Source: Taurinivorans muris (lineage in GTDB: Bacteria > Desulfobacterota > Desulfovibrionia > Desulfovibrionales > Desulfovibrionaceae). From it: a stretch of DNA of 64,000 bases. The number at the start of each line of letters is the position of its first letter. The first letter of the stretch is position 1. Under the pieces are notes generated by a model. It was not told the DNA's origin, did not search any database, and saw only the letters and a program-made list of their open reading frames with translations. The DNA lies in NCBI RefSeq assembly GCF_025232395.1, contig NZ_CP065938.1, positions 868,001-932,000 on the forward strand, written 5' to 3'. Made by a program: the position numbers and the translations under genes. Shown here in pieces: positions 1 through 64,000 of the stretch.

Positions 1-813
1 AGCCGTTTGGGCTATACAGCCTTCACCAATACGGACCAGGTACGCAAGAATTTCGCTTCCCAAGTAAGCTATCTGCGCAAATTAGGTTTTAAAGCAGTTT
101 CTTTGAAAACCGGCTCATACGGCATGGAAGCCCTCGCACTTGCGCTTCGTCTTGCCAGCGACTGCAAACTCGACCTCCTGACTATTGACGGTTCAAGTGG
201 CGGTACAGGAATGAGTCCATGGGATATGATGGAAAACTGGGGCGTTCCGAGCATTCTTTTACATTCAAAAGTACATGAATATGCAAGCCTTTTAGCCGCA
301 AACGGCAAAAAAGTTCCGGACCTCGCCCTTGCCGGCGGCTTTGCAAAATCAAGCCAAATATTCAAAGGACTCGCCCTTTGCGCTCCTTATGCGAAACTTA
401 TCTGTATGGGACGCGCCATGATGATCCCCGGTTTCTTAGGCGCCAATATTGAGGGAGCCCTCCACCCTGAACGCCGCGCAGAAGTTTCCGGAAACTGGGA
501 TAATTTGCCGAAAACCGTCAGCGAACTGGGCTCAACAGCCGAAACGATTTTTGCAGGCTATCATGCTCTCGAAGCAAAACTCGGCAAATCCGAAATGAAG
601 AAAATCCCTTATGGCGCAATCGCCATGTGGACAAACCTCGACCGTATCGCCGCAGGTTTGCAGCAGCTTATGGCAGGCGCCCGTAAATTCAATATGTCAG
701 AAATCGCAAGAACGGATATTGCAACCATTAACCGTGAAACGGAAAAAGAAACAGGCATTCCGTTCATCACGGAAGTTAATGACGAAACAGCAAAAAATAT
801 TCTTCTTGCTTAA
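1..813 (+). CDS. Glutamate synthase-like FMN-binding protein, C-terminal part (partial)
   Basis: The reading frame is open from the first base, so this is the C-terminal ~270 residues of a longer protein. It resembles the FMN-binding barrel of the glutamate synthase large subunit and its stand-alone relatives: the segment DGSSGGTGMSPWDMMENWG carries the Gly-rich signature, followed by a LALAGGFAKSS strand and CMGRAMMIP. Glutamate synthases transfer the glutamine amide nitrogen to 2-oxoglutarate in the cytoplasm. The stand-alone barrel proteins are common in anaerobes and their reaction is often unproven. The upstream domains (glutaminase, 4Fe-4S) lie outside the window. A perfect hairpin terminator follows 17 bases after the stop. 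Confidence 0.75.
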   Translation, partial: SRLGYTAFTNTDQVRKNFASQVSYLRKLGFKAVSLKTGSYGMEALALALRLASDCKLDLLTIDGSSGGTGMSPWDMMENWGVPSILLHSKVHEYASLLAANGKKVPDLALAGGFAKSSQIFKGLALCAPYAKLICMGRAMMIPGFLGANIEGALHPERRAEVSGNWDNLPKTVSELGSTAETIFAGYHALEAKLGKSEMKKIPYGAIAMWTNLDRIAAGLQQLMAGARKFNMSEIARTDIATINRETEKETGIPFITEVNDETAKNILLA

Positions 814-830
814 TCAGTAACGTATAATGC

Positions 831-868
831 GAATAAAAAAGTCACTCTATCGAGTGACTTTTTTATTC
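831..868. terminator. Bidirectional intrinsic terminator
   Basis: A perfect 17-bp inverted repeat (arms GAATAAAAAAGTCACTC and its complement) with a 4-nt loop. The A-tract on one side and T-tract on the other make it a Rho-independent terminator in both directions. It serves the glutamate-synthase-like gene on the plus strand and the tctC-like gene on the minus strand, which converge here. Confidence 0.9.
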
Positions 869-882
869 GTTATTTGCTATCT

Positions 883-1857
883 TCACTTTTTCTTTTGTGA
901 ATAATGCAAACCCAATGATTTTGATAACTCTTCATAAAATTTAAATTCATCCTGCAAAAACGTATCGGCAGCTTCAGGAGGCAGCCATGAAATGATTTCA
1001 TAGTTTTCTTTCGCTGTTTGCAAAGTTCTCGGGTTTTTCAAAGCCTGCTCGCTCGCCTTTGCCAATACCTCGACAATCTCCTGAGGCGTATCCTTATGGA
1101 CAACAAGAACCCGCCAGCTTGTTTGGCTGAAATCATAGCCTTTTTCTTTCAACGTCGGCACATCAGGAAGCATTTCAAGCCGATTTTCCGCAAACGTCGC
1201 AAGGGGAATAAAATCGCCGCGTTTAATATAACGCATAATATCGGGCGGATGGCTGATCAACGCATCGGTTTCGCCAATCAAACAATCAATGGTTCCTCTG
1301 ACCGGACCATCGGGCTGTTCCACAAGCTTAACATCCAGCTTAGCCAAATCGTTAATAAAATGCGTCATACCGATATGCAGGGAGCTTGGAAAATTCGTCA
1401 GCCCGATACTTGCCTTGCCCGGATTTTTCTTCGCATATTCGATGAATTCATCAAAAGTTTTAAAAGGCGCATTTTTTCCTGCAACAAAAAGAATCGGCAG
1501 AAGGGTCGCCCGTCCGACGGCTTTGAAATCTTCCGGTCTGTATGCCGGACGAACCATATTGGGCATTAGAACCATAGGTCCCATCGCCGCAAAAAAAACC
1601 GTATAACCGTCAGGTTTTCCTTTTAAAACCGCTTGTGCGGCTTTTCCCCGCAAACCGTATTCAAACTTCACAGGCACATTCAAAAGTTCAGAAAGTTCCT
1701 CATTATATGCTTCGCTCAGCACATCATACGGAGTCGGTTCAAAAGGATGATAAACCGTAATTGTCTGATCGGGATATTTTTCCGCGTACGCATTCGGTAC
1801 CAAGACCAAAGCACAAACAAAAATCATAATGCTAACAAAAGAAAAATGTTTCTTCAT
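883..1857 (-). CDS. TctC/Bug-family periplasmic solute-binding protein
   Basis: About 324 residues. The start is placed at ATG 1857 because AAAGGAG lies just upstream; a longer TTG-started frame to 1875 would swallow this site. The first ~25 residues form a signal peptide (MKKHFS, hydrophobic core, ending NAYA). The rest matches the tripartite tricarboxylate transporter receptor family (TctC/Bug), periplasmic proteins that bind carboxylates for the TctA/TctB membrane complex. No tctA or tctB is present within the window, so it is either an orphan binding protein or a sensor partner. It follows a GntR regulator gene with 18 bases between them, so the two are probably cotranscribed. The ligand cannot be told from the sequence. 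Confidence 0.85.
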   Translation of the reverse strand: MKKHFSFVSIMIFVCALVLVPNAYAEKYPDQTITVYHPFEPTPYDVLSEAYNEELSELLNVPVKFEYGLRGKAAQAVLKGKPDGYTVFFAAMGPMVLMPNMVRPAYRPEDFKAVGRATLLPILFVAGKNAPFKTFDEFIEYAKKNPGKASIGLTNFPSSLHIGMTHFINDLAKLDVKLVEQPDGPVRGTIDCLIGETDALISHPPDIMRYIKRGDFIPLATFAENRLEMLPDVPTLKEKGYDFSQTSWRVLVVHKDTPQEIVEVLAKASEQALKNPRTLQTAKENYEIISWLPPEAADTFLQDEFKFYEELSKSLGLHYSQKKK

Positions 1858-1875
1858 TTTCTTCTCCTTTAGCAA

Positions 1876-2610
1876 TTACATCCACCTTGTCAAAGAATGC
1901 AGCAAAACAACGCTCGGATTAAAGAAAACATAACTTTCACAAACCAAATCATCATCCAATGAATAATGTTTCTGATGCCACATAACGACCGGAATCTCTC
2001 CAAGCCCGAAAACATCGGCGATTTCCGCGGGAACAATCATCGGAATGAAAGCCTGAATGGTATGGGAAAGCGTTTTTCCCGTCACAGCACTGACCATATC
2101 CATAAAATCCGCGCACGTATCGCAAGGCTGCACGTTATTATGATACGTAAAATAATTGTATGTTATGATCGCCGCAACATCGTTCACGATATGTTTTGTA
2201 ACCTGCTCCAACAACGGTGATGCAGTATTCGTTTCCTTAATGAAACTTCTTAAATCATCGGTGCCGTTCAGCATCTGCACTGGTCCGCGCTTTGTGAAAA
2301 CCTTATGGCCTGCCTGTTCCAAAATTTGCGGCAAGACGATTTCCAAATCAAAACGCATGGTTGCATTAATAGCACTGTAATTTAAAAAATTTCCCGTTCC
2401 ATGCCTTTTCGAGATAAAGCCTTCACGGTGCAAAATAGTCAACGCCTCACGAATTGTCGCCCTGCTGACATTGTAATATGCGCAGAGTTCTTCTTCAGAG
2501 GGAAGCTTTCCGCCGATATAGGCGTTATCCTTTGCCTTTTGCAGAATATCGTTTCTTATGGCAACAGACAAAGGACGCTGTTTATCTCTTAGTTGTCTGA
2601 CGTCTGACAT
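1876..2610 (-). CDS. GntR-family (HutC-like) transcriptional regulator
   Basis: 244 residues. Residues ~12-80 form the winged helix of GntR regulators (LPSEEELCAYYNVSRATIREA, then LHREGFISKRHGTGNF). The C-terminal ~150 residues look like a UTRA-type small-molecule domain. It is the first gene of a two-gene unit with the TctC-like binding protein, so a carboxylate effector is a reasonable guess but not shown. AAAGG lies about 10 bases upstream of the ATG. A near-perfect palindrome covers the first codons (separate entry), which could allow autoregulation. Confidence 0.85.
   Translation of the reverse strand: MSDVRQLRDKQRPLSVAIRNDILQKAKDNAYIGGKLPSEEELCAYYNVSRATIREALTILHREGFISKRHGTGNFLNYSAINATMRFDLEIVLPQILEQAGHKVFTKRGPVQMLNGTDDLRSFIKETNTASPLLEQVTKHIVNDVAAIITYNYFTYHNNVQPCDTCADFMDMVSAVTGKTLSHTIQAFIPMIVPAEIADVFGLGEIPVVMWHQKHYSLDDDLVCESYVFFNPSVVLLHSLTRWM
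2594..2609. promoter_or_regulatory. Near-palindrome over the gntR start codon, possible operator
   Basis: TGTCTGACGTCTGACA is self-complementary except at two symmetric positions. It spans the gntR start and codons 2-5. HutC-type GntR proteins bind short dyads near their own start, so autoregulation is possible. The codons read naturally, so chance is also possible. Confidence 0.3.
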
Positions 2611-2708
2611 CTAACAATTACCTTTAATAAAAAAACTTGTCAATAGGATACCCATAACCAAAAATATTTTAATTGATTAGAAAAAAACTGCAAGCTTCTA
2701 TCTTCCCA

Positions 2709-2737
2709 TTGACAAAAATTTTAAGCTTTGCTTAAAT
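2709..2737 (+). promoter_or_regulatory. Candidate promoter of the glycosyltransferase-tilS unit
   Basis: TTGACA, a 17-nt spacer and TTAAAT. The predicted start falls at about 2744, directly before the ATG at 2745, so the mRNA would be nearly leaderless. AGGAAG at 2738-2743 is one base from the ATG and would not be transcribed from this promoter. Confidence 0.4.
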
Positions 2738-2744
2738 AGGAAGC

Positions 2745-4028
2745 ATGGAAAAATATTTAGTTATTCAATTAGCCCGCTTTGGCGATATCATCCAAAGCAA
2801 ACGGCTTCTTCTCGCCCTCATGCTGGAAGGAGAAGTAACGCTTTTAATTGATAACAGCCTCATAAACCTTGCAAAACTCATGTATCCGACAATCCGCTGC
2901 ATTGGAATCAACGCAAGCAACAGCGACAGCCGAACCGTTTGGAGTGAAAATTTAAAAATTTTCAATTTTTTGCAGCAAGAACAATTCGATACGGTTTATC
3001 CTCTCAACCATTCGCCCCTTTGCCAAGCGATAAGCACGCTTTTCGAACCTGACAGGCTCATAGGCTACTCAAGACACGGCGGCTATTCACGCCAATCGAA
3101 TTGGGTGCGTATGGCGTTCCGCTGGCTCGGGAACAGAAAAAAAACACCGATCAATCTTGTTGATTTTTGGGCCATGTTTGCTCAAACTCCCTACCCCGCC
3201 CATTTGGTCAACCCCAAAGCCCAAGGCAAAGGATACGGGCTTGGCGTGGTGCTTTCGGGACAAAACGCCCGCCGCTCCCTTTCACCGGAATATTATGCCA
3301 AAATCATTCCCGTTGTTTTTCAGCGCCTGCAAAATTCCAATAATCTCAAGGAAAAAACAATTTTCTTTTTAGGCACGCAAAAAGAAGAAAATTTTGCGAA
3401 AAAACTGCTGTTTTCACTGCCTAAGCATTTGCACCCCCATATTCAAAATCTTGCCGGAAAAACATCCTTTCAAGACTTGCAGGAAATTCTGTCAAATCTC
3501 GAACTGCTTCTTTCGCCTGATACGGGCACTGCCCATTTTGCAGGTCATCTCGGAACACCTGTTGAAGGATTTTATCTTTCTTCCGCCCATGTTTTTGAAA
3601 CCGGACCGTACGGCGAAGGGCACACCGTTTGGCAGGCCAATCTTCCCTGCTCTCCCTGCGGGGAATTTCAAGCCTGCAAATCAATGGACAAAAATGAGCC
3701 GAACTGTTTAACAGCCTTTAACAATCCTCATTTTCTTTACCACTTGCTGCATAAAGAATTTACGGAACAAAGCCTTGCCTCAAAACACCTGCAATCTGTC
3801 ATTCCATATTTTTCTTCTTTTACGGACAATAATCACTTCACAACATTTTTAACTTGGCAAAGCCCTTTGCGGCTCCCGCAAGACATACAAAGGCAAAAAG
3901 AAAGAAATATTCTTGAAAATTATTGCGCTGCAACAAAAAATACCGCTCAAGACATACAATTGCACAATATTGAAGATAATGCTATATATGCGGAAACCGA
4001 CTGGATATTTCCGCAAAACCGACCATAA
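2745..4028 (+). CDS. Glycosyltransferase family 9 (heptosyltransferase-like)
   Basis: 427 residues. The N-terminus (YLVIQLARFGDIIQSKRLL) is the typical GT9 Rossmann start. A second nucleotide-binding region carries the family signature around LLLSPDTGTAHFAGHLGTPV. GT9 enzymes add heptose or related sugars from ADP-sugar donors to the lipopolysaccharide core at the inner face of the cytoplasmic membrane. The C-terminal ~110 residues go beyond the usual ~340-residue length and have no recognised domain. The protein contains a cluster of Cys residues (CSPCGEFQACKS, near residues 305-315) seen in some clostridial and deltaproteobacterial members. It is followed 9 bases later by a CgeB-like transferase, so the pair probably acts on the same glycan. 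Confidence 0.8.
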   Translation: MEKYLVIQLARFGDIIQSKRLLLALMLEGEVTLLIDNSLINLAKLMYPTIRCIGINASNSDSRTVWSENLKIFNFLQQEQFDTVYPLNHSPLCQAISTLFEPDRLIGYSRHGGYSRQSNWVRMAFRWLGNRKKTPINLVDFWAMFAQTPYPAHLVNPKAQGKGYGLGVVLSGQNARRSLSPEYYAKIIPVVFQRLQNSNNLKEKTIFFLGTQKEENFAKKLLFSLPKHLHPHIQNLAGKTSFQDLQEILSNLELLLSPDTGTAHFAGHLGTPVEGFYLSSAHVFETGPYGEGHTVWQANLPCSPCGEFQACKSMDKNEPNCLTAFNNPHFLYHLLHKEFTEQSLASKHLQSVIPYFSSFTDNNHFTTFLTWQSPLRLPQDIQRQKERNILENYCAATKNTAQDIQLHNIEDNAIYAETDWIFPQNRP

Positions 4029-4037
4029 GGATACATA

Positions 4038-5333
4038 ATGTTTGACAGGCCATTGAAAATTCTCATCGTTCTTCCTCTTTACGGCGGTTCTTTGCCCATC
4101 GGCTATTATTGTGCCGATGCTTTGAAAAAATTAGGACATCATGTTGAACTCTTTGAAGCACCTGAATTTTTGCAAGCCCATACGGCATTACGGTCTTTAA
4201 ATATCAGCCAGGAAAAACTCAATATCCTTGAGCAAAACTTCGTACAGCTTATTTCCCAAGCAATTTACGCCCAAACGGAAGAAAACAAGCCTGATCTCGT
4301 GCTTGCCATGGCGCAGGCCCCCATAAATAAAATTTTGCTAAAAAAACTTAAACAAGACAATATCGTCACTGCCATGTGGTTTGTGGAAGACCACCAAGTT
4401 TTTCCCTATTGGCAGCTGTACGCTCCTTTGTATGACTATTTCTTCGTTATTCAAAAAGAGCCTTTTTTACAACAACTACAAAATGATAAAAACATAAAAG
4501 CCTTGTATCTGCCTCTTGCGGCAGACCCGGATTTCCATAAAAAACAAACGCTCACCTCCGAAGAAGAGAAATTTTACCAAGCAGACATCGCATTTATGGG
4601 GGCGGGGTATCCCAACCGGCGCATTGCGTTCCGAACCCTGCTTAAATATGATTTCAAAATTTGGGGAAGCGACTGGGAAGGCGATGAACTGCTGGCGCGT
4701 TATGTGCAAAAAAACGGACAGCGCATAAGCCCTGAAGAAAGTTTGAAAATTTATTCCGCCACAAAAATCAATTTGAATCTGCATTCAAGCATCCATGCAA
4801 ACAAGCTTGTTTCCCATGGCGATTTTGTCAATCCCCGAACATTCGAACTCGCAGCCATGGGTGTATTCCAGCTTGTGGATAAAAGACAATTAATGCCTGA
4901 ACATTTCACCTGTTCCTCTTTAAAAAATCCCCGTGAAGATGCGGAGCTTGCCGTGTTCGACTCCATGGAGGAATTGCAGGAAAACATTCTTTTTTATCTC
5001 AAGCACCCGGATTTAAGGGAAAAAATCGCTCAAAACGCCCAAAAACGTGTGACAAGCGAGCATACCTATATTCACAGAATGAAAACGCTTCTGCAGCATA
5101 TAAAAGAAAACAGTCAAGATTTTCCTAAAAAAACAGCGGAATTTCAATGGGATGACGCAATCACCCCTGAAACAAGAGAAGAAATCACAGCCCTTTTGCA
5201 AGAATTGAATTTAGCCCCAAATGTAGATTTTGAAACAGTTATCCAATGCCTGCGCAAAAAAAACACCGTTCTTACGCCGACTGAAACAGCGCTTCTGTTT
5301 TTGTCCGAATGGAAAAAATTTTATAACGCCTGA
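4038..5333 (+). CDS. CgeB-like glycosyltransferase (family 1 fold)
   Basis: 431 residues. The N-terminal half (KILIVLPLYGGSLPIGYY, then DLVLAMAQAP) has the GT-B nucleotide fold. The C-terminal half has the motif typical of the CgeB/Glyco_trans_1_2 group: NPRTFELAAMGVFQLVDKR near residues 265-285, followed by a helix-rich tail with HTYIHR. Such proteins transfer sugars in spore-coat, flagellin or cell-surface glycosylation. Acceptor and donor cannot be inferred. It lies between the GT9 gene and tilS; its stop TGA overlaps the tilS ATG (TGATG), so translational coupling is likely. A distant paralogue is encoded at 11290-12879. Confidence 0.75.
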   Translation: MFDRPLKILIVLPLYGGSLPIGYYCADALKKLGHHVELFEAPEFLQAHTALRSLNISQEKLNILEQNFVQLISQAIYAQTEENKPDLVLAMAQAPINKILLKKLKQDNIVTAMWFVEDHQVFPYWQLYAPLYDYFFVIQKEPFLQQLQNDKNIKALYLPLAADPDFHKKQTLTSEEEKFYQADIAFMGAGYPNRRIAFRTLLKYDFKIWGSDWEGDELLARYVQKNGQRISPEESLKIYSATKINLNLHSSIHANKLVSHGDFVNPRTFELAAMGVFQLVDKRQLMPEHFTCSSLKNPREDAELAVFDSMEELQENILFYLKHPDLREKIAQNAQKRVTSEHTYIHRMKTLLQHIKENSQDFPKKTAEFQWDDAITPETREEITALLQELNLAPNVDFETVIQCLRKKNTVLTPTETALLFLSEWKKFYNA

Positions 5334-6394
5334 TGAAAGAGCATTTCAATTTTCACAGCGCACTGCCTTTGCACTTGGCAGCCATTAAGCCGAAACAAGC
5401 GGATTTTTGCCTTTCCGTCTTTAAGATTTTACAGGAAAAACTTAATATTTCCCGCAAGGAATTGCAAAATATTTCCTTTCTCCTTGCCATTTCGGGAGGA
5501 GTCGATTCTGTTGCCATGCTCGCCATTTTCAAAGCTTGCCAACAATATTTCGGCTATACGCTCCATGTTGCCCATTTCAACCATGGTATCCGCGAAGAAA
5601 GTGCCGCGGAAGAAAAACTTGTGCAAAAAATATGCAAACGCCTTGATATTCCTCTAACTATGGATAAAGGCAATACCCCTCTCTATGCAAAGGAGCATAA
5701 AATAGGCTTGGAAGAAGCGGGCAGAATTTTACGCTATGCATTTTTTTCCACACTCAGGCAACAAGAAAAGAATTGTATTTTATGTACCGCACACCATGCC
5801 AACGACCTGTGCGAAGACATGCTTATGCGGTTAATCCGCGGAACCGCATGGCCTCAATTAGCGGGCATGTCCTACTTTGACCCGGAAAGAAAGCTGCTCC
5901 GCCCGCTTCTTTACACAAGCAAACAGGAACTTTCCGATTTTGCAGAGCAATTGGATTTTCCTTTCGCCCGTGACACAAGCAACACTGATTTGTCGTTTCT
6001 GCGAAACAGAGTGAGAGAACAAATTATTCCTTTGCTGGAAAAAGAAAACCCCAAATTTTACCAAAATATCTTAAAATTAAAACAAAATGCGGAATACGAT
6101 GAAACACATTTTCAAAATGAAACAAATGCGGTTTTAACCCATCTCGAACAGTGCGAAAACAAACTCGCCATACCTCTGGCAATACTCCAAAAAAACGATA
6201 AAACCATACGCCTGCACACCTATCGCGCACTTTTGAAAAAACTGGGGCAAGGACATTCCGTAACCGCAACCTTTGAAAAACTCGATACCGCCGTGATGAA
6301 AAACCAAGGCAGCAGTGAATTTAAATTTTCAAATGACGTGCGTATACGCATTCAAGAAAAAAAACTGTATTGTTTCATCAAAACTAACGCTTAG
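5333..6394 (+). CDS. tilS: tRNA(Ile)-lysidine synthase TilS
   Basis: 353 residues. The PP-loop motif AISGGVDSVAML near residues 50-62 binds ATP. Typical downstream segments are AHFNHGIREESAAEE and CTAHHANDLCEDMLMRLIRG. TilS puts lysine on C34 of tRNA-Ile(CAU) so that it reads AUA, an essential step in most bacteria. The protein is shorter than the ~430-residue E. coli enzyme, with a reduced C-terminal domain, which is usual outside the Gammaproteobacteria. Its 3' end overlaps the convergent lptG gene by 11 bases. Confidence 0.92.
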   Translation: MKEHFNFHSALPLHLAAIKPKQADFCLSVFKILQEKLNISRKELQNISFLLAISGGVDSVAMLAIFKACQQYFGYTLHVAHFNHGIREESAAEEKLVQKICKRLDIPLTMDKGNTPLYAKEHKIGLEEAGRILRYAFFSTLRQQEKNCILCTAHHANDLCEDMLMRLIRGTAWPQLAGMSYFDPERKLLRPLLYTSKQELSDFAEQLDFPFARDTSNTDLSFLRNRVREQIIPLLEKENPKFYQNILKLKQNAEYDETHFQNETNAVLTHLEQCENKLAIPLAILQKNDKTIRLHTYRALLKKLGQGHSVTATFEKLDTAVMKNQGSSEFKFSNDVRIRIQEKKLYCFIKTNA

Positions 6395-7454
6395 AAAATC
6401 CGATATAAATTTTTAAATATCCGAGCACAAGCAGTAAAACGCAAGGGAACCACGCCCCAAAAACGGGGGGAATTTTTCCGCTTTGCCCCAAAAACATTCC
6501 GAAACTGCTTAAAACATAACTGACAAAAGAAACAACCACGGCAAGCATGACAGCAATATAGCTATTGGCATTGAAAGAAATAATCGCCACGGCAAGCACC
6601 GCGAAAACAACTATCATCATCGAATACGTGATTTTGCTGTGCCAAATGGTCTGCATATTTTCAATATTGGAACCGGAATCTTGCAATCGCTTGATTGCCT
6701 CGCCCAGCACAAAGAAAGAAAGCGTCTGCGGATTTTCATCTTGGCTGCTTATAAAATAAAACCGCACGGACTGCTCAATAGGCAAAGTGAATGCTTTTTG
6801 TTCTTTTTCAATGTATTTTTCAGGATAATACAGTTTAACATTTTCCAATTCCCAGCCGTTATCGTGCGCCGTGAATTTTTCCGCCCTGATGATTTCTTCG
6901 GCGGATCGGGCATTATCAGCCAATTTATAGGCAACGAAATTTTCTCCCCGCCCCCGTTCATAAATAAGCCCGACATGAACGATATATCCTGAATCAAAAA
7001 ACCATAAATTTTCCAAAGACTTTTCCACAAAAATACGTTCACGGACTTCATAGCGCCAAAGAAAATTGGCTTTTTGCTCTGTTACGTGCATAAGCATCTG
7101 CGAAAGGGCGAACTGCGCCAACGCCCAAAAAATCCCCAATCCGATAAGATTTTTCGTAATGGTGTAAACAGAAACCCCTCCGGCCTGCAAAGCGATGATC
7201 TCGCGGGAAGAAACCATTAAAGAAAGAAAAATGACGGATGCAAGCAGGAAAATGGAAGGCAGGGTCTGTGAAACAATGAAAGGCAGTTTCAGGAAATAAT
7301 ATTCCAAAGCATAGGCGAAAGGCTTGCGCGAAGCCATAAAAATATCCGCTTTTTCAATCAAATCAATCAAAATAAAAATACAAATACCAATAGCCAGCGT
7401 AATGAAAACAAGGCGGCTATGGTTTTTTATCATGTATTTTGTCAATAATTTCAT
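6384..7454 (-). CDS. lptG: LPS export permease LptG
   Basis: About 356 residues, YjgP/YjgQ family. The start at ATG 7454 is chosen because AGGAAAG precedes it and because it lies one base after the lptF stop (TAGCATG). Transmembrane helices sit at both ends (helix 1 about residues 15-35, three near the C-terminus) around a large periplasmic beta-jellyroll domain. LptF and LptG form the membrane part of the LptB2FG ABC transporter, which lifts lipopolysaccharide out of the inner membrane and hands it to LptC. Being second in the pair, with lptF upstream, it is named LptG; the two paralogues are hard to tell apart by sequence alone. Confidence 0.85.
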   Translation of the reverse strand: MKLLTKYMIKNHSRLVFITLAIGICIFILIDLIEKADIFMASRKPFAYALEYYFLKLPFIVSQTLPSIFLLASVIFLSLMVSSREIIALQAGGVSVYTITKNLIGLGIFWALAQFALSQMLMHVTEQKANFLWRYEVRERIFVEKSLENLWFFDSGYIVHVGLIYERGRGENFVAYKLADNARSAEEIIRAEKFTAHDNGWELENVKLYYPEKYIEKEQKAFTLPIEQSVRFYFISSQDENPQTLSFFVLGEAIKRLQDSGSNIENMQTIWHSKITYSMMIVVFAVLAVAIISFNANSYIAVMLAVVVSFVSYVLSSFGMFLGQSGKIPPVFGAWFPCVLLLVLGYLKIYIGFSKR

Positions 7455-7455
7455 G

Positions 7456-8631
7456 CTAAGCTTTCCTGCGTTTATTCCATTTAAAAATAATATTCCAGTT
7501 AAGCCATGCGGGAAAACGTTCATTAGCTGACAAATAAACGCCGTAAAGGCTTACGGCAAAGAAAATCCAAACAGGAAGCCAAATTGTCAAATAAGGGTTC
7601 ATGCCGCTGTATTCCGCTAAATTCATACCGAGAGAGATAAGAACGTAATACGTAAAGAAAATGACAAGAGCGAAAATCAATCCCGATTGCCGGTGAATGC
7701 CTTGAAAAGAAGAAGCGATGGGAACGGCAAAAATAGTCAGGACCAAACAGGAAAAAGGAAAAAGCCAGCGCTTATGCATTTCAACTTCAATCTTATTCGC
7801 AAGCCATGGAATCCGCTGCCTTGTCTTATTGATATCAACAGCCGACAAATCATTCCAGCTCATCTCATTCGGCTCTATCGCCCCTAAATCAAATCCTTTA
7901 AATAACGCCCCCAATGAAAAACGGATGATATATTCATCAAAATCAAGTTTGATGATTTTATGGTCGCTTTCGGAATAAATGACCCCCTTTTTCAAGAGCA
8001 TCACAATATCGCTTTTCAAATAATCAACAGTCAAATTGCCGTAAGGAGCCAAAATCGTTAATGTCGTATCTTCATTGCTCGTATCTTCAACCATGACTTC
8101 AGCCAGAGAACCGTTTTGCACATCGACTTTTTTCGCAAAAAATACAAGATTGGGAATATCCTTATTGAAAACTCCGGGCTGCAATGCGATATTGACTCTG
8201 TTTTGGGCGATGTCCAAAATATGGGAACGAAACTTGTTCGCCCCAACCGCAATCAAGGAAAAAGAGACCCAAAAACACAATAACGTCGCTAACACTCCGA
8301 AAAAAAGAGGTGCTCCGGACATTTGATACAAACTGATACCGCCTGCTTTCAGTGCGATCAGCTCCTTATCCGCCCCCATGCGCAGAAAAGTCAAAAATAC
8401 CGCCAACATAGCCGAAACAGGCATCATAATAAGCAAAAAACCGGGGCTTAAATACCAAAAAACCAGCAAGGTATCCCAAAAAGTCAAATCCAAGCCCATA
8501 AGCATATCTTTTATCTGCAACGCTCTTCCCATAAGCACAAAAGCCATAAGCACCGTCACGCTTATGAAAAACACTTTCATACATTCAAAAAAAATACGCC
8601 GGCTGAGCAGATACATATTAAAATTCCGCAC
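7456..8631 (-). CDS. lptF: LPS export permease LptF
   Basis: 391 residues, YjgP/YjgQ family, same layout as the next gene: N-terminal helices (FFISVTVLMAFVLMGRAL), a periplasmic beta domain, and C-terminal helices (GLIFALVIFFTYYVLISLGMN is the clearest). It partners LptG in the LPS exporter. The start is uncertain: GTG at 8631 overlaps the 3' end of the upstream hydrolase gene by 14 bases, and ATG at 8616 gives MYLLSRR, which fits the family N-terminus equally well. Neither has a strong ribosome-binding site. Confidence 0.87.
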   Translation of the reverse strand: MRNFNMYLLSRRIFFECMKVFFISVTVLMAFVLMGRALQIKDMLMGLDLTFWDTLLVFWYLSPGFLLIMMPVSAMLAVFLTFLRMGADKELIALKAGGISLYQMSGAPLFFGVLATLLCFWVSFSLIAVGANKFRSHILDIAQNRVNIALQPGVFNKDIPNLVFFAKKVDVQNGSLAEVMVEDTSNEDTTLTILAPYGNLTVDYLKSDIVMLLKKGVIYSESDHKIIKLDFDEYIIRFSLGALFKGFDLGAIEPNEMSWNDLSAVDINKTRQRIPWLANKIEVEMHKRWLFPFSCLVLTIFAVPIASSFQGIHRQSGLIFALVIFFTYYVLISLGMNLAEYSGMNPYLTIWLPVWIFFAVSLYGVYLSANERFPAWLNWNIIFKWNKRRKA

Positions 8632-9304
8632 TCTCTTGAGGATTTAAAGAAATAAGATTGGTATGTTCGCTGTAATGCGCCAACTGCTTGGAAAATTCAA
8701 GCGTATCTTGGCAAAGAACAGGAAATGTCTTATAATGCATGGGAATAACGTTTTTCGCTTCCAAATAGGAACAGGCTTTTGCCGCATCAAGGCTGTCCAT
8801 CGTATAATGTCCGCCAATGGGAAGCAAAGCGACATCAATGGCGAACCGCTCCGCAAGAAGCGCCATATCGCCGAATAGAGCAGTATCGCCCGCATGGTAC
8901 ACAGTGAAGCCGTTAGGGTCTTGAATGATATACCCGACGCAGGAACCATGCCCCGCGGAATGAACGGCGTTTGTCATGGTAATGGAAAAACCGGCGAATT
9001 TCACCGTTCCGCCGATATTCATGCCGCTTCCGCCGAACATAATCTGCCGGGGGTCGACACCCAAAGTCGGCAAATAGGAACATAAATCGGCAATGCCGAG
9101 AAACTTGCTCGTACCGTTCTTCATAATACCGACAGTATCGCCCAAATGGTCGCCATGGTCATGCGTGACCAAAATCAAATCAGGATTGATGAACGCTTCG
9201 GTATCGCCCGCAAAAGGATTGCCCGTAAAAAACGGATCGATTAAAATTTTCACGCCATGAGAAAACAGTTCAAAAGCGGAATGTCCAAGCCATGTTATTT
9301 TCAT
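8618..9304 (-). CDS. UPF0173 metal-dependent hydrolase (metallo-beta-lactamase fold)
   Basis: 228 residues from ATG 9304, which has AAAAGG upstream and gives the family N-terminus MKITWLGHSAFEL. The HxHxDH zinc motif is visible as THDHGDHLGD, with further metal-binding positions around HSAGHGSCVGY, YHAGDTALFGDM and the C-terminal MHYKTFP. The family is cytoplasmic and its substrate is unknown. It sits between ruvC and lptF in a run of same-strand genes; nothing there suggests a specific role. Confidence 0.88.
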   Translation of the reverse strand: MKITWLGHSAFELFSHGVKILIDPFFTGNPFAGDTEAFINPDLILVTHDHGDHLGDTVGIMKNGTSKFLGIADLCSYLPTLGVDPRQIMFGGSGMNIGGTVKFAGFSITMTNAVHSAGHGSCVGYIIQDPNGFTVYHAGDTALFGDMALLAERFAIDVALLPIGGHYTMDSLDAAKACSYLEAKNVIPMHYKTFPVLCQDTLEFSKQLAHYSEHTNLISLNPQESAEF

Positions 9305-9315
9305 AAAAAAACCTT

Positions 9316-9813
9316 TTATTTTGAAGTAAGGGAATAAAAGCGGCGCATGGAAGAATGGCAAACGGCGACGCCTAGCGCGTCCGTCGTGTCCAAACGAAAC
9401 CGCTTCACATTCACATTAAGAATTTTTCCAATCATAAAAGCCACTTGTTCTTTATCAGCCCGTCCGACCCCCACCAAAGCTTTTTTAACGGAAGTCGGAA
9501 CATAATCGAAAATAGGAATATCGAAATTAGCACACGCGGCAACAGCAACGCCCCGTGCCTGTCCGAGCTTCAAAGCGGTTAAAGCGTTTTTCGCTGTAAA
9601 AACCTGTTCTATCGCCGCTTCTTCCGGCTTATAATAATCGATGATTTCCAACAATGCCTTATAAATAAAAGAAATACGGACGGCAAAATTCTCTTTTCCC
9701 TTGCTTTTCGGGCGAATGACCCCGCAGTCGATCAAGGAAAGCACACCGGACCTATCTTCAATAATTCCCCAGCCGGTAAACGAAGAACCGGGGTCAATTC
9801 CAATTATTCTCAT
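9316..9813 (-). CDS. ruvC: Holliday junction resolvase RuvC
   Basis: 165 residues. The catalytic acidic residues of RuvC are present: Asp in IIGIDPGSS (residue 6), Glu in AAIEQVF, and the two Asp of RLDTTDALGVAVCH. RuvC cuts four-way DNA junctions as a dimer together with RuvAB. The usual ruvA and ruvB neighbours are not here. yebC lies upstream, a common arrangement. The ATG has no Shine-Dalgarno sequence: the bases before it are the T-tail of a terminator hairpin (9817-9844). The N-terminus is canonical, so the start is not in doubt. Confidence 0.93.
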   Translation of the reverse strand: MRIIGIDPGSSFTGWGIIEDRSGVLSLIDCGVIRPKSKGKENFAVRISFIYKALLEIIDYYKPEEAAIEQVFTAKNALTALKLGQARGVAVAACANFDIPIFDYVPTSVKKALVGVGRADKEQVAFMIGKILNVNVKRFRLDTTDALGVAVCHSSMRRFYSLTSK

Positions 9814-9816
9814 AAT

Positions 9817-9844
9817 AAAAAATCAGGGAAGCAAACTTCCCTGA
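9817..9844 (-). terminator. Intrinsic terminator abutting the ruvC start codon
   Basis: On the minus strand TCAGGGAAG, loop TTTG, CTTCCCTGA, then TTTTTT and, three bases later, the ruvC ATG. It lies between the yebC stop and ruvC and would stop yebC transcripts or attenuate ruvC expression. Confidence 0.8.
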
Positions 9845-9848
9845 CAGA

Positions 9849-10586
9849 TTATCCTTCAAAATCATCAGGCAAATCAAAATTGAAATAAATATTTTGCACG
9901 TCATCCAAATCTTCGAGAGCGTCATTGAAACGAATGAGCTTTTCGGCGGTTTCCTTGTCGACCGGCACATAATTTTTGGGAACGAAGGCAAGAGCCGCTG
10001 ATTCCATTTCCACACCCTGTTTTTCCAAAGAATCACGCACAAGGCTGAAATCTTCCATCGCGGTATGGATGCTCCAAATATCATCGTCGTCTTTCACATC
10101 ATCAGCGCCGGCTTCAAGGGCAAAATTCATAACGGTATCTTCTTCGGCATATTTTTCCTTAGAAAGCGTGATCACGCCTAATCTGTCGAACATGAAACTG
10201 ACTGAACCGCTTTCGCCCATTGAACCGCCATGCTTGGTGAAAAGGTGGCGGACTTCCGCAACGGTACGGTTTTTATTGTCCGTCGCGGTTTCAACGATAA
10301 CGGCGACACCGCCCGTCGCATAGCCTTCATAGGTGATTTCAAACAATTCGCCGCCGGCATCCTGACCTGTGCCCTTGCGGATTGCGGATTCAATCTTATC
10401 TTTTGGCAGGTTAATGCTTTTCGCTGCGGCAATGGCGGCACGAAGACGAGGATTACCCGCAGGATCGCCGCCGCTTTTCGCAGCAATGATGATTTCTTTC
10501 GCTGCCTTGGTAAATTCTTTTCCGCGTTTTGCGTCCTGACGGCCCTTACGATGTTGAATGTTAGCCCACTTACTATGACCTGACAT
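9849..10586 (-). CDS. YebC/PmpR-family protein
   Basis: 245 residues, with the highly conserved start [20 protein letters not shown] and the body of the TACO1/YebC family ([38 protein letters not shown]). Members have been described as DNA-binding regulators (PmpR) and, more recently, as translation factors acting on ribosomes stalled at proline-rich sequences; the sequence does not decide between these. GGAGG lies at ideal distance before the ATG. rlmE lies 14 bases upstream. Confidence 0.92.
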
Positions 10587-10600
10587 ATATCCTCCGATAG

Positions 10601-11203
10601 TTAATTGTTTTTATTTCCGGTAAACCCAAGTCCCACTTGGAAAATTTCCTTGCTTTCAGCACGTGAGCTTTGAGGTTTGAATGTTTTCACACTTGCAAAA
10701 ATAGGGCGCATTGCCTTGACCAAATCCTGAAAATCGGGTCCCATAAAAATTTTCGTAATAAAATTTCCGCCGGATTTCAGATATTTTTCAGCCACTTGTA
10801 CAGATTCCAAACAAAGTTCCAAAGAACGCGCCTGATCGGTAAATTTCGTACCGGTCGTACGGGGCGCCATATCGCTTATCACCATATCAAACGGTCCAAG
10901 CTCTTCAAGCAACGCTTCAAATTCCAAACTCCGCTCAAATACATTTTCCTGCAAAAAACGCACATTTTGCGGAAAAACCGTTTCTGTCGCCTGCAAATCG
11001 CAAGCAAGGACAAGCCCGTTTCCACCGACTTTTTCAGCGGCGTATAAAGACCAAGAACCCGGAGCAGCCCCCAAATCAAGCACTTTCATACCCTGCTTGA
11101 ACAGACGGAAACGCTTGTTCATTTCCTGCAGTTTATATACGGAACGGGCGGGATAATTTTCTTTTTTCGCCTTTAAAAAATAATAATCACGGTATTCTTT
11201 CAT
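10601..11203 (-). CDS. rlmE: 23S rRNA 2'-O-methyltransferase RlmE (FtsJ/RrmJ)
   Basis: About 200 residues. The SAM-binding motif [19 protein letters not shown] and the following [11 protein letters not shown] with the catalytic Asp are plain; the catalytic Lys lies in [13 protein letters not shown]. RlmE methylates U2552 in the peptidyl-transferase region of 23S rRNA. ATG 11203 ([21 protein letters not shown]) is preferred over a TTG at 11221 because it fits the family N-terminus, though neither has a good ribosome-binding site. It is the first gene of the rlmE-yebC stretch and diverges from the glycosyltransferase gene at 11290. Confidence 0.9.
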
Positions 11204-11289
11204 ATTTTCTTTACTAATCAAAAAGTTAGAACTATACTTTTTTGAGGAATGAGTATAACGTATTTTTCATACTAAGCCAAGAATTTTTA

Positions 11290-12879
11290 ATGAACTTTAA
11301 AAATATGGAAAAAAGAAATCCCTCCGCCCGCATGAATGCTAAAACGATTATTGACGAACTTGGAAGAAAAAAAACGCTTCTGCATGGAGATTTTTCCTAT
11401 ATTCCGCTTGATTTCCATAATTTCAACACATTTTATTCCAATCCTGCAAACGCCGTTTCCTGCAGGAAAAAACAAATTCTTTTCCTCGGGCTCGGAGCGG
11501 AACTTGACGATATTCTTCCCTGTTCCGAAAATAAGGAACAAGTTTTCTATCTTGAACACAGCGCCTTTGCCAAACAAATTTCCCATGATCTTCCAGAAAA
11601 TTTTCAAGCCGTTGATGAAAAAGAATTGCCTGCGCTTTGCAACGCGGAATTTTTTCAAAAAACGGATATTCTTTTTTATAAACAAAATCTTCAGCTTTTC
11701 CCCGGCTTTTGGAATGCGCTTCTCATACGGCTGCGCAGCGCTTTTTTCGCTTCTGCGCAGCATACGCTTTCAGCAAAGGAAAAATATATTTTTCTGACCG
11801 GCGGAAACAATGATTTGCTGCACAGAGAACTTTGCCAAGCAATTCAAGACATTAATCATATCCCTGTTTCCTTGGGGCAAAAAAACATACAGGAAATCCT
11901 CGAACTTACCGACGCCAAAAAACCAGTCCTTTATTTGTCCGTAAACGCCCAAGCCCTTGATAATAACGGACTTATCCATGAATATTTAAAGCAAAAAAAC
12001 ATTCCTCTTGCCTTATGGTTTGTGGATAATGTTTGGAATATCCTTTCCCGCTTCAGCCAAGCATGGTGGAAAGAATGCGCAATTTTTCTGACGGATTTTT
12101 CCTTTGCCTCCCAATTACGAAAAGAAGGTGCAAAAAAACTTTTTCCCCTTCCCCTCGCAAGCCATTCTCTTCAGGCGCCCTATGCGGACCTTCCGAAAAT
12201 TCCTTTGTTTTTTGTGGGCAATTCCAGCTTTGCCAACAAAAACGCCTACTTCAGCGGATGTAAACTTGAGCATGATTTTGAACAAAATATTTACAGGACC
12301 ATTCAAAAAAATTTTTTCGAGCAAAAAGAACTGCCGGATTTTCACAGCATTCGGCAAACCCTGCTTTCTCAAGAAGCGTTATGGCAAAACAAAAATTGCA
12401 GGACAATAAGCTATGCCGCGACAAAAGCCGACCTTTATCTGCGCAAATTATGGCTTGAAAATTTAAGTCCCCTTGTCCACATCATGGGCGACGACGCATG
12501 GCAGGATATTTTAGCCACAAAGCACACCTTTTACCCGCCTGCGGATTATTACAAAATCTTGCCAAGTTATTATAAAAACAGCCTGTTCACACTCAACCTG
12601 ACCAGTTTGCTTATGCCTGCGAACCTCAGCCAGCGTCATTTTGACGTGTGGAAACACCATGGCTTTCTGCTCAGTTCCCCAAGCGAAGGCATGGAAATTT
12701 TCCCGCAAGACATTCAATCAGTTATCACTGTTCACAATCCGCAAGACTGCCTCAAGCGCCTTGAATTGCTGCTGACAAAGCCAAACCTGAAAACAGAAAT
12801 ACAAAAAACCATGCAAAATGAAATAGCCCGAAAACACCAATATACCCACCGCCTGCAATTCATTTTGGAACATGCATGA
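11290..12879 (+). CDS. Large CgeB-like glycosyltransferase, poorly conserved
   Basis: About 529 residues from ATG 11290. A TTG at 11242 would add 16 residues; initiation signals are weak for both. The N-terminal ~150 residues are not recognisable. The middle (LTGGNNDLLHRELCQAI, then PLALWFVDNVWNIL) resembles the GT-B fold of DUF3880/CgeB proteins, and the C-terminus carries the signature pattern QRHFDVWKHHGFLLSSPSEG and the final HQYTHR tail, as in the gene at 4038-5333. A role in surface or flagellin glycosylation is inferred from family only. It stands alone between divergent rlmE and convergent ligA. Confidence 0.6.
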   Translation: MNFKNMEKRNPSARMNAKTIIDELGRKKTLLHGDFSYIPLDFHNFNTFYSNPANAVSCRKKQILFLGLGAELDDILPCSENKEQVFYLEHSAFAKQISHDLPENFQAVDEKELPALCNAEFFQKTDILFYKQNLQLFPGFWNALLIRLRSAFFASAQHTLSAKEKYIFLTGGNNDLLHRELCQAIQDINHIPVSLGQKNIQEILELTDAKKPVLYLSVNAQALDNNGLIHEYLKQKNIPLALWFVDNVWNILSRFSQAWWKECAIFLTDFSFASQLRKEGAKKLFPLPLASHSLQAPYADLPKIPLFFVGNSSFANKNAYFSGCKLEHDFEQNIYRTIQKNFFEQKELPDFHSIRQTLLSQEALWQNKNCRTISYAATKADLYLRKLWLENLSPLVHIMGDDAWQDILATKHTFYPPADYYKILPSYYKNSLFTLNLTSLLMPANLSQRHFDVWKHHGFLLSSPSEGMEIFPQDIQSVITVHNPQDCLKRLELLLTKPNLKTEIQKTMQNEIARKHQYTHRLQFILEHA

Positions 12880-12943
12880 TTGTTATTGCCATGCAAAAGT
12901 TTTCCATATTTTCAAGTCAATAATCAATAATTCACAGCAGCAG

Positions 12944-17091
<4,148 letters not shown>

Positions 17092-17111
17092 ACGCTTTTT
17101 CTCCGCATAAA

Positions 17112-17140
17112 ATTATCACTTATAATACAACACAAAGCAA
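17112..17140 (-). promoter_or_regulatory. Candidate uvrB-ligA promoter
   Basis: On the minus strand TTGCTT, 17-nt spacer, GATAAT, giving a start ~14 bases before the uvrB ATG. No clear SOS box is seen overlapping it. Confidence 0.4.
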
Positions 17141-17167
17141 GTTTTTATTTTATCAAAAATATCCTCT

Positions 17168-18319
17168 TCAACGCTTAATTTTTCCTAACGCCAGCATACC
17201 GAAAAACAAAACAATACACATGCCAAGCACAACCAGCATTGCCTTGTCCAATCCGTACCCATGCGCAATAAAACCCAAAAGGGGCGGATGAAACAAAAGC
17301 CCGCTGTAAGCAAAAATAGAAACAACAGCGCAAGCCTTTCCGACATTGATATTGGGATACTGTCCTGCCTGGCTGAATAAAACAGGCGCCATGGGAGAAA
17401 GCCCGACTCCCATTAAAGCAAAACCGAACAATGCCGAAACCGCACCGTCCAAAAACAATGCCATGGACAAACCCGATACCGTAATCACCGCCCCGGCGGC
17501 ACAAAGCCGCATATCGCCGAAATACTCGCGCATCCTATCGCCAAAAAAACGGCTGAACATCGTCGTAACGGAAAAACCGGCATACACAAGGGCGGCAACT
17601 TGTTCCGACGCACCTTTGACACCGTGCATGAATAAACTGCCCCATTCTGCGACAGCCCCTTCGCAAGAATAAGCAATCATGGCTAACACGCCGCAGAAAA
17701 TAATGAAAAACGGAATAAAAGCGTTAACCGTCGTGTCTTCCTTTTCTTTTACTTCGGAAGCTTCAGGCAGCAAATACCGGTACGCCTTAAAAAGAAAAAG
17801 AAAATATATTCCCAACATAACCACCGTATTGGTCAAAAAACCATAACCCAAACCTGCGAATACCGAACCGGACAACGCCCCGATCACACCGCCGAAACTA
17901 TACGAAGCGTGCATGAACGACATGCAGGAAACAGTATATTTTTTTTCAATCTGCACACCTTGGGTATTCATGGAAACATCGACAAAGCCCGTGCCTAAGC
18001 CACCCAGCATGGCAAACAGTCCCAAGAAATAGGGATTGGAAGCGATACCCATCAATATAACCGCAATGAGGACAGTGATTGAGCCATAAAGAAGCAAATT
18101 TCTGTTTCCCCACTTTTTTAAAAACCAAGAACTCGAAAACAATGATATTAAACTCGCCCCGCCGAAACACAAAAGCACCAACCCTATCTGAGCCTCATTC
18201 GCTCCGGTTTGAGCTTTCAATGCCGGCAAACGGGAGGTAAAAATTCCATACGTTATCCCCGGACAAATAAAAAAGTAAGCGCATGCCAAGCGAACAATCG
18301 CAAATTCAGACAATTTCAT
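17168..18319 (-). CDS. MFS transporter
   Basis: About 383 residues with some 12 hydrophobic helices. The start at ATG 18319 is chosen for the GAGGAA site upstream; the open frame runs 87 bases further without support and crosses the promoter. Features of the family include the loop ITYGIFTSRLPALKAQTGANEAQIG after helix 1 and GTGFVDVSMNTQGVQIEKK between helices 4 and 5, like the fucose permease/YbjJ branch. The gene diverges from a MerR regulator, and its promoter has the 19-nt spacer that MerR proteins act on, so it is probably an efflux pump or transporter induced by the MerR ligand. The substrate is unknown. Confidence 0.82.
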   Translation of the reverse strand: MKLSEFAIVRLACAYFFICPGITYGIFTSRLPALKAQTGANEAQIGLVLLCFGGASLISLFSSSWFLKKWGNRNLLLYGSITVLIAVILMGIASNPYFLGLFAMLGGLGTGFVDVSMNTQGVQIEKKYTVSCMSFMHASYSFGGVIGALSGSVFAGLGYGFLTNTVVMLGIYFLFLFKAYRYLLPEASEVKEKEDTTVNAFIPFFIIFCGVLAMIAYSCEGAVAEWGSLFMHGVKGASEQVAALVYAGFSVTTMFSRFFGDRMREYFGDMRLCAAGAVITVSGLSMALFLDGAVSALFGFALMGVGLSPMAPVLFSQAGQYPNINVGKACAVVSIFAYSGLLFHPPLLGFIAHGYGLDKAMLVVLGMCIVLFFGMLALGKIKR

Positions 18320-18357
18320 TCCGTATTCCTCACATGTTTTCCTTTCAAATAAAACTC

Positions 18358-18385
18358 TTGCATTTTCTTGCCCAGAATATAAACT
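18358..18385 (+). promoter_or_regulatory. Candidate merR-cbiB promoter
   Basis: TTGCAT, 16-nt spacer, TAAACT. It overlaps the divergent MFS promoter, so a bound MerR protein could control both directions. Confidence 0.35.
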
Positions 18386-18406
18386 ATGGGGCAACACCGG
18401 AGTCAA
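18376..18406 (-). promoter_or_regulatory. MerR-type promoter of the MFS gene
   Basis: On the minus strand TTGACT (18401-18406), a 19-nt spacer, and TATATT (18376-18381). MerR regulators act on promoters with 19-20 nt spacers by twisting the DNA. The spacer holds an imperfect dyad with arms ACTCCGG and CCATAGT. The merR gene starts 10 bases beyond the -35 box. Confidence 0.72.
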
Positions 18407-18415
18407 GAAAAAAAT

Positions 18416-19255
18416 ATGAACAATAAAAAATATCTTAAAATCAATGAATTTGCAAAATTATGTCACACCACAAAAGATACGCTTTTGCATTATGACCAAA
18501 AAGACTTGCTGAAACCGGAATATACGGCTGAAAACAAATACCGTTATTACAGCATTGAACAATTTTTTAAATATAATTTAATCGCCCTCTTGAAAGGAAC
18601 GGAAAGCACGCTTGAAGAAATCAAAGAAGCCCTTAATGCCCGTGAGCCTGAACGGCTGCTCAATCTTATTGAAGAACGCATGGAACAATTAAAAAATGAA
18701 CAGAAGGAAATCGCAAAACGCATTTCCATGTTTTCAACCTTGGCAGCCCTTTCAAAAAAAGCATTAACCCAAGAATATGACACGCTTTTTTTTGAAAAAA
18801 TAAATGAAGAAACAATTTATTTATCCCCTATCCGAACAGCGGAAGATATCAATCAAATGAAGACGTATACCTTATGCCTGTCCGATTTTCTTTTGGATTA
18901 TATCAACCATGAACATACCCCGGTGCTCCCTTTAGGCATGCTTGTAACGAAACGGGATATTGCGAAACAACGGTTCACCGTCAACTATTTTTTTTCAAAA
19001 ACTTCGGAACATGAAAAGGCACAGGTGAAAATCATCAAAAAAGGACGGTATGCCTGCTGGCTGCATAAAGGCAAAATGGACAGCCAAGAACAGGCATGCC
19101 ATACATTCCTCGATATTTTGAAAAAGCAGGGATATTCCCTGAAAAGCGACCTTTTCCTTTTTGATCAGATGAATTACCTTATTGATGCAACAAACGAAGA
19201 ACTCATTATCAACTATGCGATAAAAATCGGCAAGAAAAAACAACAAGGAAACTGA
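18416..19255 (+). CDS. MerR-family regulator with GyrI-like effector domain
   Basis: About 279 residues from ATG 18416; a longer frame from 18386 lacks a ribosome-binding site and would run through the promoter. Residues ~1-70 are the MerR winged helix (YLKINEFAKLCHTTKDTLLHYDQKDLLKP, then YRYYSIEQFFKYNLIALL). A long dimerisation helix follows (LLNLIEERMEQLKNEQKEIA), then a C-terminal domain of ~150 residues resembling the BmrR/GyrI drug-binding fold. It diverges from the MFS gene and its stop lies one base before the cbiB start, so regulator and cobamide gene are cotranscribed. A multidrug-sensing activator of the MFS gene is the simplest reading. Confidence 0.85.
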   Translation: MNNKKYLKINEFAKLCHTTKDTLLHYDQKDLLKPEYTAENKYRYYSIEQFFKYNLIALLKGTESTLEEIKEALNAREPERLLNLIEERMEQLKNEQKEIAKRISMFSTLAALSKKALTQEYDTLFFEKINEETIYLSPIRTAEDINQMKTYTLCLSDFLLDYINHEHTPVLPLGMLVTKRDIAKQRFTVNYFFSKTSEHEKAQVKIIKKGRYACWLHKGKMDSQEQACHTFLDILKKQGYSLKSDLFLFDQMNYLIDATNEELIINYAIKIGKKKQQGN

Positions 19256-19256
19256 T

Positions 19257-20270
19257 ATGGAAAATCTTATCCTTTTTGCACCGCTGACCGCCTATCTTCT
19301 CGATATTCTTCTGGGTGAGCCGAATACGAAATATCATCCCGTTTGCTGGCTTGGAAACACCGCCCTTTTCTTGGAACAAAAAACACTTTCAGAATGCAAA
19401 ACAAACACGCAAAAATTCATCTGCGGAATTTTTTGCACTTGTCTGCTTTTGCTTATTTTTGCCGTTCTTCCTTTGCTTGTTTTCGCCGTGGGCAAAAAAT
19501 ATTGCCTCCGCTATGCCGATGAGTGGTATCCGTTTTTTGCATTTTTCTCTGCAAGTTTCATCCTCTATCTGTGCATAGCCCCCAAAAGTTTAATTCAACA
19601 TGTCGAAGCGATACAAAAGGAACTTACACAAAACAACATGCCGGAGGCGCGAAGCAAACTTTCCTGCATTGTGGGCAGAAACACCGATAAAATGGAAAAA
19701 GCGGACATAATCCGCACAAGCATTGAAAGCCTTGCGGAAAATTCCCTCGACAGCACGCTTGCAAGCTTTTTCTGGTTCAGCTTCGCGTTTCTTCTTTTTT
19801 CCTACGAGGGCGCGGTTTTCTGCACGGTATCGCACAGGATTGTCAATACCCTTGACGCCATGTGGGGCAAAAAAAATGACAACTATCTTTATTTCGGAAA
19901 ATTTCCCGCCCATTTTGACGATATTCTCAATTTCATCCCTGCGCGGATAAGTTTTTATCTTATCATTTTTTCTTGTTTTTTTATAAAAGAATGTGATTAC
20001 AAAAACGCTTACGTCATTGGAAAAAAATACCGAGGCAGGCACGCGAGCCCCAATTCCGCATGGGCGGAAGCCCCCTATGCGGGCGCATTGAACCTCAAAC
20101 TCGCAGGACCTGTCCATTACGGCGATTTTTTTTGCGATTATCCCTACTTGGGAGAGGGCAGCCTTGACGCAGACCCCGCACACCTTAAAACCGCATTGAC
20201 ACTTTTCCAATACAGCATTTTCAGCAGCCTTATTTTTTATACGTTTCTCTTATTTTTAGACAAACAATAA
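19257..20270 (+). CDS. cbiB: Adenosylcobinamide-phosphate synthase CbiB/CobD
   Basis: 337 residues, a membrane protein of the cobalamin pathway that joins adenosylcobyric acid to aminopropanol phosphate. Signature segments are HPVCWLGNT near residue 27, SIESLAENSLDSTLASFFWF, NTLDAMWGKKNDNYLYFG, and GRHASPNSAWAEAPYAGALN. Several hydrophobic helices span the sequence. No other cobalamin gene is nearby, and it has no cobalamin riboswitch because it follows the merR stop by one base. It ends at a bidirectional terminator shared with ppsA. Confidence 0.92.
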   Translation: MENLILFAPLTAYLLDILLGEPNTKYHPVCWLGNTALFLEQKTLSECKTNTQKFICGIFCTCLLLLIFAVLPLLVFAVGKKYCLRYADEWYPFFAFFSASFILYLCIAPKSLIQHVEAIQKELTQNNMPEARSKLSCIVGRNTDKMEKADIIRTSIESLAENSLDSTLASFFWFSFAFLLFSYEGAVFCTVSHRIVNTLDAMWGKKNDNYLYFGKFPAHFDDILNFIPARISFYLIIFSCFFIKECDYKNAYVIGKKYRGRHASPNSAWAEAPYAGALNLKLAGPVHYGDFFCDYPYLGEGSLDADPAHLKTALTLFQYSIFSSLIFYTFLLFLDKQ

Positions 20271-20462
20271 CATTCAATCCAAAGTGCGCTTAAAAATTTT
20301 TGCGTCTGGCAATAAAACCTTAATGAACTATTTGTATTCCTTGTTTTCAGGAGCAATCGTCCGGTCCATTAATCACGGCTGACAATCACCGCTGCGTATA
20401 TTTCCTTGAAATTACCGGTAAAACGGATATGAAATGATAGCATATCGCTTTAAATAAATATG

Positions 20463-20489
20463 AAAAAAGGAGGTCAAGCCTCCTTTTTT
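20463..20489. terminator. Bidirectional terminator between cbiB and ppsA
   Basis: AAAAAAGGAGG, loop TCAAG, CCTCCTTTTTT, a perfect 11-bp stem with tracts on both sides, between convergent genes. The ~190 bases from the cbiB stop to it hold nothing recognisable. Confidence 0.9.
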
Positions 20490-20516
20490 GTTTATATCAT
20501 AATTGATTTTTGGAAA

Positions 20517-23500
20517 TTAATGAGAATTGCGGTATGCGTCCAAGGCCTTTGCCTGTTCCTCGAAGTTTGCAAAACCGGCTTGGTGCAAAGCATCTTCGAC
20601 AGTTGCAGCCCAATCCCAAGCGGCATAAATGGCAGGCTTATGGAAAACTGCGCGGAAGTTTTCCATATCGGCTCTTGCGTCAGTTTCCTGTGCAGTACCG
20701 ATAACTTTACGCAAGTTTTCCTGCAATCTTGTCATTTCACCGTTATACCAATCATGCAATTCAGCCCCATTGACATATTTTTTCAAAATATGTTCGTAAC
20801 CGTGTTCTTTCATCAAGTTCACAAAGTTGCTGTAATGTTGGGCGGAAAGCCATTCGCCGAGTTTTGAAGTCGGAATGTTTTCAGATTCGATTTTTGCGAT
20901 GTCCAATTTGGTTTGGTAATACGTATCAGGAACGACGGAAGCGGAAGTGATGCCTGCAATAGCGACAAGACCGCGCAAAATCACACTGTTAGAAACACCT
21001 TGTCCGCAGAAACCGATTTTCTTTGCAAATTTTTGACCTGTAAAAATAGCGGTAAGCAATGCCCACACGACAGCCGGATCTTCTTCGTCGTAAATATGGG
21101 AAAGGCTCGCATTATCACGGTCAGTGCCGAGCACCATTTGTGTCATATCGTTTGAACCGATGGAAAATCCGTCAAATTCCTGAATGAATTGCTTTGACAA
21201 TATGGCGTTTGCCGGAATTTCCGCCATTTGGATAACTTTCAAGCCGTCCTGCCCGCTCACCAGCTTATGCACGTTTTCAAGATATGAGCGCATTGCACGC
21301 GCTTCTTCAAGGGTGCGGACAAACGGCAGCATGATTTGCAGGTTCTTGCCGCCGTAAACACCGCGGGCAAGCTTGAACGCTTCAAGTTCCCAGTCGTGAA
21401 TATTACGGGAAACCCCGCGGTATCCCAACATCGGGTTGTCTTCGTTCTGCTCGAAAAGGCAGCCGCCGAGCAGGTTATAATACTCATTGGATTTAAAGTC
21501 AGTGGTGCGGTAAATAATATCCTTGCCGTAAAAAGCCATGGCAAAAAGGGCGAGGCTTTGCGCAAGGGTTTGAATATAATGCTCCTTGCCGGTTTTATAA
21601 CCGCGGCTCGTGATAATATCACGAATTTTTGTCGGAATTGCTTGCAATTCTTCCATTTCTTTGCTCATACCGCATTTTAAGCCTACTTCACGGCGAAGTT
21701 CCGTAATGCGTTTCAACGCTGAAAGAATTTGCTCATCTTCCTTCACTTTTTCATATTGGGCTTGAATTTGCGCGTCAATACGAAGCATTTCGGAAAGTTT
21801 TTCTTCAGAAGAACCGGTAAAAGCGTTCAGTTCTTCTTCGTAGCCAAAAATAATCCTGATATGTTCGGAAAGGTTTGAGGAAGTGCGGAGCGTATCTTGA
21901 TAACGCAAAGCATTTTCAAAATATTCATCAAGCTTATGTTCCAATTCGCGAATTTTTCTTTGTTGAGCGAGAACTTCTTCCGTTCCCTGCGGTTCATAGT
22001 TAACCGCCGCCTCAATTTCTTGCGCGAGCCCTGTCACACGTCCCACATGATCCCGCATTTTCAAATCAAGAGTCACAAGACCGCTTGAAAGTTGTTCCTG
22101 CATGACTTTCGTAAGCGAATTTTCCAACGTTGCGAGCTGACCTGAGACCAAATCTTCCAAAGAACCGTTATCATACGCTTCCAACGCTTTCGGGTGCACG
22201 GCAACGTTTCCGAGCATAAATTCCGCACGCAAAAGACCGACTTCAAAATCCTCGACAGTGCGCAAACGGGAAAGGAAAAGCGCTTGGGTCACGTCAGCCA
22301 AAACAAGTCCGACATGGGTTTTGGTTTTCGGAAGTTTGGTAAGGTCCATTTCCCCGCCAATTTCATGAAGAGGAAGAAGACCGCGGTAAACACGCCCGCG
22401 GGTGCCGTCAACGGTAACTTCCTGACCGTCCAGAGCGCGCAGGGTTTCATTTCTTTGAATGCCGATAACAGCGGCAATGCCAAGTTCACGGGAAGTAATG
22501 GCAGCGTGGCTCGTATCCCCGCCGACGTCAGCCAATATAGCGGAAGCGACACGCATGCCGGGCACCATATCCGGGTCGGTTCTTTCCGCAGCCAAAATAT
22601 CGCCTTTGCCGACCTTGTTGAGTTCAAGGGCGGAGCGCAGAAAACGCACGGTACCTTGCCCTGCTCCGCGGGAAGCGCCATTTCCTTCCAAAATGACTTC
22701 CGCCTTTTCCGCCGCCTTTTCATCAACTTCCAAACGGCGCATGAAAATAGTATGAGGGTGAAGTTCCAGTTCTTCATTCCAACGGGTTTCAGGACGCGCC
22801 TGCACAAACCAAAGTTCTTCGTTTGCGTCAAAGCAGAACTCCGTATCCATAATCATACTGCCGTAAGCTTTGCTGATAATGCGCACGGCTTTTGCGATAT
22901 CTTCCGCCTGAGTGATGGACAATGCCCATTTGTTGACATCATTCTTATCAACGTCGATTTCTTTTGTGCCGCCCTTGGCGCCATAAATGATCTTCTTTGT
23001 TTTGCTGCCAAGATTGCGCACGACAACTTCAGCGCCGTCGTCACGCTGGAAAACATAATATTTATCAGGTGTCACCATGCCGCCAACAACAGCTTCACCA
23101 AGACCGTAGCTTGCGTCAATACTTACAAGGTCGTTGCGGACTGTTCCGCGGCAGCCGGAAGAAGTGTCGGCTGCAAAAGCGGTACCGGAAACAACGGGAT
23201 TGATCATGCGCATGATACAAACAGACAAAGAAGTTTGTTCGATAGCCCATTCTTTTTTAGCTTGTACGGCAAGTTCTTCATTGCCCGTCGCTTCCGCCTG
23301 GGTGATACCGTCACGAATGGCTTCACGGCGATAGGTCATGGAGCGGAGATTATAAGCGGACGCGCAGTCCCAATGATACGCCTGCACCACTTTATCTTCA
23401 CCGACAATATTCAAATAGGTGTCCTGCAAGCCTGCAAAAGCTTTTTTGCGGGAGTCTTCACCGGCTGCGGAAGAACGCACGGCAACAGGCACATCTTCCG

Positions 23501-24062
23501 CTCCCGCTTCCTTGCAAATGGCTTTATAGGCTTCACGCACAGCCGTATCGACTTCCTGAGGCAAGTCAACCGATAAAATGGCGGACTGCACCAAAACGGA
23601 ACGTTTGCGGAGCTGGTCGATAACTTCCTGTGAAGTCGCAAACCCTTCAACAACGTTATTTACGAAAGTACGCAAACGGATTTTCGTTGCACTCGGTTCT
23701 TTTGCGTCGGCTTTTTTAATTTCTTTTCCGAGGTTACGCACCAATTTCTGCAAGAAATCAGAGTCACGATTAATTTCAGGGTCATTCCAGTCAATACGCG
23801 TATACTCTCTTTCAACGAGGGAACGAACAAGAGCTGCGTTAACAGTTGTTTCATCCAACACCTTATGGAAGTTGATAGATGAAATCGCACGGAATTGAGG
23901 ACTGCGAACACCTTTAATCTCGTGAATTTTTGCAGTGTTGAAGTTTTTACCGCCAACGATGATTTCGGCGCTTTCGCCAATAGCCATAATGTCGGCACCG
24001 GTAAGAACTAATTTTTCTCTTAATGCTTCAATGCTTGAAGTTTCAGTATTTTTTTTACTCAT
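20517..24062 (-). CDS. Phosphoenolpyruvate synthase-like protein, enlarged
   Basis: 1181 residues against ~790-800 for typical PpsA. Domain order: N-terminal ~160 residues of unclear type; ATP-grasp nucleotide domain (VAVRSSAAGEDSRKKAFAGLQDT near 194); phosphohistidine domain with His519 in GGDTSHAAITSREL; PEP/pyruvate barrel in two parts (HPKAL near 625 and DFKSNEYYNLLGG near 855) with Cys1019 in GFCGQG. Between the barrel parts lie ~180 residues that are mostly coiled-coil-like, where E. coli PpsA has ~30, and ~120 residues follow the barrel. The reaction would be pyruvate + ATP + water to PEP + AMP + Pi. It follows pyc, so both fates of pyruvate are encoded together. GGAGG precedes the ATG. 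Confidence 0.85.
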   Translation of the reverse strand: MSKKNTETSSIEALREKLVLTGADIMAIGESAEIIVGGKNFNTAKIHEIKGVRSPQFRAISSINFHKVLDETTVNAALVRSLVEREYTRIDWNDPEINRDSDFLQKLVRNLGKEIKKADAKEPSATKIRLRTFVNNVVEGFATSQEVIDQLRKRSVLVQSAILSVDLPQEVDTAVREAYKAICKEAGAEDVPVAVRSSAAGEDSRKKAFAGLQDTYLNIVGEDKVVQAYHWDCASAYNLRSMTYRREAIRDGITQAEATGNEELAVQAKKEWAIEQTSLSVCIMRMINPVVSGTAFAADTSSGCRGTVRNDLVSIDASYGLGEAVVGGMVTPDKYYVFQRDDGAEVVVRNLGSKTKKIIYGAKGGTKEIDVDKNDVNKWALSITQAEDIAKAVRIISKAYGSMIMDTEFCFDANEELWFVQARPETRWNEELELHPHTIFMRRLEVDEKAAEKAEVILEGNGASRGAGQGTVRFLRSALELNKVGKGDILAAERTDPDMVPGMRVASAILADVGGDTSHAAITSRELGIAAVIGIQRNETLRALDGQEVTVDGTRGRVYRGLLPLHEIGGEMDLTKLPKTKTHVGLVLADVTQALFLSRLRTVEDFEVGLLRAEFMLGNVAVHPKALEAYDNGSLEDLVSGQLATLENSLTKVMQEQLSSGLVTLDLKMRDHVGRVTGLAQEIEAAVNYEPQGTEEVLAQQRKIRELEHKLDEYFENALRYQDTLRTSSNLSEHIRIIFGYEEELNAFTGSSEEKLSEMLRIDAQIQAQYEKVKEDEQILSALKRITELRREVGLKCGMSKEMEELQAIPTKIRDIITSRGYKTGKEHYIQTLAQSLALFAMAFYGKDIIYRTTDFKSNEYYNLLGGCLFEQNEDNPMLGYRGVSRNIHDWELEAFKLARGVYGGKNLQIMLPFVRTLEEARAMRSYLENVHKLVSGQDGLKVIQMAEIPANAILSKQFIQEFDGFSIGSNDMTQMVLGTDRDNASLSHIYDEEDPAVVWALLTAIFTGQKFAKKIGFCGQGVSNSVILRGLVAIAGITSASVVPDTYYQTKLDIAKIESENIPTSKLGEWLSAQHYSNFVNLMKEHGYEHILKKYVNGAELHDWYNGEMTRLQENLRKVIGTAQETDARADMENFRAVFHKPAIYAAWDWAATVEDALHQAGFANFEEQAKALDAYRNSH

Positions 24063-24104
24063 TTGTTCCTCCGAGAAATGCGTACATTAACTCGTTTTTA
24101 TGTA

Positions 24105-27100
24105 TTACTTTGTTTCATTGTTGGAAATAAACGCAGCTTTGTGCGATGCGGAAATTTGCGTGCCGCAGTACGGACAGAAATTCGCATCGGTATATGCCAA
24201 AGGCTTGCCGCATTCCTTATTTTGACAAGTAAGCGGCATGCTGTCGATTTCCATAATAAGTTCACCTTCATGCACAGGAGTCATTTTGCGTGAAACTTTA
24301 TAATCAGCGGTTTTATAAACCTTTGTAACAATACCGTTACGAGGCGATAAAACTGCTTTTTCTTGCTTCATGATGGAGATATTGAAAAGTTCCTGACCTT
24401 TTTTGACAATATCGCCGACTTTTACATAGGTTACCCATAAATCACCGTTTGAAGGAGCGCCGATTTGGTTCTTGTCGTTAGGATCCGCCATAAGAATATC
24501 AGTAGAAACAGAACCCGTCGGATTGGCGACTTGCACTTCATGGGTCATAAACTGGGAATCATAAGCATATCTCACTTCCACAATTCCTTTGTCGGAAACG
24601 GGGCTGATATGATAAATGGTTATGCTGTGCGGTTTGCCGCCTTCATCAATAAATTGCAGTTCCCTGCCGGTTTCAAGCCCTTCAAACCAAACATCAAGAG
24701 GCAAAGCGTTCGGATCGCCGAAATCCTGCTTGAATTGAATATTTTTAATAGAATCACCGGGGTGATTCATATACATGACAAGCTCTTCGCTTGTCGGCTT
24801 GCGTTTCAGTATCTTTTCGCAGGCATTTTCCTCGGCCTCAAAATTAATAGGTTCCAAATGGTCCAAGGGGCTGTCTTCCGTTCTTTCGCGAACGGCATTT
24901 TTCCAATTATCCCCGAAAACGCTTTCATAAACCCAATCAGCAGGGAAACCTAAAGGCAGTCTGCCGAATTTTCCGAGCAGCAAATTACGGAAAGCGTCAT
25001 TGCAGTCACGATAGAGAATAAGCCTATCCTTTTTCATCGCTTCGGATAAATCTTCTTCTTTTGTGTTCACCACGGTTTCCAAAATGTTAAGAAGCCTGTT
25101 CACTTCTTCCATTTCCCCGCGTTTCCAAGCGCCGGTAACCGCTAAGAACGCCGTATTCCACGTAATTTGCGAACCGGGTGTCACATCGTGATATTTGACG
25201 ATTTTGCGTATCCCCGCAAGAAAACGGAGCATGTAAGGAAGCAAATGAATATATCCTTGCTTCATCGCCCCTTCCTGGGAAGAGGAAGTCGCTCCGCCCG
25301 GCATGCCGTGGGAAACGACATCATGGTCGATACCTTGGAAATACGGAGAACAATACCTGTCATAATACGGCATGATTTGCTTCAGCACAAAATTCGCGTC
25401 GCGGATCATATCTTTATTCAAATAGTTTCCAATGCCAAATTCTTCTTCCAAATACGCGGCTGTCGAGAGCACTTCGCCTTGTCCGTAGCTGCGTACGCCA
25501 GCCCCGAGGGCGACATCCAAAATCTGCACCCCGGCTTTTGCGGCTTCCGCCAGAGCCGGCGTGAACAAACCGTCCGTAAAATGCCTGTGATAATGCAAAA
25601 CAAGCTGAGGCCAACGCTTACGAAGCGCGGTGACAAGTTCACGCACAAACAGCGGCGAACAGTTGCCCGCCATATCTTTCAAACCCAAAATAACGGATTT
25701 TGCCGCTTGTTCTTCACTCACGCCGAGAATACCGGCAACCATCGCCAAAGTGTTTTTCGTCACGTCAAGGTAATGTTCGACGTCAAAACCGCGATTGGGC
25801 GTTATGGAAAGAGCCGGTTCGAAAATAATGTCCTTACGGCTTAAAATAACTTCCGCAAGCGGTTTCATGTTTCTGATATCGTTCAAGAAATCAAAGCAGC
25901 GGATGACATGGTAATCGTCACAAATCATTTCGCACGTGCGCTGCATAAGGTTTCTCGGCTGCGGAGAGTAACCGAGCACGTTTGTCGAACGCACCAAAAT
26001 CTGCTTCATGGTCTTCGGCGCAAAACTGTTCCATGCCTTAGCTTCACTGAACGGATAGGTCATATTTGCCATCATGTTGACATGGAAGTGGGCACCACCG
26101 CCATTTTCCAAAGAAAAGAACTGGCAATTATCCAAATAAGGACCGACAAGCTTATCCTCGGCTAAGCGAAATCTGTTGCTGCTGTTGGATTGGGTTTGGT
26201 CACGGCACGTAGTGTCCGTAAAATGGATTTTGTCGGAATCACGCACAAAGTCCAAAACAGCCTGTCTGTCCCCTACCGGATATACGGTGGGTGTTTTGCG
26301 GACTTCCCTGTCGATATGAGGCAAAACCGGTTCAAAATGAGGCATACGGGGAGTTTCCGCAGTGCGGTATTTTCCGCGCTGAACATGGGGATTATAACCT
26401 TTGGCGGATATTTCGGCGACCAAACGGCTCAAGCGTTCGGCTTCCGGATATAAATCTTGGTAATTCAATAATTCCGGGGTATTTTCAATAAAGGTCGTGT
26501 CAAAATTCGCTTTAAGAAAACGTTGGTTTCTAAGCACATGACGGAAAAACGGAATAGTCGTTTTCACGCCGCGGACACTGTATTCCTCCAAAGCGCGGGT
26601 CATGACGCTGCAAACTTTATCCCATCCGAGCCCGTAGGCGATAAGCAAAGATCCGGCTGAATCATAGTTTGAAGGAAAATCATAACCGGCTGAAAGGTTG
26701 GAGTCGATACGAACCCCCGGACCGCCGGGAGAAATATACCGTGTAATGCGTCCGGAGTTAGGGGAGAAGCCGTTTTTAGGGTCTTCGCAGTTAATGCGGA
26801 CCTGCATTGCCGTATGGTACCCGTAGGTGTCTTCGTCATTAAAAGCCAAAGGCACGCCGAATGCCATTGCAATTTGCGTTTCAACAAGGTCGAAACCGTA
26901 ACGGCTTTCGGTAATGCCGTGTTCAACCTGCAAGCGGGTATTGACTTCGATAAGATAAGGGGTTCCGTCGCTTGTCACAAGAAATTCAACTGTGCAGAGG
27001 GAATAATAATTGACGGCTTTTGCCAAGCGGATGGAATATTCTTTCAGTCTTGCGCGAAGTTCGGGAGTAATTCCTATCCACGGGGAAGGAGTGATTTCAA

Positions 27101-27848
27101 TCAATTTTTGGTGATTGCGCTGTACGGAGCAGTCACGTTCGTCACAGGCGAAAACATTGCCGTATTTATCCGCAATAACCTGAATTTCTATATGGCGGAC
27201 ATTTTCCAAATATTTTTCAACAAATAAGCGGGGGTTTCCGAAAGAAGCCTCAGCCATGGCGGAAGCTTTCGCAAAAGCGTCTTCGAGGGTGTTTTCATCA
27301 CGGATAACAAAAATGCCCCGACCGCCGCCGCCGCCTTCAGCCTTAAGCATCGCAGGCATGCCCATTTCGCGGATAAGGGCTTTTGCTTCTTCAACGGTGA
27401 CAGAGCCCTCGGAACCCGGAACAACCGGAATGCCTAATTTCTTGGCGATGTTGCGGGCTTCGACCTTATTGCCCAGCATACGCATGGCATCGGCGTCCGC
27501 ACCGATAAAAACAATGCCCGCTTCGCGGCATTTGCGCGGAAACGTATCATCTTCCGATGCAAAGCCCCAGCCCGGGTGAATGGCGACAACACCGCGCTTT
27601 TTTGCTTTGCTGATAATTAAATCCAAGTCCAGATAGGAAGTGGGGTCAGCCCCCAAAAGCATGAGTTCTTGGGCAGAAGCGACAGCAGGAGAAGTTTTGT
27701 CAACATCGGTCGCGGTCATAATTGCCGTGGCATGGAAACGTTCACGGATGGAACGGCAAATACGGCGGGCGGGAATGCCTCGGTTTGCAACAAGAATAGG
27801 TTTTCCTTTCAATTCGTTCAATAACTCATCCATAGTCTTTGGAGTCAT
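24105..27848 (-). CDS. pyc: Pyruvate carboxylase with C-terminal zinc ribbon
   Basis: 1247 residues. Order: biotin carboxylase/ATP-grasp (residues ~15-480; AEGGGGGRGIF, HIEIQVIADKYGNVFACDERDCS), carboxyltransferase barrel (~560-850; DTTCRDQTQSNSSNRF), the allosteric/linker region, and the biotin carrier domain with Lys1161 in SIMKQEKAV, where most carboxylases have AMKM. After it, residues ~1205-1232 form a four-Cys zinc ribbon (Cys1208, 1213, 1225, 1228), not part of standard Pyc. The enzyme makes oxaloacetate from pyruvate and bicarbonate. birA lies directly upstream and ppsA downstream on the same strand. Confidence 0.93.
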   Translation of the reverse strand: MTPKTMDELLNELKGKPILVANRGIPARRICRSIRERFHATAIMTATDVDKTSPAVASAQELMLLGADPTSYLDLDLIISKAKKRGVVAIHPGWGFASEDDTFPRKCREAGIVFIGADADAMRMLGNKVEARNIAKKLGIPVVPGSEGSVTVEEAKALIREMGMPAMLKAEGGGGGRGIFVIRDENTLEDAFAKASAMAEASFGNPRLFVEKYLENVRHIEIQVIADKYGNVFACDERDCSVQRNHQKLIEITPSPWIGITPELRARLKEYSIRLAKAVNYYSLCTVEFLVTSDGTPYLIEVNTRLQVEHGITESRYGFDLVETQIAMAFGVPLAFNDEDTYGYHTAMQVRINCEDPKNGFSPNSGRITRYISPGGPGVRIDSNLSAGYDFPSNYDSAGSLLIAYGLGWDKVCSVMTRALEEYSVRGVKTTIPFFRHVLRNQRFLKANFDTTFIENTPELLNYQDLYPEAERLSRLVAEISAKGYNPHVQRGKYRTAETPRMPHFEPVLPHIDREVRKTPTVYPVGDRQAVLDFVRDSDKIHFTDTTCRDQTQSNSSNRFRLAEDKLVGPYLDNCQFFSLENGGGAHFHVNMMANMTYPFSEAKAWNSFAPKTMKQILVRSTNVLGYSPQPRNLMQRTCEMICDDYHVIRCFDFLNDIRNMKPLAEVILSRKDIIFEPALSITPNRGFDVEHYLDVTKNTLAMVAGILGVSEEQAAKSVILGLKDMAGNCSPLFVRELVTALRKRWPQLVLHYHRHFTDGLFTPALAEAAKAGVQILDVALGAGVRSYGQGEVLSTAAYLEEEFGIGNYLNKDMIRDANFVLKQIMPYYDRYCSPYFQGIDHDVVSHGMPGGATSSSQEGAMKQGYIHLLPYMLRFLAGIRKIVKYHDVTPGSQITWNTAFLAVTGAWKRGEMEEVNRLLNILETVVNTKEEDLSEAMKKDRLILYRDCNDAFRNLLLGKFGRLPLGFPADWVYESVFGDNWKNAVRERTEDSPLDHLEPINFEAEENACEKILKRKPTSEELVMYMNHPGDSIKNIQFKQDFGDPNALPLDVWFEGLETGRELQFIDEGGKPHSITIYHISPVSDKGIVEVRYAYDSQFMTHEVQVANPTGSVSTDILMADPNDKNQIGAPSNGDLWVTYVKVGDIVKKGQELFNISIMKQEKAVLSPRNGIVTKVYKTADYKVSRKMTPVHEGELIMEIDSMPLTCQNKECGKPLAYTDANFCPYCGTQISASHKAAFISNNETK

Positions 27849-27851
27849 AAT

Positions 27852-28883
27852 CTACCCTTTGAATTTGGTGATGGATCCACCAACAATACGAATTAAACCA
27901 TGTTCAGAAGAAAGCAATAATTCTCCCTCCTGACCTAGACCAATTATTTTCCCCGCAATATCCCCAAAACAAAACGCGTCCTTGCCCAAAGCGTCTTTAA
28001 TCAGAACCGTTTCACCTGAAAACGCCAAATATTTTTTATAAAGAGCATTCCATGTACCGGGATTGCAGGATGATACTCTTTCCTCATAACACAATTTTAT
28101 TTGTTTCACAAGAGCAAAACAAAAGCCTAAAATTGCCGTAAAATTATCATTTTCATCTTTTATTTCGCCATATTGAAGCAAATCTGCACATTTTTCCCCC
28201 GAACTTTTCAAAAGAGAATTATCCGCATACGCAAAAAAACGTTTTTGATTGCTTTCATTTTGAAAATGTTTTAATTTTCCTGCCGAAATAAAAAAATCTT
28301 CCCGCAAGCTTTCATCGCAGGGAGCGGAAAAAAGATTGATTCCCATGCCTGCGACAAGACAATCGTTCCTTTGTTCCAATAAAATCCCGCCTATCTTTTC
28401 ATAACCGTTTTCCGATTTTTGCACCAAATCGTTAGGCCATTTCAGCGCAATATCAAAACCCAATTTTTCCAAAGCGTACGCGGCAAGTCCTCCGAAAGCG
28501 GGTGCCGCCGCCTCCGTGTTGAAGGGATAGGTTTCAGGCAAAACAAGCGCCGTATACAAATTATTCCGCAAAGACTCCCATTTTCTGCGCAGCTGCCCCC
28601 TGCCGTTTGTCTGATTCTTGCAAATAATCGTTGTGAATGCATTCATTTCCTTTTGCAAAGAAAGCTCATGCGCCTTATCAAGAGTGCTTGTTACGGTATC
28701 AAAAAGATAAAAATCAGCATTAAATCCGACCGTATCATGCCTACCGGCACCGTCCGCGGAAGAAAAAACAAAAAAATCCCCTTGCCGCCCGGCGCATTTT
28801 TCAGAAAAAAAAGCACTATGCTTTTGAGCGAACAAAGGCTCTACAAAACATAATGCTTTTCCGGTATTTTTTCTATTTCTCAT
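27852..28883 (-). CDS. birA: Biotin--protein ligase BirA, no DNA-binding domain
   Basis: 343 residues. The ligase core begins near residue 65: DTVTSTLDKAHEL, then the nucleotide loop GRGQLRRKWES and LKWPNDLVQ with the catalytic-region lysines, and GGILLEQRND. It adenylates biotin and attaches it to the carboxylase carrier domain. The N-terminal ~60 residues are Cys- and Phe-rich and do not resemble the winged helix of regulatory BirA, so it should not act as a repressor. It lies 3 bases before pyc, whose product is the only biotin enzyme in the window and presumably its substrate. Its ATG overlaps the stop of the SPOR gene (TAATG). Confidence 0.9.
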   Translation of the reverse strand: MRNRKNTGKALCFVEPLFAQKHSAFFSEKCAGRQGDFFVFSSADGAGRHDTVGFNADFYLFDTVTSTLDKAHELSLQKEMNAFTTIICKNQTNGRGQLRRKWESLRNNLYTALVLPETYPFNTEAAAPAFGGLAAYALEKLGFDIALKWPNDLVQKSENGYEKIGGILLEQRNDCLVAGMGINLFSAPCDESLREDFFISAGKLKHFQNESNQKRFFAYADNSLLKSSGEKCADLLQYGEIKDENDNFTAILGFCFALVKQIKLCYEERVSSCNPGTWNALYKKYLAFSGETVLIKDALGKDAFCFGDIAGKIIGLGQEGELLLSSEHGLIRIVGGSITKFKG

Positions 28884-29710
28884 TATTTTGCTTCAACTTT
28901 ACTTTCAATAATGGAATCTCTCACACCGAATTTTTTAAAACGTTCCTGACTTTCTTTCAAACGCTCTTCTGTTCCAATAAGAAGAACATGAATAAAATAC
29001 CAGTTTCCTTTCGTATCTTTTTTTACATTTTTCCGTGTTCTGAATCCGTCCGTTTCCAATTTCAAACGTAATTCATCAGCCTGGGCTTCACTGCGAAAAG
29101 CCGCAACACGGATGTCATAATCAAATTTCTTATTGATATTCGCAAGAGCTTCAGCCTTTTTATCCGCTTCTTTTTTAGCTTGCTCCTGAGCCCTTATTTT
29201 TTCTTCGGCAGCTTTTTTTACGGATTCTTCTTCCGCCCGGATTTCCTCAGCCGTCTTTTTTTCTGGTTCTGTTTTTAAAGCTGTCATGAACTGCAATTCT
29301 TCTTTTGGCAGAACCGGTGCTGATTTTTCTTTTTGGATATTCGCCGCCAACGGCACGGGTTCTTCTTTTTGAACCGCCGGGGTCATTCCTTTTCCGATGA
29401 TAAGCCCGAACAAAAACGCAAAACCGACAGACGTCAAAATCGTAACAAACGCGGTGACACAGGCGGAAGTGCTTAATGTGATTCCTTGTTTCGCCACGGT
29501 ATTTTCTTCTTGAAAACGCTCTTCTTCCGGCTCATCCTGCCCGTATGCGTATTCACGCGGTTTTGTTTTTAAAAAACCGTCTTCCATTTCTTCAGTCTGC
29601 GTGCTTTCCTGTTCTTCACGTTCTTTTGAAACAAGAAGCTTTTTCACGCTTTCCAAAAACGGATTATATTTTTTTTCCCGGGGGACATGCCGATAATTGG
29701 GACGAGCCAC
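28883..29710 (-). CDS. Single-pass membrane protein with SPOR domain
   Basis: 275 residues. A basic and acidic cytoplasmic N-terminus (~100 residues) precedes one transmembrane helix (about 103-127, CVTAFVTILTSVGFAFLFGLI). A Glu/Lys/Ala-rich, helix-forming linker follows (~165-200, EEKIRAQEQAKKEADKK). A C-terminal ~75-residue SPOR-like domain comes last (YDIRVAAFRSEAQADELRLKL ... YFIHVLLIGTEERL). SPOR domains bind denuded glycan strands of peptidoglycan at division sites. The gene is between argS and birA, likely one transcript; argS-SPOR adjacency is common in this lineage and need not be functional. Confidence 0.8.
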   Translation of the reverse strand: MARPNYRHVPREKKYNPFLESVKKLLVSKEREEQESTQTEEMEDGFLKTKPREYAYGQDEPEEERFQEENTVAKQGITLSTSACVTAFVTILTSVGFAFLFGLIIGKGMTPAVQKEEPVPLAANIQKEKSAPVLPKEELQFMTALKTEPEKKTAEEIRAEEESVKKAAEEKIRAQEQAKKEADKKAEALANINKKFDYDIRVAAFRSEAQADELRLKLETDGFRTRKNVKKDTKGNWYFIHVLLIGTEERLKESQERFKKFGVRDSIIESKVEAK

Positions 29711-29722
29711 AACGCTCTCCTT

Positions 29723-31369
29723 TTACATGGTTTCAGGCGCTTCAACACCTAATAAATTCAATCCGTTGCGAAGAACGGTTCCGACAACGCGAAGCAATGC
29801 CAAACGTGCTTTAATCAATTTTTCATCACCGCTTAAAACCGGCACATTTGCATAATAACTATGAAATTTTCCTGCCAACTCCATAAGATAAAAACTAATG
29901 ATATGCACAGCTTTGGCTTTGGCGGCGTCAAGCACGGCATCCTCAAAATGCAAAGCGGAACGGATGAGGGCTGTATCGGCGCTGTCCGTCAATTCCCTGA
30001 TAATATCCAAACTTGTTTCATCGGACAATGAATAGCCGTTTTCAGCACCGCGGCGCAGCAACGTTTTAATACGGGCATGGGCGTACTGCACATAATAAAC
30101 AGGATTTTCAAGATTGCGCTGTTTTACCAAATCCAAATCAAAATCAAGCGGTTGGTCGCTTTTTCTTGAAAGGAACATAAAACGGGCGGCATCGACACCC
30201 ACTTCATCCAACACTTCACGCAGGGTGATAAATTCTCCGGAGCGGGTCGACATTGCGACAGGCTCGCCGGCACGAAGCAAATTCACCAACTGGATAAGAA
30301 TGACAAAAAAATCTTCTTTCGGATTTCTGCCGACCGTTTCGACAGCGGCGGCGACACGAGGCACATACCCATGGTGGTCAGCCCCCCAAACATCGACAAG
30401 TTCCTCGAAACCGCGGTTGAATTTATCGGCATGATAGGCGATATCGGAAGCGAAATATGTCAGAAACCCGTCACTTTTACGCAAAACACGGTCTTTGTCG
30501 TCACCGAAAAGGGTTGATTTGAACCACAAAGCATTGTCTTTTTCATAAACATAACCGCGTTCTTTCAAATCATTGAGCGTTTTTTCGACAGTTCCGTCAT
30601 GAACGAGGCTCGCCTCGGAAAACCAAACTTGATGTTCCACCCTAAAATCATGCAAATCTTGTTTAATGCCGTTTAAAATACTGTTCATCGCATATTCGTA
30701 GCAACGGTTTTCAGCATCTTCATACGTAGGAAGTTTAGGATCTTTCTCAAGCATTTCTTTGGCGATGTCAATAATGTATTCGCCTTTATAATAATCTTCC
30801 GGATAAGTCACCGGCATTTTGCAAAGGTCTTTCATTCTGAGCCAAACGGACAGCCCGAGCAAACGCATTTGCAGACCTGCGTCATTGATATAATATTCCG
30901 TGCTCACGTCGTAGCCTGCAAAACGCAAAATCCTCGCCATGCTGTCGCCCACGGCAGCCCCGCGTCCATGCCCGATATGCAAAGGCCCTGTCGGGTTTGC
31001 GGAAACATATTCAACATTGACCTTTCGTTTGTTTCCGTAAGCAAGCGAGCCGAATTTTTCTTTCAGCCGTTCCATGCGAAGAACCTGTTCATGCCAAAAA
31101 CTTTGTTTGAACGTCACATTGATGAAACCGGGACCGGCAATATCCACTTTTTCAATAAGGCTGTGTTTTTCTAATTCGGCACAAATTTCTTCTGCTATGG
31201 CGCGCGGTGCTTTTTGGCAAATTTTTGCAAGGGTCATAGCGATATTTGTAGCCAAATCACCATGCTTCGCATCTTTTGGAAGTTCGATAACAGCTTTCTC
31301 GGGCCATTCCCAAGATTTTTTCCGAACAATAGTTTCCAATGCCTCTTTTAAAACGTGCATATCTTGCAT
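29723..31369 (-). CDS. argS: Arginyl-tRNA synthetase
   Basis: About 548 residues from ATG 31369, with AAAAGG seven bases upstream; the open frame extends 30 bases further without support. The class I HIGH motif is ANPTGPLHIGHGRG near residue 132, and the KMSK position is degenerate (MSTRSGEFITL), as in many ArgS proteins. The N-terminal Add1 domain and the C-terminal DALR anticodon domain (YVQYAHARIKTLLRR onward) are both present. It charges tRNA-Arg. It heads a same-strand run to ppsA. Confidence 0.95.
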   Translation of the reverse strand: MQDMHVLKEALETIVRKKSWEWPEKAVIELPKDAKHGDLATNIAMTLAKICQKAPRAIAEEICAELEKHSLIEKVDIAGPGFINVTFKQSFWHEQVLRMERLKEKFGSLAYGNKRKVNVEYVSANPTGPLHIGHGRGAAVGDSMARILRFAGYDVSTEYYINDAGLQMRLLGLSVWLRMKDLCKMPVTYPEDYYKGEYIIDIAKEMLEKDPKLPTYEDAENRCYEYAMNSILNGIKQDLHDFRVEHQVWFSEASLVHDGTVEKTLNDLKERGYVYEKDNALWFKSTLFGDDKDRVLRKSDGFLTYFASDIAYHADKFNRGFEELVDVWGADHHGYVPRVAAAVETVGRNPKEDFFVILIQLVNLLRAGEPVAMSTRSGEFITLREVLDEVGVDAARFMFLSRKSDQPLDFDLDLVKQRNLENPVYYVQYAHARIKTLLRRGAENGYSLSDETSLDIIRELTDSADTALIRSALHFEDAVLDAAKAKAVHIISFYLMELAGKFHSYYANVPVLSGDEKLIKARLALLRVVGTVLRNGLNLLGVEAPETM

Positions 31370-31478
31370 AACAGAACCTTTTCTATTGAATTCATTCATA
31401 AAATTTGTTAGTGATAAATTATATAAAAAATACTCTTATTTAGCAAATGAAATTTTTGCTTATTTTTATGGGATAACT

Positions 31479-32210
31479 ATGCTTGATAATCTGATTTTTT
31501 TTAAATTTTGCGGCATAAGAAACGTGCATTGCCTTTTTCAAGGCAAAAATCTTGATCCCCGAAAAAGCTTGGGCAGTATCGCTTTCAACCGAGGAGAAGA
31601 TAATGCCGCCATACGGCAGAACAGAAAATTTTTATTTGAAAAACTTGCCATGCCCGTTTTGGAAGTCCGCCAAATCCATTCCAATATCATGCATTTTTCT
31701 CCTGAGCCGACAGCTTTTTTTGAAGAAGCAAACATCGAGGGCGACGGCATTGCGACAAATCAAAAAAAGCATGCCCTTCTGATAAAAACAGCCGACTGCC
31801 AGCCTATCTTGTTCGCTCATAACAAAGGCGGGCATGTCATGGCGCTTCATGTCGGCTGGCGCGGCAACAGAAATGATTTCATTCTGGAAGCTGTTTCAAA
31901 ATTTTGTGAAAAATACAGACTTAACGCAAAGGATTTACTGGCGGTCCGCGGTCCGAGCCTGGGTCCGAAAGAAGCGCAATTCGTCAATTTCGATACCGAA
32001 TGGGGCGCCACCTATGCCGCATGGTTCAATATTCAGGAACAAACCCTTGACTTATGGGAGCTGACACGCCACCAACTCAGACAGGCGGGACTTTTGCAGG
32101 AAAACATCCATGGTCTTGATTTTTGTACAAAAACAATGCACAAGCAATATTTTTCCCACAGACAGGACAACCAAACAGGACGTCAGGCAAGCCTTATTTG
32201 GTTTGAATGA
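31479..32210 (+). CDS. pgeF: PgeF/YfiH-family purine nucleoside phosphorylase (laccase domain)
   Basis: 243 residues from ATG 31479; the open frame extends far upstream antisense to argS and is not coding there. Catalytic residues of the family are visible: His in EVRQIHSN, Cys in TADCQPILF, and His in ALHVGWRGN. Homologues are copper-independent enzymes that act on adenosine, inosine and similar nucleosides, and the E. coli protein (YfiH/PgeF) also edits peptidoglycan precursors. Divergent from argS; monocistronic by the look of its terminator at 32308. Confidence 0.88.
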   Translation: MLDNLIFFKFCGIRNVHCLFQGKNLDPRKSLGSIAFNRGEDNAAIRQNRKFLFEKLAMPVLEVRQIHSNIMHFSPEPTAFFEEANIEGDGIATNQKKHALLIKTADCQPILFAHNKGGHVMALHVGWRGNRNDFILEAVSKFCEKYRLNAKDLLAVRGPSLGPKEAQFVNFDTEWGATYAAWFNIQEQTLDLWELTRHQLRQAGLLQENIHGLDFCTKTMHKQYFSHRQDNQTGRQASLIWFE

Positions 32211-32232
32211 TTTTTTATAACAAAAAATTTTC

Positions 32233-32250
32233 AAAAAAAAAAAAAAAAAA
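32233..32250 (+). repeat. Run of 18 adenines inside an 8-bp inverted repeat
   Basis: Eighteen consecutive A, flanked by AAATTTTC on the left and GAAAATTT on the right. It sits just after the pgeF stop. Such a run is prone to length change and to assembly error. Confidence 0.85.
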
Positions 32251-32307
32251 TAAATGAAAATTTAAAAAAAGCCCGACCAGCAACTTCGGAAACCTTGCCC
32301 GAAAACA

Positions 32308-32344
32308 AAAAAATAAGCCCGCTTTGAACGCAGGCTTATTTTTT
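32308..32344. terminator. Bidirectional terminator between pgeF and the cytochrome gene
   Basis: AAAAAATAAGCC, 13-nt loop, GGCTTATTTTTT; a 12-bp stem with A and T tracts, between convergent genes. Confidence 0.88.
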
Positions 32345-32365
32345 ATCGGCTCATACCATTATATT

Positions 32366-33202
32366 TTATGGATGGTCTTTAAACATATTGCCGGTTGCTT
32401 CTGTTCCGCTGTGGCAAGGCGCGCAATCCATGACACCCTTTGCCCAGTTGGTTTCCTGTCCCTTGGTTTGGTGGCAGCTGCCGCAGTATTCAACAGAATC
32501 CTGCACCGCAAAAGTGGTCTTGAAATCTTTTCCGAGTTCGATTTTCTTATTGAAAATTTCAACAGCCTTATACACGACATCGGCGGTCAAACGTCCGCAG
32601 CGTTCGTTTCTTTTCTTGTCTGTCGCTTCAATCTTGTTTTCATAGCACCATTTTGAAACGGAAATATGGCAAAGAACGGAACCGGAAATATTAGCCGGAA
32701 TAGCACCCTTTACACCTTGTGCGTTATCTTTTGGATCATAAATCGGCAAATTCGTCGTTTCATACCAGCGGTACAATTCATTCACCATAGGTGTGCGCTC
32801 ATCTCTTCCCCAAAAAAGAGCATAAGCGGCGGCAGCACCGTATAATGCGCCGCAAATCGTGCCCCAGTCTGAAATACCGCCCTTATTCGCTTCAAGCATC
32901 GCAAATGGGAATTGATTGTAAGGTGCGCCGAATTTTTCCCCCAACACCCCGATAATGCCGTAAAACACGCCGTATCCGCAGGCATAGCCTTTATACCAAT
33001 ATCCTTGGTACGCCGCTTCCGCGCATTCGGCAGGGTCGAGTTTATGCGGGGTCCACCCAAACTCGCCGTTCACTTGTTGGAATCGGGTTGCAGGTGTTGC
33101 AGCGTGAACCAATTTGGTGCCGCCGTCCACGATTGAAGTTACCGCCCCGCCGGCGACCAATGCTCCAAAACCTAATAAGCAATCACGTCTACTGATACCC
33201 AT
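32366..33202 (-). CDS. Split-Soret cytochrome c
   Basis: 278 residues from ATG 33202, with GGAGG seven bases upstream. The N-terminus MGISRRDCLLGFGALVAGG is a twin-arginine-like signal, so export to the periplasm is expected after folding or cofactor insertion. Two c-haem motifs lie near the C-terminus (CGSCH and CAPCH). The middle, with Cys-containing YACGYGVFYGIIG and GTICGALYGAAAA, matches the C_GCAxxG_C_C/split-Soret family. The protein from Desulfovibrio desulfuricans ATCC 27774 carries two stacked bis-His haems and an iron-sulfur cluster. Its electron partners are not established. It has its own promoter candidate and stands between two terminators. Confidence 0.88.
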   Translation of the reverse strand: MGISRRDCLLGFGALVAGGAVTSIVDGGTKLVHAATPATRFQQVNGEFGWTPHKLDPAECAEAAYQGYWYKGYACGYGVFYGIIGVLGEKFGAPYNQFPFAMLEANKGGISDWGTICGALYGAAAAYALFWGRDERTPMVNELYRWYETTNLPIYDPKDNAQGVKGAIPANISGSVLCHISVSKWCYENKIEATDKKRNERCGRLTADVVYKAVEIFNKKIELGKDFKTTFAVQDSVEYCGSCHQTKGQETNWAKGVMDCAPCHSGTEATGNMFKDHP

Positions 33203-33259
33203 ATAAACGCCTCCAAAGAAAATTTTCACAAGGTAAAAAAAATACCTAATTATGATTTT

Positions 33260-33288
33260 TCAATATCCCTTTCACAAGCAAAAGTCAA
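33260..33288 (-). promoter_or_regulatory. Candidate promoter of the split-Soret cytochrome gene
   Basis: On the minus strand TTGACT, 17-nt spacer, TATTGA (weak -10). It would give a leader of ~50 bases. Confidence 0.35.
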
Positions 33289-33382
33289 GATACTATGAAC
33301 ATTTTTTTGCATACTCCTTAAACTTGCTCCTGCCCCGCTGTAATCATTGCAATATTTATTATTTATTTCACAATAAACGGAA

Positions 33383-33407
33383 CAAAAAAGGACGGCGCCG
33401 CCGTCCT
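33383..33407 (-). terminator. nadB terminator
   Basis: On the minus strand AGGACGGC, loop GGC, GCCGTCCT followed by TTTTT, about 30 bases after the nadB stop. Confidence 0.85.
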
Positions 33408-33433
33408 CATAAAAATACAAAACGCGGCGAAAA

Positions 33434-35014
33434 TCATTCGGCCCTGTGATGGCAGCCCAAGCTGTTCTTATTCCTAAGAGCCGCCTGCGTGATAAGATAC
33501 GCCGTATTGCAGCCGTGAAACAAACGGACAAGAGCGGGAGAAAGAGGCGTGTGTCTATAAAAATCGTGCAAATGGCTCGACAGGTCACGAAGTTCCCCGA
33601 ACGCCCTGCGCAAACGGCTTTCCGTCCGCATGATGCCTACATAGTTCCACATGATATGGCGTATGCTCGCCCAATCCTGGGCGATGAGAGCAGGGTCGTC
33701 ATTATGCTCGTTTCCGGTATTTTCCCAGTCGGTAATGGAAGCGAAAACCCGTTCATCGATACAATCGCGCCTGGTGAGGTTTTCGGCTATATCCTTGCCT
33801 GCGCTGTATCCCCAAAGCAGCGCTTCAAGCAAAGATGTGCTTGCAAGCCTGTTCGCCCCATGAATGCCCGTGCAGCTGCATTCTCCGACAGCATAAAGAT
33901 TTCCAAGCGTCGTCCTGCCATTCAAATCGACTAAAATTCCTCCGCAAAAATAATGGGCGGCAGGAACAACAGGAATAAAATCCTTACGCATGTCAACGCC
34001 GATATTCATGCAGCTTTGGAACACTGTCGGAAAACGTTTTGTCACATCACATTTTATGCGGGTCGCGTCTAAAAAAACATGCTGGGAACCTGTCATGAGC
34101 ATTTCCGTAGCAATGGCTTGAGAAACAATATCCCGCGGAGCAAGACTTTTGCGTTCATCATATTTTTGCATAAATTCCTTGCCCTCAAGGTCGACAAGCA
34201 CCCCGCCCTCCCCGCGGACGGCTTCCGTGATTAACGGATGTTTTTTGCTTTTATGATACAACGCAGTGGGGTGAAACTGCACAAATTCCATATTGGCAAG
34301 CCGAACCCCTGCGCGCTGCGCCATGGAAATTCCGGAACCGACAGCCCAGTCGCTGTTGGTCGAATGAAGAAAAACGTTCCCCACCCCGCCGGTAGCCAAA
34401 ATGGTGAACGTGGCCAAATGCTGGTCGACCTGTTCCGTATCCTCATTATACGCATAAACACCGACACATTGGTTTTGCAGCTGATAGCGATACATGTCCA
34501 AATGGGAATGGTGATCGGTCGTGATAAGGTCGACAGCCGAACATTTATAACGGACATTGATATTCCGGTGTTCCAAAATCGCTTTGTGTATCGCTTCAAT
34601 AATGGAGCGCCCCGTATAGTCGGCGCAATGCAGTATGCGGGGAGCGGAATGCCCGCCCTCCAAGGTTAAATCCCAATCCGCGACAGTTCCGCTGCGGACA
34701 TTGAAAGGCACATGCAGACGGTCTATCAGAATTTCCTGCACGGCGTCACCGCCATGGTCCGCAAGAAAACGCACCGCTTTGACAAAATTATAATTATGCC
34801 CCGCATTGAGCATATCTTTTTCCAAGGCATAAAATTCTTCCGGATTGTCATGCACATAAACGATACCGCCCTGCGCAAGTTCCGAGTTGCCGCCGTCCAA
34901 GGTTTCAGTCGGGCAAATCATGCTGACTTGAACGCCTTTATCTGCCAAAGTCAATGCAGCGGCACACGCACCTAAGCCGCTTCCGACAACTAAAACATCC
35001 GAACGGTAATACAT
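33434..35014 (-). CDS. nadB: L-aspartate oxidase NadB
   Basis: 526 residues. The FAD-binding N-terminus is VVGSGLGACAAALTLADKG, with GNSELAQGGIVY and the active-site region RLANMEFVQFHPTALY typical of the fumarate reductase/aspartate oxidase family, and a helical C-terminal domain (RLRRAFGELRDL). It oxidises aspartate to iminoaspartate, which NadA condenses with dihydroxyacetone phosphate to quinolinate. In anaerobes fumarate serves as electron acceptor. It is the third gene of the nadC-nadA-nadB operon. Confidence 0.94.
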   Translation of the reverse strand: MYYRSDVLVVGSGLGACAAALTLADKGVQVSMICPTETLDGGNSELAQGGIVYVHDNPEEFYALEKDMLNAGHNYNFVKAVRFLADHGGDAVQEILIDRLHVPFNVRSGTVADWDLTLEGGHSAPRILHCADYTGRSIIEAIHKAILEHRNINVRYKCSAVDLITTDHHSHLDMYRYQLQNQCVGVYAYNEDTEQVDQHLATFTILATGGVGNVFLHSTNSDWAVGSGISMAQRAGVRLANMEFVQFHPTALYHKSKKHPLITEAVRGEGGVLVDLEGKEFMQKYDERKSLAPRDIVSQAIATEMLMTGSQHVFLDATRIKCDVTKRFPTVFQSCMNIGVDMRKDFIPVVPAAHYFCGGILVDLNGRTTLGNLYAVGECSCTGIHGANRLASTSLLEALLWGYSAGKDIAENLTRRDCIDERVFASITDWENTGNEHNDDPALIAQDWASIRHIMWNYVGIMRTESRLRRAFGELRDLSSHLHDFYRHTPLSPALVRLFHGCNTAYLITQAALRNKNSLGCHHRAE

Positions 35015-35037
35015 ACTTTATACCTCAATCCATATTC

Positions 35038-36090
35038 TTATTTCGCACAATGATTAAGCATACGAACAAGAGATTCTTTTGCGTCTTCAACCATAGAGCC
35101 GTCAATCTCGACAGGACAAGCCTTATTGGCGGCGATATCTTCCAAAGTCTTATAAAGCAGCCCTTCGGTGATTTTTGCCATATCAGGGCAAAACGCCTCG
35201 GCAAACAAAGGTATCACCGTAACGCCGCGTTTTTCATGAACACGGGCCAAACGGTTGACAAGGTTCGCTTCCGTGCCGATAATGAGCACATCGCCTTTTC
35301 GGGCTTTTTCCGCAACATCGATCAAATACGAAGTTGAGCCTGCCCCGTCGCACTTCTCAACAATTTCTTGCGGACATTCGGGATGAACATAAATTTTCGC
35401 CTGCGGATATTTTTGACGCATGAACGCGATATGTTCCTCTTTAAAAAATTCGTGAATAGGGCAGCAGCCGTCCCAAAAAATAAGCTCCGCCCTGTCAATG
35501 GCGTCATAATCCAAATTTCCGCCGTTGTTGCGGACATCCAAAGTATGGCGTTTGTCCTGAGCAATACCGAGCATGTTCCCGACATTATTGCCTAAATTCC
35601 TATCGGGCAAAAAGAGGACGCTCTCCCCTTGCCCGTATGCCCATTCAAGCATTTTTTTGGCGTTGGAGGAAGTGCAGACAGCTCCGCCATGCTTGCCCAC
35701 GATAGCTTTTACAGCCAAGGATGTGTTGACATACGCCAAAGGCACGATTTTTTTTCCATGGGCTGAAATTTTTTCTATGACAACATCCAAAGCTTGTGCC
35801 GGCACCATTTCAGCCATGAGGCAGGAAGCGCCCATATCGGGCAGATAGACCTTCTGTTCCGGTTTCGCCAAAAGCTTTGCGGATTCCGCCATGAAATGCA
35901 CACCGCAAAAAACGATATGCTCCGCGTCAATTCCGTCCATCATTTGGGCAAGCTGCAGGGAATCACCTGCCAAATCAACGTGCCGCATAATTTCATCCTG
36001 TTGATAATGATGTCCCATAATCACAAGCGACGGACCGAATTTCTGTTTCAATGCTTCTATTTTATCAGCATAAAGAGATAACGTTTTCAT
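35038..36090 (-). CDS. nadA: Quinolinate synthase NadA
   Basis: 350 residues. NadA holds a 4Fe-4S cluster on three cysteines; conserved Cys are seen in FCGVHFMAESAKLL, VCTSSNAKKM/DGCCPIHEFF, and HPECPQEIV. The N-terminal GHHYQQDEIMRHVDLAGDSLQLA is typical. It forms quinolinate from iminoaspartate and DHAP in the cytoplasm; the cluster is oxygen-sensitive, in keeping with an anaerobe. It lies 14 bases after nadC and 23 before nadB. Confidence 0.95.
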   Translation of the reverse strand: MKTLSLYADKIEALKQKFGPSLVIMGHHYQQDEIMRHVDLAGDSLQLAQMMDGIDAEHIVFCGVHFMAESAKLLAKPEQKVYLPDMGASCLMAEMVPAQALDVVIEKISAHGKKIVPLAYVNTSLAVKAIVGKHGGAVCTSSNAKKMLEWAYGQGESVLFLPDRNLGNNVGNMLGIAQDKRHTLDVRNNGGNLDYDAIDRAELIFWDGCCPIHEFFKEEHIAFMRQKYPQAKIYVHPECPQEIVEKCDGAGSTSYLIDVAEKARKGDVLIIGTEANLVNRLARVHEKRGVTVIPLFAEAFCPDMAKITEGLLYKTLEDIAANKACPVEIDGSMVEDAKESLVRMLNHCAK

Positions 36091-36104
36091 TTTCTCTCCA
36101 TAAA

Positions 36105-37007
36105 TTATTTTAAACGGTTAACACGTAAGCTGAAATCCGCGATAGGCGCAGAATGGGTGATACTGCCGACAGAAATAAAATCCGCAGGACGTTCCTTGCT
36201 TGACAGAGCCAAAGAACGGATAGTTTTCAAGTTCACCCCGCCGCTGATTTCCGCCTCGATATTTTCGGGAATAAGCGGCAAGTTTTCGGAAAGCGCCGCA
36301 ATATCCATATTGTCAAGCAAAATTCTTTGCGGCACAACACGCACAGCTTCCAAAACTTCGGCTTTGTCACGGCATTCCACAATGATAGGAGGGCAATTTG
36401 CTCCGTATTCGCGGCGAAGTTTTTCCACGGCCTGCGTTATCGAGCCTGCCGCATCCACATGGTTATTTTTTATCATGAGCATATCCTCCAAAGACATGCG
36501 GTGATTTTCAGCCCCTGCCGCGCGCACGGCATATTTATCCAAATACCTGTGCCCCGGAAGCGTTTTACGGGTATCCAGCAATCTTACCCCCGTCCCTTCC
36601 AATTCTTTCAAATACAACTTCGTACTGTTTGCGATACCGCTTAACCTTGTGATGAAATTCAAGATAATACGTTCCGCTTTTAAAAGCAAAGCCGTATGCA
36701 TTTCAAATTCCGCGGCAATTTCATTGTCTTTTAAATATGAGCCCTCCGCCGCTTTCAAAGCATAGAGCTTTTCCGGTTCGCGTATGCCAAGTTCTTCCAA
36801 TATGGCGGGAATTAAAACCAAACCGACAACAAAGGTGTCCTGACGGGCGATAAGTTTTCCATAAGCCATGTCATGGCTGTCAAAAATACCGTTGGAAGTT
36901 AAATCCTGTCCGTCCTCGTCAAGCGCCAATCTGATAATTCTTCTGACAAAATCGGTCTGTTTCCGCCCAAAAATTTTATTTAACCGCTCTGACACCGCAA
37001 ACTCCAT
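36105..37007 (-). CDS. nadC: Nicotinate-nucleotide pyrophosphorylase NadC
   Basis: 300 residues. Quinolinate phosphoribosyltransferase signature segments are LLDTRKTLPGHRYLDKYAVRAAGAENHRMSLEDMLMIKNNH and, in the C-terminal barrel, AEISGGVNLKTIRSLA with ISVGSITHSAPIADFSL. It converts quinolinate and PRPP to nicotinate mononucleotide. It is the first gene of the nad operon. No strong ribosome-binding site precedes the ATG, but the N-terminus fits the family. Its ~80-base leader contains an inverted repeat (separate entry). Confidence 0.94.
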   Translation of the reverse strand: MEFAVSERLNKIFGRKQTDFVRRIIRLALDEDGQDLTSNGIFDSHDMAYGKLIARQDTFVVGLVLIPAILEELGIREPEKLYALKAAEGSYLKDNEIAAEFEMHTALLLKAERIILNFITRLSGIANSTKLYLKELEGTGVRLLDTRKTLPGHRYLDKYAVRAAGAENHRMSLEDMLMIKNNHVDAAGSITQAVEKLRREYGANCPPIIVECRDKAEVLEAVRVVPQRILLDNMDIAALSENLPLIPENIEAEISGGVNLKTIRSLALSSKERPADFISVGSITHSAPIADFSLRVNRLK

Positions 37008-37041
37008 AAAAAATCATTTCCAAAATTCAAACTTGCCCCAA

Positions 37042-37064
37042 TTTTGTTTTAGTGATAAACAAAA
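37042..37064. promoter_or_regulatory. Inverted repeat in the nadC leader
   Basis: TTTTGTTT and AAACAAAA with 7 bases between, lying between the candidate promoter and the nadC start. Possible operator; no known NAD-repressor motif was recognised. Confidence 0.3.
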
Positions 37065-37092
37065 ACACACTTGCATATGATATTGGTTATTT

Positions 37093-37121
37093 AAAATACG
37101 GCGTTTTAGTTTTAGCGTCAA
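37093..37121 (-). promoter_or_regulatory. Candidate nad operon promoter
   Basis: On the minus strand TTGACG, 17-nt spacer, TATTTT, with the start ~80 bases before nadC. Confidence 0.4.
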
Positions 37122-37154
37122 GTAATTCCTTTTTTGTCTTGTAAGGAGGTATGT

Positions 37155-38630
37155 ATGCCACAAAATAATGAAAATCGCGTATTGAATGCACATAGTTCCG
37201 AGCAGGCAGAAAATCGAATTTTAAACCAAGACAAAGAAACCGAAAAAGAAAAGCAAGAAGAAACGCAAACCATTTCCGAACAAGAACAAGACAACGTTTC
37301 CTATCTCGACGAAGACGGAAAAATTGTCGATTTTGATCCCTGCAATCCCGAATATCTGGATAACGACCTCGTTCACCCTGCCGACCGTGCGGAGCTTATG
37401 GAATCGCTCCCCCTTGAAAAACAGCTTTGCATGATCACCCACATGGACACGGAAGACGCGGCGGAAGCCCTTGCGGAACTTGACGAAAGCCATGCAAAGG
37501 ACGTTATTGAAAATTTGGACGCGGAAGACGCCGCCCGTATTCTTTCCGCCATGGACCCCGATGACGCCGTCGACGTTCTGGACGAAGTGGACGAAGATCA
37601 CCGCGATGTCCTTTTGAACAACCTCACCCCCGAAGACGCCATGGAACTGAGGGCGCTGCTGACCTTTGACCCGGACACGGCGGCAGGGGTAATGAACACG
37701 GAGATCATCACGGTCCCCTCCGACATCAATGTAGACCAAGCAATCCAGCATATACGCATTGAACTGGAAGACAAGGATATGCCTTATTATGTTTATGTCG
37801 TCGACCATTTGGATAAGCTTATCGGAATCATTTCATTGCGCGAACTTATGCTTTCAAAACAGCACACGCCCATGCGGGATTTGCTTTCCGACAAAAAAGA
37901 CGTTATCACCGTGCAGTTCGACACCGATAAATCGGAAGTTGCGAAAATACTTTCACACTATAACTTCCTCGCTTTGCCTGTTGTGGACCGGGAGGGGCAC
38001 TTGATGGGCGCGGTAACCCACGATGACGTTATTGATATCATCCAGGACGACGCCAGCTCCGATTTGCTCGGTATGATGGGCGCAGGTCAGGATGAAGACA
38101 TCAACACCCCATGGTATGAATCCGTCAAAATCCGCTTGCCGTGGCTTTTTATCAATATGCTCAATTCCTCAATCTCCGCATATATCGTTTATTTATTTGA
38201 AGGAACTATCGCCCAAATGGCTTTTTTGGCTGTTCTCATGCCCATGGTGGCAAATCAGGCGGGAAATACGGGGCAGCAAGCCCTTGCCGTCATGATCAGG
38301 CAGCTTGCGACGGAAAAATTCGACAATAAAAAATCTTGGAACGCGGTTTTTCGTGAGGGAAAGATCGGTTTTGCCACGGGATTTATTGTTTCTTTCATTG
38401 CCATTTGCGTTGTTTCTTTAATCAGCAATAATGTATTTTTAGGCGCGGTTATGGGCTGTTCCCTTTTATTGGATATGTTTTTAGGCGCCATTGCAGGCGG
38501 TTCCATTCCCCTTATTTTACGGGCTTTAGGTCGTGACCCCGCACAAGCTTCAAGCATTTTCCTAACCGCCCTCACAGACGGAGCCGGATTTTTCATTTTT
38601 CTGAGCTTCGCAACCCTGCTTCTTTTATAA
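37155..38630 (+). CDS. mgtE: Magnesium transporter MgtE
   Basis: About 491 residues from ATG 37155, which has AAGGAGG five bases upstream; the frame opens 21 bases earlier without support. After a Glu/Gln-rich ~50-residue tail comes the superhelical N domain with acidic repeats (EDAAEALAELDE, EDAARILSAMDP). Then come two CBS domains (TAAGVMNTEIITVP and MRDLLSDKKDVITV) and five transmembrane helices including the pore segment PMVANQAGNTGQQALAVMIR. MgtE is a Mg2+-gated Mg2+ channel of the inner membrane. The ~70-base leader is too short for an M-box riboswitch. It is followed 8 bases later by a DUF368 gene. Confidence 0.93.
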   Translation: MPQNNENRVLNAHSSEQAENRILNQDKETEKEKQEETQTISEQEQDNVSYLDEDGKIVDFDPCNPEYLDNDLVHPADRAELMESLPLEKQLCMITHMDTEDAAEALAELDESHAKDVIENLDAEDAARILSAMDPDDAVDVLDEVDEDHRDVLLNNLTPEDAMELRALLTFDPDTAAGVMNTEIITVPSDINVDQAIQHIRIELEDKDMPYYVYVVDHLDKLIGIISLRELMLSKQHTPMRDLLSDKKDVITVQFDTDKSEVAKILSHYNFLALPVVDREGHLMGAVTHDDVIDIIQDDASSDLLGMMGAGQDEDINTPWYESVKIRLPWLFINMLNSSISAYIVYLFEGTIAQMAFLAVLMPMVANQAGNTGQQALAVMIRQLATEKFDNKKSWNAVFREGKIGFATGFIVSFIAICVVSLISNNVFLGAVMGCSLLLDMFLGAIAGGSIPLILRALGRDPAQASSIFLTALTDGAGFFIFLSFATLLLL

Positions 38631-38638
38631 GGATACCG

Positions 38639-39484
38639 ATGAACGCACTCATTCGTTATTTTTTATGCGGTTTTCTCATGGGAATTGCCGATACCATCCC
38701 CGGAGTTTCAGGCGGAACAATCGCATTCATTACCGGCATATACGGAAAACTTCTTGATACGATAAAGTCCGTTGACAAGGAGTTTTTCAAACTTCTTTTC
38801 ACACTGCAAATAAAAAAAGCCTTCATGAAAATTCCGTGGAGTTTCGCCCTGCCCCTTTTGCTCGGCATCGGGTCGGCTGTCTTCCTGTTCGCCCGTATCA
38901 TGGTCGCGCTTCTTGAAACATATGCCGATATTGTTTGGGCGTTCTTTTTCGGGCTTATTCTTTCATCGCTGTTTATCCTTCTTGCGGAAATAAAGAAAAA
39001 AAATCCCCATAAACTTATTTCCGTCCTTTGCTTTTTTGCAGGAGGGCTTTTCGCCCTTTGGCTCGGCTTCGCAACGCCCCTTTCCCTTGAAACAAGTTAT
39101 CCCGTTGTTTTTTTCTCCGGTTTTATTGCGATATGCGCCATGATCCTGCCCGGAATTTCCGGAGCGTTCATTTTGGTTTTGATCGGGCAATACCACAATA
39201 TTTTGCACGCCGTCACAACCCTTGATTTCCCTGTCATTCTTCTTTTTCTTCTGGGCTGCGTCTGCGGAATATTCAGCTTTGCGCATGTTCTTGGCGCCTG
39301 TCTGAATAAATTTTATCATGCAACGCTCTCTTTCCTTTCCGGAATTTTGGCAGGTTCGCTCGTTACGCTTTTTCCGTTTCAAAGCAATCAGGATTTTTCT
39401 TATGCCCTGCTCTTGCTGGCGCTTGTTTTTGCCGGATTCATCATACCGATAACCATCCATATCTTAGGAAAAAAACATTCCTAA
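38639..39484 (+). CDS. DUF368 membrane protein (possible undecaprenyl-phosphate translocase)
   Basis: 281 residues with about 8 hydrophobic helices. The N-terminal MGIADTIPGVSGGTIAFITGIY is the DUF368 signature, and a second, inverted-like copy ILPGISGAFILVLIGQY lies near residue 180. Proteins of this family (PopT) have been linked to flipping undecaprenyl phosphate back across the membrane for cell-wall recycling; assignment here is by family only. AAGGATA precedes the ATG, 8 bases after mgtE, so they are probably cotranscribed. Confidence 0.85.
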   Translation: MNALIRYFLCGFLMGIADTIPGVSGGTIAFITGIYGKLLDTIKSVDKEFFKLLFTLQIKKAFMKIPWSFALPLLLGIGSAVFLFARIMVALLETYADIVWAFFFGLILSSLFILLAEIKKKNPHKLISVLCFFAGGLFALWLGFATPLSLETSYPVVFFSGFIAICAMILPGISGAFILVLIGQYHNILHAVTTLDFPVILLFLLGCVCGIFSFAHVLGACLNKFYHATLSFLSGILAGSLVTLFPFQSNQDFSYALLLLALVFAGFIIPITIHILGKKHS

Positions 39485-39497
39485 CACAAACATGGAT

Positions 39498-39541
39498 AAG
39501 CAAGAATATTGCTTGCAAATTATTGCCTTGTGCTATATTCT
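39498..39541 (+). promoter_or_regulatory. Candidate ahbC promoter with inverted repeat
   Basis: TTGCAA at 39513-39518, 17-nt spacer, TATTCT. An inverted repeat AAGCAA-gaata-TTGCTT (39498-39514) overlaps the -35 box and could be an operator. Confidence 0.35.
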
Positions 39542-39583
39542 GTTTTAAATTTTTTATTGTTCAACACAAGAAAAGGAAGATAT

Positions 39584-40768
39584 ATGATAGGTATTTCAAA
39601 GTTATACTGTGACCAAGTCGAACCCTCTGACGCTCTTCGCTACGGCAGGCATTCCGGAAAGCTTCCCTCCCATCTGCTGCAATTTTCCGCTGACAAAAAG
39701 CCTGTTGTTGTCTGGAATATGACGCAGCGCTGCAATTTGAAATGCGTCCACTGCTACGCCCATGCTCTTGAAGAAAACGGCACAGACCCCATATCCACGG
39801 AACAAGCTAAAACAATGATTGACGATTTGGCTCAATTCGGAGCGCCGGTCATGCTCTTTTCCGGAGGCGAGCCTTTAGTCCGCAAGGATTTGCCCGAACT
39901 TGCGAAATACGCGACAAACAAAGGCATGCGGGCTGTGATTTCCACCAACGGAACGCTCATTGACAGAAATATGGCAAAAATCTTGAAAGATGTCGGACTT
40001 TCTTATGTGGGTGTTTCTCTGGACGGCGGAGAAGAGGTGCACGACGCGTTCCGCGGCGTGAAAGGAGCTTACAAAAAAGCCTTGGAAGGACTTGATTATT
40101 GCCGTGAAGAAGGTATCAAAGTCGGCTTGCGTTTTACCATAAACAAACGCAATGCGGCGGAAGTTCCCAAAATTTTCACCCTCATGAAAGAACGTGACAT
40201 TCCACGAGTCTGCTTTTATCATTTGGTTTATTCCGGACGCGGCAGTGAATTGATTAAAGAAGATTTAACCCACCAGGAAACCCGCGACATGCTGGATCTC
40301 ATCATGGATAAGACCCGTGAACTCTATGACCAGGGCTATCAAAAAGAAGTGCTGACCGTCGATAACCATGCGGACGGTCCGTACCTTTGGATGCGTCTGC
40401 AAAAAGAAGATCCGAAACGGGCTGAAGAAGTTTTCGAACTTTTGCAATTCAACGAAGGCAACAGCTCAGGACGGGGTTTCGCCTGCATTTCTTGGGACGG
40501 CAAAGTCAGCGCCGACCAATTTTGGCGCCACCATGTTTTTGGAAATGTTCTTGAAAGACCTTTCTCCGAAATTTGGGTCGATCCCAATATTGAACTTTTA
40601 CACCAGCTCAAAGATAAACGTCCCCATGTGAAAGGGCGCTGTGCAAAATGCAAATTCCTCAATATCTGCGGCGGCAACTTCCGTGCAAGAGCGGAAGCCG
40701 TCCATGGCGACGTGTGGGCTGAAGACCCCGCTTGCTACCTCACAGATGAAGAAATCGGCATTAAATAG
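39584..40768 (+). CDS. ahbC: AhbC-type radical SAM protein of siroheme-dependent haem synthesis
   Basis: About 394 residues from ATG 39584, preceded by AAGGAAG. The 4Fe-4S radical SAM motif is CNLKCVHC near residue 50 (CxxxCxxC), followed by FSGGEPLVRKDLPE. A C-terminal Cys cluster (CAKCKFLNICGG ... PACYL) is like SPASM/auxiliary clusters. The N-terminus MIGISKLYCDQVEPSDALRY is the pattern I associate with Desulfovibrio AhbC, which removes acetate side chains from 12,18-didecarboxysiroheme to give iron-coproporphyrin. The close paralogue AhbD (and NirJ/PqqE-like proteins) is the main alternative. No other ahb gene is in the window. The product would feed cytochromes such as the one at 32.4 kb. 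Confidence 0.8.
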   Translation: MIGISKLYCDQVEPSDALRYGRHSGKLPSHLLQFSADKKPVVVWNMTQRCNLKCVHCYAHALEENGTDPISTEQAKTMIDDLAQFGAPVMLFSGGEPLVRKDLPELAKYATNKGMRAVISTNGTLIDRNMAKILKDVGLSYVGVSLDGGEEVHDAFRGVKGAYKKALEGLDYCREEGIKVGLRFTINKRNAAEVPKIFTLMKERDIPRVCFYHLVYSGRGSELIKEDLTHQETRDMLDLIMDKTRELYDQGYQKEVLTVDNHADGPYLWMRLQKEDPKRAEEVFELLQFNEGNSSGRGFACISWDGKVSADQFWRHHVFGNVLERPFSEIWVDPNIELLHQLKDKRPHVKGRCAKCKFLNICGGNFRARAEAVHGDVWAEDPACYLTDEEIGIK

Positions 40769-40792
40769 CTTTCATGCAATTCAAAAAAACAT

Positions 40793-40822
40793 AAAAGCCC
40801 GCTTATCACAAACGGGCTTTTT
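40793..40822. terminator. ahbC/yoeB terminator, copy 1 of a 30-bp repeat
   Basis: AAAAGCCCG, loop CTTATCACAAA, CGGGCTTTT plus one T. Identical over 30 bases, loop included, to 41454-41483; the two copies flank the toxin-antitoxin module. Confidence 0.9.
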
Positions 40823-40841
40823 ATTTCATTGCCGATACATA

Positions 40842-41105
40842 TTATTTATCACGATAATGCGACCCGCATTGAATAATTTGAATGTTATTATTAAAAATTC
40901 TATACACTATTCTATTTTTTTGATCAATGCGTCTACTCCAATATTCGGACAAATCCCCCGATAATCTTTCAGGCTTGCCAATTCCCTTGTATTGATTGCG
41001 GTCTATATCTTTAATCAATTCAAGTATTCTTTTTAAAGTTTTTTTATCTTGTTCTTGCCAATATAAAAAATCTTCCCAAGCATCATCAGACCAAGATTTA
41101 ATCAT
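40842..41105 (-). CDS. yoeB: Txe/YoeB-family toxin (mRNA interferase)
   Basis: 87 residues, full length for YoeB. Catalytic positions of this RelE-fold ribosome-dependent RNase are visible: Glu in GKPERL, Arg in YWSRRID, and the C-terminal GSHYRDK with His and Tyr. It cuts mRNA in the ribosomal A site when its antitoxin is lost. Its start overlaps the upstream antitoxin gene by 8 bases, the usual coupling. The partner is of RelB/DinJ type, not the YefM type classically paired with YoeB. Confidence 0.9.
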   Translation of the reverse strand: MIKSWSDDAWEDFLYWQEQDKKTLKRILELIKDIDRNQYKGIGKPERLSGDLSEYWSRRIDQKNRIVYRIFNNNIQIIQCGSHYRDK

Positions 41106-41352
41106 GAATTACCTCATGCACTGTTCCCCCGTTTTCTTCCATTTCCCGCATGGACTTACGCAAACGTGCCATATTTTTTTCACTGTAAAAAGGGTCTGCT
41201 GAAATTTCAAAAGGGATCCGTTGTTCTTTCACAACTGTTGTTGCAAAAATAGAAATTGCGGTTGTCATATTCATACCAACATTTTTACAAAACTCTTCAA
41301 AATCTTTTTTTAATTGGCTGTCTATACGAATGCTTATCGTGCTTTGTTCCAT
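41098..41352 (-). CDS. RelB/DinJ-family antitoxin
   Basis: 84 residues. The N-terminal ribbon-helix-helix (TISIRIDSQLKKDFEEFCKNVGMNMTTAISIF) binds operator DNA as a dimer, and the acidic C-terminus (MREMEENGGTVHEVIHD) would wrap the toxin. AAGGAG precedes the ATG. The promoter region carries a short dyad overlapping a TTGACA box, so autorepression is expected. It forms one unit with the YoeB-like toxin. Confidence 0.88.
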   Translation of the reverse strand: MEQSTISIRIDSQLKKDFEEFCKNVGMNMTTAISIFATTVVKEQRIPFEISADPFYSEKNMARLRKSMREMEENGGTVHEVIHD

Positions 41353-41383
41353 ATGAACTCCTTTTCATATAAATAATACGTTA

Positions 41384-41398
41384 ACAATACATTGTCAA
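41384..41398 (-). promoter_or_regulatory. Dyad and -35 box of the toxin-antitoxin promoter
   Basis: ACAATACATTGT (5-bp arms ACAAT/ATTGT) overlaps a minus-strand TTGACA at 41393-41398. A -10 candidate TATTTA lies 17 nt downstream. Likely operator for the RelB-type dimer. Confidence 0.45.
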
Positions 41399-41453
41399 CA
41401 TATTGTACTATTATTTCGCCTGCCTTTAAATCAATAATGAAAATTCCCCGCAA

Positions 41454-41483
41454 AAAAGCCCGCTTATCACAAACGGGCTTTTT
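41454..41483. terminator. typA terminator, copy 2 of the 30-bp repeat
   Basis: Same 30 bases as 40793-40822, here downstream of typA on the minus strand (typA stops at 41510). Same hairpin and loop. Confidence 0.9.
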
Positions 41484-41509
41484 AAAACAATCAAAACAAA
41501 CTGTTAAAC

Positions 41510-43375
41510 TTATATTCTCTTTCTGCCGCCGCCCATAGCGTAACGCTTTTGCGCACTGAGTTCCGTTTTGCGTATGCGCAAGGATTCCGGAGTCACTTCC
41601 AAAACTTCGTCTTCGCGCAGGAAGTGCAAAGCATGTTCCAGCGTCATAGGACGAACTGGCGTCAAAATAATATTTTCATCTTTGTTTGCCGCGCGCATGT
41701 TGGTTAATTTCTTCTCTTTTGTCGGGTTCACATCAATATCGTTATCCTTGTTGTGTTCCCCGATAACCATTCCTTCGTAAACCGGGTCGCCGGGAACAAT
41801 AAAAAGCGTTCCGCGCGGTTCCAAATTGTATAAAGCATAGGCAACGGCATTGCCTGCGCGGTCAGCGATAAGCGAACCGGTCAAACGGGAGACGAAATCG
41901 CCGCGGTATTCCTCATAACCGCTCATTGTGGAGTTCATGATGCCTGTGCCTCTGGTATCGGTTAAAAACTCGTCACGATAGCCGATGAGCCCCCGCGCGG
42001 GCACGGAAAATGTCAGACGTACCCGCCCTGTTCCATGGTTGACGCAGTTGGACATACGCCCTTTCCTGAAAGAGAGTTTTTCAGTCACAACGCCCATAAA
42101 GTTTTCATCGCAATCAATATGCACTTCTTCAATAGGTTCGTAAACAACCCCGTTTTCCTCATGCATAATGACTTCAGGACGTCCGACGGTCAGCTCGAAC
42201 CCTTCGCGTCGCATAGTTTCCACAATGATAGCCATTTGAAACTCGCCGCGTCCTTTCACAATGAAACTGTCCCTGTCTTCCGTATCCTCGACGCGGATAG
42301 ACACATTTCGCAAAGCTTCCTTTTCAAGTCGTTCCTTTATTCTGCGGGATTGAACGATTTTTCCCTCACGCCCCGCAAGCGGGGAGCTGTTGATGGAAAA
42401 ATTCATAACCACGGTCGGCTCGTCAACATGGATACGGGGCAAAGCAACCGGATTGTCTTTCGTGCAGATGGTATCGCCGATTGTCGCGTCTTCAATGCCC
42501 GCCATAACGATAATGTCACCGGGTTCGGCGCTTTCCACGTCGATCATCTGCTTGCCTTGGTATACCTGCAATTTGGTGGCACGCAAATTTTTAGGCGTGC
42601 CGTCGCTCCCGATACAAACCAAACTTTCCTTGCCGTGCACCCTGCCGTTTTTTATTCTGCCCACAGCAAGGCGGCCCAAATAATCGGAATAATCAAGATC
42701 CGTCACAAGCATTTGAAAAGGCAGCTCATCATCATAACTTGGTCCCGGAATATATTTTAAAATTGTTTCAAACAAAGGACTAAGGTTTTCGGATTTATCT
42801 CCGATATTATACATAGCGACACCTTCACGCCCGATAGCATAAAGAACAGGAAATTCCAACTGCTCATCGCTGGCGTCAAGGTCGATGAAAAGCTCATAGA
42901 GTTCATTGAGGACTTCTTCCGGACGGGCATCTTTTCTGTCAATTTTATTGATAACGCCAATAACGGGAAGTTTCAGGGCAAGAGCTTTGCGAAGCACGAA
43001 ACGGGTTTGCGGGAGAGGGCCTTCTGAGGAATCAACCAAAAGAACAACCCCATCGACCATGGATAAAGCCCGTTCCACTTCTCCGCCAAAATCGGCGTGC
43101 CCCGGGGTGTCGATAATGTTGATACGCACACCGTTCCAAGAAACGGCACAGTTTTTTGCGGCAATGGTGATGCCCCGTTCACGTTCAAGTTCCATACTGT
43201 CCATCATACGGTCGTCAAGTTGTTGGTCAGCGCGGAATAAGCCGCTTTGACGGAATAAACCGTCAACCAAAGTGGTTTTGCCATGGTCAACGTGGGCAAT
43301 GATAGCGATATTGCGGATAGCATTATTTCTTGTAATCACAAAATCTTCCTTGTGTGTATGAGAATATGCGGACAT
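41510..43375 (-). CDS. typA: Ribosome-associated GTPase TypA/BipA
   Basis: 621 residues. The G1 motif is IAHVDHGKTTLVDGLF near residue 27, followed by RGITIAAKN (switch I), DTPGHADFGGEV and NKIDRKDARP. EF-G-like domains III and V and the TypA-specific C-terminal domain (YRDEFLTDTRGTGIMNS ... RGTLFIVPGDPVYEGMVIGEH) are complete. It assists assembly of the 50S subunit and growth under stress. The first ~14 residues extend beyond the common start. Divergent from motA. Confidence 0.95.
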   Translation of the reverse strand: MSAYSHTHKEDFVITRNNAIRNIAIIAHVDHGKTTLVDGLFRQSGLFRADQQLDDRMMDSMELERERGITIAAKNCAVSWNGVRINIIDTPGHADFGGEVERALSMVDGVVLLVDSSEGPLPQTRFVLRKALALKLPVIGVINKIDRKDARPEEVLNELYELFIDLDASDEQLEFPVLYAIGREGVAMYNIGDKSENLSPLFETILKYIPGPSYDDELPFQMLVTDLDYSDYLGRLAVGRIKNGRVHGKESLVCIGSDGTPKNLRATKLQVYQGKQMIDVESAEPGDIIVMAGIEDATIGDTICTKDNPVALPRIHVDEPTVVMNFSINSSPLAGREGKIVQSRRIKERLEKEALRNVSIRVEDTEDRDSFIVKGRGEFQMAIIVETMRREGFELTVGRPEVIMHEENGVVYEPIEEVHIDCDENFMGVVTEKLSFRKGRMSNCVNHGTGRVRLTFSVPARGLIGYRDEFLTDTRGTGIMNSTMSGYEEYRGDFVSRLTGSLIADRAGNAVAYALYNLEPRGTLFIVPGDPVYEGMVIGEHNKDNDIDVNPTKEKKLTNMRAANKDENIILTPVRPMTLEHALHFLREDEVLEVTPESLRIRKTELSAQKRYAMGGGRKRI

Positions 43376-43493
43376 ACTCTTTTTTATAGTTTAAAAAGCA
43401 CTGGACTTTTTTAACTAGTACGTTTATTAAATAAGTGCAAATGGTTTTTACGCACCATTTTCATTTTAAGCAATAGTTAACTGGTGAAAAAAT

Positions 43494-44255
43494 ATGGATT
43501 TAGCCACTCTAATAGGTATTGTAGCAGGATTCGGGCTTGTAGGCGCAACCATCGCCATGGGTCCGGACCCCGGCGGATTTATTGATATTCCTAGTGTTCT
43601 CATCGTTCTTGGGGGTACTTTCGCAGCTACGCTTATCTGTTTCCCGTTTGAAGAATTTTTGCAGGCGTTCAAAGCCGCAAGCAAAACATTCACAAGCAAA
43701 AGAACTATGCCCGAAGAAGTTGTCGACGTTATGGTGCAAATCGCTGAAATCAGCCGCCGTGAAGGGATATTGGCTCTCGAACGCGTTGAAACGAACAATC
43801 CGCTTCTCAAAAAAGCCATGCAGCTCATCGCCGACAACGCCGACCCTGAACTTATCCACAGCACCGTGGTCATCGAGATTTCCTCCATGCAGAAACGGCA
43901 TGGCATCAATATCGGCGTATTCAATAAAATGGCTGCCCTCGCTCCCGCCATGGGAATGTTGGGTACGCTTATCGGTCTTATCCAAATGCTCAGCCAATTA
44001 AGCGACCCGTCAGCCCTCGGTCCCGCTATGGCTGTTGCTTTGATCACAACATTGTACGGTACCATTTTAGCAAACTTCATTTTTTCACCCCTCGCCACCA
44101 AACTGAAATCAAGAAGCACACAGGAAAGCATGAACCTATCCATTATTTTCGAAGGTGCAAAATCCATTCTTGAAAACAACAACCCCCGTTTGGTATACGA
44201 AAAATTATCATCATTCCTTGCTCCTTCTGTAAGAAAGCATGAAGAAGACAAGTAA
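43494..44255 (+). CDS. motA: Flagellar motor stator protein MotA/PomA
   Basis: 253 residues, four transmembrane helices (about 5-25, 33-50, 148-168, 180-200). The short N-terminus MDLATLIGIVAGFG and FIDIPSVLIVLGGTFAAT are more like the PomA/MotP (sodium) branch than E. coli MotA. The cytoplasmic loop has the charged residues that face FliG (SRREGILALERVE), and helix 3 carries LAPAMGMLGTLIGLIQML. With MotB it forms the ion channel of the flagellar stator. The motA-motB gap is 17 bases. Confidence 0.92.
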   Translation: MDLATLIGIVAGFGLVGATIAMGPDPGGFIDIPSVLIVLGGTFAATLICFPFEEFLQAFKAASKTFTSKRTMPEEVVDVMVQIAEISRREGILALERVETNNPLLKKAMQLIADNADPELIHSTVVIEISSMQKRHGINIGVFNKMAALAPAMGMLGTLIGLIQMLSQLSDPSALGPAMAVALITTLYGTILANFIFSPLATKLKSRSTQESMNLSIIFEGAKSILENNNPRLVYEKLSSFLAPSVRKHEEDK

Positions 44256-44272
44256 GATCAAGAGAATAACGT

Positions 44273-45013
44273 ATGAGCAACATTCCTGAACCAGAACCGG
44301 AAGAACCTGAAGACACCTCGTGGCTTGCGACCTACGGGGACATGGTTACCCTACTGCTTGTATTCTTCGTACTGCTTGTATCCATGTCAACTGTCGAAGT
44401 AAAACGTTTCCAAAGCGTTTTCGGGTCTATGCGCATGGCTTTCGGAGGGCTTACCGCAAGTGAAATCGCAGGCGGGCAAATGCAGGCGAACATCAATAAC
44501 CAATCCCAGCAATCAGTCCAAGATCTGATGCGTATCCGCCAAGAATTGCTCAAAAACCAGGAAAACGTTTTCAACGCGATTCAAAGCTATTTATCCAAAA
44601 AAAATGTTGAAGGCGAAGTCGGAGCCGTTCTTGACGAGGGAACAATCACCCTAACCATCGGCGACAGCCTTCTTTTCGCCCCCGGTTCCGAAGAACTCAG
44701 CCCGGAAGCGGACGAACAACTGAAAACGGTTCTCGATGTCATCGAATCCAACCGGGAAATGACTGTCAACATCAAAGGATACACGGACGACAGCGCCATT
44801 CCGGAAGGCGCCAGATTTAAAAACAACTGGGAATTATCGGCACTGCGGGCTGTTAATGTCTTGCGTTGGCTTGTGGAACATGGTATAGACCCTTTAAGAG
44901 TTACTGCAACAGGCATGGGAGATTTAAACCCCCGTTTTCCGAACGATTCACCAGAAAATCGCGCAAAAAACCGCCGAGTTGAATTTTGCCTTGAAAGACA
45001 AGTCTTAAAATAG
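44273..45013 (+). CDS. motB: Flagellar motor stator protein MotB
   Basis: 246 residues. The single transmembrane helix holds the ion-binding Asp in TYGDMVTLLLVFFVLLVSM (near residue 24). The plug and linker (65-105) are followed by an OmpA-like peptidoglycan-binding domain (INIKGYTDD-type segment TVNIKGYTDDSAIPEG; ELSALRAVNVLRWLVEHGID; NRRVEFCLER). It anchors the stator to the cell wall. An acidic N-terminus, EPEPEEPED, is unusual but present in other deltaproteobacterial MotB. Confidence 0.93.
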   Translation: MSNIPEPEPEEPEDTSWLATYGDMVTLLLVFFVLLVSMSTVEVKRFQSVFGSMRMAFGGLTASEIAGGQMQANINNQSQQSVQDLMRIRQELLKNQENVFNAIQSYLSKKNVEGEVGAVLDEGTITLTIGDSLLFAPGSEELSPEADEQLKTVLDVIESNREMTVNIKGYTDDSAIPEGARFKNNWELSALRAVNVLRWLVEHGIDPLRVTATGMGDLNPRFPNDSPENRAKNRRVEFCLERQVLK

Positions 45014-45032
45014 CAAACCGCGAGAACATGAT

Positions 45033-46457
45033 ATGGCTAAAAAAGGCTTTTCAATAAAATATGAGCAAACAACAGATATGCCATTAAAAATCTCGCCCAA
45101 GAATACTTGGGTCAAGATCAATACTTTTGACACCCCTTGCCGGCTTCTTGAAATCTCCACACAAAGTTTAAATATTGAAATAAAAAATTTGCCCGAAGCT
45201 TCAACAATGCAGGCGGGAAATAATATCAAAATACAAGTATTGAACGCTTCCGGCGAAGATCCCCTGGTACTCCATGTGACTATTTTTCATATCAATGATA
45301 CGGAATGCCTTTGCCAAGTCCCGCTCTATGTTGACAGTGAACAAATCCTTTTGGATAAAATCGTTCTTGAAATCCAAAAAAATGAAATCGGCGACAAACA
45401 TTTTTCCAGCTTTGCACGCAATAATGACAATTCGGACAATGCAGCGGAACAAAATTACAATGTCGCGACATCAGATGAAGACATAGCCTCCATCCTCAAC
45501 AACCTTGTCGCCATGCTTCCCAATGAAACAAAAGACAGCGAAGAGGAAAAAGTTGTTGCGCACTCCATAAACAATATCCCGAAATCTTCTTTCACGTATC
45601 AGCAACAGCCTAATTTCGCAAGGCTTTTTGAAACCGCAGACGATGACGATTACAATATTGACAAAGAAAAAACAGAGCATGACTCCGACAAAGAAGAAAA
45701 TCTCGAAGACGGAACGTTGCAAGCCGAAATTCCCAGTGTCAACCCATTAACGCTTTTGCGGTATTCCATTGTCAATAAGTTTTTGCTTGACGGTTTGAAA
45801 GATCCCTATCCGAATGAAACAAAAAAACTGGAAGAACACAATATAGATATTTCCGATGCCAATAAAACCGAAGCAGTAAAAGATGTGGCCAAAAATTTAA
45901 AAATGCCGCAAAAAACGCATAAAAAGAAAAAAGCGCAGCATAAACCCGCCAATGACATTTCCAATTTCCTGCCGACCAATCTTATTACGGAAATGAACAC
46001 CCCCGGATTTATGGCAAGTATCGAACGCACAAATGAATACGATTACAACCTCACCAACAATAAAAAAAGAGAGGTCGACAAAGATGCCGCCTTTGACGAA
46101 TATTACGAGTTTTCTTCAGAATTGCCCCCGGAACTCATTTTTGCGCTTATGGAAGACGCCAGAAAGAAAAAAGAAGAATATGAAGGCTTGGACTCAAAAT
46201 ATCAAACGGATGAATTCAGTTTCACCATGGTTGACGAAGACGATTATGAAGGTGACGAAAACGAAGATTCCGTTTTGGGAAAATTTGACAAACTCCTTGA
46301 AAACAAAAGAAACATTCAGTTTAACGTGAATAATGACCCGGATTATATTGCAATGACCGATGAGGAAAAAGACGAAGCCTTTATTGAAAAACTGAACAAT
46401 CAAAACCAAGACCAAAACGGCGAAGAAAAAACGTTCAATTTCAAACTCGATATTTAA
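45033..46457 (+). CDS. Acidic protein with PilZ-like N-terminal domain, function unknown
   Basis: 474 residues. Residues ~15-130 look like a beta-barrel of PilZ type (WVKINTFDTPCRLLEISTQSLNIEIKN in place of the D/NxSxxG region), but the RxxxR c-di-GMP motif is not visible, so binding is doubtful. The rest is mostly low-complexity and very acidic, with stretches such as YEGDENEDSVLG, and is probably disordered. Position directly after motB (19 bases) and 1 base before hypF suggests one transcript; PilZ proteins often modulate motility, so a stator-linked role is an inference. It could equally be a lineage-specific protein. Confidence 0.5.
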   Translation: MAKKGFSIKYEQTTDMPLKISPKNTWVKINTFDTPCRLLEISTQSLNIEIKNLPEASTMQAGNNIKIQVLNASGEDPLVLHVTIFHINDTECLCQVPLYVDSEQILLDKIVLEIQKNEIGDKHFSSFARNNDNSDNAAEQNYNVATSDEDIASILNNLVAMLPNETKDSEEEKVVAHSINNIPKSSFTYQQQPNFARLFETADDDDYNIDKEKTEHDSDKEENLEDGTLQAEIPSVNPLTLLRYSIVNKFLLDGLKDPYPNETKKLEEHNIDISDANKTEAVKDVAKNLKMPQKTHKKKKAQHKPANDISNFLPTNLITEMNTPGFMASIERTNEYDYNLTNNKKREVDKDAAFDEYYEFSSELPPELIFALMEDARKKKEEYEGLDSKYQTDEFSFTMVDEDDYEGDENEDSVLGKFDKLLENKRNIQFNVNNDPDYIAMTDEEKDEAFIEKLNNQNQDQNGEEKTFNFKLDI

Positions 46458-46458
46458 T

Positions 46459-48948
46459 ATGCAAAAACGCGAGCAACATATTATAAAAGGACAAGTCCAA
46501 GGTGTCGGATTTCGTCCTTTTATTTTCAGGCTTGCCCTGGCAAATTCTTTAACCGGCTTTGTGCAAAACACCGCGAAAGGCGTTTTAATTGAAATACAGG
46601 GAACAAAGGAACAAATTAACCGATTCAACCTTGATTTCAAACAAAAACTCCCTCCCCTCGCCAAAATTTCCGAACACCAAAAGCAAGAAATCGATCCCCG
46701 TGCTTTAGAAAAACAGTTTGAAATCATCCATTCGGAGCAAAGCGGTCATAAAGGGCACAGCGTCCTTGTCAGCCCTGATGTCGCAATATGCGCGGACTGC
46801 AAAAACGATATGTTCACCAAAACAAACCGCCGTCATGCTTATGCCTTTACAAATTGCACGTCTTGCGGACCAAGATATACCATAACAAAATCAATCCCAT
46901 ACGACAGACCGGTAACCACCATGGGCTGTTTTCCCCTCTGTGAAGCCTGCCATATCGAATACACCGATCCGCTTGACCGGCGTTTTCACGCCCAGCCCAA
47001 CGCCTGCGCAGACTGCGGTCCGCATTTATGGCTGAGTGACGGAGAAAAAAATACAAGCCAAAATCCTCCCTATCTTCCTCAAGAGCAAAATATTCTTGCT
47101 GAAAACAAACAAGCGCTTCTCCAAACAATTTCTTATCTCAATCAAGGAAAAATCATAGCCGTAAAAGGTTTGGGCGGTTTCCAGCTCGCTTGCGATGCCT
47201 TTAACGGCAATGCCGTTGAAGAACTCAGAAAACGAAAAAACAGACCGCATAAAGCTTTCGCCCTCATGGTCAAAGACCTTGAAAGCGCAAAAGAAATCGC
47301 CCATATCAATTCCAAAGCGGAAGAACTTCTCACTTCGCCTTCCGCCCCCATTGTGCTTTGCCCTGCCAAAAATTCCGGCTTACCCGAAAACATCGCCCCC
47401 GATACGCACAGAATAGGCATCATGCTCGCCTATACCCCTTTGCATTTATTGCTTTTCAGCCCTCAGACCTTAGAGGAAAACACAAAACGGCAAGCTCCGA
47501 AAGCCTTGATTATGACTTCCGCCAATCAAGGCGGCAAACCTATCTGCATAAAAAACCGGCAAGCTCTTCGGGATTTACGCGAAATTGCCGATTATTACCT
47601 TTTCCATGACAGGGATATTCTTATCCGTGTCGACGATTCCGTTTGCCTCGCCCTTAATGCGGAAGATACTGAACAAGAAACCTTGCCGAACCCAATATTT
47701 TTCAGGCGTGCACGAGGCTATGTGCCAAGCCCCGTGCGTTTTCCGGACAACGCAAATTACCTTTCCTCTGTTTTTGCAGCCGGAACATTGTTAAAAAACA
47801 CCTTCACGTTCACCAAAGGAAACGAAGCCTATCAAAGTCAGCATATCGGCGATTTAGACAACTTGGAAGTTCTCGATTTTTTTGAAGAAACAGCAAAACA
47901 CCTGCAAAAACTTTTAGAGGTCGAACCGCAAAAAACCGCAACTGACCTGCACCCGGATTTTCCAAGCACCCATCTTGCGGAAGTTTTCAGCCAAACACAC
48001 AACATAGGATTGGAAAAAGTCCAGCACCATATTTCCCATGCCTATTCTGTTCTTGCCGAACAAAACAAACTTTCGGAACACCCTTATTTCGCCTTGATTT
48101 TAGACGGAACGGGCTTAGGCTATGATAAGACGGTTTGGGGCGGAGAAATTTTTTATCTTTTCGCCCGTGAAAAACGCCATTACCGCTTGGCAAGCCTCAG
48201 TCCCATTGCCTTAATCGGCGCAGATAAAGCAAATTTTGAGCCATGGCGCATTGCTTTCGCCTATCACAAAAAAGCCCAAGAAAAAGGCTACTTGGCTGAA
48301 AACGATATTTTTCCCTTTTATGACAAGCCGGAATATCAAAGCCAACTCAACCAATGCGAACTTATGCTTGAAAAAAATATCAACTGCCCCCTGAGCAGCG
48401 GATGCGGACGCCTTTTTGACGCAATTTCCGCTCTCCTTGAAATTTGCACCCAAACAAGTTATGAAGGGCAGGCGGCTATCAAACTTGAAGAATACGCTTT
48501 TTCCGGCAAAACAGATACGTTTATAAAAATCCCTCTGCACTGCGACCAAGAAAATAAAAAACTCATTTTGCAGGAAATGCAAGAAAAAAAGCCTGCAAGC
48601 AGTTATCAGCCCTATATTGAAATTGATACGGTCTATCTTTATGCGGAACTCTTCAAACTTCTGCAAAAAAATACAAAACGTGCCGATATCGCCCAAATTT
48701 TCCATACAAGCCTTACCCATGCTTTAAACGAATGTCTGACTCTGCTGAAAAAAGAATTTTACTTGGCGAATCCCAATTCCTGCAAACTCATTTTCAGCGG
48801 GGGCGTATTCAATAATGAAATTCTGCTCCGTTCCCTTTACCGCAAACTTTCTCCAGAGTTTCAAATTCTCTTTCCGCAAAACACACCTCCCGGCGATGCC
48901 TGCATAAGCCTCGGTCAAGCCTTCTACACAGCATTGCAGAGAACATAA
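46459..48948 (+). CDS. hypF: Carbamoyltransferase HypF
   Basis: 829 residues. Order: acylphosphatase domain (residues ~1-95; QGVGFRPFIFRLA), two zinc-finger motifs (CADC ... CTSC and CEAC ... CADC, ~110-190), YrdC-like domain (~200-390; KPICIKNR), and Kae1-like domain with metal-binding HHISHAYSVL and a C-terminal FSGGVFNN. It makes carbamoyl-AMP from carbamoyl phosphate and passes the carbamoyl group to HypE for the CN ligands of NiFe-hydrogenase. No other hyp or hydrogenase gene is nearby; the position after motAB is odd. It ends only 12 bases before the CRISPR array, in the same direction, with no terminator between. Confidence 0.93.
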   Translation: MQKREQHIIKGQVQGVGFRPFIFRLALANSLTGFVQNTAKGVLIEIQGTKEQINRFNLDFKQKLPPLAKISEHQKQEIDPRALEKQFEIIHSEQSGHKGHSVLVSPDVAICADCKNDMFTKTNRRHAYAFTNCTSCGPRYTITKSIPYDRPVTTMGCFPLCEACHIEYTDPLDRRFHAQPNACADCGPHLWLSDGEKNTSQNPPYLPQEQNILAENKQALLQTISYLNQGKIIAVKGLGGFQLACDAFNGNAVEELRKRKNRPHKAFALMVKDLESAKEIAHINSKAEELLTSPSAPIVLCPAKNSGLPENIAPDTHRIGIMLAYTPLHLLLFSPQTLEENTKRQAPKALIMTSANQGGKPICIKNRQALRDLREIADYYLFHDRDILIRVDDSVCLALNAEDTEQETLPNPIFFRRARGYVPSPVRFPDNANYLSSVFAAGTLLKNTFTFTKGNEAYQSQHIGDLDNLEVLDFFEETAKHLQKLLEVEPQKTATDLHPDFPSTHLAEVFSQTHNIGLEKVQHHISHAYSVLAEQNKLSEHPYFALILDGTGLGYDKTVWGGEIFYLFAREKRHYRLASLSPIALIGADKANFEPWRIAFAYHKKAQEKGYLAENDIFPFYDKPEYQSQLNQCELMLEKNINCPLSSGCGRLFDAISALLEICTQTSYEGQAAIKLEEYAFSGKTDTFIKIPLHCDQENKKLILQEMQEKKPASSYQPYIEIDTVYLYAELFKLLQKNTKRADIAQIFHTSLTHALNECLTLLKKEFYLANPNSCKLIFSGGVFNNEILLRSLYRKLSPEFQILFPQNTPPGDACISLGQAFYTALQRT

Positions 48949-48960
48949 CTATACAACATA

Positions 48961-48996
48961 AAACAAATTGCCTTTCCAATTTAGACATGCTAAAAT
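48961..48996 (+). repeat. Degenerate first CRISPR repeat
   Basis: The last 29 bases (48968-48996) match the repeat exactly; the first seven (GTTATAG in the consensus) are replaced by AAACAAA. The intact part starts at the -35 box and ends at the -10 box of the repeat-borne promoter. Degeneration normally marks the oldest end of an array. Confidence 0.9.
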
Positions 48997-50513
48997 TCAG
49001 GAAAGAGCTATTTATATAGCTCATCGTTATAGTTGCCTTTCCAATTTAGACATGCTAAAATTTCACCATTAATTAAAATATCACCTGCATTGTTATAGTT
49101 GCCTTTCCAATTTAGACATGCTAAAATCTAATACTGATTAATGCCATGTTTCAATCCGTTATAGTTGCCTTTCCAATTTAGACATGCTAAAATTTTTTGC
49201 GGTTAAAACGTCTATGGCTTTGGGTTATAGTTGCCTTTCCAATTTAGACATGCTAAAATCCGAACACATGAGGCATTTTCTTCTCGGTGGTTATAGTTGC
49301 CTTTCCAATTTAGACATGCTAAAATGGTGGGCATGGGTGTAACATCATTCCACGGGTTATAGTTGCCTTTCCAATTTAGACATGCTAAAATCTGTGACAA
49401 TTACACTAGAGGATGTGTAACGTTATAGTTGCCTTTCCAATTTAGACATGCTAAAATGCGGGTTATTGGCAACATTATTCAGGTTGCGTTATAGTTGCCT
49501 TTCCAATTTAGACATGCTAAAATCCGTAAGGATATACGCTTGGGCATGAGCATGTTATAGTTGCCTTTCCAATTTAGACATGCTAAAATCAATTACCGTT
49601 ATCAGCTTGGTTTTCAGCGGTTATAGTTGCCTTTCCAATTTAGACATGCTAAAATCTGCCAATTAAAATATTGGTCGCTCTGATAGTTATAGTTGCCTTT
49701 CCAATTTAGACATGCTAAAATAAAAACGCAAAGCTTTGAAAAAGCAGATGAGTTATAGTTGCCTTTCCAATTTAGACATGCTAAAATTTGCGGGAAATGA
49801 AGAAGACTGCTCCGTACGTTATAGTTGCCTTTCCAATTTAGACATGCTAAAATCGTCAACAGCCGCATCAAGGGCTTCCCTGTGTTATAGTTGCCTTTCC
49901 AATTTAGACATGCTAAAATTACTCCTCCAATCAATCCACCAACTACACCGTTATAGTTGCCTTTCCAATTTAGACATGCTAAAATCCCGCCTGCATGATA
50001 ATATACGCCTTTCATGTTATAGTTGCCTTTCCAATTTAGACATGCTAAAATAACTTTTGAGCGCATAAATTCTGCACCAAGGTTATAGTTGCCTTTCCAA
50101 TTTAGACATGCTAAAATAGCAGGCTTTGAAAATGCAAACCCTACTATGTTATAGTTGCCTTTCCAATTTAGACATGCTAAAATAGGCTTGTGTGTTTTTG
50201 AAAAGCCTGTGCAGTTATAGTTGCCTTTCCAATTTAGACATGCTAAAATTGGATGTTCAGCATTATTTGCATAATACTCGTTATAGTTGCCTTTCCAATT
50301 TAGACATGCTAAAATCTGGCATGTTGACATGTTGCGTGGAATATTGTTATAGTTGCCTTTCCAATTTAGACATGCTAAAATATGTACATGTTCCTACGTG
50401 TGTCAAACCGAGTTATAGTTGCCTTTCCAATTTAGACATGCTAAAATATCAAAAATACTTTCAATAAAGTTATTCATGTTATAGTTGCCTTTCCAATTTA
50501 GACATGCTAAAAT
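48961..50513 (+). CRISPR. Type II-C CRISPR array, 24 repeats and 23 spacers
   Basis: Repeat of 36 bp beginning GTTATAGTTGCC and ending ACATGCTAAAAT. Perfect copies start at 49026 and recur every 66 bp to 50478 (23 copies) with 22 spacers of exactly 30 nt. A degenerate copy at 48961-48996 precedes them with a 29-nt first spacer. The form of the repeat and its pairing to the tracrRNA set the crRNA strand as plus. Inside each repeat, positions 8-13 (TTGCCT) and 28-36 (extended -10 TGCTAAAAT) make a promoter with a 17-nt spacer, so transcription should begin ~7 nt into each spacer and leave a ~24-nt guide. The array points toward the cas genes. All perfect copies appear identical. Confidence 0.98.
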
Positions 50514-50515
50514 CG

Positions 50516-50559
50516 AATAAGATAATTACTTGAATTAATAAGTAATTATCTTATTTTTT
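50516..50559 (+). terminator. Terminator of the CRISPR array
   Basis: A perfect 16-bp AT-rich stem (AATAAGATAATTACTT, 8-nt loop, its complement) followed by TTTTT on the plus strand, starting two bases after the last repeat. It would end the pre-crRNA before cas2, which reads from the other strand. It may also cover the leader/integration end. Confidence 0.7.
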
Positions 50560-50568
50560 ATTAAAAAA

Positions 50569-50874
50569 CTATAACAAAAGCAATTGAATAGCTCCTGTTT
50601 TTTCTCCTTTTTTAACAGTTCCGACTAAAATTTCCATGCTTGCATATTGTTTTTCTGTCACAGTTAAAAGGCGAATACTTCCGGTATCGGGCAAAACGGC
50701 ACGCAACCTGTTGCTATGGGTTTCCACTTCCGCCATGCCCTTGCAAACCCGTGAATATACCGACCATTGCAACATATAATATCCGTCTTGCAATAAAAAT
50801 TTTCTAAATTCAGCTGCAATTTTCTTATCTTTTTTCGTCACTGTCGGCAGATCAAAAAAAACAATTACACGCAT
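50569..50874 (-). CDS. cas2: CRISPR-associated endonuclease Cas2
   Basis: 101 residues from ATG 50874. AAAGGAG lies upstream of this codon, inside a longer frame to 50904, so the shorter start is preferred. The N-terminus MRVIVFFDLP with the first-strand Asp is typical of type II Cas2, as is YYMLQWSVYSRVC. Cas2 forms the central dimer of the Cas1-Cas2 integrase that inserts new spacers. It is last in the cas9-cas1-cas2 operon and faces the array. Confidence 0.95.
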   Translation of the reverse strand: MRVIVFFDLPTVTKKDKKIAAEFRKFLLQDGYYMLQWSVYSRVCKGMAEVETHSNRLRAVLPDTGSIRLLTVTEKQYASMEILVGTVKKGEKTGAIQLLLL

Positions 50875-50907
50875 ATAACGTTCTCCTTTTACTGCCATAT
50901 ACAAACC

Positions 50908-51795
50908 TTATTCCAAAAAATACGGCAAAACTAAAACGTTCTTTTTCAATTTTATTGATTTTGCCAGACTTTGACAGGTATATTCAATCGCTTTCAATAC
51001 AGTGACTTCCGATTCTTCTATCATTATCTGTTTAGTCAATACTCGCACCAATTGATTTTTATACTGCGTATTGATATTTTCAATGCTATTTTCCTGAAAA
51101 AGTGTATAAACGCTGAAATCCACAAAAGGACGATACGGCTCGATAATATCATCTGCTAAATTATAGGCATTAAACATATTTGCATGATGAAGTCCAAAGC
51201 AAGGCAGCAAACCAACTCCCACCAAGGAACGTGCGATGCAGGCACGAAGAATTGCATAGCCGTAATTTAAAAATACATTTCTCAAATCCTCGTCATTTTT
51301 CCGTGAAAAAGACGAAAAAAGCATTTTAAAATAATGATTCGCAGCCGCAGCCTCAATATTTCCTTTATCGCCTGAAACCACTTTTTTGCTGTAAGCAAAT
51401 AATTTTTCAACACCTTGCCTTTGCAATATTTTCAAACACAGAGCCTGATTTTGAATTTTTACCCGGACAAGTTCCTGCCACAGCCTATTTTGCAATGGCT
51501 TCCGCATTTCTATTTGCAGTTTCGCCATATGTGAACTTTGATAATAAGATAAAAAAGGAAAATACGCTCCACAAGGCATATGACTCTCATCACACGAAAA
51601 AAGGCAAATACCATGCTTTGCCAACTCTGCCAGCAATATATTATGCACGGTTATCTGCCTGTTTTCCAAAATAAGCACACTGATATCTTCCAAAGGAAAA
51701 GAAATTTCCTCTTCTTCCTGCGGAACATATAAAAGCTGTTTATTTTTAATTTTCAACGTACAGGGCTTTGTTATCTGCAATATCCGCCAAGACAT
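50908..51795 (-). CDS. cas1: CRISPR-associated endonuclease Cas1
   Basis: 295 residues, type II Cas1. The metal-binding residues are Glu in GNIEAAAANHYF, His in GLHHANMFNAYN and Asp in LADDIIEPYRPFVD. It catalyses protospacer integration at the leader-proximal repeat together with Cas2 (33 bases downstream by the ATG chosen). It starts one base after the cas9 stop, so the three genes are one operon. No cas4 or csn2 is present, which defines subtype II-C. Confidence 0.97.
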   Translation of the reverse strand: MSWRILQITKPCTLKIKNKQLLYVPQEEEEISFPLEDISVLILENRQITVHNILLAELAKHGICLFSCDESHMPCGAYFPFLSYYQSSHMAKLQIEMRKPLQNRLWQELVRVKIQNQALCLKILQRQGVEKLFAYSKKVVSGDKGNIEAAAANHYFKMLFSSFSRKNDEDLRNVFLNYGYAILRACIARSLVGVGLLPCFGLHHANMFNAYNLADDIIEPYRPFVDFSVYTLFQENSIENINTQYKNQLVRVLTKQIMIEESEVTVLKAIEYTCQSLAKSIKLKKNVLVLPYFLE

Positions 51796-51796
51796 A

Positions 51797-54796
51797 TTAA
51801 ATTCTTTTCTTAGTAGATGTTAAAAATAAACGTTTTTCTTCTTTGATTTCCACATAATCACCAAGCAAACCAACTTGATATTTAATGATTGCATCTTGTG
51901 ATTTTACTCCGATACTTCTTTGCTTCCAACATCTGTCATGAGCTTCTATTGTTATAGCTGCTGTTGACCTATCAGAGCCTTTATAATACCCAAAATAAAT
52001 TGTTTCGCCTTTCTGTACTTTTACCAAATCGTCCATGAACAATGAAAATATGAAAGTAAAACTTTCATCAACGACAATCCACTCATCTTCACCCTTACCC
52101 GCAACAATGGCTTTATTAGGCAAATTCTTACCTAAGTCGCTCTTATAAATTGGCACAAGATAAAATTCATTTTTACCTTTTTTATTTTTCTTACAAAAAA
52201 CATCTGTACGAAGCATGTCACTATTTCCTGCAATGCCCCCGCGAACATAAAAACCGGACTTCACATTTTTTGCCTCAAACTGTTTTTTCTTTTCATTCAA
52301 AGTATAAATTGTTTCCCCATGAAGTCCGCCTGTCGCCTTTTTGCGCGGCGGACGGGATACGAAAACCTTATCCAAAGCAATAAGCACATCTTCCCTGAAA
52401 TTGCCCCATGGTTTAGCCATAACATATTTTTTATGCACATGCTCCCTATGCACCAATCCCTCTTTTCGGGATATTTTTGATAATGCCTGCACCATTGACT
52501 GCGTTGCACAAGCTATCACTATCGCATCCTGTGCATGGTGCTTGTCACTTTCTGTCCGATTTTTTTCCAATCCCCATTGGTGACGCAAAAATGCCGTTAC
52601 GTTGCCGCTTCGGACTTGCACTTTGTTTTTTATATTCGTATGCAAACTTTCGCTGAAATCGATGCCGTCCTCTAAATATCGTTTCATATACAAGGCTATG
52701 TAACTGTTGTCATTAGCATTTCTTTCCCTAAATTCCAGTTCTTTTTCGTTGAATGTTTCATTCAAAAGTTTTTCTTTTTTGCTTCTATGCAAATTCACAT
52801 GACTTGACACCCGTCCGATAAATTCCATCCATTTTTCGCTCCCAGCATTATTCTTTCCGATATGCTCAAAAGGCGTCCTGTTGCCCTTCTCTTGGTTTTC
52901 AGTGGACAGAACCAAAACTTTGTTGCTGTACGAATTGTCAAAACTGCGTGAATACGGCAAAATATGATCGATTTCGACATAACCGACTTCAAATAAGCGG
53001 TTAATATCCATAGGCTTTCCGCTGTATATGCATTTACAGTCTTGTTCAAGATACAAAAGCCATTTTAATATATTTGTTCCGGTTGCTTTATAGCCTTTTT
53101 CTTCAATTTGTGTTACCGCGCTTTGATTTTTATTCCTATTTTCTTCTTGCCGTTTACTGATTTCCCTGCGTTCTTCAAAACTTTTCTTCAATTCCCTGCC
53201 TGTTTCAAGGTTGATTTGGTCAGGCGTTCCATATTTTCGAGCCAAGGCGTTATAGACCTTTCTGAATTGAGCTACCGTTCTGTTGACGACCGGCACTTTT
53301 GTCTGTTTATCTTTATCTATTACTGGAAGAAGCTTTCCTTTTTTCTCAACCAATTTTTCCGAAATTTCTTTAAAATCATACCCTGCGCTTGCACAAGCCT
53401 TATCGTATTTTTCTCCTTTTTCAAGATAAGGATTTATTTTATACAAGGCTTTCAAAGACAAATTAATAAACGTATCAAAAGTCAGCGTCAAAAACTGCGC
53501 TATTATTTCTTGTGAATAACCCAAATTTTCAAGTTTTTCTTGAATCTCTCTATCTTCTTTTTCCTCTGCAATAATTGTAACAGCCTTATCCAGTTTTTCA
53601 ATATCATCAAAAATATGAGGTAATGCCTTAAATGCCGATTGCAGCTTATGCCAGCCTTTCATGCTATAAAAAACAGCATTTTCAGGGGCTGCTTGTTTTT
53701 CCTCCCCGTTATCATCTATTTTTGATTTCGAACCATACTTTAAGCAAGCAAACTGTATATTCTTATCCTTAAATATCTTTGCAGAAATAACCTTATACTT
53801 TATTTCTTTCGTTTTTTTCAATAACTCAAATAAAAGCTGCCGTTCTTCCGCAGTTAAAAACCGCTTTTTATCATCTTCATACACAACAAGATTGTTGATT
53901 TTGCTCCATGCTACAAAAAATTCAGCAGTAGGCGCTTCTTTCGGAGCTCTTTTTTCGTCTTTTTCAAAAGTACACCTGCCAACCATATCGCCAACGCTTT
54001 TAATCCCACGCTGGCGAAAAGCAATTCTCATGAAATCATCATATAACTCCTGCGTAAAAATTCCATATTCTTTTTGCGTTGCGAAAATCATATTCAATTC
54101 TGCTAAAACCTCACTGCGAGGAATGGAATTTCTATAATCAGCTTCAACTTCTTTTTCATTTTTTCCTTTTTTTACTGATACTGTGAAATTACGCTTTTTG
54201 CCATTCACACCTGCTTTTTCAACTATAATTTGAGCTAAACTTTTACCCTCTTCTTTTAATGCCATATTCACACGGATAGCAGACAAAACCTTGCCGCTAT
54301 CCTTATCTTTTTCCTCTTGAGCTTTACGAGCCGATTTAAAACCGCGGTGCTTCGCCAAATGGTATAAAACACGGAGCAGTTCTTCCTTTGAAAGCTTTTC
54401 ATGCAAAGCTTTTACCCTTAAATCCCAAACATCGCCGCCAAACTGATTTTTGCATATTTCTTCCGTAAACTCTTCAGAATTAGCAACCAAACCCTTTGCG
54501 ACAAATAATCCACGCAAGCCTTCTTTGCGTCTTGCCTTACGCCTGCATGCCCTGCGAGCCAAACGCTTTTCACGCCTTGCAGCCGCCAGCGAACTGCCAT
54601 CTTTAGGATTTTCCGCAACCGGAAAACACCGTACCCCGCAGTCAATAATCTTTCCCTGAGCAATTTCAACGCTGCCTTTTGCTTTGTCTGCCAAAATTTC
54701 GCCAGTTTCCATATCATAATATTCATTATCAAAATCAACGACTGCCCAACCAATGGAAGCTATCCCCAAATCAAAACCAAAGACGCGTCTTCTCAT
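51797..54796 (-). CDS. cas9: CRISPR-associated endonuclease Cas9 (type II-C)
   Basis: 999 residues from ATG 54796, which has GAGGAA upstream; a TTG 39 bases earlier would add a tail not expected in the family. RuvC-I holds Asp9 (FGFDLGIASIGWAVVDF), followed by the arginine-rich bridge helix (REKRLARRACRRKARRKEG). RuvC-II has NLETGREL, the HNH domain has His611 in YVEIDHILPYSRSFDNS with the downstream Asn, and RuvC-III has KHHAQDAIVIACA. Recognition lobe and C-terminal PAM-interacting domain fill the rest. It cuts DNA guided by crRNA:tracrRNA. The PAM cannot be read from this window. All nuclease residues are intact, so the locus looks functional. Confidence 0.98.
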   Translation of the reverse strand: MRRRVFGFDLGIASIGWAVVDFDNEYYDMETGEILADKAKGSVEIAQGKIIDCGVRCFPVAENPKDGSSLAAARREKRLARRACRRKARRKEGLRGLFVAKGLVANSEEFTEEICKNQFGGDVWDLRVKALHEKLSKEELLRVLYHLAKHRGFKSARKAQEEKDKDSGKVLSAIRVNMALKEEGKSLAQIIVEKAGVNGKKRNFTVSVKKGKNEKEVEADYRNSIPRSEVLAELNMIFATQKEYGIFTQELYDDFMRIAFRQRGIKSVGDMVGRCTFEKDEKRAPKEAPTAEFFVAWSKINNLVVYEDDKKRFLTAEERQLLFELLKKTKEIKYKVISAKIFKDKNIQFACLKYGSKSKIDDNGEEKQAAPENAVFYSMKGWHKLQSAFKALPHIFDDIEKLDKAVTIIAEEKEDREIQEKLENLGYSQEIIAQFLTLTFDTFINLSLKALYKINPYLEKGEKYDKACASAGYDFKEISEKLVEKKGKLLPVIDKDKQTKVPVVNRTVAQFRKVYNALARKYGTPDQINLETGRELKKSFEERREISKRQEENRNKNQSAVTQIEEKGYKATGTNILKWLLYLEQDCKCIYSGKPMDINRLFEVGYVEIDHILPYSRSFDNSYSNKVLVLSTENQEKGNRTPFEHIGKNNAGSEKWMEFIGRVSSHVNLHRSKKEKLLNETFNEKELEFRERNANDNSYIALYMKRYLEDGIDFSESLHTNIKNKVQVRSGNVTAFLRHQWGLEKNRTESDKHHAQDAIVIACATQSMVQALSKISRKEGLVHREHVHKKYVMAKPWGNFREDVLIALDKVFVSRPPRKKATGGLHGETIYTLNEKKKQFEAKNVKSGFYVRGGIAGNSDMLRTDVFCKKNKKGKNEFYLVPIYKSDLGKNLPNKAIVAGKGEDEWIVVDESFTFIFSLFMDDLVKVQKGETIYFGYYKGSDRSTAAITIEAHDRCWKQRSIGVKSQDAIIKYQVGLLGDYVEIKEEKRLFLTSTKKRI

Positions 54797-54819
54797 AAAT
54801 TCCTCACAAAATTTAACAC

Positions 54820-54846
54820 TTGACTTTTTATACAATATTCTATAAA
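54820..54846 (+). promoter_or_regulatory. tracrRNA promoter
   Basis: TTGACT, 15-nt spacer, TATAAA (a TAAAAA at 17 nt is the alternative -10). Predicted start ~54853, ~19 bases before the anti-repeat. Confidence 0.5.
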
Positions 54847-54855
54847 AAATAACAA
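54827..54855 (-). promoter_or_regulatory. cas9-cas1-cas2 promoter
   Basis: On the minus strand TTGTTA, 17-nt spacer, TATAAA. Predicted start ~25 bases before the cas9 ATG. It overlaps the divergent tracrRNA promoter. Confidence 0.6.
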
Positions 54856-54982
54856 GGAATTCTTATTTATTATGTCTAAATTGGAAAGGTAACTATAATA
54901 ATCGAGAAATTCCGAGTAAGGCTCTAACGATTTCAATTTCGTTATCCGAAAAGCAACTGTTTTTACAGTTGCTTCTTTTTTT
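54853..54982 (+). ncRNA. tracrRNA
   Basis: Bases 54872-54899 are the reverse complement of the first 28 nt of the CRISPR repeat except at two C-to-T changes, both of which leave G-U pairs with the crRNA. Downstream are a small GAG-TAAGG-CTC fold, a TAACGA/TCGTTA hairpin (54925-54944), and a terminal hairpin AAGCAACTGT-TTTT-ACAGTTGCTT (54951-54974) followed by a T run to 54982. This is the standard order for tracrRNA: anti-repeat, nexus-like stem, terminator. The 5' end depends on the promoter call. It diverges from cas9, so repeat:anti-repeat duplex, Cas9 and RNase III would mature the crRNA. Confidence 0.9.
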
Positions 54983-55361
54983 GTAATACCAATTCAAAAG
55001 TAAAACTGTTTTAATTTCTCTGCCCCTCTGATACCAATAGCATATTGCAATTACGGCAAACAAAAACATCAAAAAAAGCAATTTTTCCAATTCTCATATT
55101 ACTTACATAAGCATAGAACATGCAAAAAAATTACGCATATAAATCAATATAATAGAAATAGGCATAATACATATGGTAACATATTAAAATAAAAACCAAA
55201 AAACGAATTAATGATAAGCTATTTCAGATGAAAGCTGTCATTTATCTATAATATAAAACGACTATTATAGTAATCGATAACATTGCAGAAGCTTTTGATG
55301 TAATGTCATCTATGAAAAAGAAAGTTTTCTTGACTGGCTCAAAGAAAGAATAAAAATATAA

Positions 55362-55394
55362 AGCTCTGCTAGGTCAATGTGACCCAACAGAACT
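55362..55394. repeat. 15-bp imperfect hairpin
   Basis: Arms AGCTCTGCTAGGTCA and TGACCCAACAGAACT (12 of 15 pairs canonical, the rest G-U type in one strand's RNA), loop ATG. No T-tract on the plus strand; CTTTATATTTTT follows on the minus strand. Confidence 0.5.
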
Positions 55395-55485
55395 AACTAA
55401 ATAAATAAATTTAGAAACACGTCTTAATTGCTCCCCCCAAAAGCAAGAAATACAGGTGAGAAAAACGTATCAACTTACAAACCAC

Positions 55486-55540
55486 CCCTATCTCCAAGCA
55501 GCCCTTTCATTTGTTTATGAAGGGCTGTTTGGGGATAGGG
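55486..55540. repeat. 24-bp near-perfect long hairpin
   Basis: Left arm starts CCCTATCTCCAAGCAGCCC, right arm ends GGGCTGTTTGGGGATAGGG, six-base loop, one bulge. Very stable; no T-tract, so not an ordinary terminator. Confidence 0.6.
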
Positions 55541-55547
55541 TTTGGCA

Positions 55548-55572
55548 AAGCAACTGTTTTATACAGTTGCTT
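55548..55572. repeat. Second copy of the tracrRNA terminal hairpin
   Basis: AAGCAACTGT, loop TTTAT-like, ACAGTTGCTT; both 10-nt arms are identical to 54951-54974 in the tracrRNA, but no T run follows. Confidence 0.7.
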
Positions 55573-55584
55573 TACATGTCACAC

Positions 55585-55608
55585 AATTTTAAAGCCGCCT
55601 GCTTTTTT
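55585..55608 (-). terminator. Probable rRNA operon terminator
   Basis: On the minus strand CCGCCTGC, loop ATAAAAAA, GCAGGCGG, then CTTTAAAATT. It lies ~40 bases after the 5S gene. The T-tract is interrupted. Confidence 0.5.
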
Positions 55609-55650
55609 ATGCAGGCGGTTGGGGGATGAAAGGAATTAAATAAAAAAAGG

Positions 55651-55764
55651 TTTAGCGTCGTCCTACTTTCCCACAATAAAGACTGCAGTATCATCGGCGA
55701 AGAAGAGCTTGACTTCCGAGTTCGGAATGGGGTCGGGTATACCCTCTTCTCTATGGACACTAAA
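55651..55764 (-). rRNA. rrf: 5S ribosomal RNA
   Basis: About 114 nt. On the minus strand TAGTGTCCATAGAGAAGAGG opens helix I and GACGACGCTAAA closes it; the middle CCGACCCCATTCCGAACTCG is the universal 5S segment. Last gene of the rRNA operon. Ends are estimates to a few bases. Confidence 0.93.
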
Positions 55765-55835
55765 CCAAATTTGATGCTCAAGCCGTGCGGCGAGCAAAAT
55801 ATATAATTGACAGAAAAAGAAGAAAAGTTTTTGAG

Positions 55836-58750
<2,915 letters not shown>

Positions 58751-58874
58751 TCAAAAAAACTTGTCTTCTTCTTTTTCTGTTCAATTGTCAAAGAACCGTA
58801 ACTTGCGTTACTGCCGAAACAAATTCGGATAAAAATAATAAGGCTACTTATTCCTTCTGCCAAACTTGTTTCAA

Positions 58875-58950
58875 TGGTGGAGGCGAAGGGAATCGAACCC
58901 CCGACCCTCTGCGTGCAAAGCAGATGCTCTCCCAGCTGAGCTACGCCCCC
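58875..58950 (-). tRNA. tRNA-Ala (UGC)
   Basis: 76 nt including encoded CCA. Starts GGGGGCGTAGCTCAGC, anticodon TGC within CTTTGCACG, T-arm GGTTCGATTCC. Between tRNA-Ile and 23S in the rRNA operon. The 124 bases between it and 23S hold no gene. Confidence 0.97.
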
Positions 58951-58956
58951 GATTTG

Positions 58957-59033
<77 letters not shown>

Positions 59034-59314
59034 TTTTTTGCTCGCTTTTTTTGTCTTATACCGCGTCAGTCTCGTTTCTCTCTCGGTCATGTATGTCTTG
59101 ATACACTCCCTCGAGATAAACTCAACTTCCTTGTCTAAAACAAAAACAGCTTCACAAAAGCTTGCCTTAACCTACAAATTATCTTGAATGACAAAATAAC
59201 TTGCCCTTGCTAAAGCACCCTACAGCTTTCACGTGTGGTCTGTTCTGTAAGGTTTCATACAATCCGCAAAGATACCCTTGCGTATCGTAATTGAAGAACG
59301 AATGGAATGCTCTT

Positions 59315-60860
<1,546 letters not shown>

Positions 60861-60919
60861 AAAAATATGATTCCGTCTGAATTACAATAATTCAAACAAT
60901 TGAACTCAAAGCTCTTTAT

Positions 60920-60948
60920 TTTATTCCATTTCGCTCTTCAATTGTCAA
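60920..60948 (-). promoter_or_regulatory. Candidate proximal rRNA promoter
   Basis: On the minus strand TTGACA, then AATAAA at 17 nt or TAAAAT at 19 nt, ~60 bases before 16S. Weaker than the two upstream candidates. Confidence 0.35.
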
Positions 60949-61148
60949 TGACCCGTCCCAACCGACCTACGCCGCCGGAACCATTCTTCGGCCAACCTGC
61001 ATGGTATCGGCCCGCACAACCCCGAAAAACTCAAAAACAAAAGTCCGTATCCCTAAACCGCTTCCACGGTTTGCAAACCCGGAATTTCTCCGCTCCCTGC
61101 CGGACCGGCAAAGAACCGTTCTGAAATTTCTCTCAGTCGCGAAGTGCG

Positions 61149-61177
61149 TTTATGCACTATTTCATTCCCGCTGTCAA
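61149..61177 (-). promoter_or_regulatory. rRNA operon promoter
   Basis: On the minus strand TTGACA, 17-nt spacer, CATAAA, ~280 bases before 16S. The leader downstream contains a TGCCGG-A-CCGGCA hairpin. The 60860-61446 interval is otherwise gene-free. Confidence 0.6.
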
Positions 61178-61315
61178 GAACTTTTTTTCAAAATTTTTAA
61201 TATTTTTTCAAAATGCCCTTTATTCCTTGAAATCCCTCAAAAAAAACTTCTCGAAAAAAGCTCCTAGAAAAAGCTTCCTATAAAAAAACTCTAAAAACCC
61301 CAAACAGGAAACTCC

Positions 61316-61344
61316 TTTATCCCCCTTAATTACAAACTTGTCAA
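61316..61344 (-). promoter_or_regulatory. Distal rRNA operon promoter candidate
   Basis: On the minus strand TTGACA, 17-nt spacer, GATAAA, ~170 bases upstream of the previous promoter; tandem promoters are usual for rRNA operons. Confidence 0.5.
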
Positions 61345-61386
61345 CTTAATTTTTGACTCTTTATCCAACTCTTCACCATTAACCAT

Positions 61387-61426
61387 AAAAAAAAGCCCCG
61401 AAACACATGCTGTCCAAGGGCTTTTC
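61387..61426 (-). terminator. Terminator of the aspS-def-DUF2333 unit
   Basis: On the minus strand GAAAAGCCC, ~19-nt loop, GGGCTTTTTTTT, 20 bases after the DUF2333 stop. Confidence 0.85.
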
Positions 61427-61445
61427 ACACAATAAAAAAGGTCTT

Positions 61446-62363
61446 CTAAATACGAATACTGTCCCGTATATCGGAAATCCTATTGCGGGCAAAGAGCAAA
61501 TAGGAAACAATAAGTTCTCCGGAGTTCACGGTCGAAGTAATGTAAAGCGGATCATACGTACAGATTTTATCCAATAAACTCATAGCTTGGGCAAAATTTT
61601 CAGCATTGCCTTTTGCCGCAATCTCAGGATACAAGGTATACAAGGCATTCAAATAATCACGCACGACAAGAATAACACCTTGCACTTCATAGATTTTATT
61701 GTCCAACTCATAAAAAGACAAATTTTGAGAATTTTGCAATAAACCAAGGGCATATCCAAAAACGGTTTCTCCCAAAATAACGTTGAACGCTTCATAAATA
61801 TCATCGGTTCTCGCATTATAAACAGCTTTTTTATTCAGCAAATCCGTTTGATATTTTTTGATGGAGTTCAAACCTTTTTTATATGCCTGTTCCGCCGACG
61901 GAATAAAGAAAATTCCCCAGCGCTGCGGGGCAAAAGCGAATTGGTTCAAGCGGGCTTTGTATAAATTTTCATTTTCTCTGTCGCTGCTGCCGAGTTTTGC
62001 GATAACAGTCGAATAATTGTCAAGAAGCATTTTTGTTGCGACATATGTTCCGAATTGGCGGTATGCCCTGTTATCCATCACCCATTTATTAAAAATAATA
62101 TCATTAGCCGACCAGCCATAGGTTGAATCAAGCTCATACCGCATTCTGTTCACCAAAGCATCCAAAAGCTGCACGCCTTTTTCTTCTTCTGTCATTTCAG
62201 GCGAATAGCTTACTTGATAACATTCGGGAAAAACGGTTTGGTCCGTGAGGGCGTAAAGTTTTTGAAATCCCCACATGGACGCAATAAGAGCGATAAAAAT
62301 CGCAACTTGCATGAGCAATGTTCTTGCCACAATAAAAATATGGTCTTTACTTGGTGTGTACAT
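61446..62363 (-). CDS. DUF2333 family membrane-anchored protein
   Basis: 305 residues. One transmembrane helix near the N-terminus (about 12-34, VARTLLMQVAIFIALIASMWGF), with the rest predicted outside the cytoplasm. The segment MRYELDSTYGWSANDIIFNKWVMDNRAYRQFG resembles the DUF2333 family, which has no known function. Helical throughout. It starts 11 bases after the alpha/beta hydrolase gene and is last in a run with aspS and def. Confidence 0.75.
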   Translation of the reverse strand: MYTPSKDHIFIVARTLLMQVAIFIALIASMWGFQKLYALTDQTVFPECYQVSYSPEMTEEEKGVQLLDALVNRMRYELDSTYGWSANDIIFNKWVMDNRAYRQFGTYVATKMLLDNYSTVIAKLGSSDRENENLYKARLNQFAFAPQRWGIFFIPSAEQAYKKGLNSIKKYQTDLLNKKAVYNARTDDIYEAFNVILGETVFGYALGLLQNSQNLSFYELDNKIYEVQGVILVVRDYLNALYTLYPEIAAKGNAENFAQAMSLLDKICTYDPLYITSTVNSGELIVSYLLFARNRISDIRDSIRI

Positions 62364-62374
62364 ATATTCCTCTT

Positions 62375-63106
62375 TTACAAATACGCAATGATCATTTCAT
62401 ACGCATATTCAAAAAACATTTTTTGCGCTTGCTGATGATCATACGTTGTTAAAATATTTTCCGATGCATTTTCCCGTTTGCCGAAAGGCTGTCCGATACG
62501 GGCCACACAATTGCCCAACGTGAAAGGTGCGACGGAATAATCCAAATACACATTTACCCATTTTTTTATATGTTCAGCCTGACCGTGCGGACGAACAAGC
62601 CCCACGGGATCAAGACTAATCACCAAATCAACAGGAAGAGCCGCATACTGCCAAAAAGTTTTAAATACGGAACAAGCCCCCCAGCTGTGTCCGACAATAA
62701 AAATCTTTTTGTCTTGCTTATGGTATGCAGTCAGCAGTTCTTCCATACCGTGCAAATCATCATGTTCACGATAAAAGACATCAAGAGCAAAATTATTTTC
62801 CGCAAGCCGCTTTTTAAATTCAGGAATAACCCGGTACAAATAGGCATGAAAGCCATCGCAAAAACCACCGACAAACAAAAGGGCATCATTCTCGATTTGC
62901 TCCTGATGCTTCAGAATTTCGGCGATACACCCGTTTTCTTCCTGCCAGTCCGCAGGCTTTTGCAGCCGCAAACGTTTCAACAATTCCGCGTCATTTCTTT
63001 CATAGGTAAAATTAGTCTTCTTATGCCTTATAAAATCAGCAAAGCCCATAAAATTACCATAAAAAATCACGAGAAAAACGATGATAAAAAAAGCAAGAAA
63101 TTTCAT
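62375..63106 (-). CDS. Membrane-anchored alpha/beta hydrolase-like protein
   Basis: 243 residues. Hydrophobic N-terminus (MKFLAFFIIVFLVIFYGNF), a signal anchor. The nucleophile elbow is IFVGHSWGACS-like (IVGHSWGACSVF, GxSxG), the catalytic Asp may be in VISLDPVG, and His near the C-terminus in TTYDHQQAQ. The overall length is short for a lipase. Substrate unknown. It lies between def and the DUF2333 gene; initiation signals are weak (GGGG nine bases upstream). Confidence 0.7.
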   Translation of the reverse strand: MKFLAFFIIVFLVIFYGNFMGFADFIRHKKTNFTYERNDAELLKRLRLQKPADWQEENGCIAEILKHQEQIENDALLFVGGFCDGFHAYLYRVIPEFKKRLAENNFALDVFYREHDDLHGMEELLTAYHKQDKKIFIVGHSWGACSVFKTFWQYAALPVDLVISLDPVGLVRPHGQAEHIKKWVNVYLDYSVAPFTLGNCVARIGQPFGKRENASENILTTYDHQQAQKMFFEYAYEMIIAYL

Positions 63107-63142
63107 ACGGCAAAAACCCCGTCATGAAAACAGGCTTCCTCA

Positions 63143-63658
63143 TTATTTCTTTTTCATTTTCTTTTCATACATGGAACGTTTCAGATAACTGATCCTATCC
63201 ACAAAAAGTTTACCGTCCAAATGGTCGGTTTCATGCTGCAGACAAGCCCCGAAATACCCCTCGCCCTCAAAATGGACAAGGTTGCCATCCAAATCCAAGC
63301 CGTCCATCGCCACACGTTTCGGACGTGCGACTTTAGCCCGAAAGTCCGGAACAGATAAACAGCCTTCATTTTCAATATGCTTCGCCGGATCCAAAACCGT
63401 AATCACAGGGTTGACAACCACCCGAAAATCCTGAGGAATTTCCTCATCCGTATCATGGGACCGCAATAAGCTGACATCAACAATGACAACCCGGCGTAAA
63501 ACACCTATTTGGGGAGCGGCGATACCCACACCGCCGACAGTTTTTAAAGTATCCAGCATATCTTGCGCAAGTTCACGCACGCTGTCGTCGATTTCTCCGA
63601 CAGGCTCCGAAACTTTTTCCAAACGCGGATCCGGATATTGCACAACAGGTCTTAACAT
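63143..63658 (-). CDS. def: Peptide deformylase
   Basis: 171 residues. The three deformylase motifs are present: GVGIAAPQIG (near 43), EGCLSVP (near 98, metal-binding Cys) and QHETDHLDG (near 141, two metal-binding His and the catalytic Glu). It removes the formyl group from nascent proteins. It begins 3 bases after the aspS stop. A basic C-terminal tail (KRSMYEKKMKKK) is typical. The usual partner fmt is not next to it here. Confidence 0.95.
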   Translation of the reverse strand: MLRPVVQYPDPRLEKVSEPVGEIDDSVRELAQDMLDTLKTVGGVGIAAPQIGVLRRVVIVDVSLLRSHDTDEEIPQDFRVVVNPVITVLDPAKHIENEGCLSVPDFRAKVARPKRVAMDGLDLDGNLVHFEGEGYFGACLQHETDHLDGKLFVDRISYLKRSMYEKKMKKK

Positions 63659-63661
63659 AAT

Positions 63662-64000
63662 TTACTCTTGCTCCGCCTTTTTGTTTTCTTCACGCAAACG
63701 GAGCCCGAGATCGCGAAGCTGTGCCGCCGCAACAACATCCGGCGCATTTGTCAAAAGGCAGGTTGCTTTTTGCGTTTTAGGAAACGCAATAACATCACGG
63801 ATAGAACCCGCTCCAGCCAAAAGCATCGCTATGCGGTCCAAACCAAAAGCAATACCGCCATGAGGAGGCGTGCCATATTCCAGCGCATTAATGAAATAGC
63901 CAAACTGCGCATACGCTGATTCGTCTGTAAAGCCAAGCGCCTCAAACATATTGAACTGGTCTTCCGAAGTATGGATACGAATGGAACCGCCGCCGATTTC
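63662..64000 (-). CDS. aspS: Aspartyl-tRNA synthetase, C-terminal part (partial)
   Basis: Open to the window edge on the minus strand; the visible ~112 residues are the C-terminal end of a class II synthetase. Motif 3 is [20 protein letters not shown], followed by [14 protein letters not shown], the pattern of bacterial AspS. The preceding [15 protein letters not shown] is also AspS-specific. It aminoacylates tRNA-Asp, and in many deltaproteobacteria also tRNA-Asn. First visible gene of the aspS-def unit. Confidence 0.93.

Follow-up and report, generated by a model that had tools for sequence, protein, structure and literature searches.

The 64,000-nt stretch of the Taurinivorans muris chromosome analysed here (the window) contains a CRISPR array beside cas genes, which raises the question whether this array is transcribed as a single precursor or whether every repeat carries a promoter for the spacer behind it. 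We consider it highly probable that each repeat of the window carries a sigma-70 extended -10 element (TGCTAAAAT), probably helped by an upstream TTGCCT, and that transcription of the following spacer would start from it. The array, its promoter-like elements, their strand, the tracrRNA gene and a hairpin behind the last repeat can be read directly from the nucleotides (Table 1), and so can the conservation described below.

Table 1. Features of the CRISPR locus in positions of the window
Feature	Position	Strand	Remarks
hypF	46459..48948	+	ends 12 bp before the first repeat, same strand
Type II-C CRISPR array	48961..50513	+	24 repeats of 36 nt, 23 spacers
First repeat	48961..48996	+	-35 (48968-48973), TG (48988-48989) and -10 (48991-48996) all intact
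Spacer 1	48997..49025	+	29 nt, perfect 7-bp hairpin
Second repeat, typical copy	49026..49061	+	-35 TTGCCT (49033-49038), gap 17, TG (49053-49054), -10 TAAAAT (49056-49061); layout common to the other 22 intact copies
Last repeat	50478..50513	+	adjoins cas2
18-bp inverted repeat, then T tract	50515..50562	+	directly after the last repeat, before the convergent cas2
cas2	50569..50904	-	TIGR01573
cas1, type II	50908..51795	-	TIGR03639
cas9	51797..54796	-	TIGR01865, 683.9 bits
tracrRNA	54860..54982	+	anti-repeat, then hairpins and T-tract terminator; ends set by eye

Twenty-three of the 24 repeats are identical; the odd one is the first, which reads AAACAAA at nt 1-7, differs from the others at six positions (nt 1-5 and 7) and is unchanged from nt 8 on. 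A sequence-only reading of this stretch had described spacers of 30 nt at a period of 66 nt, which fits 22 of the 23 spacers, but the first spacer has 29 nt and the period is once 65. Between array and tracrRNA we found cas2, cas1 and cas9 as three large tandem ORFs, without csn2 or cas4, and the other ORFs of at least 90 aa in this interval overlap cas9. The cas9 start (ATG at 54796) was picked by eye, and the frame would also permit a start at a TTG (54835). The five best matches of this Cas9 among PDB sequences are Cas9 chains of 1055-1095 aa, some of which we take to be of Nme or Geo type. The anti-repeat of the tracrRNA (54872-54899) pairs with nt 1-28 of the repeat, and a gene for RNase III is present in the genome. 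Judged by the strand of the tracrRNA and its anti-repeat, the array lies antisense to the cas genes and convergent with them, and the tracrRNA strand makes the plus strand the transcribed strand of the array. This is the layout of an ordinary type II-C locus. By eye, overlapping divergent promoter-like sites can also be seen at 54820-54860, one for the tracrRNA (plus strand, TTGACT...TATAAA) and one for cas9 (minus strand, TTGTTA-17-TATAAA).

All 24 repeats contain TTGCCT at nt 8-13, a gap of 17 nt, TG at nt 28-29 and TAAAAT at nt 31-36, exactly where the sequence-only reading had placed them in the 36-bp repeat, and these elements occupy the tracrRNA-pairing strand. Among 50,000 dinucleotide shuffles of the repeat, searched on either strand, 0.27% hold an equally good site with TG, and 4.4% hold such a site when TG is not required. 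A promoter scan of 48500-50700 returned 40 sites compared to 8.0 (sd 2.5) in shuffles. The repeat's own site accounts for 24 of them and has 9 of 12 matches plus TG, while seven sites stand above it by match count (10-11 of 12), which we read as accidental sites using spacer bases. Searching the 2.17-Mb genome for TTG-N17-TGNTANAAT gave 50 matches, of which this array holds 24, a second array of the genome 14 and the anti-repeat of that second system one, leaving 11 elsewhere. With the wrong spacing (N20) 13 matches were found, so the motif is not in excess outside the arrays; read backwards, the pattern gave 3 matches (N17) and 1 match (N20). The plain pattern TTG-17-TATAAT occurs 38 times in the genome compared to 23 times when read backwards, a modest sign that the host uses promoters of this kind. 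At the predicted +1 (spacer nt 7) purines were not preferred: they make up 47.7% in the 264 30-nt spacers of 19 arrays (z -0.45). The largest deviation of the 30 spacer positions was observed at nt 28, where purines are rare in the 19 Desulfovibrionales arrays (38% of 264, z -3.5).

For comparison with related bacteria we searched three overlapping genome samples for type II cas1 loci, namely 199 genomes from the family with 20 matches over the cut-off, 297 from the order with 24 and 395 from the phylum with 6, and took in 12 of 17 matches on plasmids. A -10 box of the TA type stands at the repeat end in 17 of 18 distinct Desulfovibrionales repeats, which is the honest count since our comparison table of 17 repeats omits the exception, L070 (GTTTTGTCC...CTCAAAC, no TA at nt 31-32). 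For this comparison the 37-nt consensus of L048 was cut to 36 nt, and the repeat of L024, which is the same as that of L047, was counted once. All 17 tabulated repeats have T31 and A32, 14 have T36 and 11 have TG at nt 28-29, while nt 33 and 35 are variable; the conservation of T31, A32 and T36 is the sequence signature of the -12, -11 and -7 positions of a sigma-70 promoter. Weak boxes with 3 of 6 matches were observed in L055, L071, L072 and L074, so the promoters surely differ in strength across the set. We also compared ten other II-C-like repeats, of which seven come from plasmids, two from the phylum sample and one from an Algoriphagus genome; eight of them show TA at nt 31-32 and a final T, and the two without them belong to Bacteroidota. 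The II-A repeat of L091, a locus with csn2, has no TA at nt 31-32; L090, which lies beside III-A genes, has TA at this place in one of its two possible orientations, with a final C. To orient the family arrays we initially applied a rule favouring a GTT start and TA at nt 31-32 (L041 was oriented by hand); in 14 of 19 arrays the result is backed by a same-strand anti-repeat lying 4.3-4.95 kb past the array, some of these being short matches. Of the arrays without such backing (L037, L041, L045, L049 and L072) all but L049 run antisense to cas1, as judged by eye. The array finder showed no array in the wide loci L042, L044, L046, L052, L053, L056, L073, L077, L079 and L080 or in the plasmid loci L082, L087 and L088.

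Pairing with the tracrRNA was considered as the cause of the repeat-end conservation across this set and rejected: recognised anti-repeat pairing covers nt 2-28 in L039, nt 1-13 in L047 and L050 and nt 2-17 in L051, stopping short of nt 31 in each, and all four keep TA at nt 31-32. The tracrRNA of the window could also pair with nt 31-34 past a 2-nt mismatch, so that at this locus pairing may contribute to the conservation. A different cause would be integration by Cas1-Cas2, for which the repeat end might be conserved as part of a terminal inverted repeat (GTT...AAT), its likeness to a promoter being incidental. Most tabulated repeats indeed start with GTT, several end with AAT or AAC, and nt 5 and nt 32 are complementary in 13 of 17. 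However, such complementarity is seen in 8 of 17 for the pair nt 6 and nt 31 and in only 3 of 17 for the outermost pair, nt 1 and nt 36, despite an invariant G1, so a terminal palindrome is no explanation for T36; a -10 box instead fits the spaced TG and the variable positions. We regard conservation for integration as very improbable and keep to a -10 element at the repeat end as the probable reading.

The -35 box was analysed in the same repeats. TTG at nt 8 or 9 was found in all 17 tabulated Desulfovibrionales repeats, with a gap of 16 or 17 to the -10. Among the other -10-bearing II-C-like repeats two of eight have TTG at nt 9-11, and so do L036 and L092, two II-C-like repeats of Bacteroidota that lack a 3' -10. 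Moreover, TTGCCT falls inside the duplex with the tracrRNA. These observations favour a variant of our explanation, compatible with its other parts, in which the repeat has an extended -10 only and TTGCCT belongs to the crRNA handle, serving in tracrRNA pairing and in recognition by Cas9. The promoters of C. jejuni, described as having no clear -35 box (PMC3656092), point in the same direction, while the window differs from them by a possible -35. Against this variant stands that TTG keeps its distance to the -10 in all 17 repeats although its offset takes two values, and that it survives in most mutated first repeats, which need not act as a handle.

Mutations of the first repeat occur in 14 of 19 family arrays, in seven of these within nt 1-7 only, while 283 internal repeats show 12 changes in total. 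Among the 14 mutated first repeats, nt 28-36 are intact in 12, TTG in 12 and the gap (nt 14-27) in nine. As the first repeat is no spacer's handle, its retention is in keeping with a function as promoter of spacer 1, which is also suggested in PMC12080349. We did not accept the degenerate first repeats as proving selection for the promoter, however, because the promoter-neutral gap is likewise intact in nine of 14 and truncation from the outer end explains the pattern about equally well; for the same reason the survival of TTG is a weak point. In the window, the predicted duplex with the tracrRNA amounts to -32.9 kcal/mol for the first repeat compared to -43.3 kcal/mol for an intact one, and this weakened duplex fits the idea in PMC12080349 that a useless crRNA is silenced. 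Weighing these points, we give the variant with an extended -10 only a substantial chance, yet one short of even, and slightly favour a real -35 role of TTGCCT. The claim of a complete -35/extended -10 promoter is strongly supported for its -10 half, given the T31, A32 and T36 counts above, whereas the -35 half is plausible but confounded by TTG in Bacteroidota repeats that have no -10 and by its place in the tracrRNA-pairing half.

The two arrays in one genome provide built-in replicates. The second II-C-like system (L004 8774-14478) matches the cas9, cas2 and cas1 models, has cas9 and cas2 on one strand and cas1 on the other, and possesses its own array of 14 repeats. The repeat of this array, GTTTTACTTGCCTGTCTGATTTAATCCTGCTAAAAT, has diverged from that of the window, and the two are identical at 14 of 14 promoter-element positions compared to 14 of 22 others (Fisher one-sided p 0.011, the positions not being independent). 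The tracrRNA of the second system pairs with nearly the entire repeat, so pairing may explain part of the identity of the elements.

The anti-repeat of the second system (L004 8692-8720; G000:C1:1516691-1516719, plus strand) also keeps TTGCCT-17-TGCTAAAAT, on the cas9-sense strand and 53 bp before the cas9 ATG, and the same is found in contig L044 of the same species. This copy may be the cas9 promoter; the need to pair with the crRNA is a confounder for its being kept. In L043 the -10 of this copy differs in its last base, and decay has gone further in the copy belonging to the window's own system. One could speculate that the II-C repeat of Desulfovibrionaceae is handle, integration site and full two-box promoter in one, with the -35 in the tracrRNA-pairing half and the -10 in the tail, and that the anti-repeat, a relic of this repeat in inverted orientation ~25-80 bp ahead of cas9, can retain this promoter directed towards cas9. 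We consider this combination rather unlikely; if it were true, transcription of crRNA and of cas9 would share one promoter sequence.

We next turn to the surroundings of the array, which bear on the single-precursor alternative. Here the array would mainly be transcribed as one long precursor by read-through from a run of four same-strand ORFs ending in hypF, tracrRNA and RNase III would cut the crRNAs, and the -10-like repeat end would be little used. The three ORFs ahead of hypF (43494-46457, the first two resembling MotA and MotB) run in the direction of the array like hypF itself, and a leader promoter upstream of the array was rejected since the 12 bp behind hypF leave little room for one. 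A terminator scan of 48500-50700, which demands 3 G-C pairs and misses A/T-rich hairpins, found none, and the 70 nt before the array show no unusual fold (z 0.4). In 15 of 17 arrays with upstream sequence the nearest upstream ORF (at least 120 aa, some short ones being perhaps spurious) is co-directional, and with this as the rule read-through is possible. At L041 3048-3054 (minus strand) the TAG stop of the upstream hypF-like ORF even forms nt 5-7 of the first repeat, so that the start of the array overlaps the end of the gene. The pairing of repeat nt 1-28 with the tracrRNA and the presence of an RNase III gene would suit such a precursor as well. However, read-through leaves unexplained the invariance of T31-A32 and the common T36, even where the tracrRNA was not seen pairing, and mapped II-C systems use internal starts (PMC3656092). 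We therefore judge a read-through precursor improbable as the main product and go on with one promoter per repeat.

At the downstream end, the A/T-rich hairpin after the last repeat came from folding and not from the terminator scan. It has -17.3 kcal/mol (z -6.5), none of 200 shuffles was as stable, and its sequence makes it a likely terminator for array transcripts. Among 20 arrays, with L039 (array end over-extended) and L070 omitted, 11 have a fold at z -4 or lower on their downstream side, compared to 0 of 19 on the upstream side, although a T tract does not accompany every fold.

From base sequence and layout we infer the transcription starts, the form of the crRNAs, their processing and their termination as follows. 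The array would hold the guides of a type II-C CRISPR-Cas9 system in which RNA polymerase would start at each repeat, with the first transcribed nucleotide about 5-8 nt inside the spacer behind it. Every such transcript would then carry a ~24-nt guide with a primary 5' end and no 5' cut, and the 5' half of the next repeat would be its handle. The tracrRNA would pair with this handle, and RNase III would trim the 3' end. Longer transcripts over several units are probably made too, and read-through from hypF perhaps adds precursors, while the hairpin after the last repeat would stop the transcripts of 24 tandem promoters short of cas2. Independent promoters would keep old spacers expressed whatever the length of the array. 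By precedent, the first ('extra') repeat and spacer 1 would be the oldest of the array, and the last repeat would be the end where new spacers enter (for the direction of acquisition in II-C arrays see PMC12080349). The hairpin of spacer 1 has -9.2 kcal/mol, a stability that none of 100 shuffles reached, and the crRNA of this spacer may therefore fold on itself. Comparing the whole array to phages and plasmids gave no match, nor did pieces of spacers 6, 22 and 23 (3 of the 23 spacers) match viral contigs exactly; as no spacer targets were found, no PAM was derived. The array of a sister genome of the same species (UBA8003; L035 and L040, on one contig) shares none of its seven readable spacers with the 23 of the window, and its Cas9 is 95% identical.

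For the type II-C system of Neisseria meningitidis, Zhang et al. 2013 reportedly described a ~24-nt guide; its repeat sequence differs from that of the window. This species was the precedent first named for the array, and PMC5006608 and PMC7038990 do cite it for a functional promoter in each repeat. The window shares the promoter-type repeat with it; an RNase III gene is present in the window's genome, whereas RNase III is cited as dispensable in N. meningitidis (PMC5006608). As a precedent it is not the only one: starts have been mapped in C. jejuni (PMC3656092), and the 3'-terminal -10 box has been described as a II-C trait (PMC4607530). In this last work Pearson et al. 2015 surveyed 132 type II repeats and gave as II-C traits a 3'-terminal -10 box, a convergent array and a degenerate proximal repeat, with a few II-C repeats having a predicted -10 elsewhere. 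The window agrees with this class in its 3' sigma-70 -10 (gnTAnaaT), its antisense convergent array and its degenerate proximal repeat; the passages of the survey that describe the -10 do not mention a -35 at a fixed distance, whereas the window has a possible one. The II-C system of Clostridium cellulolyticum H10 resembles the window in its extended -10 within the last nine nt of the repeat and in an array opposite to the cas genes, and its crRNAs hold 23-26 nt of spacer, internal starts not being separated from processing in the account of PMC7038990. An own promoter in each II-C repeat is also stated in PMC12080349, and in Riemerella II-C no promoters were found in the repeats, according to the part of PMC5006608 that treats them. 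Titles and abstracts found by searching the open-licence literature included none that dealt with II-C repeats of Desulfovibrio or with a fixed -35 element of such repeats, and the accessible parts of PMC3936727, PMC7708072, PMC10281378 and PMC13431127 add little further.

Taken together, the base sequences make the promoter interpretation of the window repeats very likely right, yet this is the expected behaviour of type II-C arrays. It extends a known mechanism, one promoter per repeat, to another bacterial family and leaves the current understanding of type II-C systems unchanged. Among the known systems, C. jejuni II-C is like the window in its minimal cas9-cas1-cas2 set, in the extended -10 at the repeat end (GGTAAAAT compared to TGCTAAAAT here), in a tracrRNA with anti-repeat and in RNase III (PMC3656092). 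Its starts were mapped at spacer nt 5 by Dugar et al. 2013 using dRNA-seq and primer extension (PMC3656092), whereas the promoters of the window are predicted from sequence.
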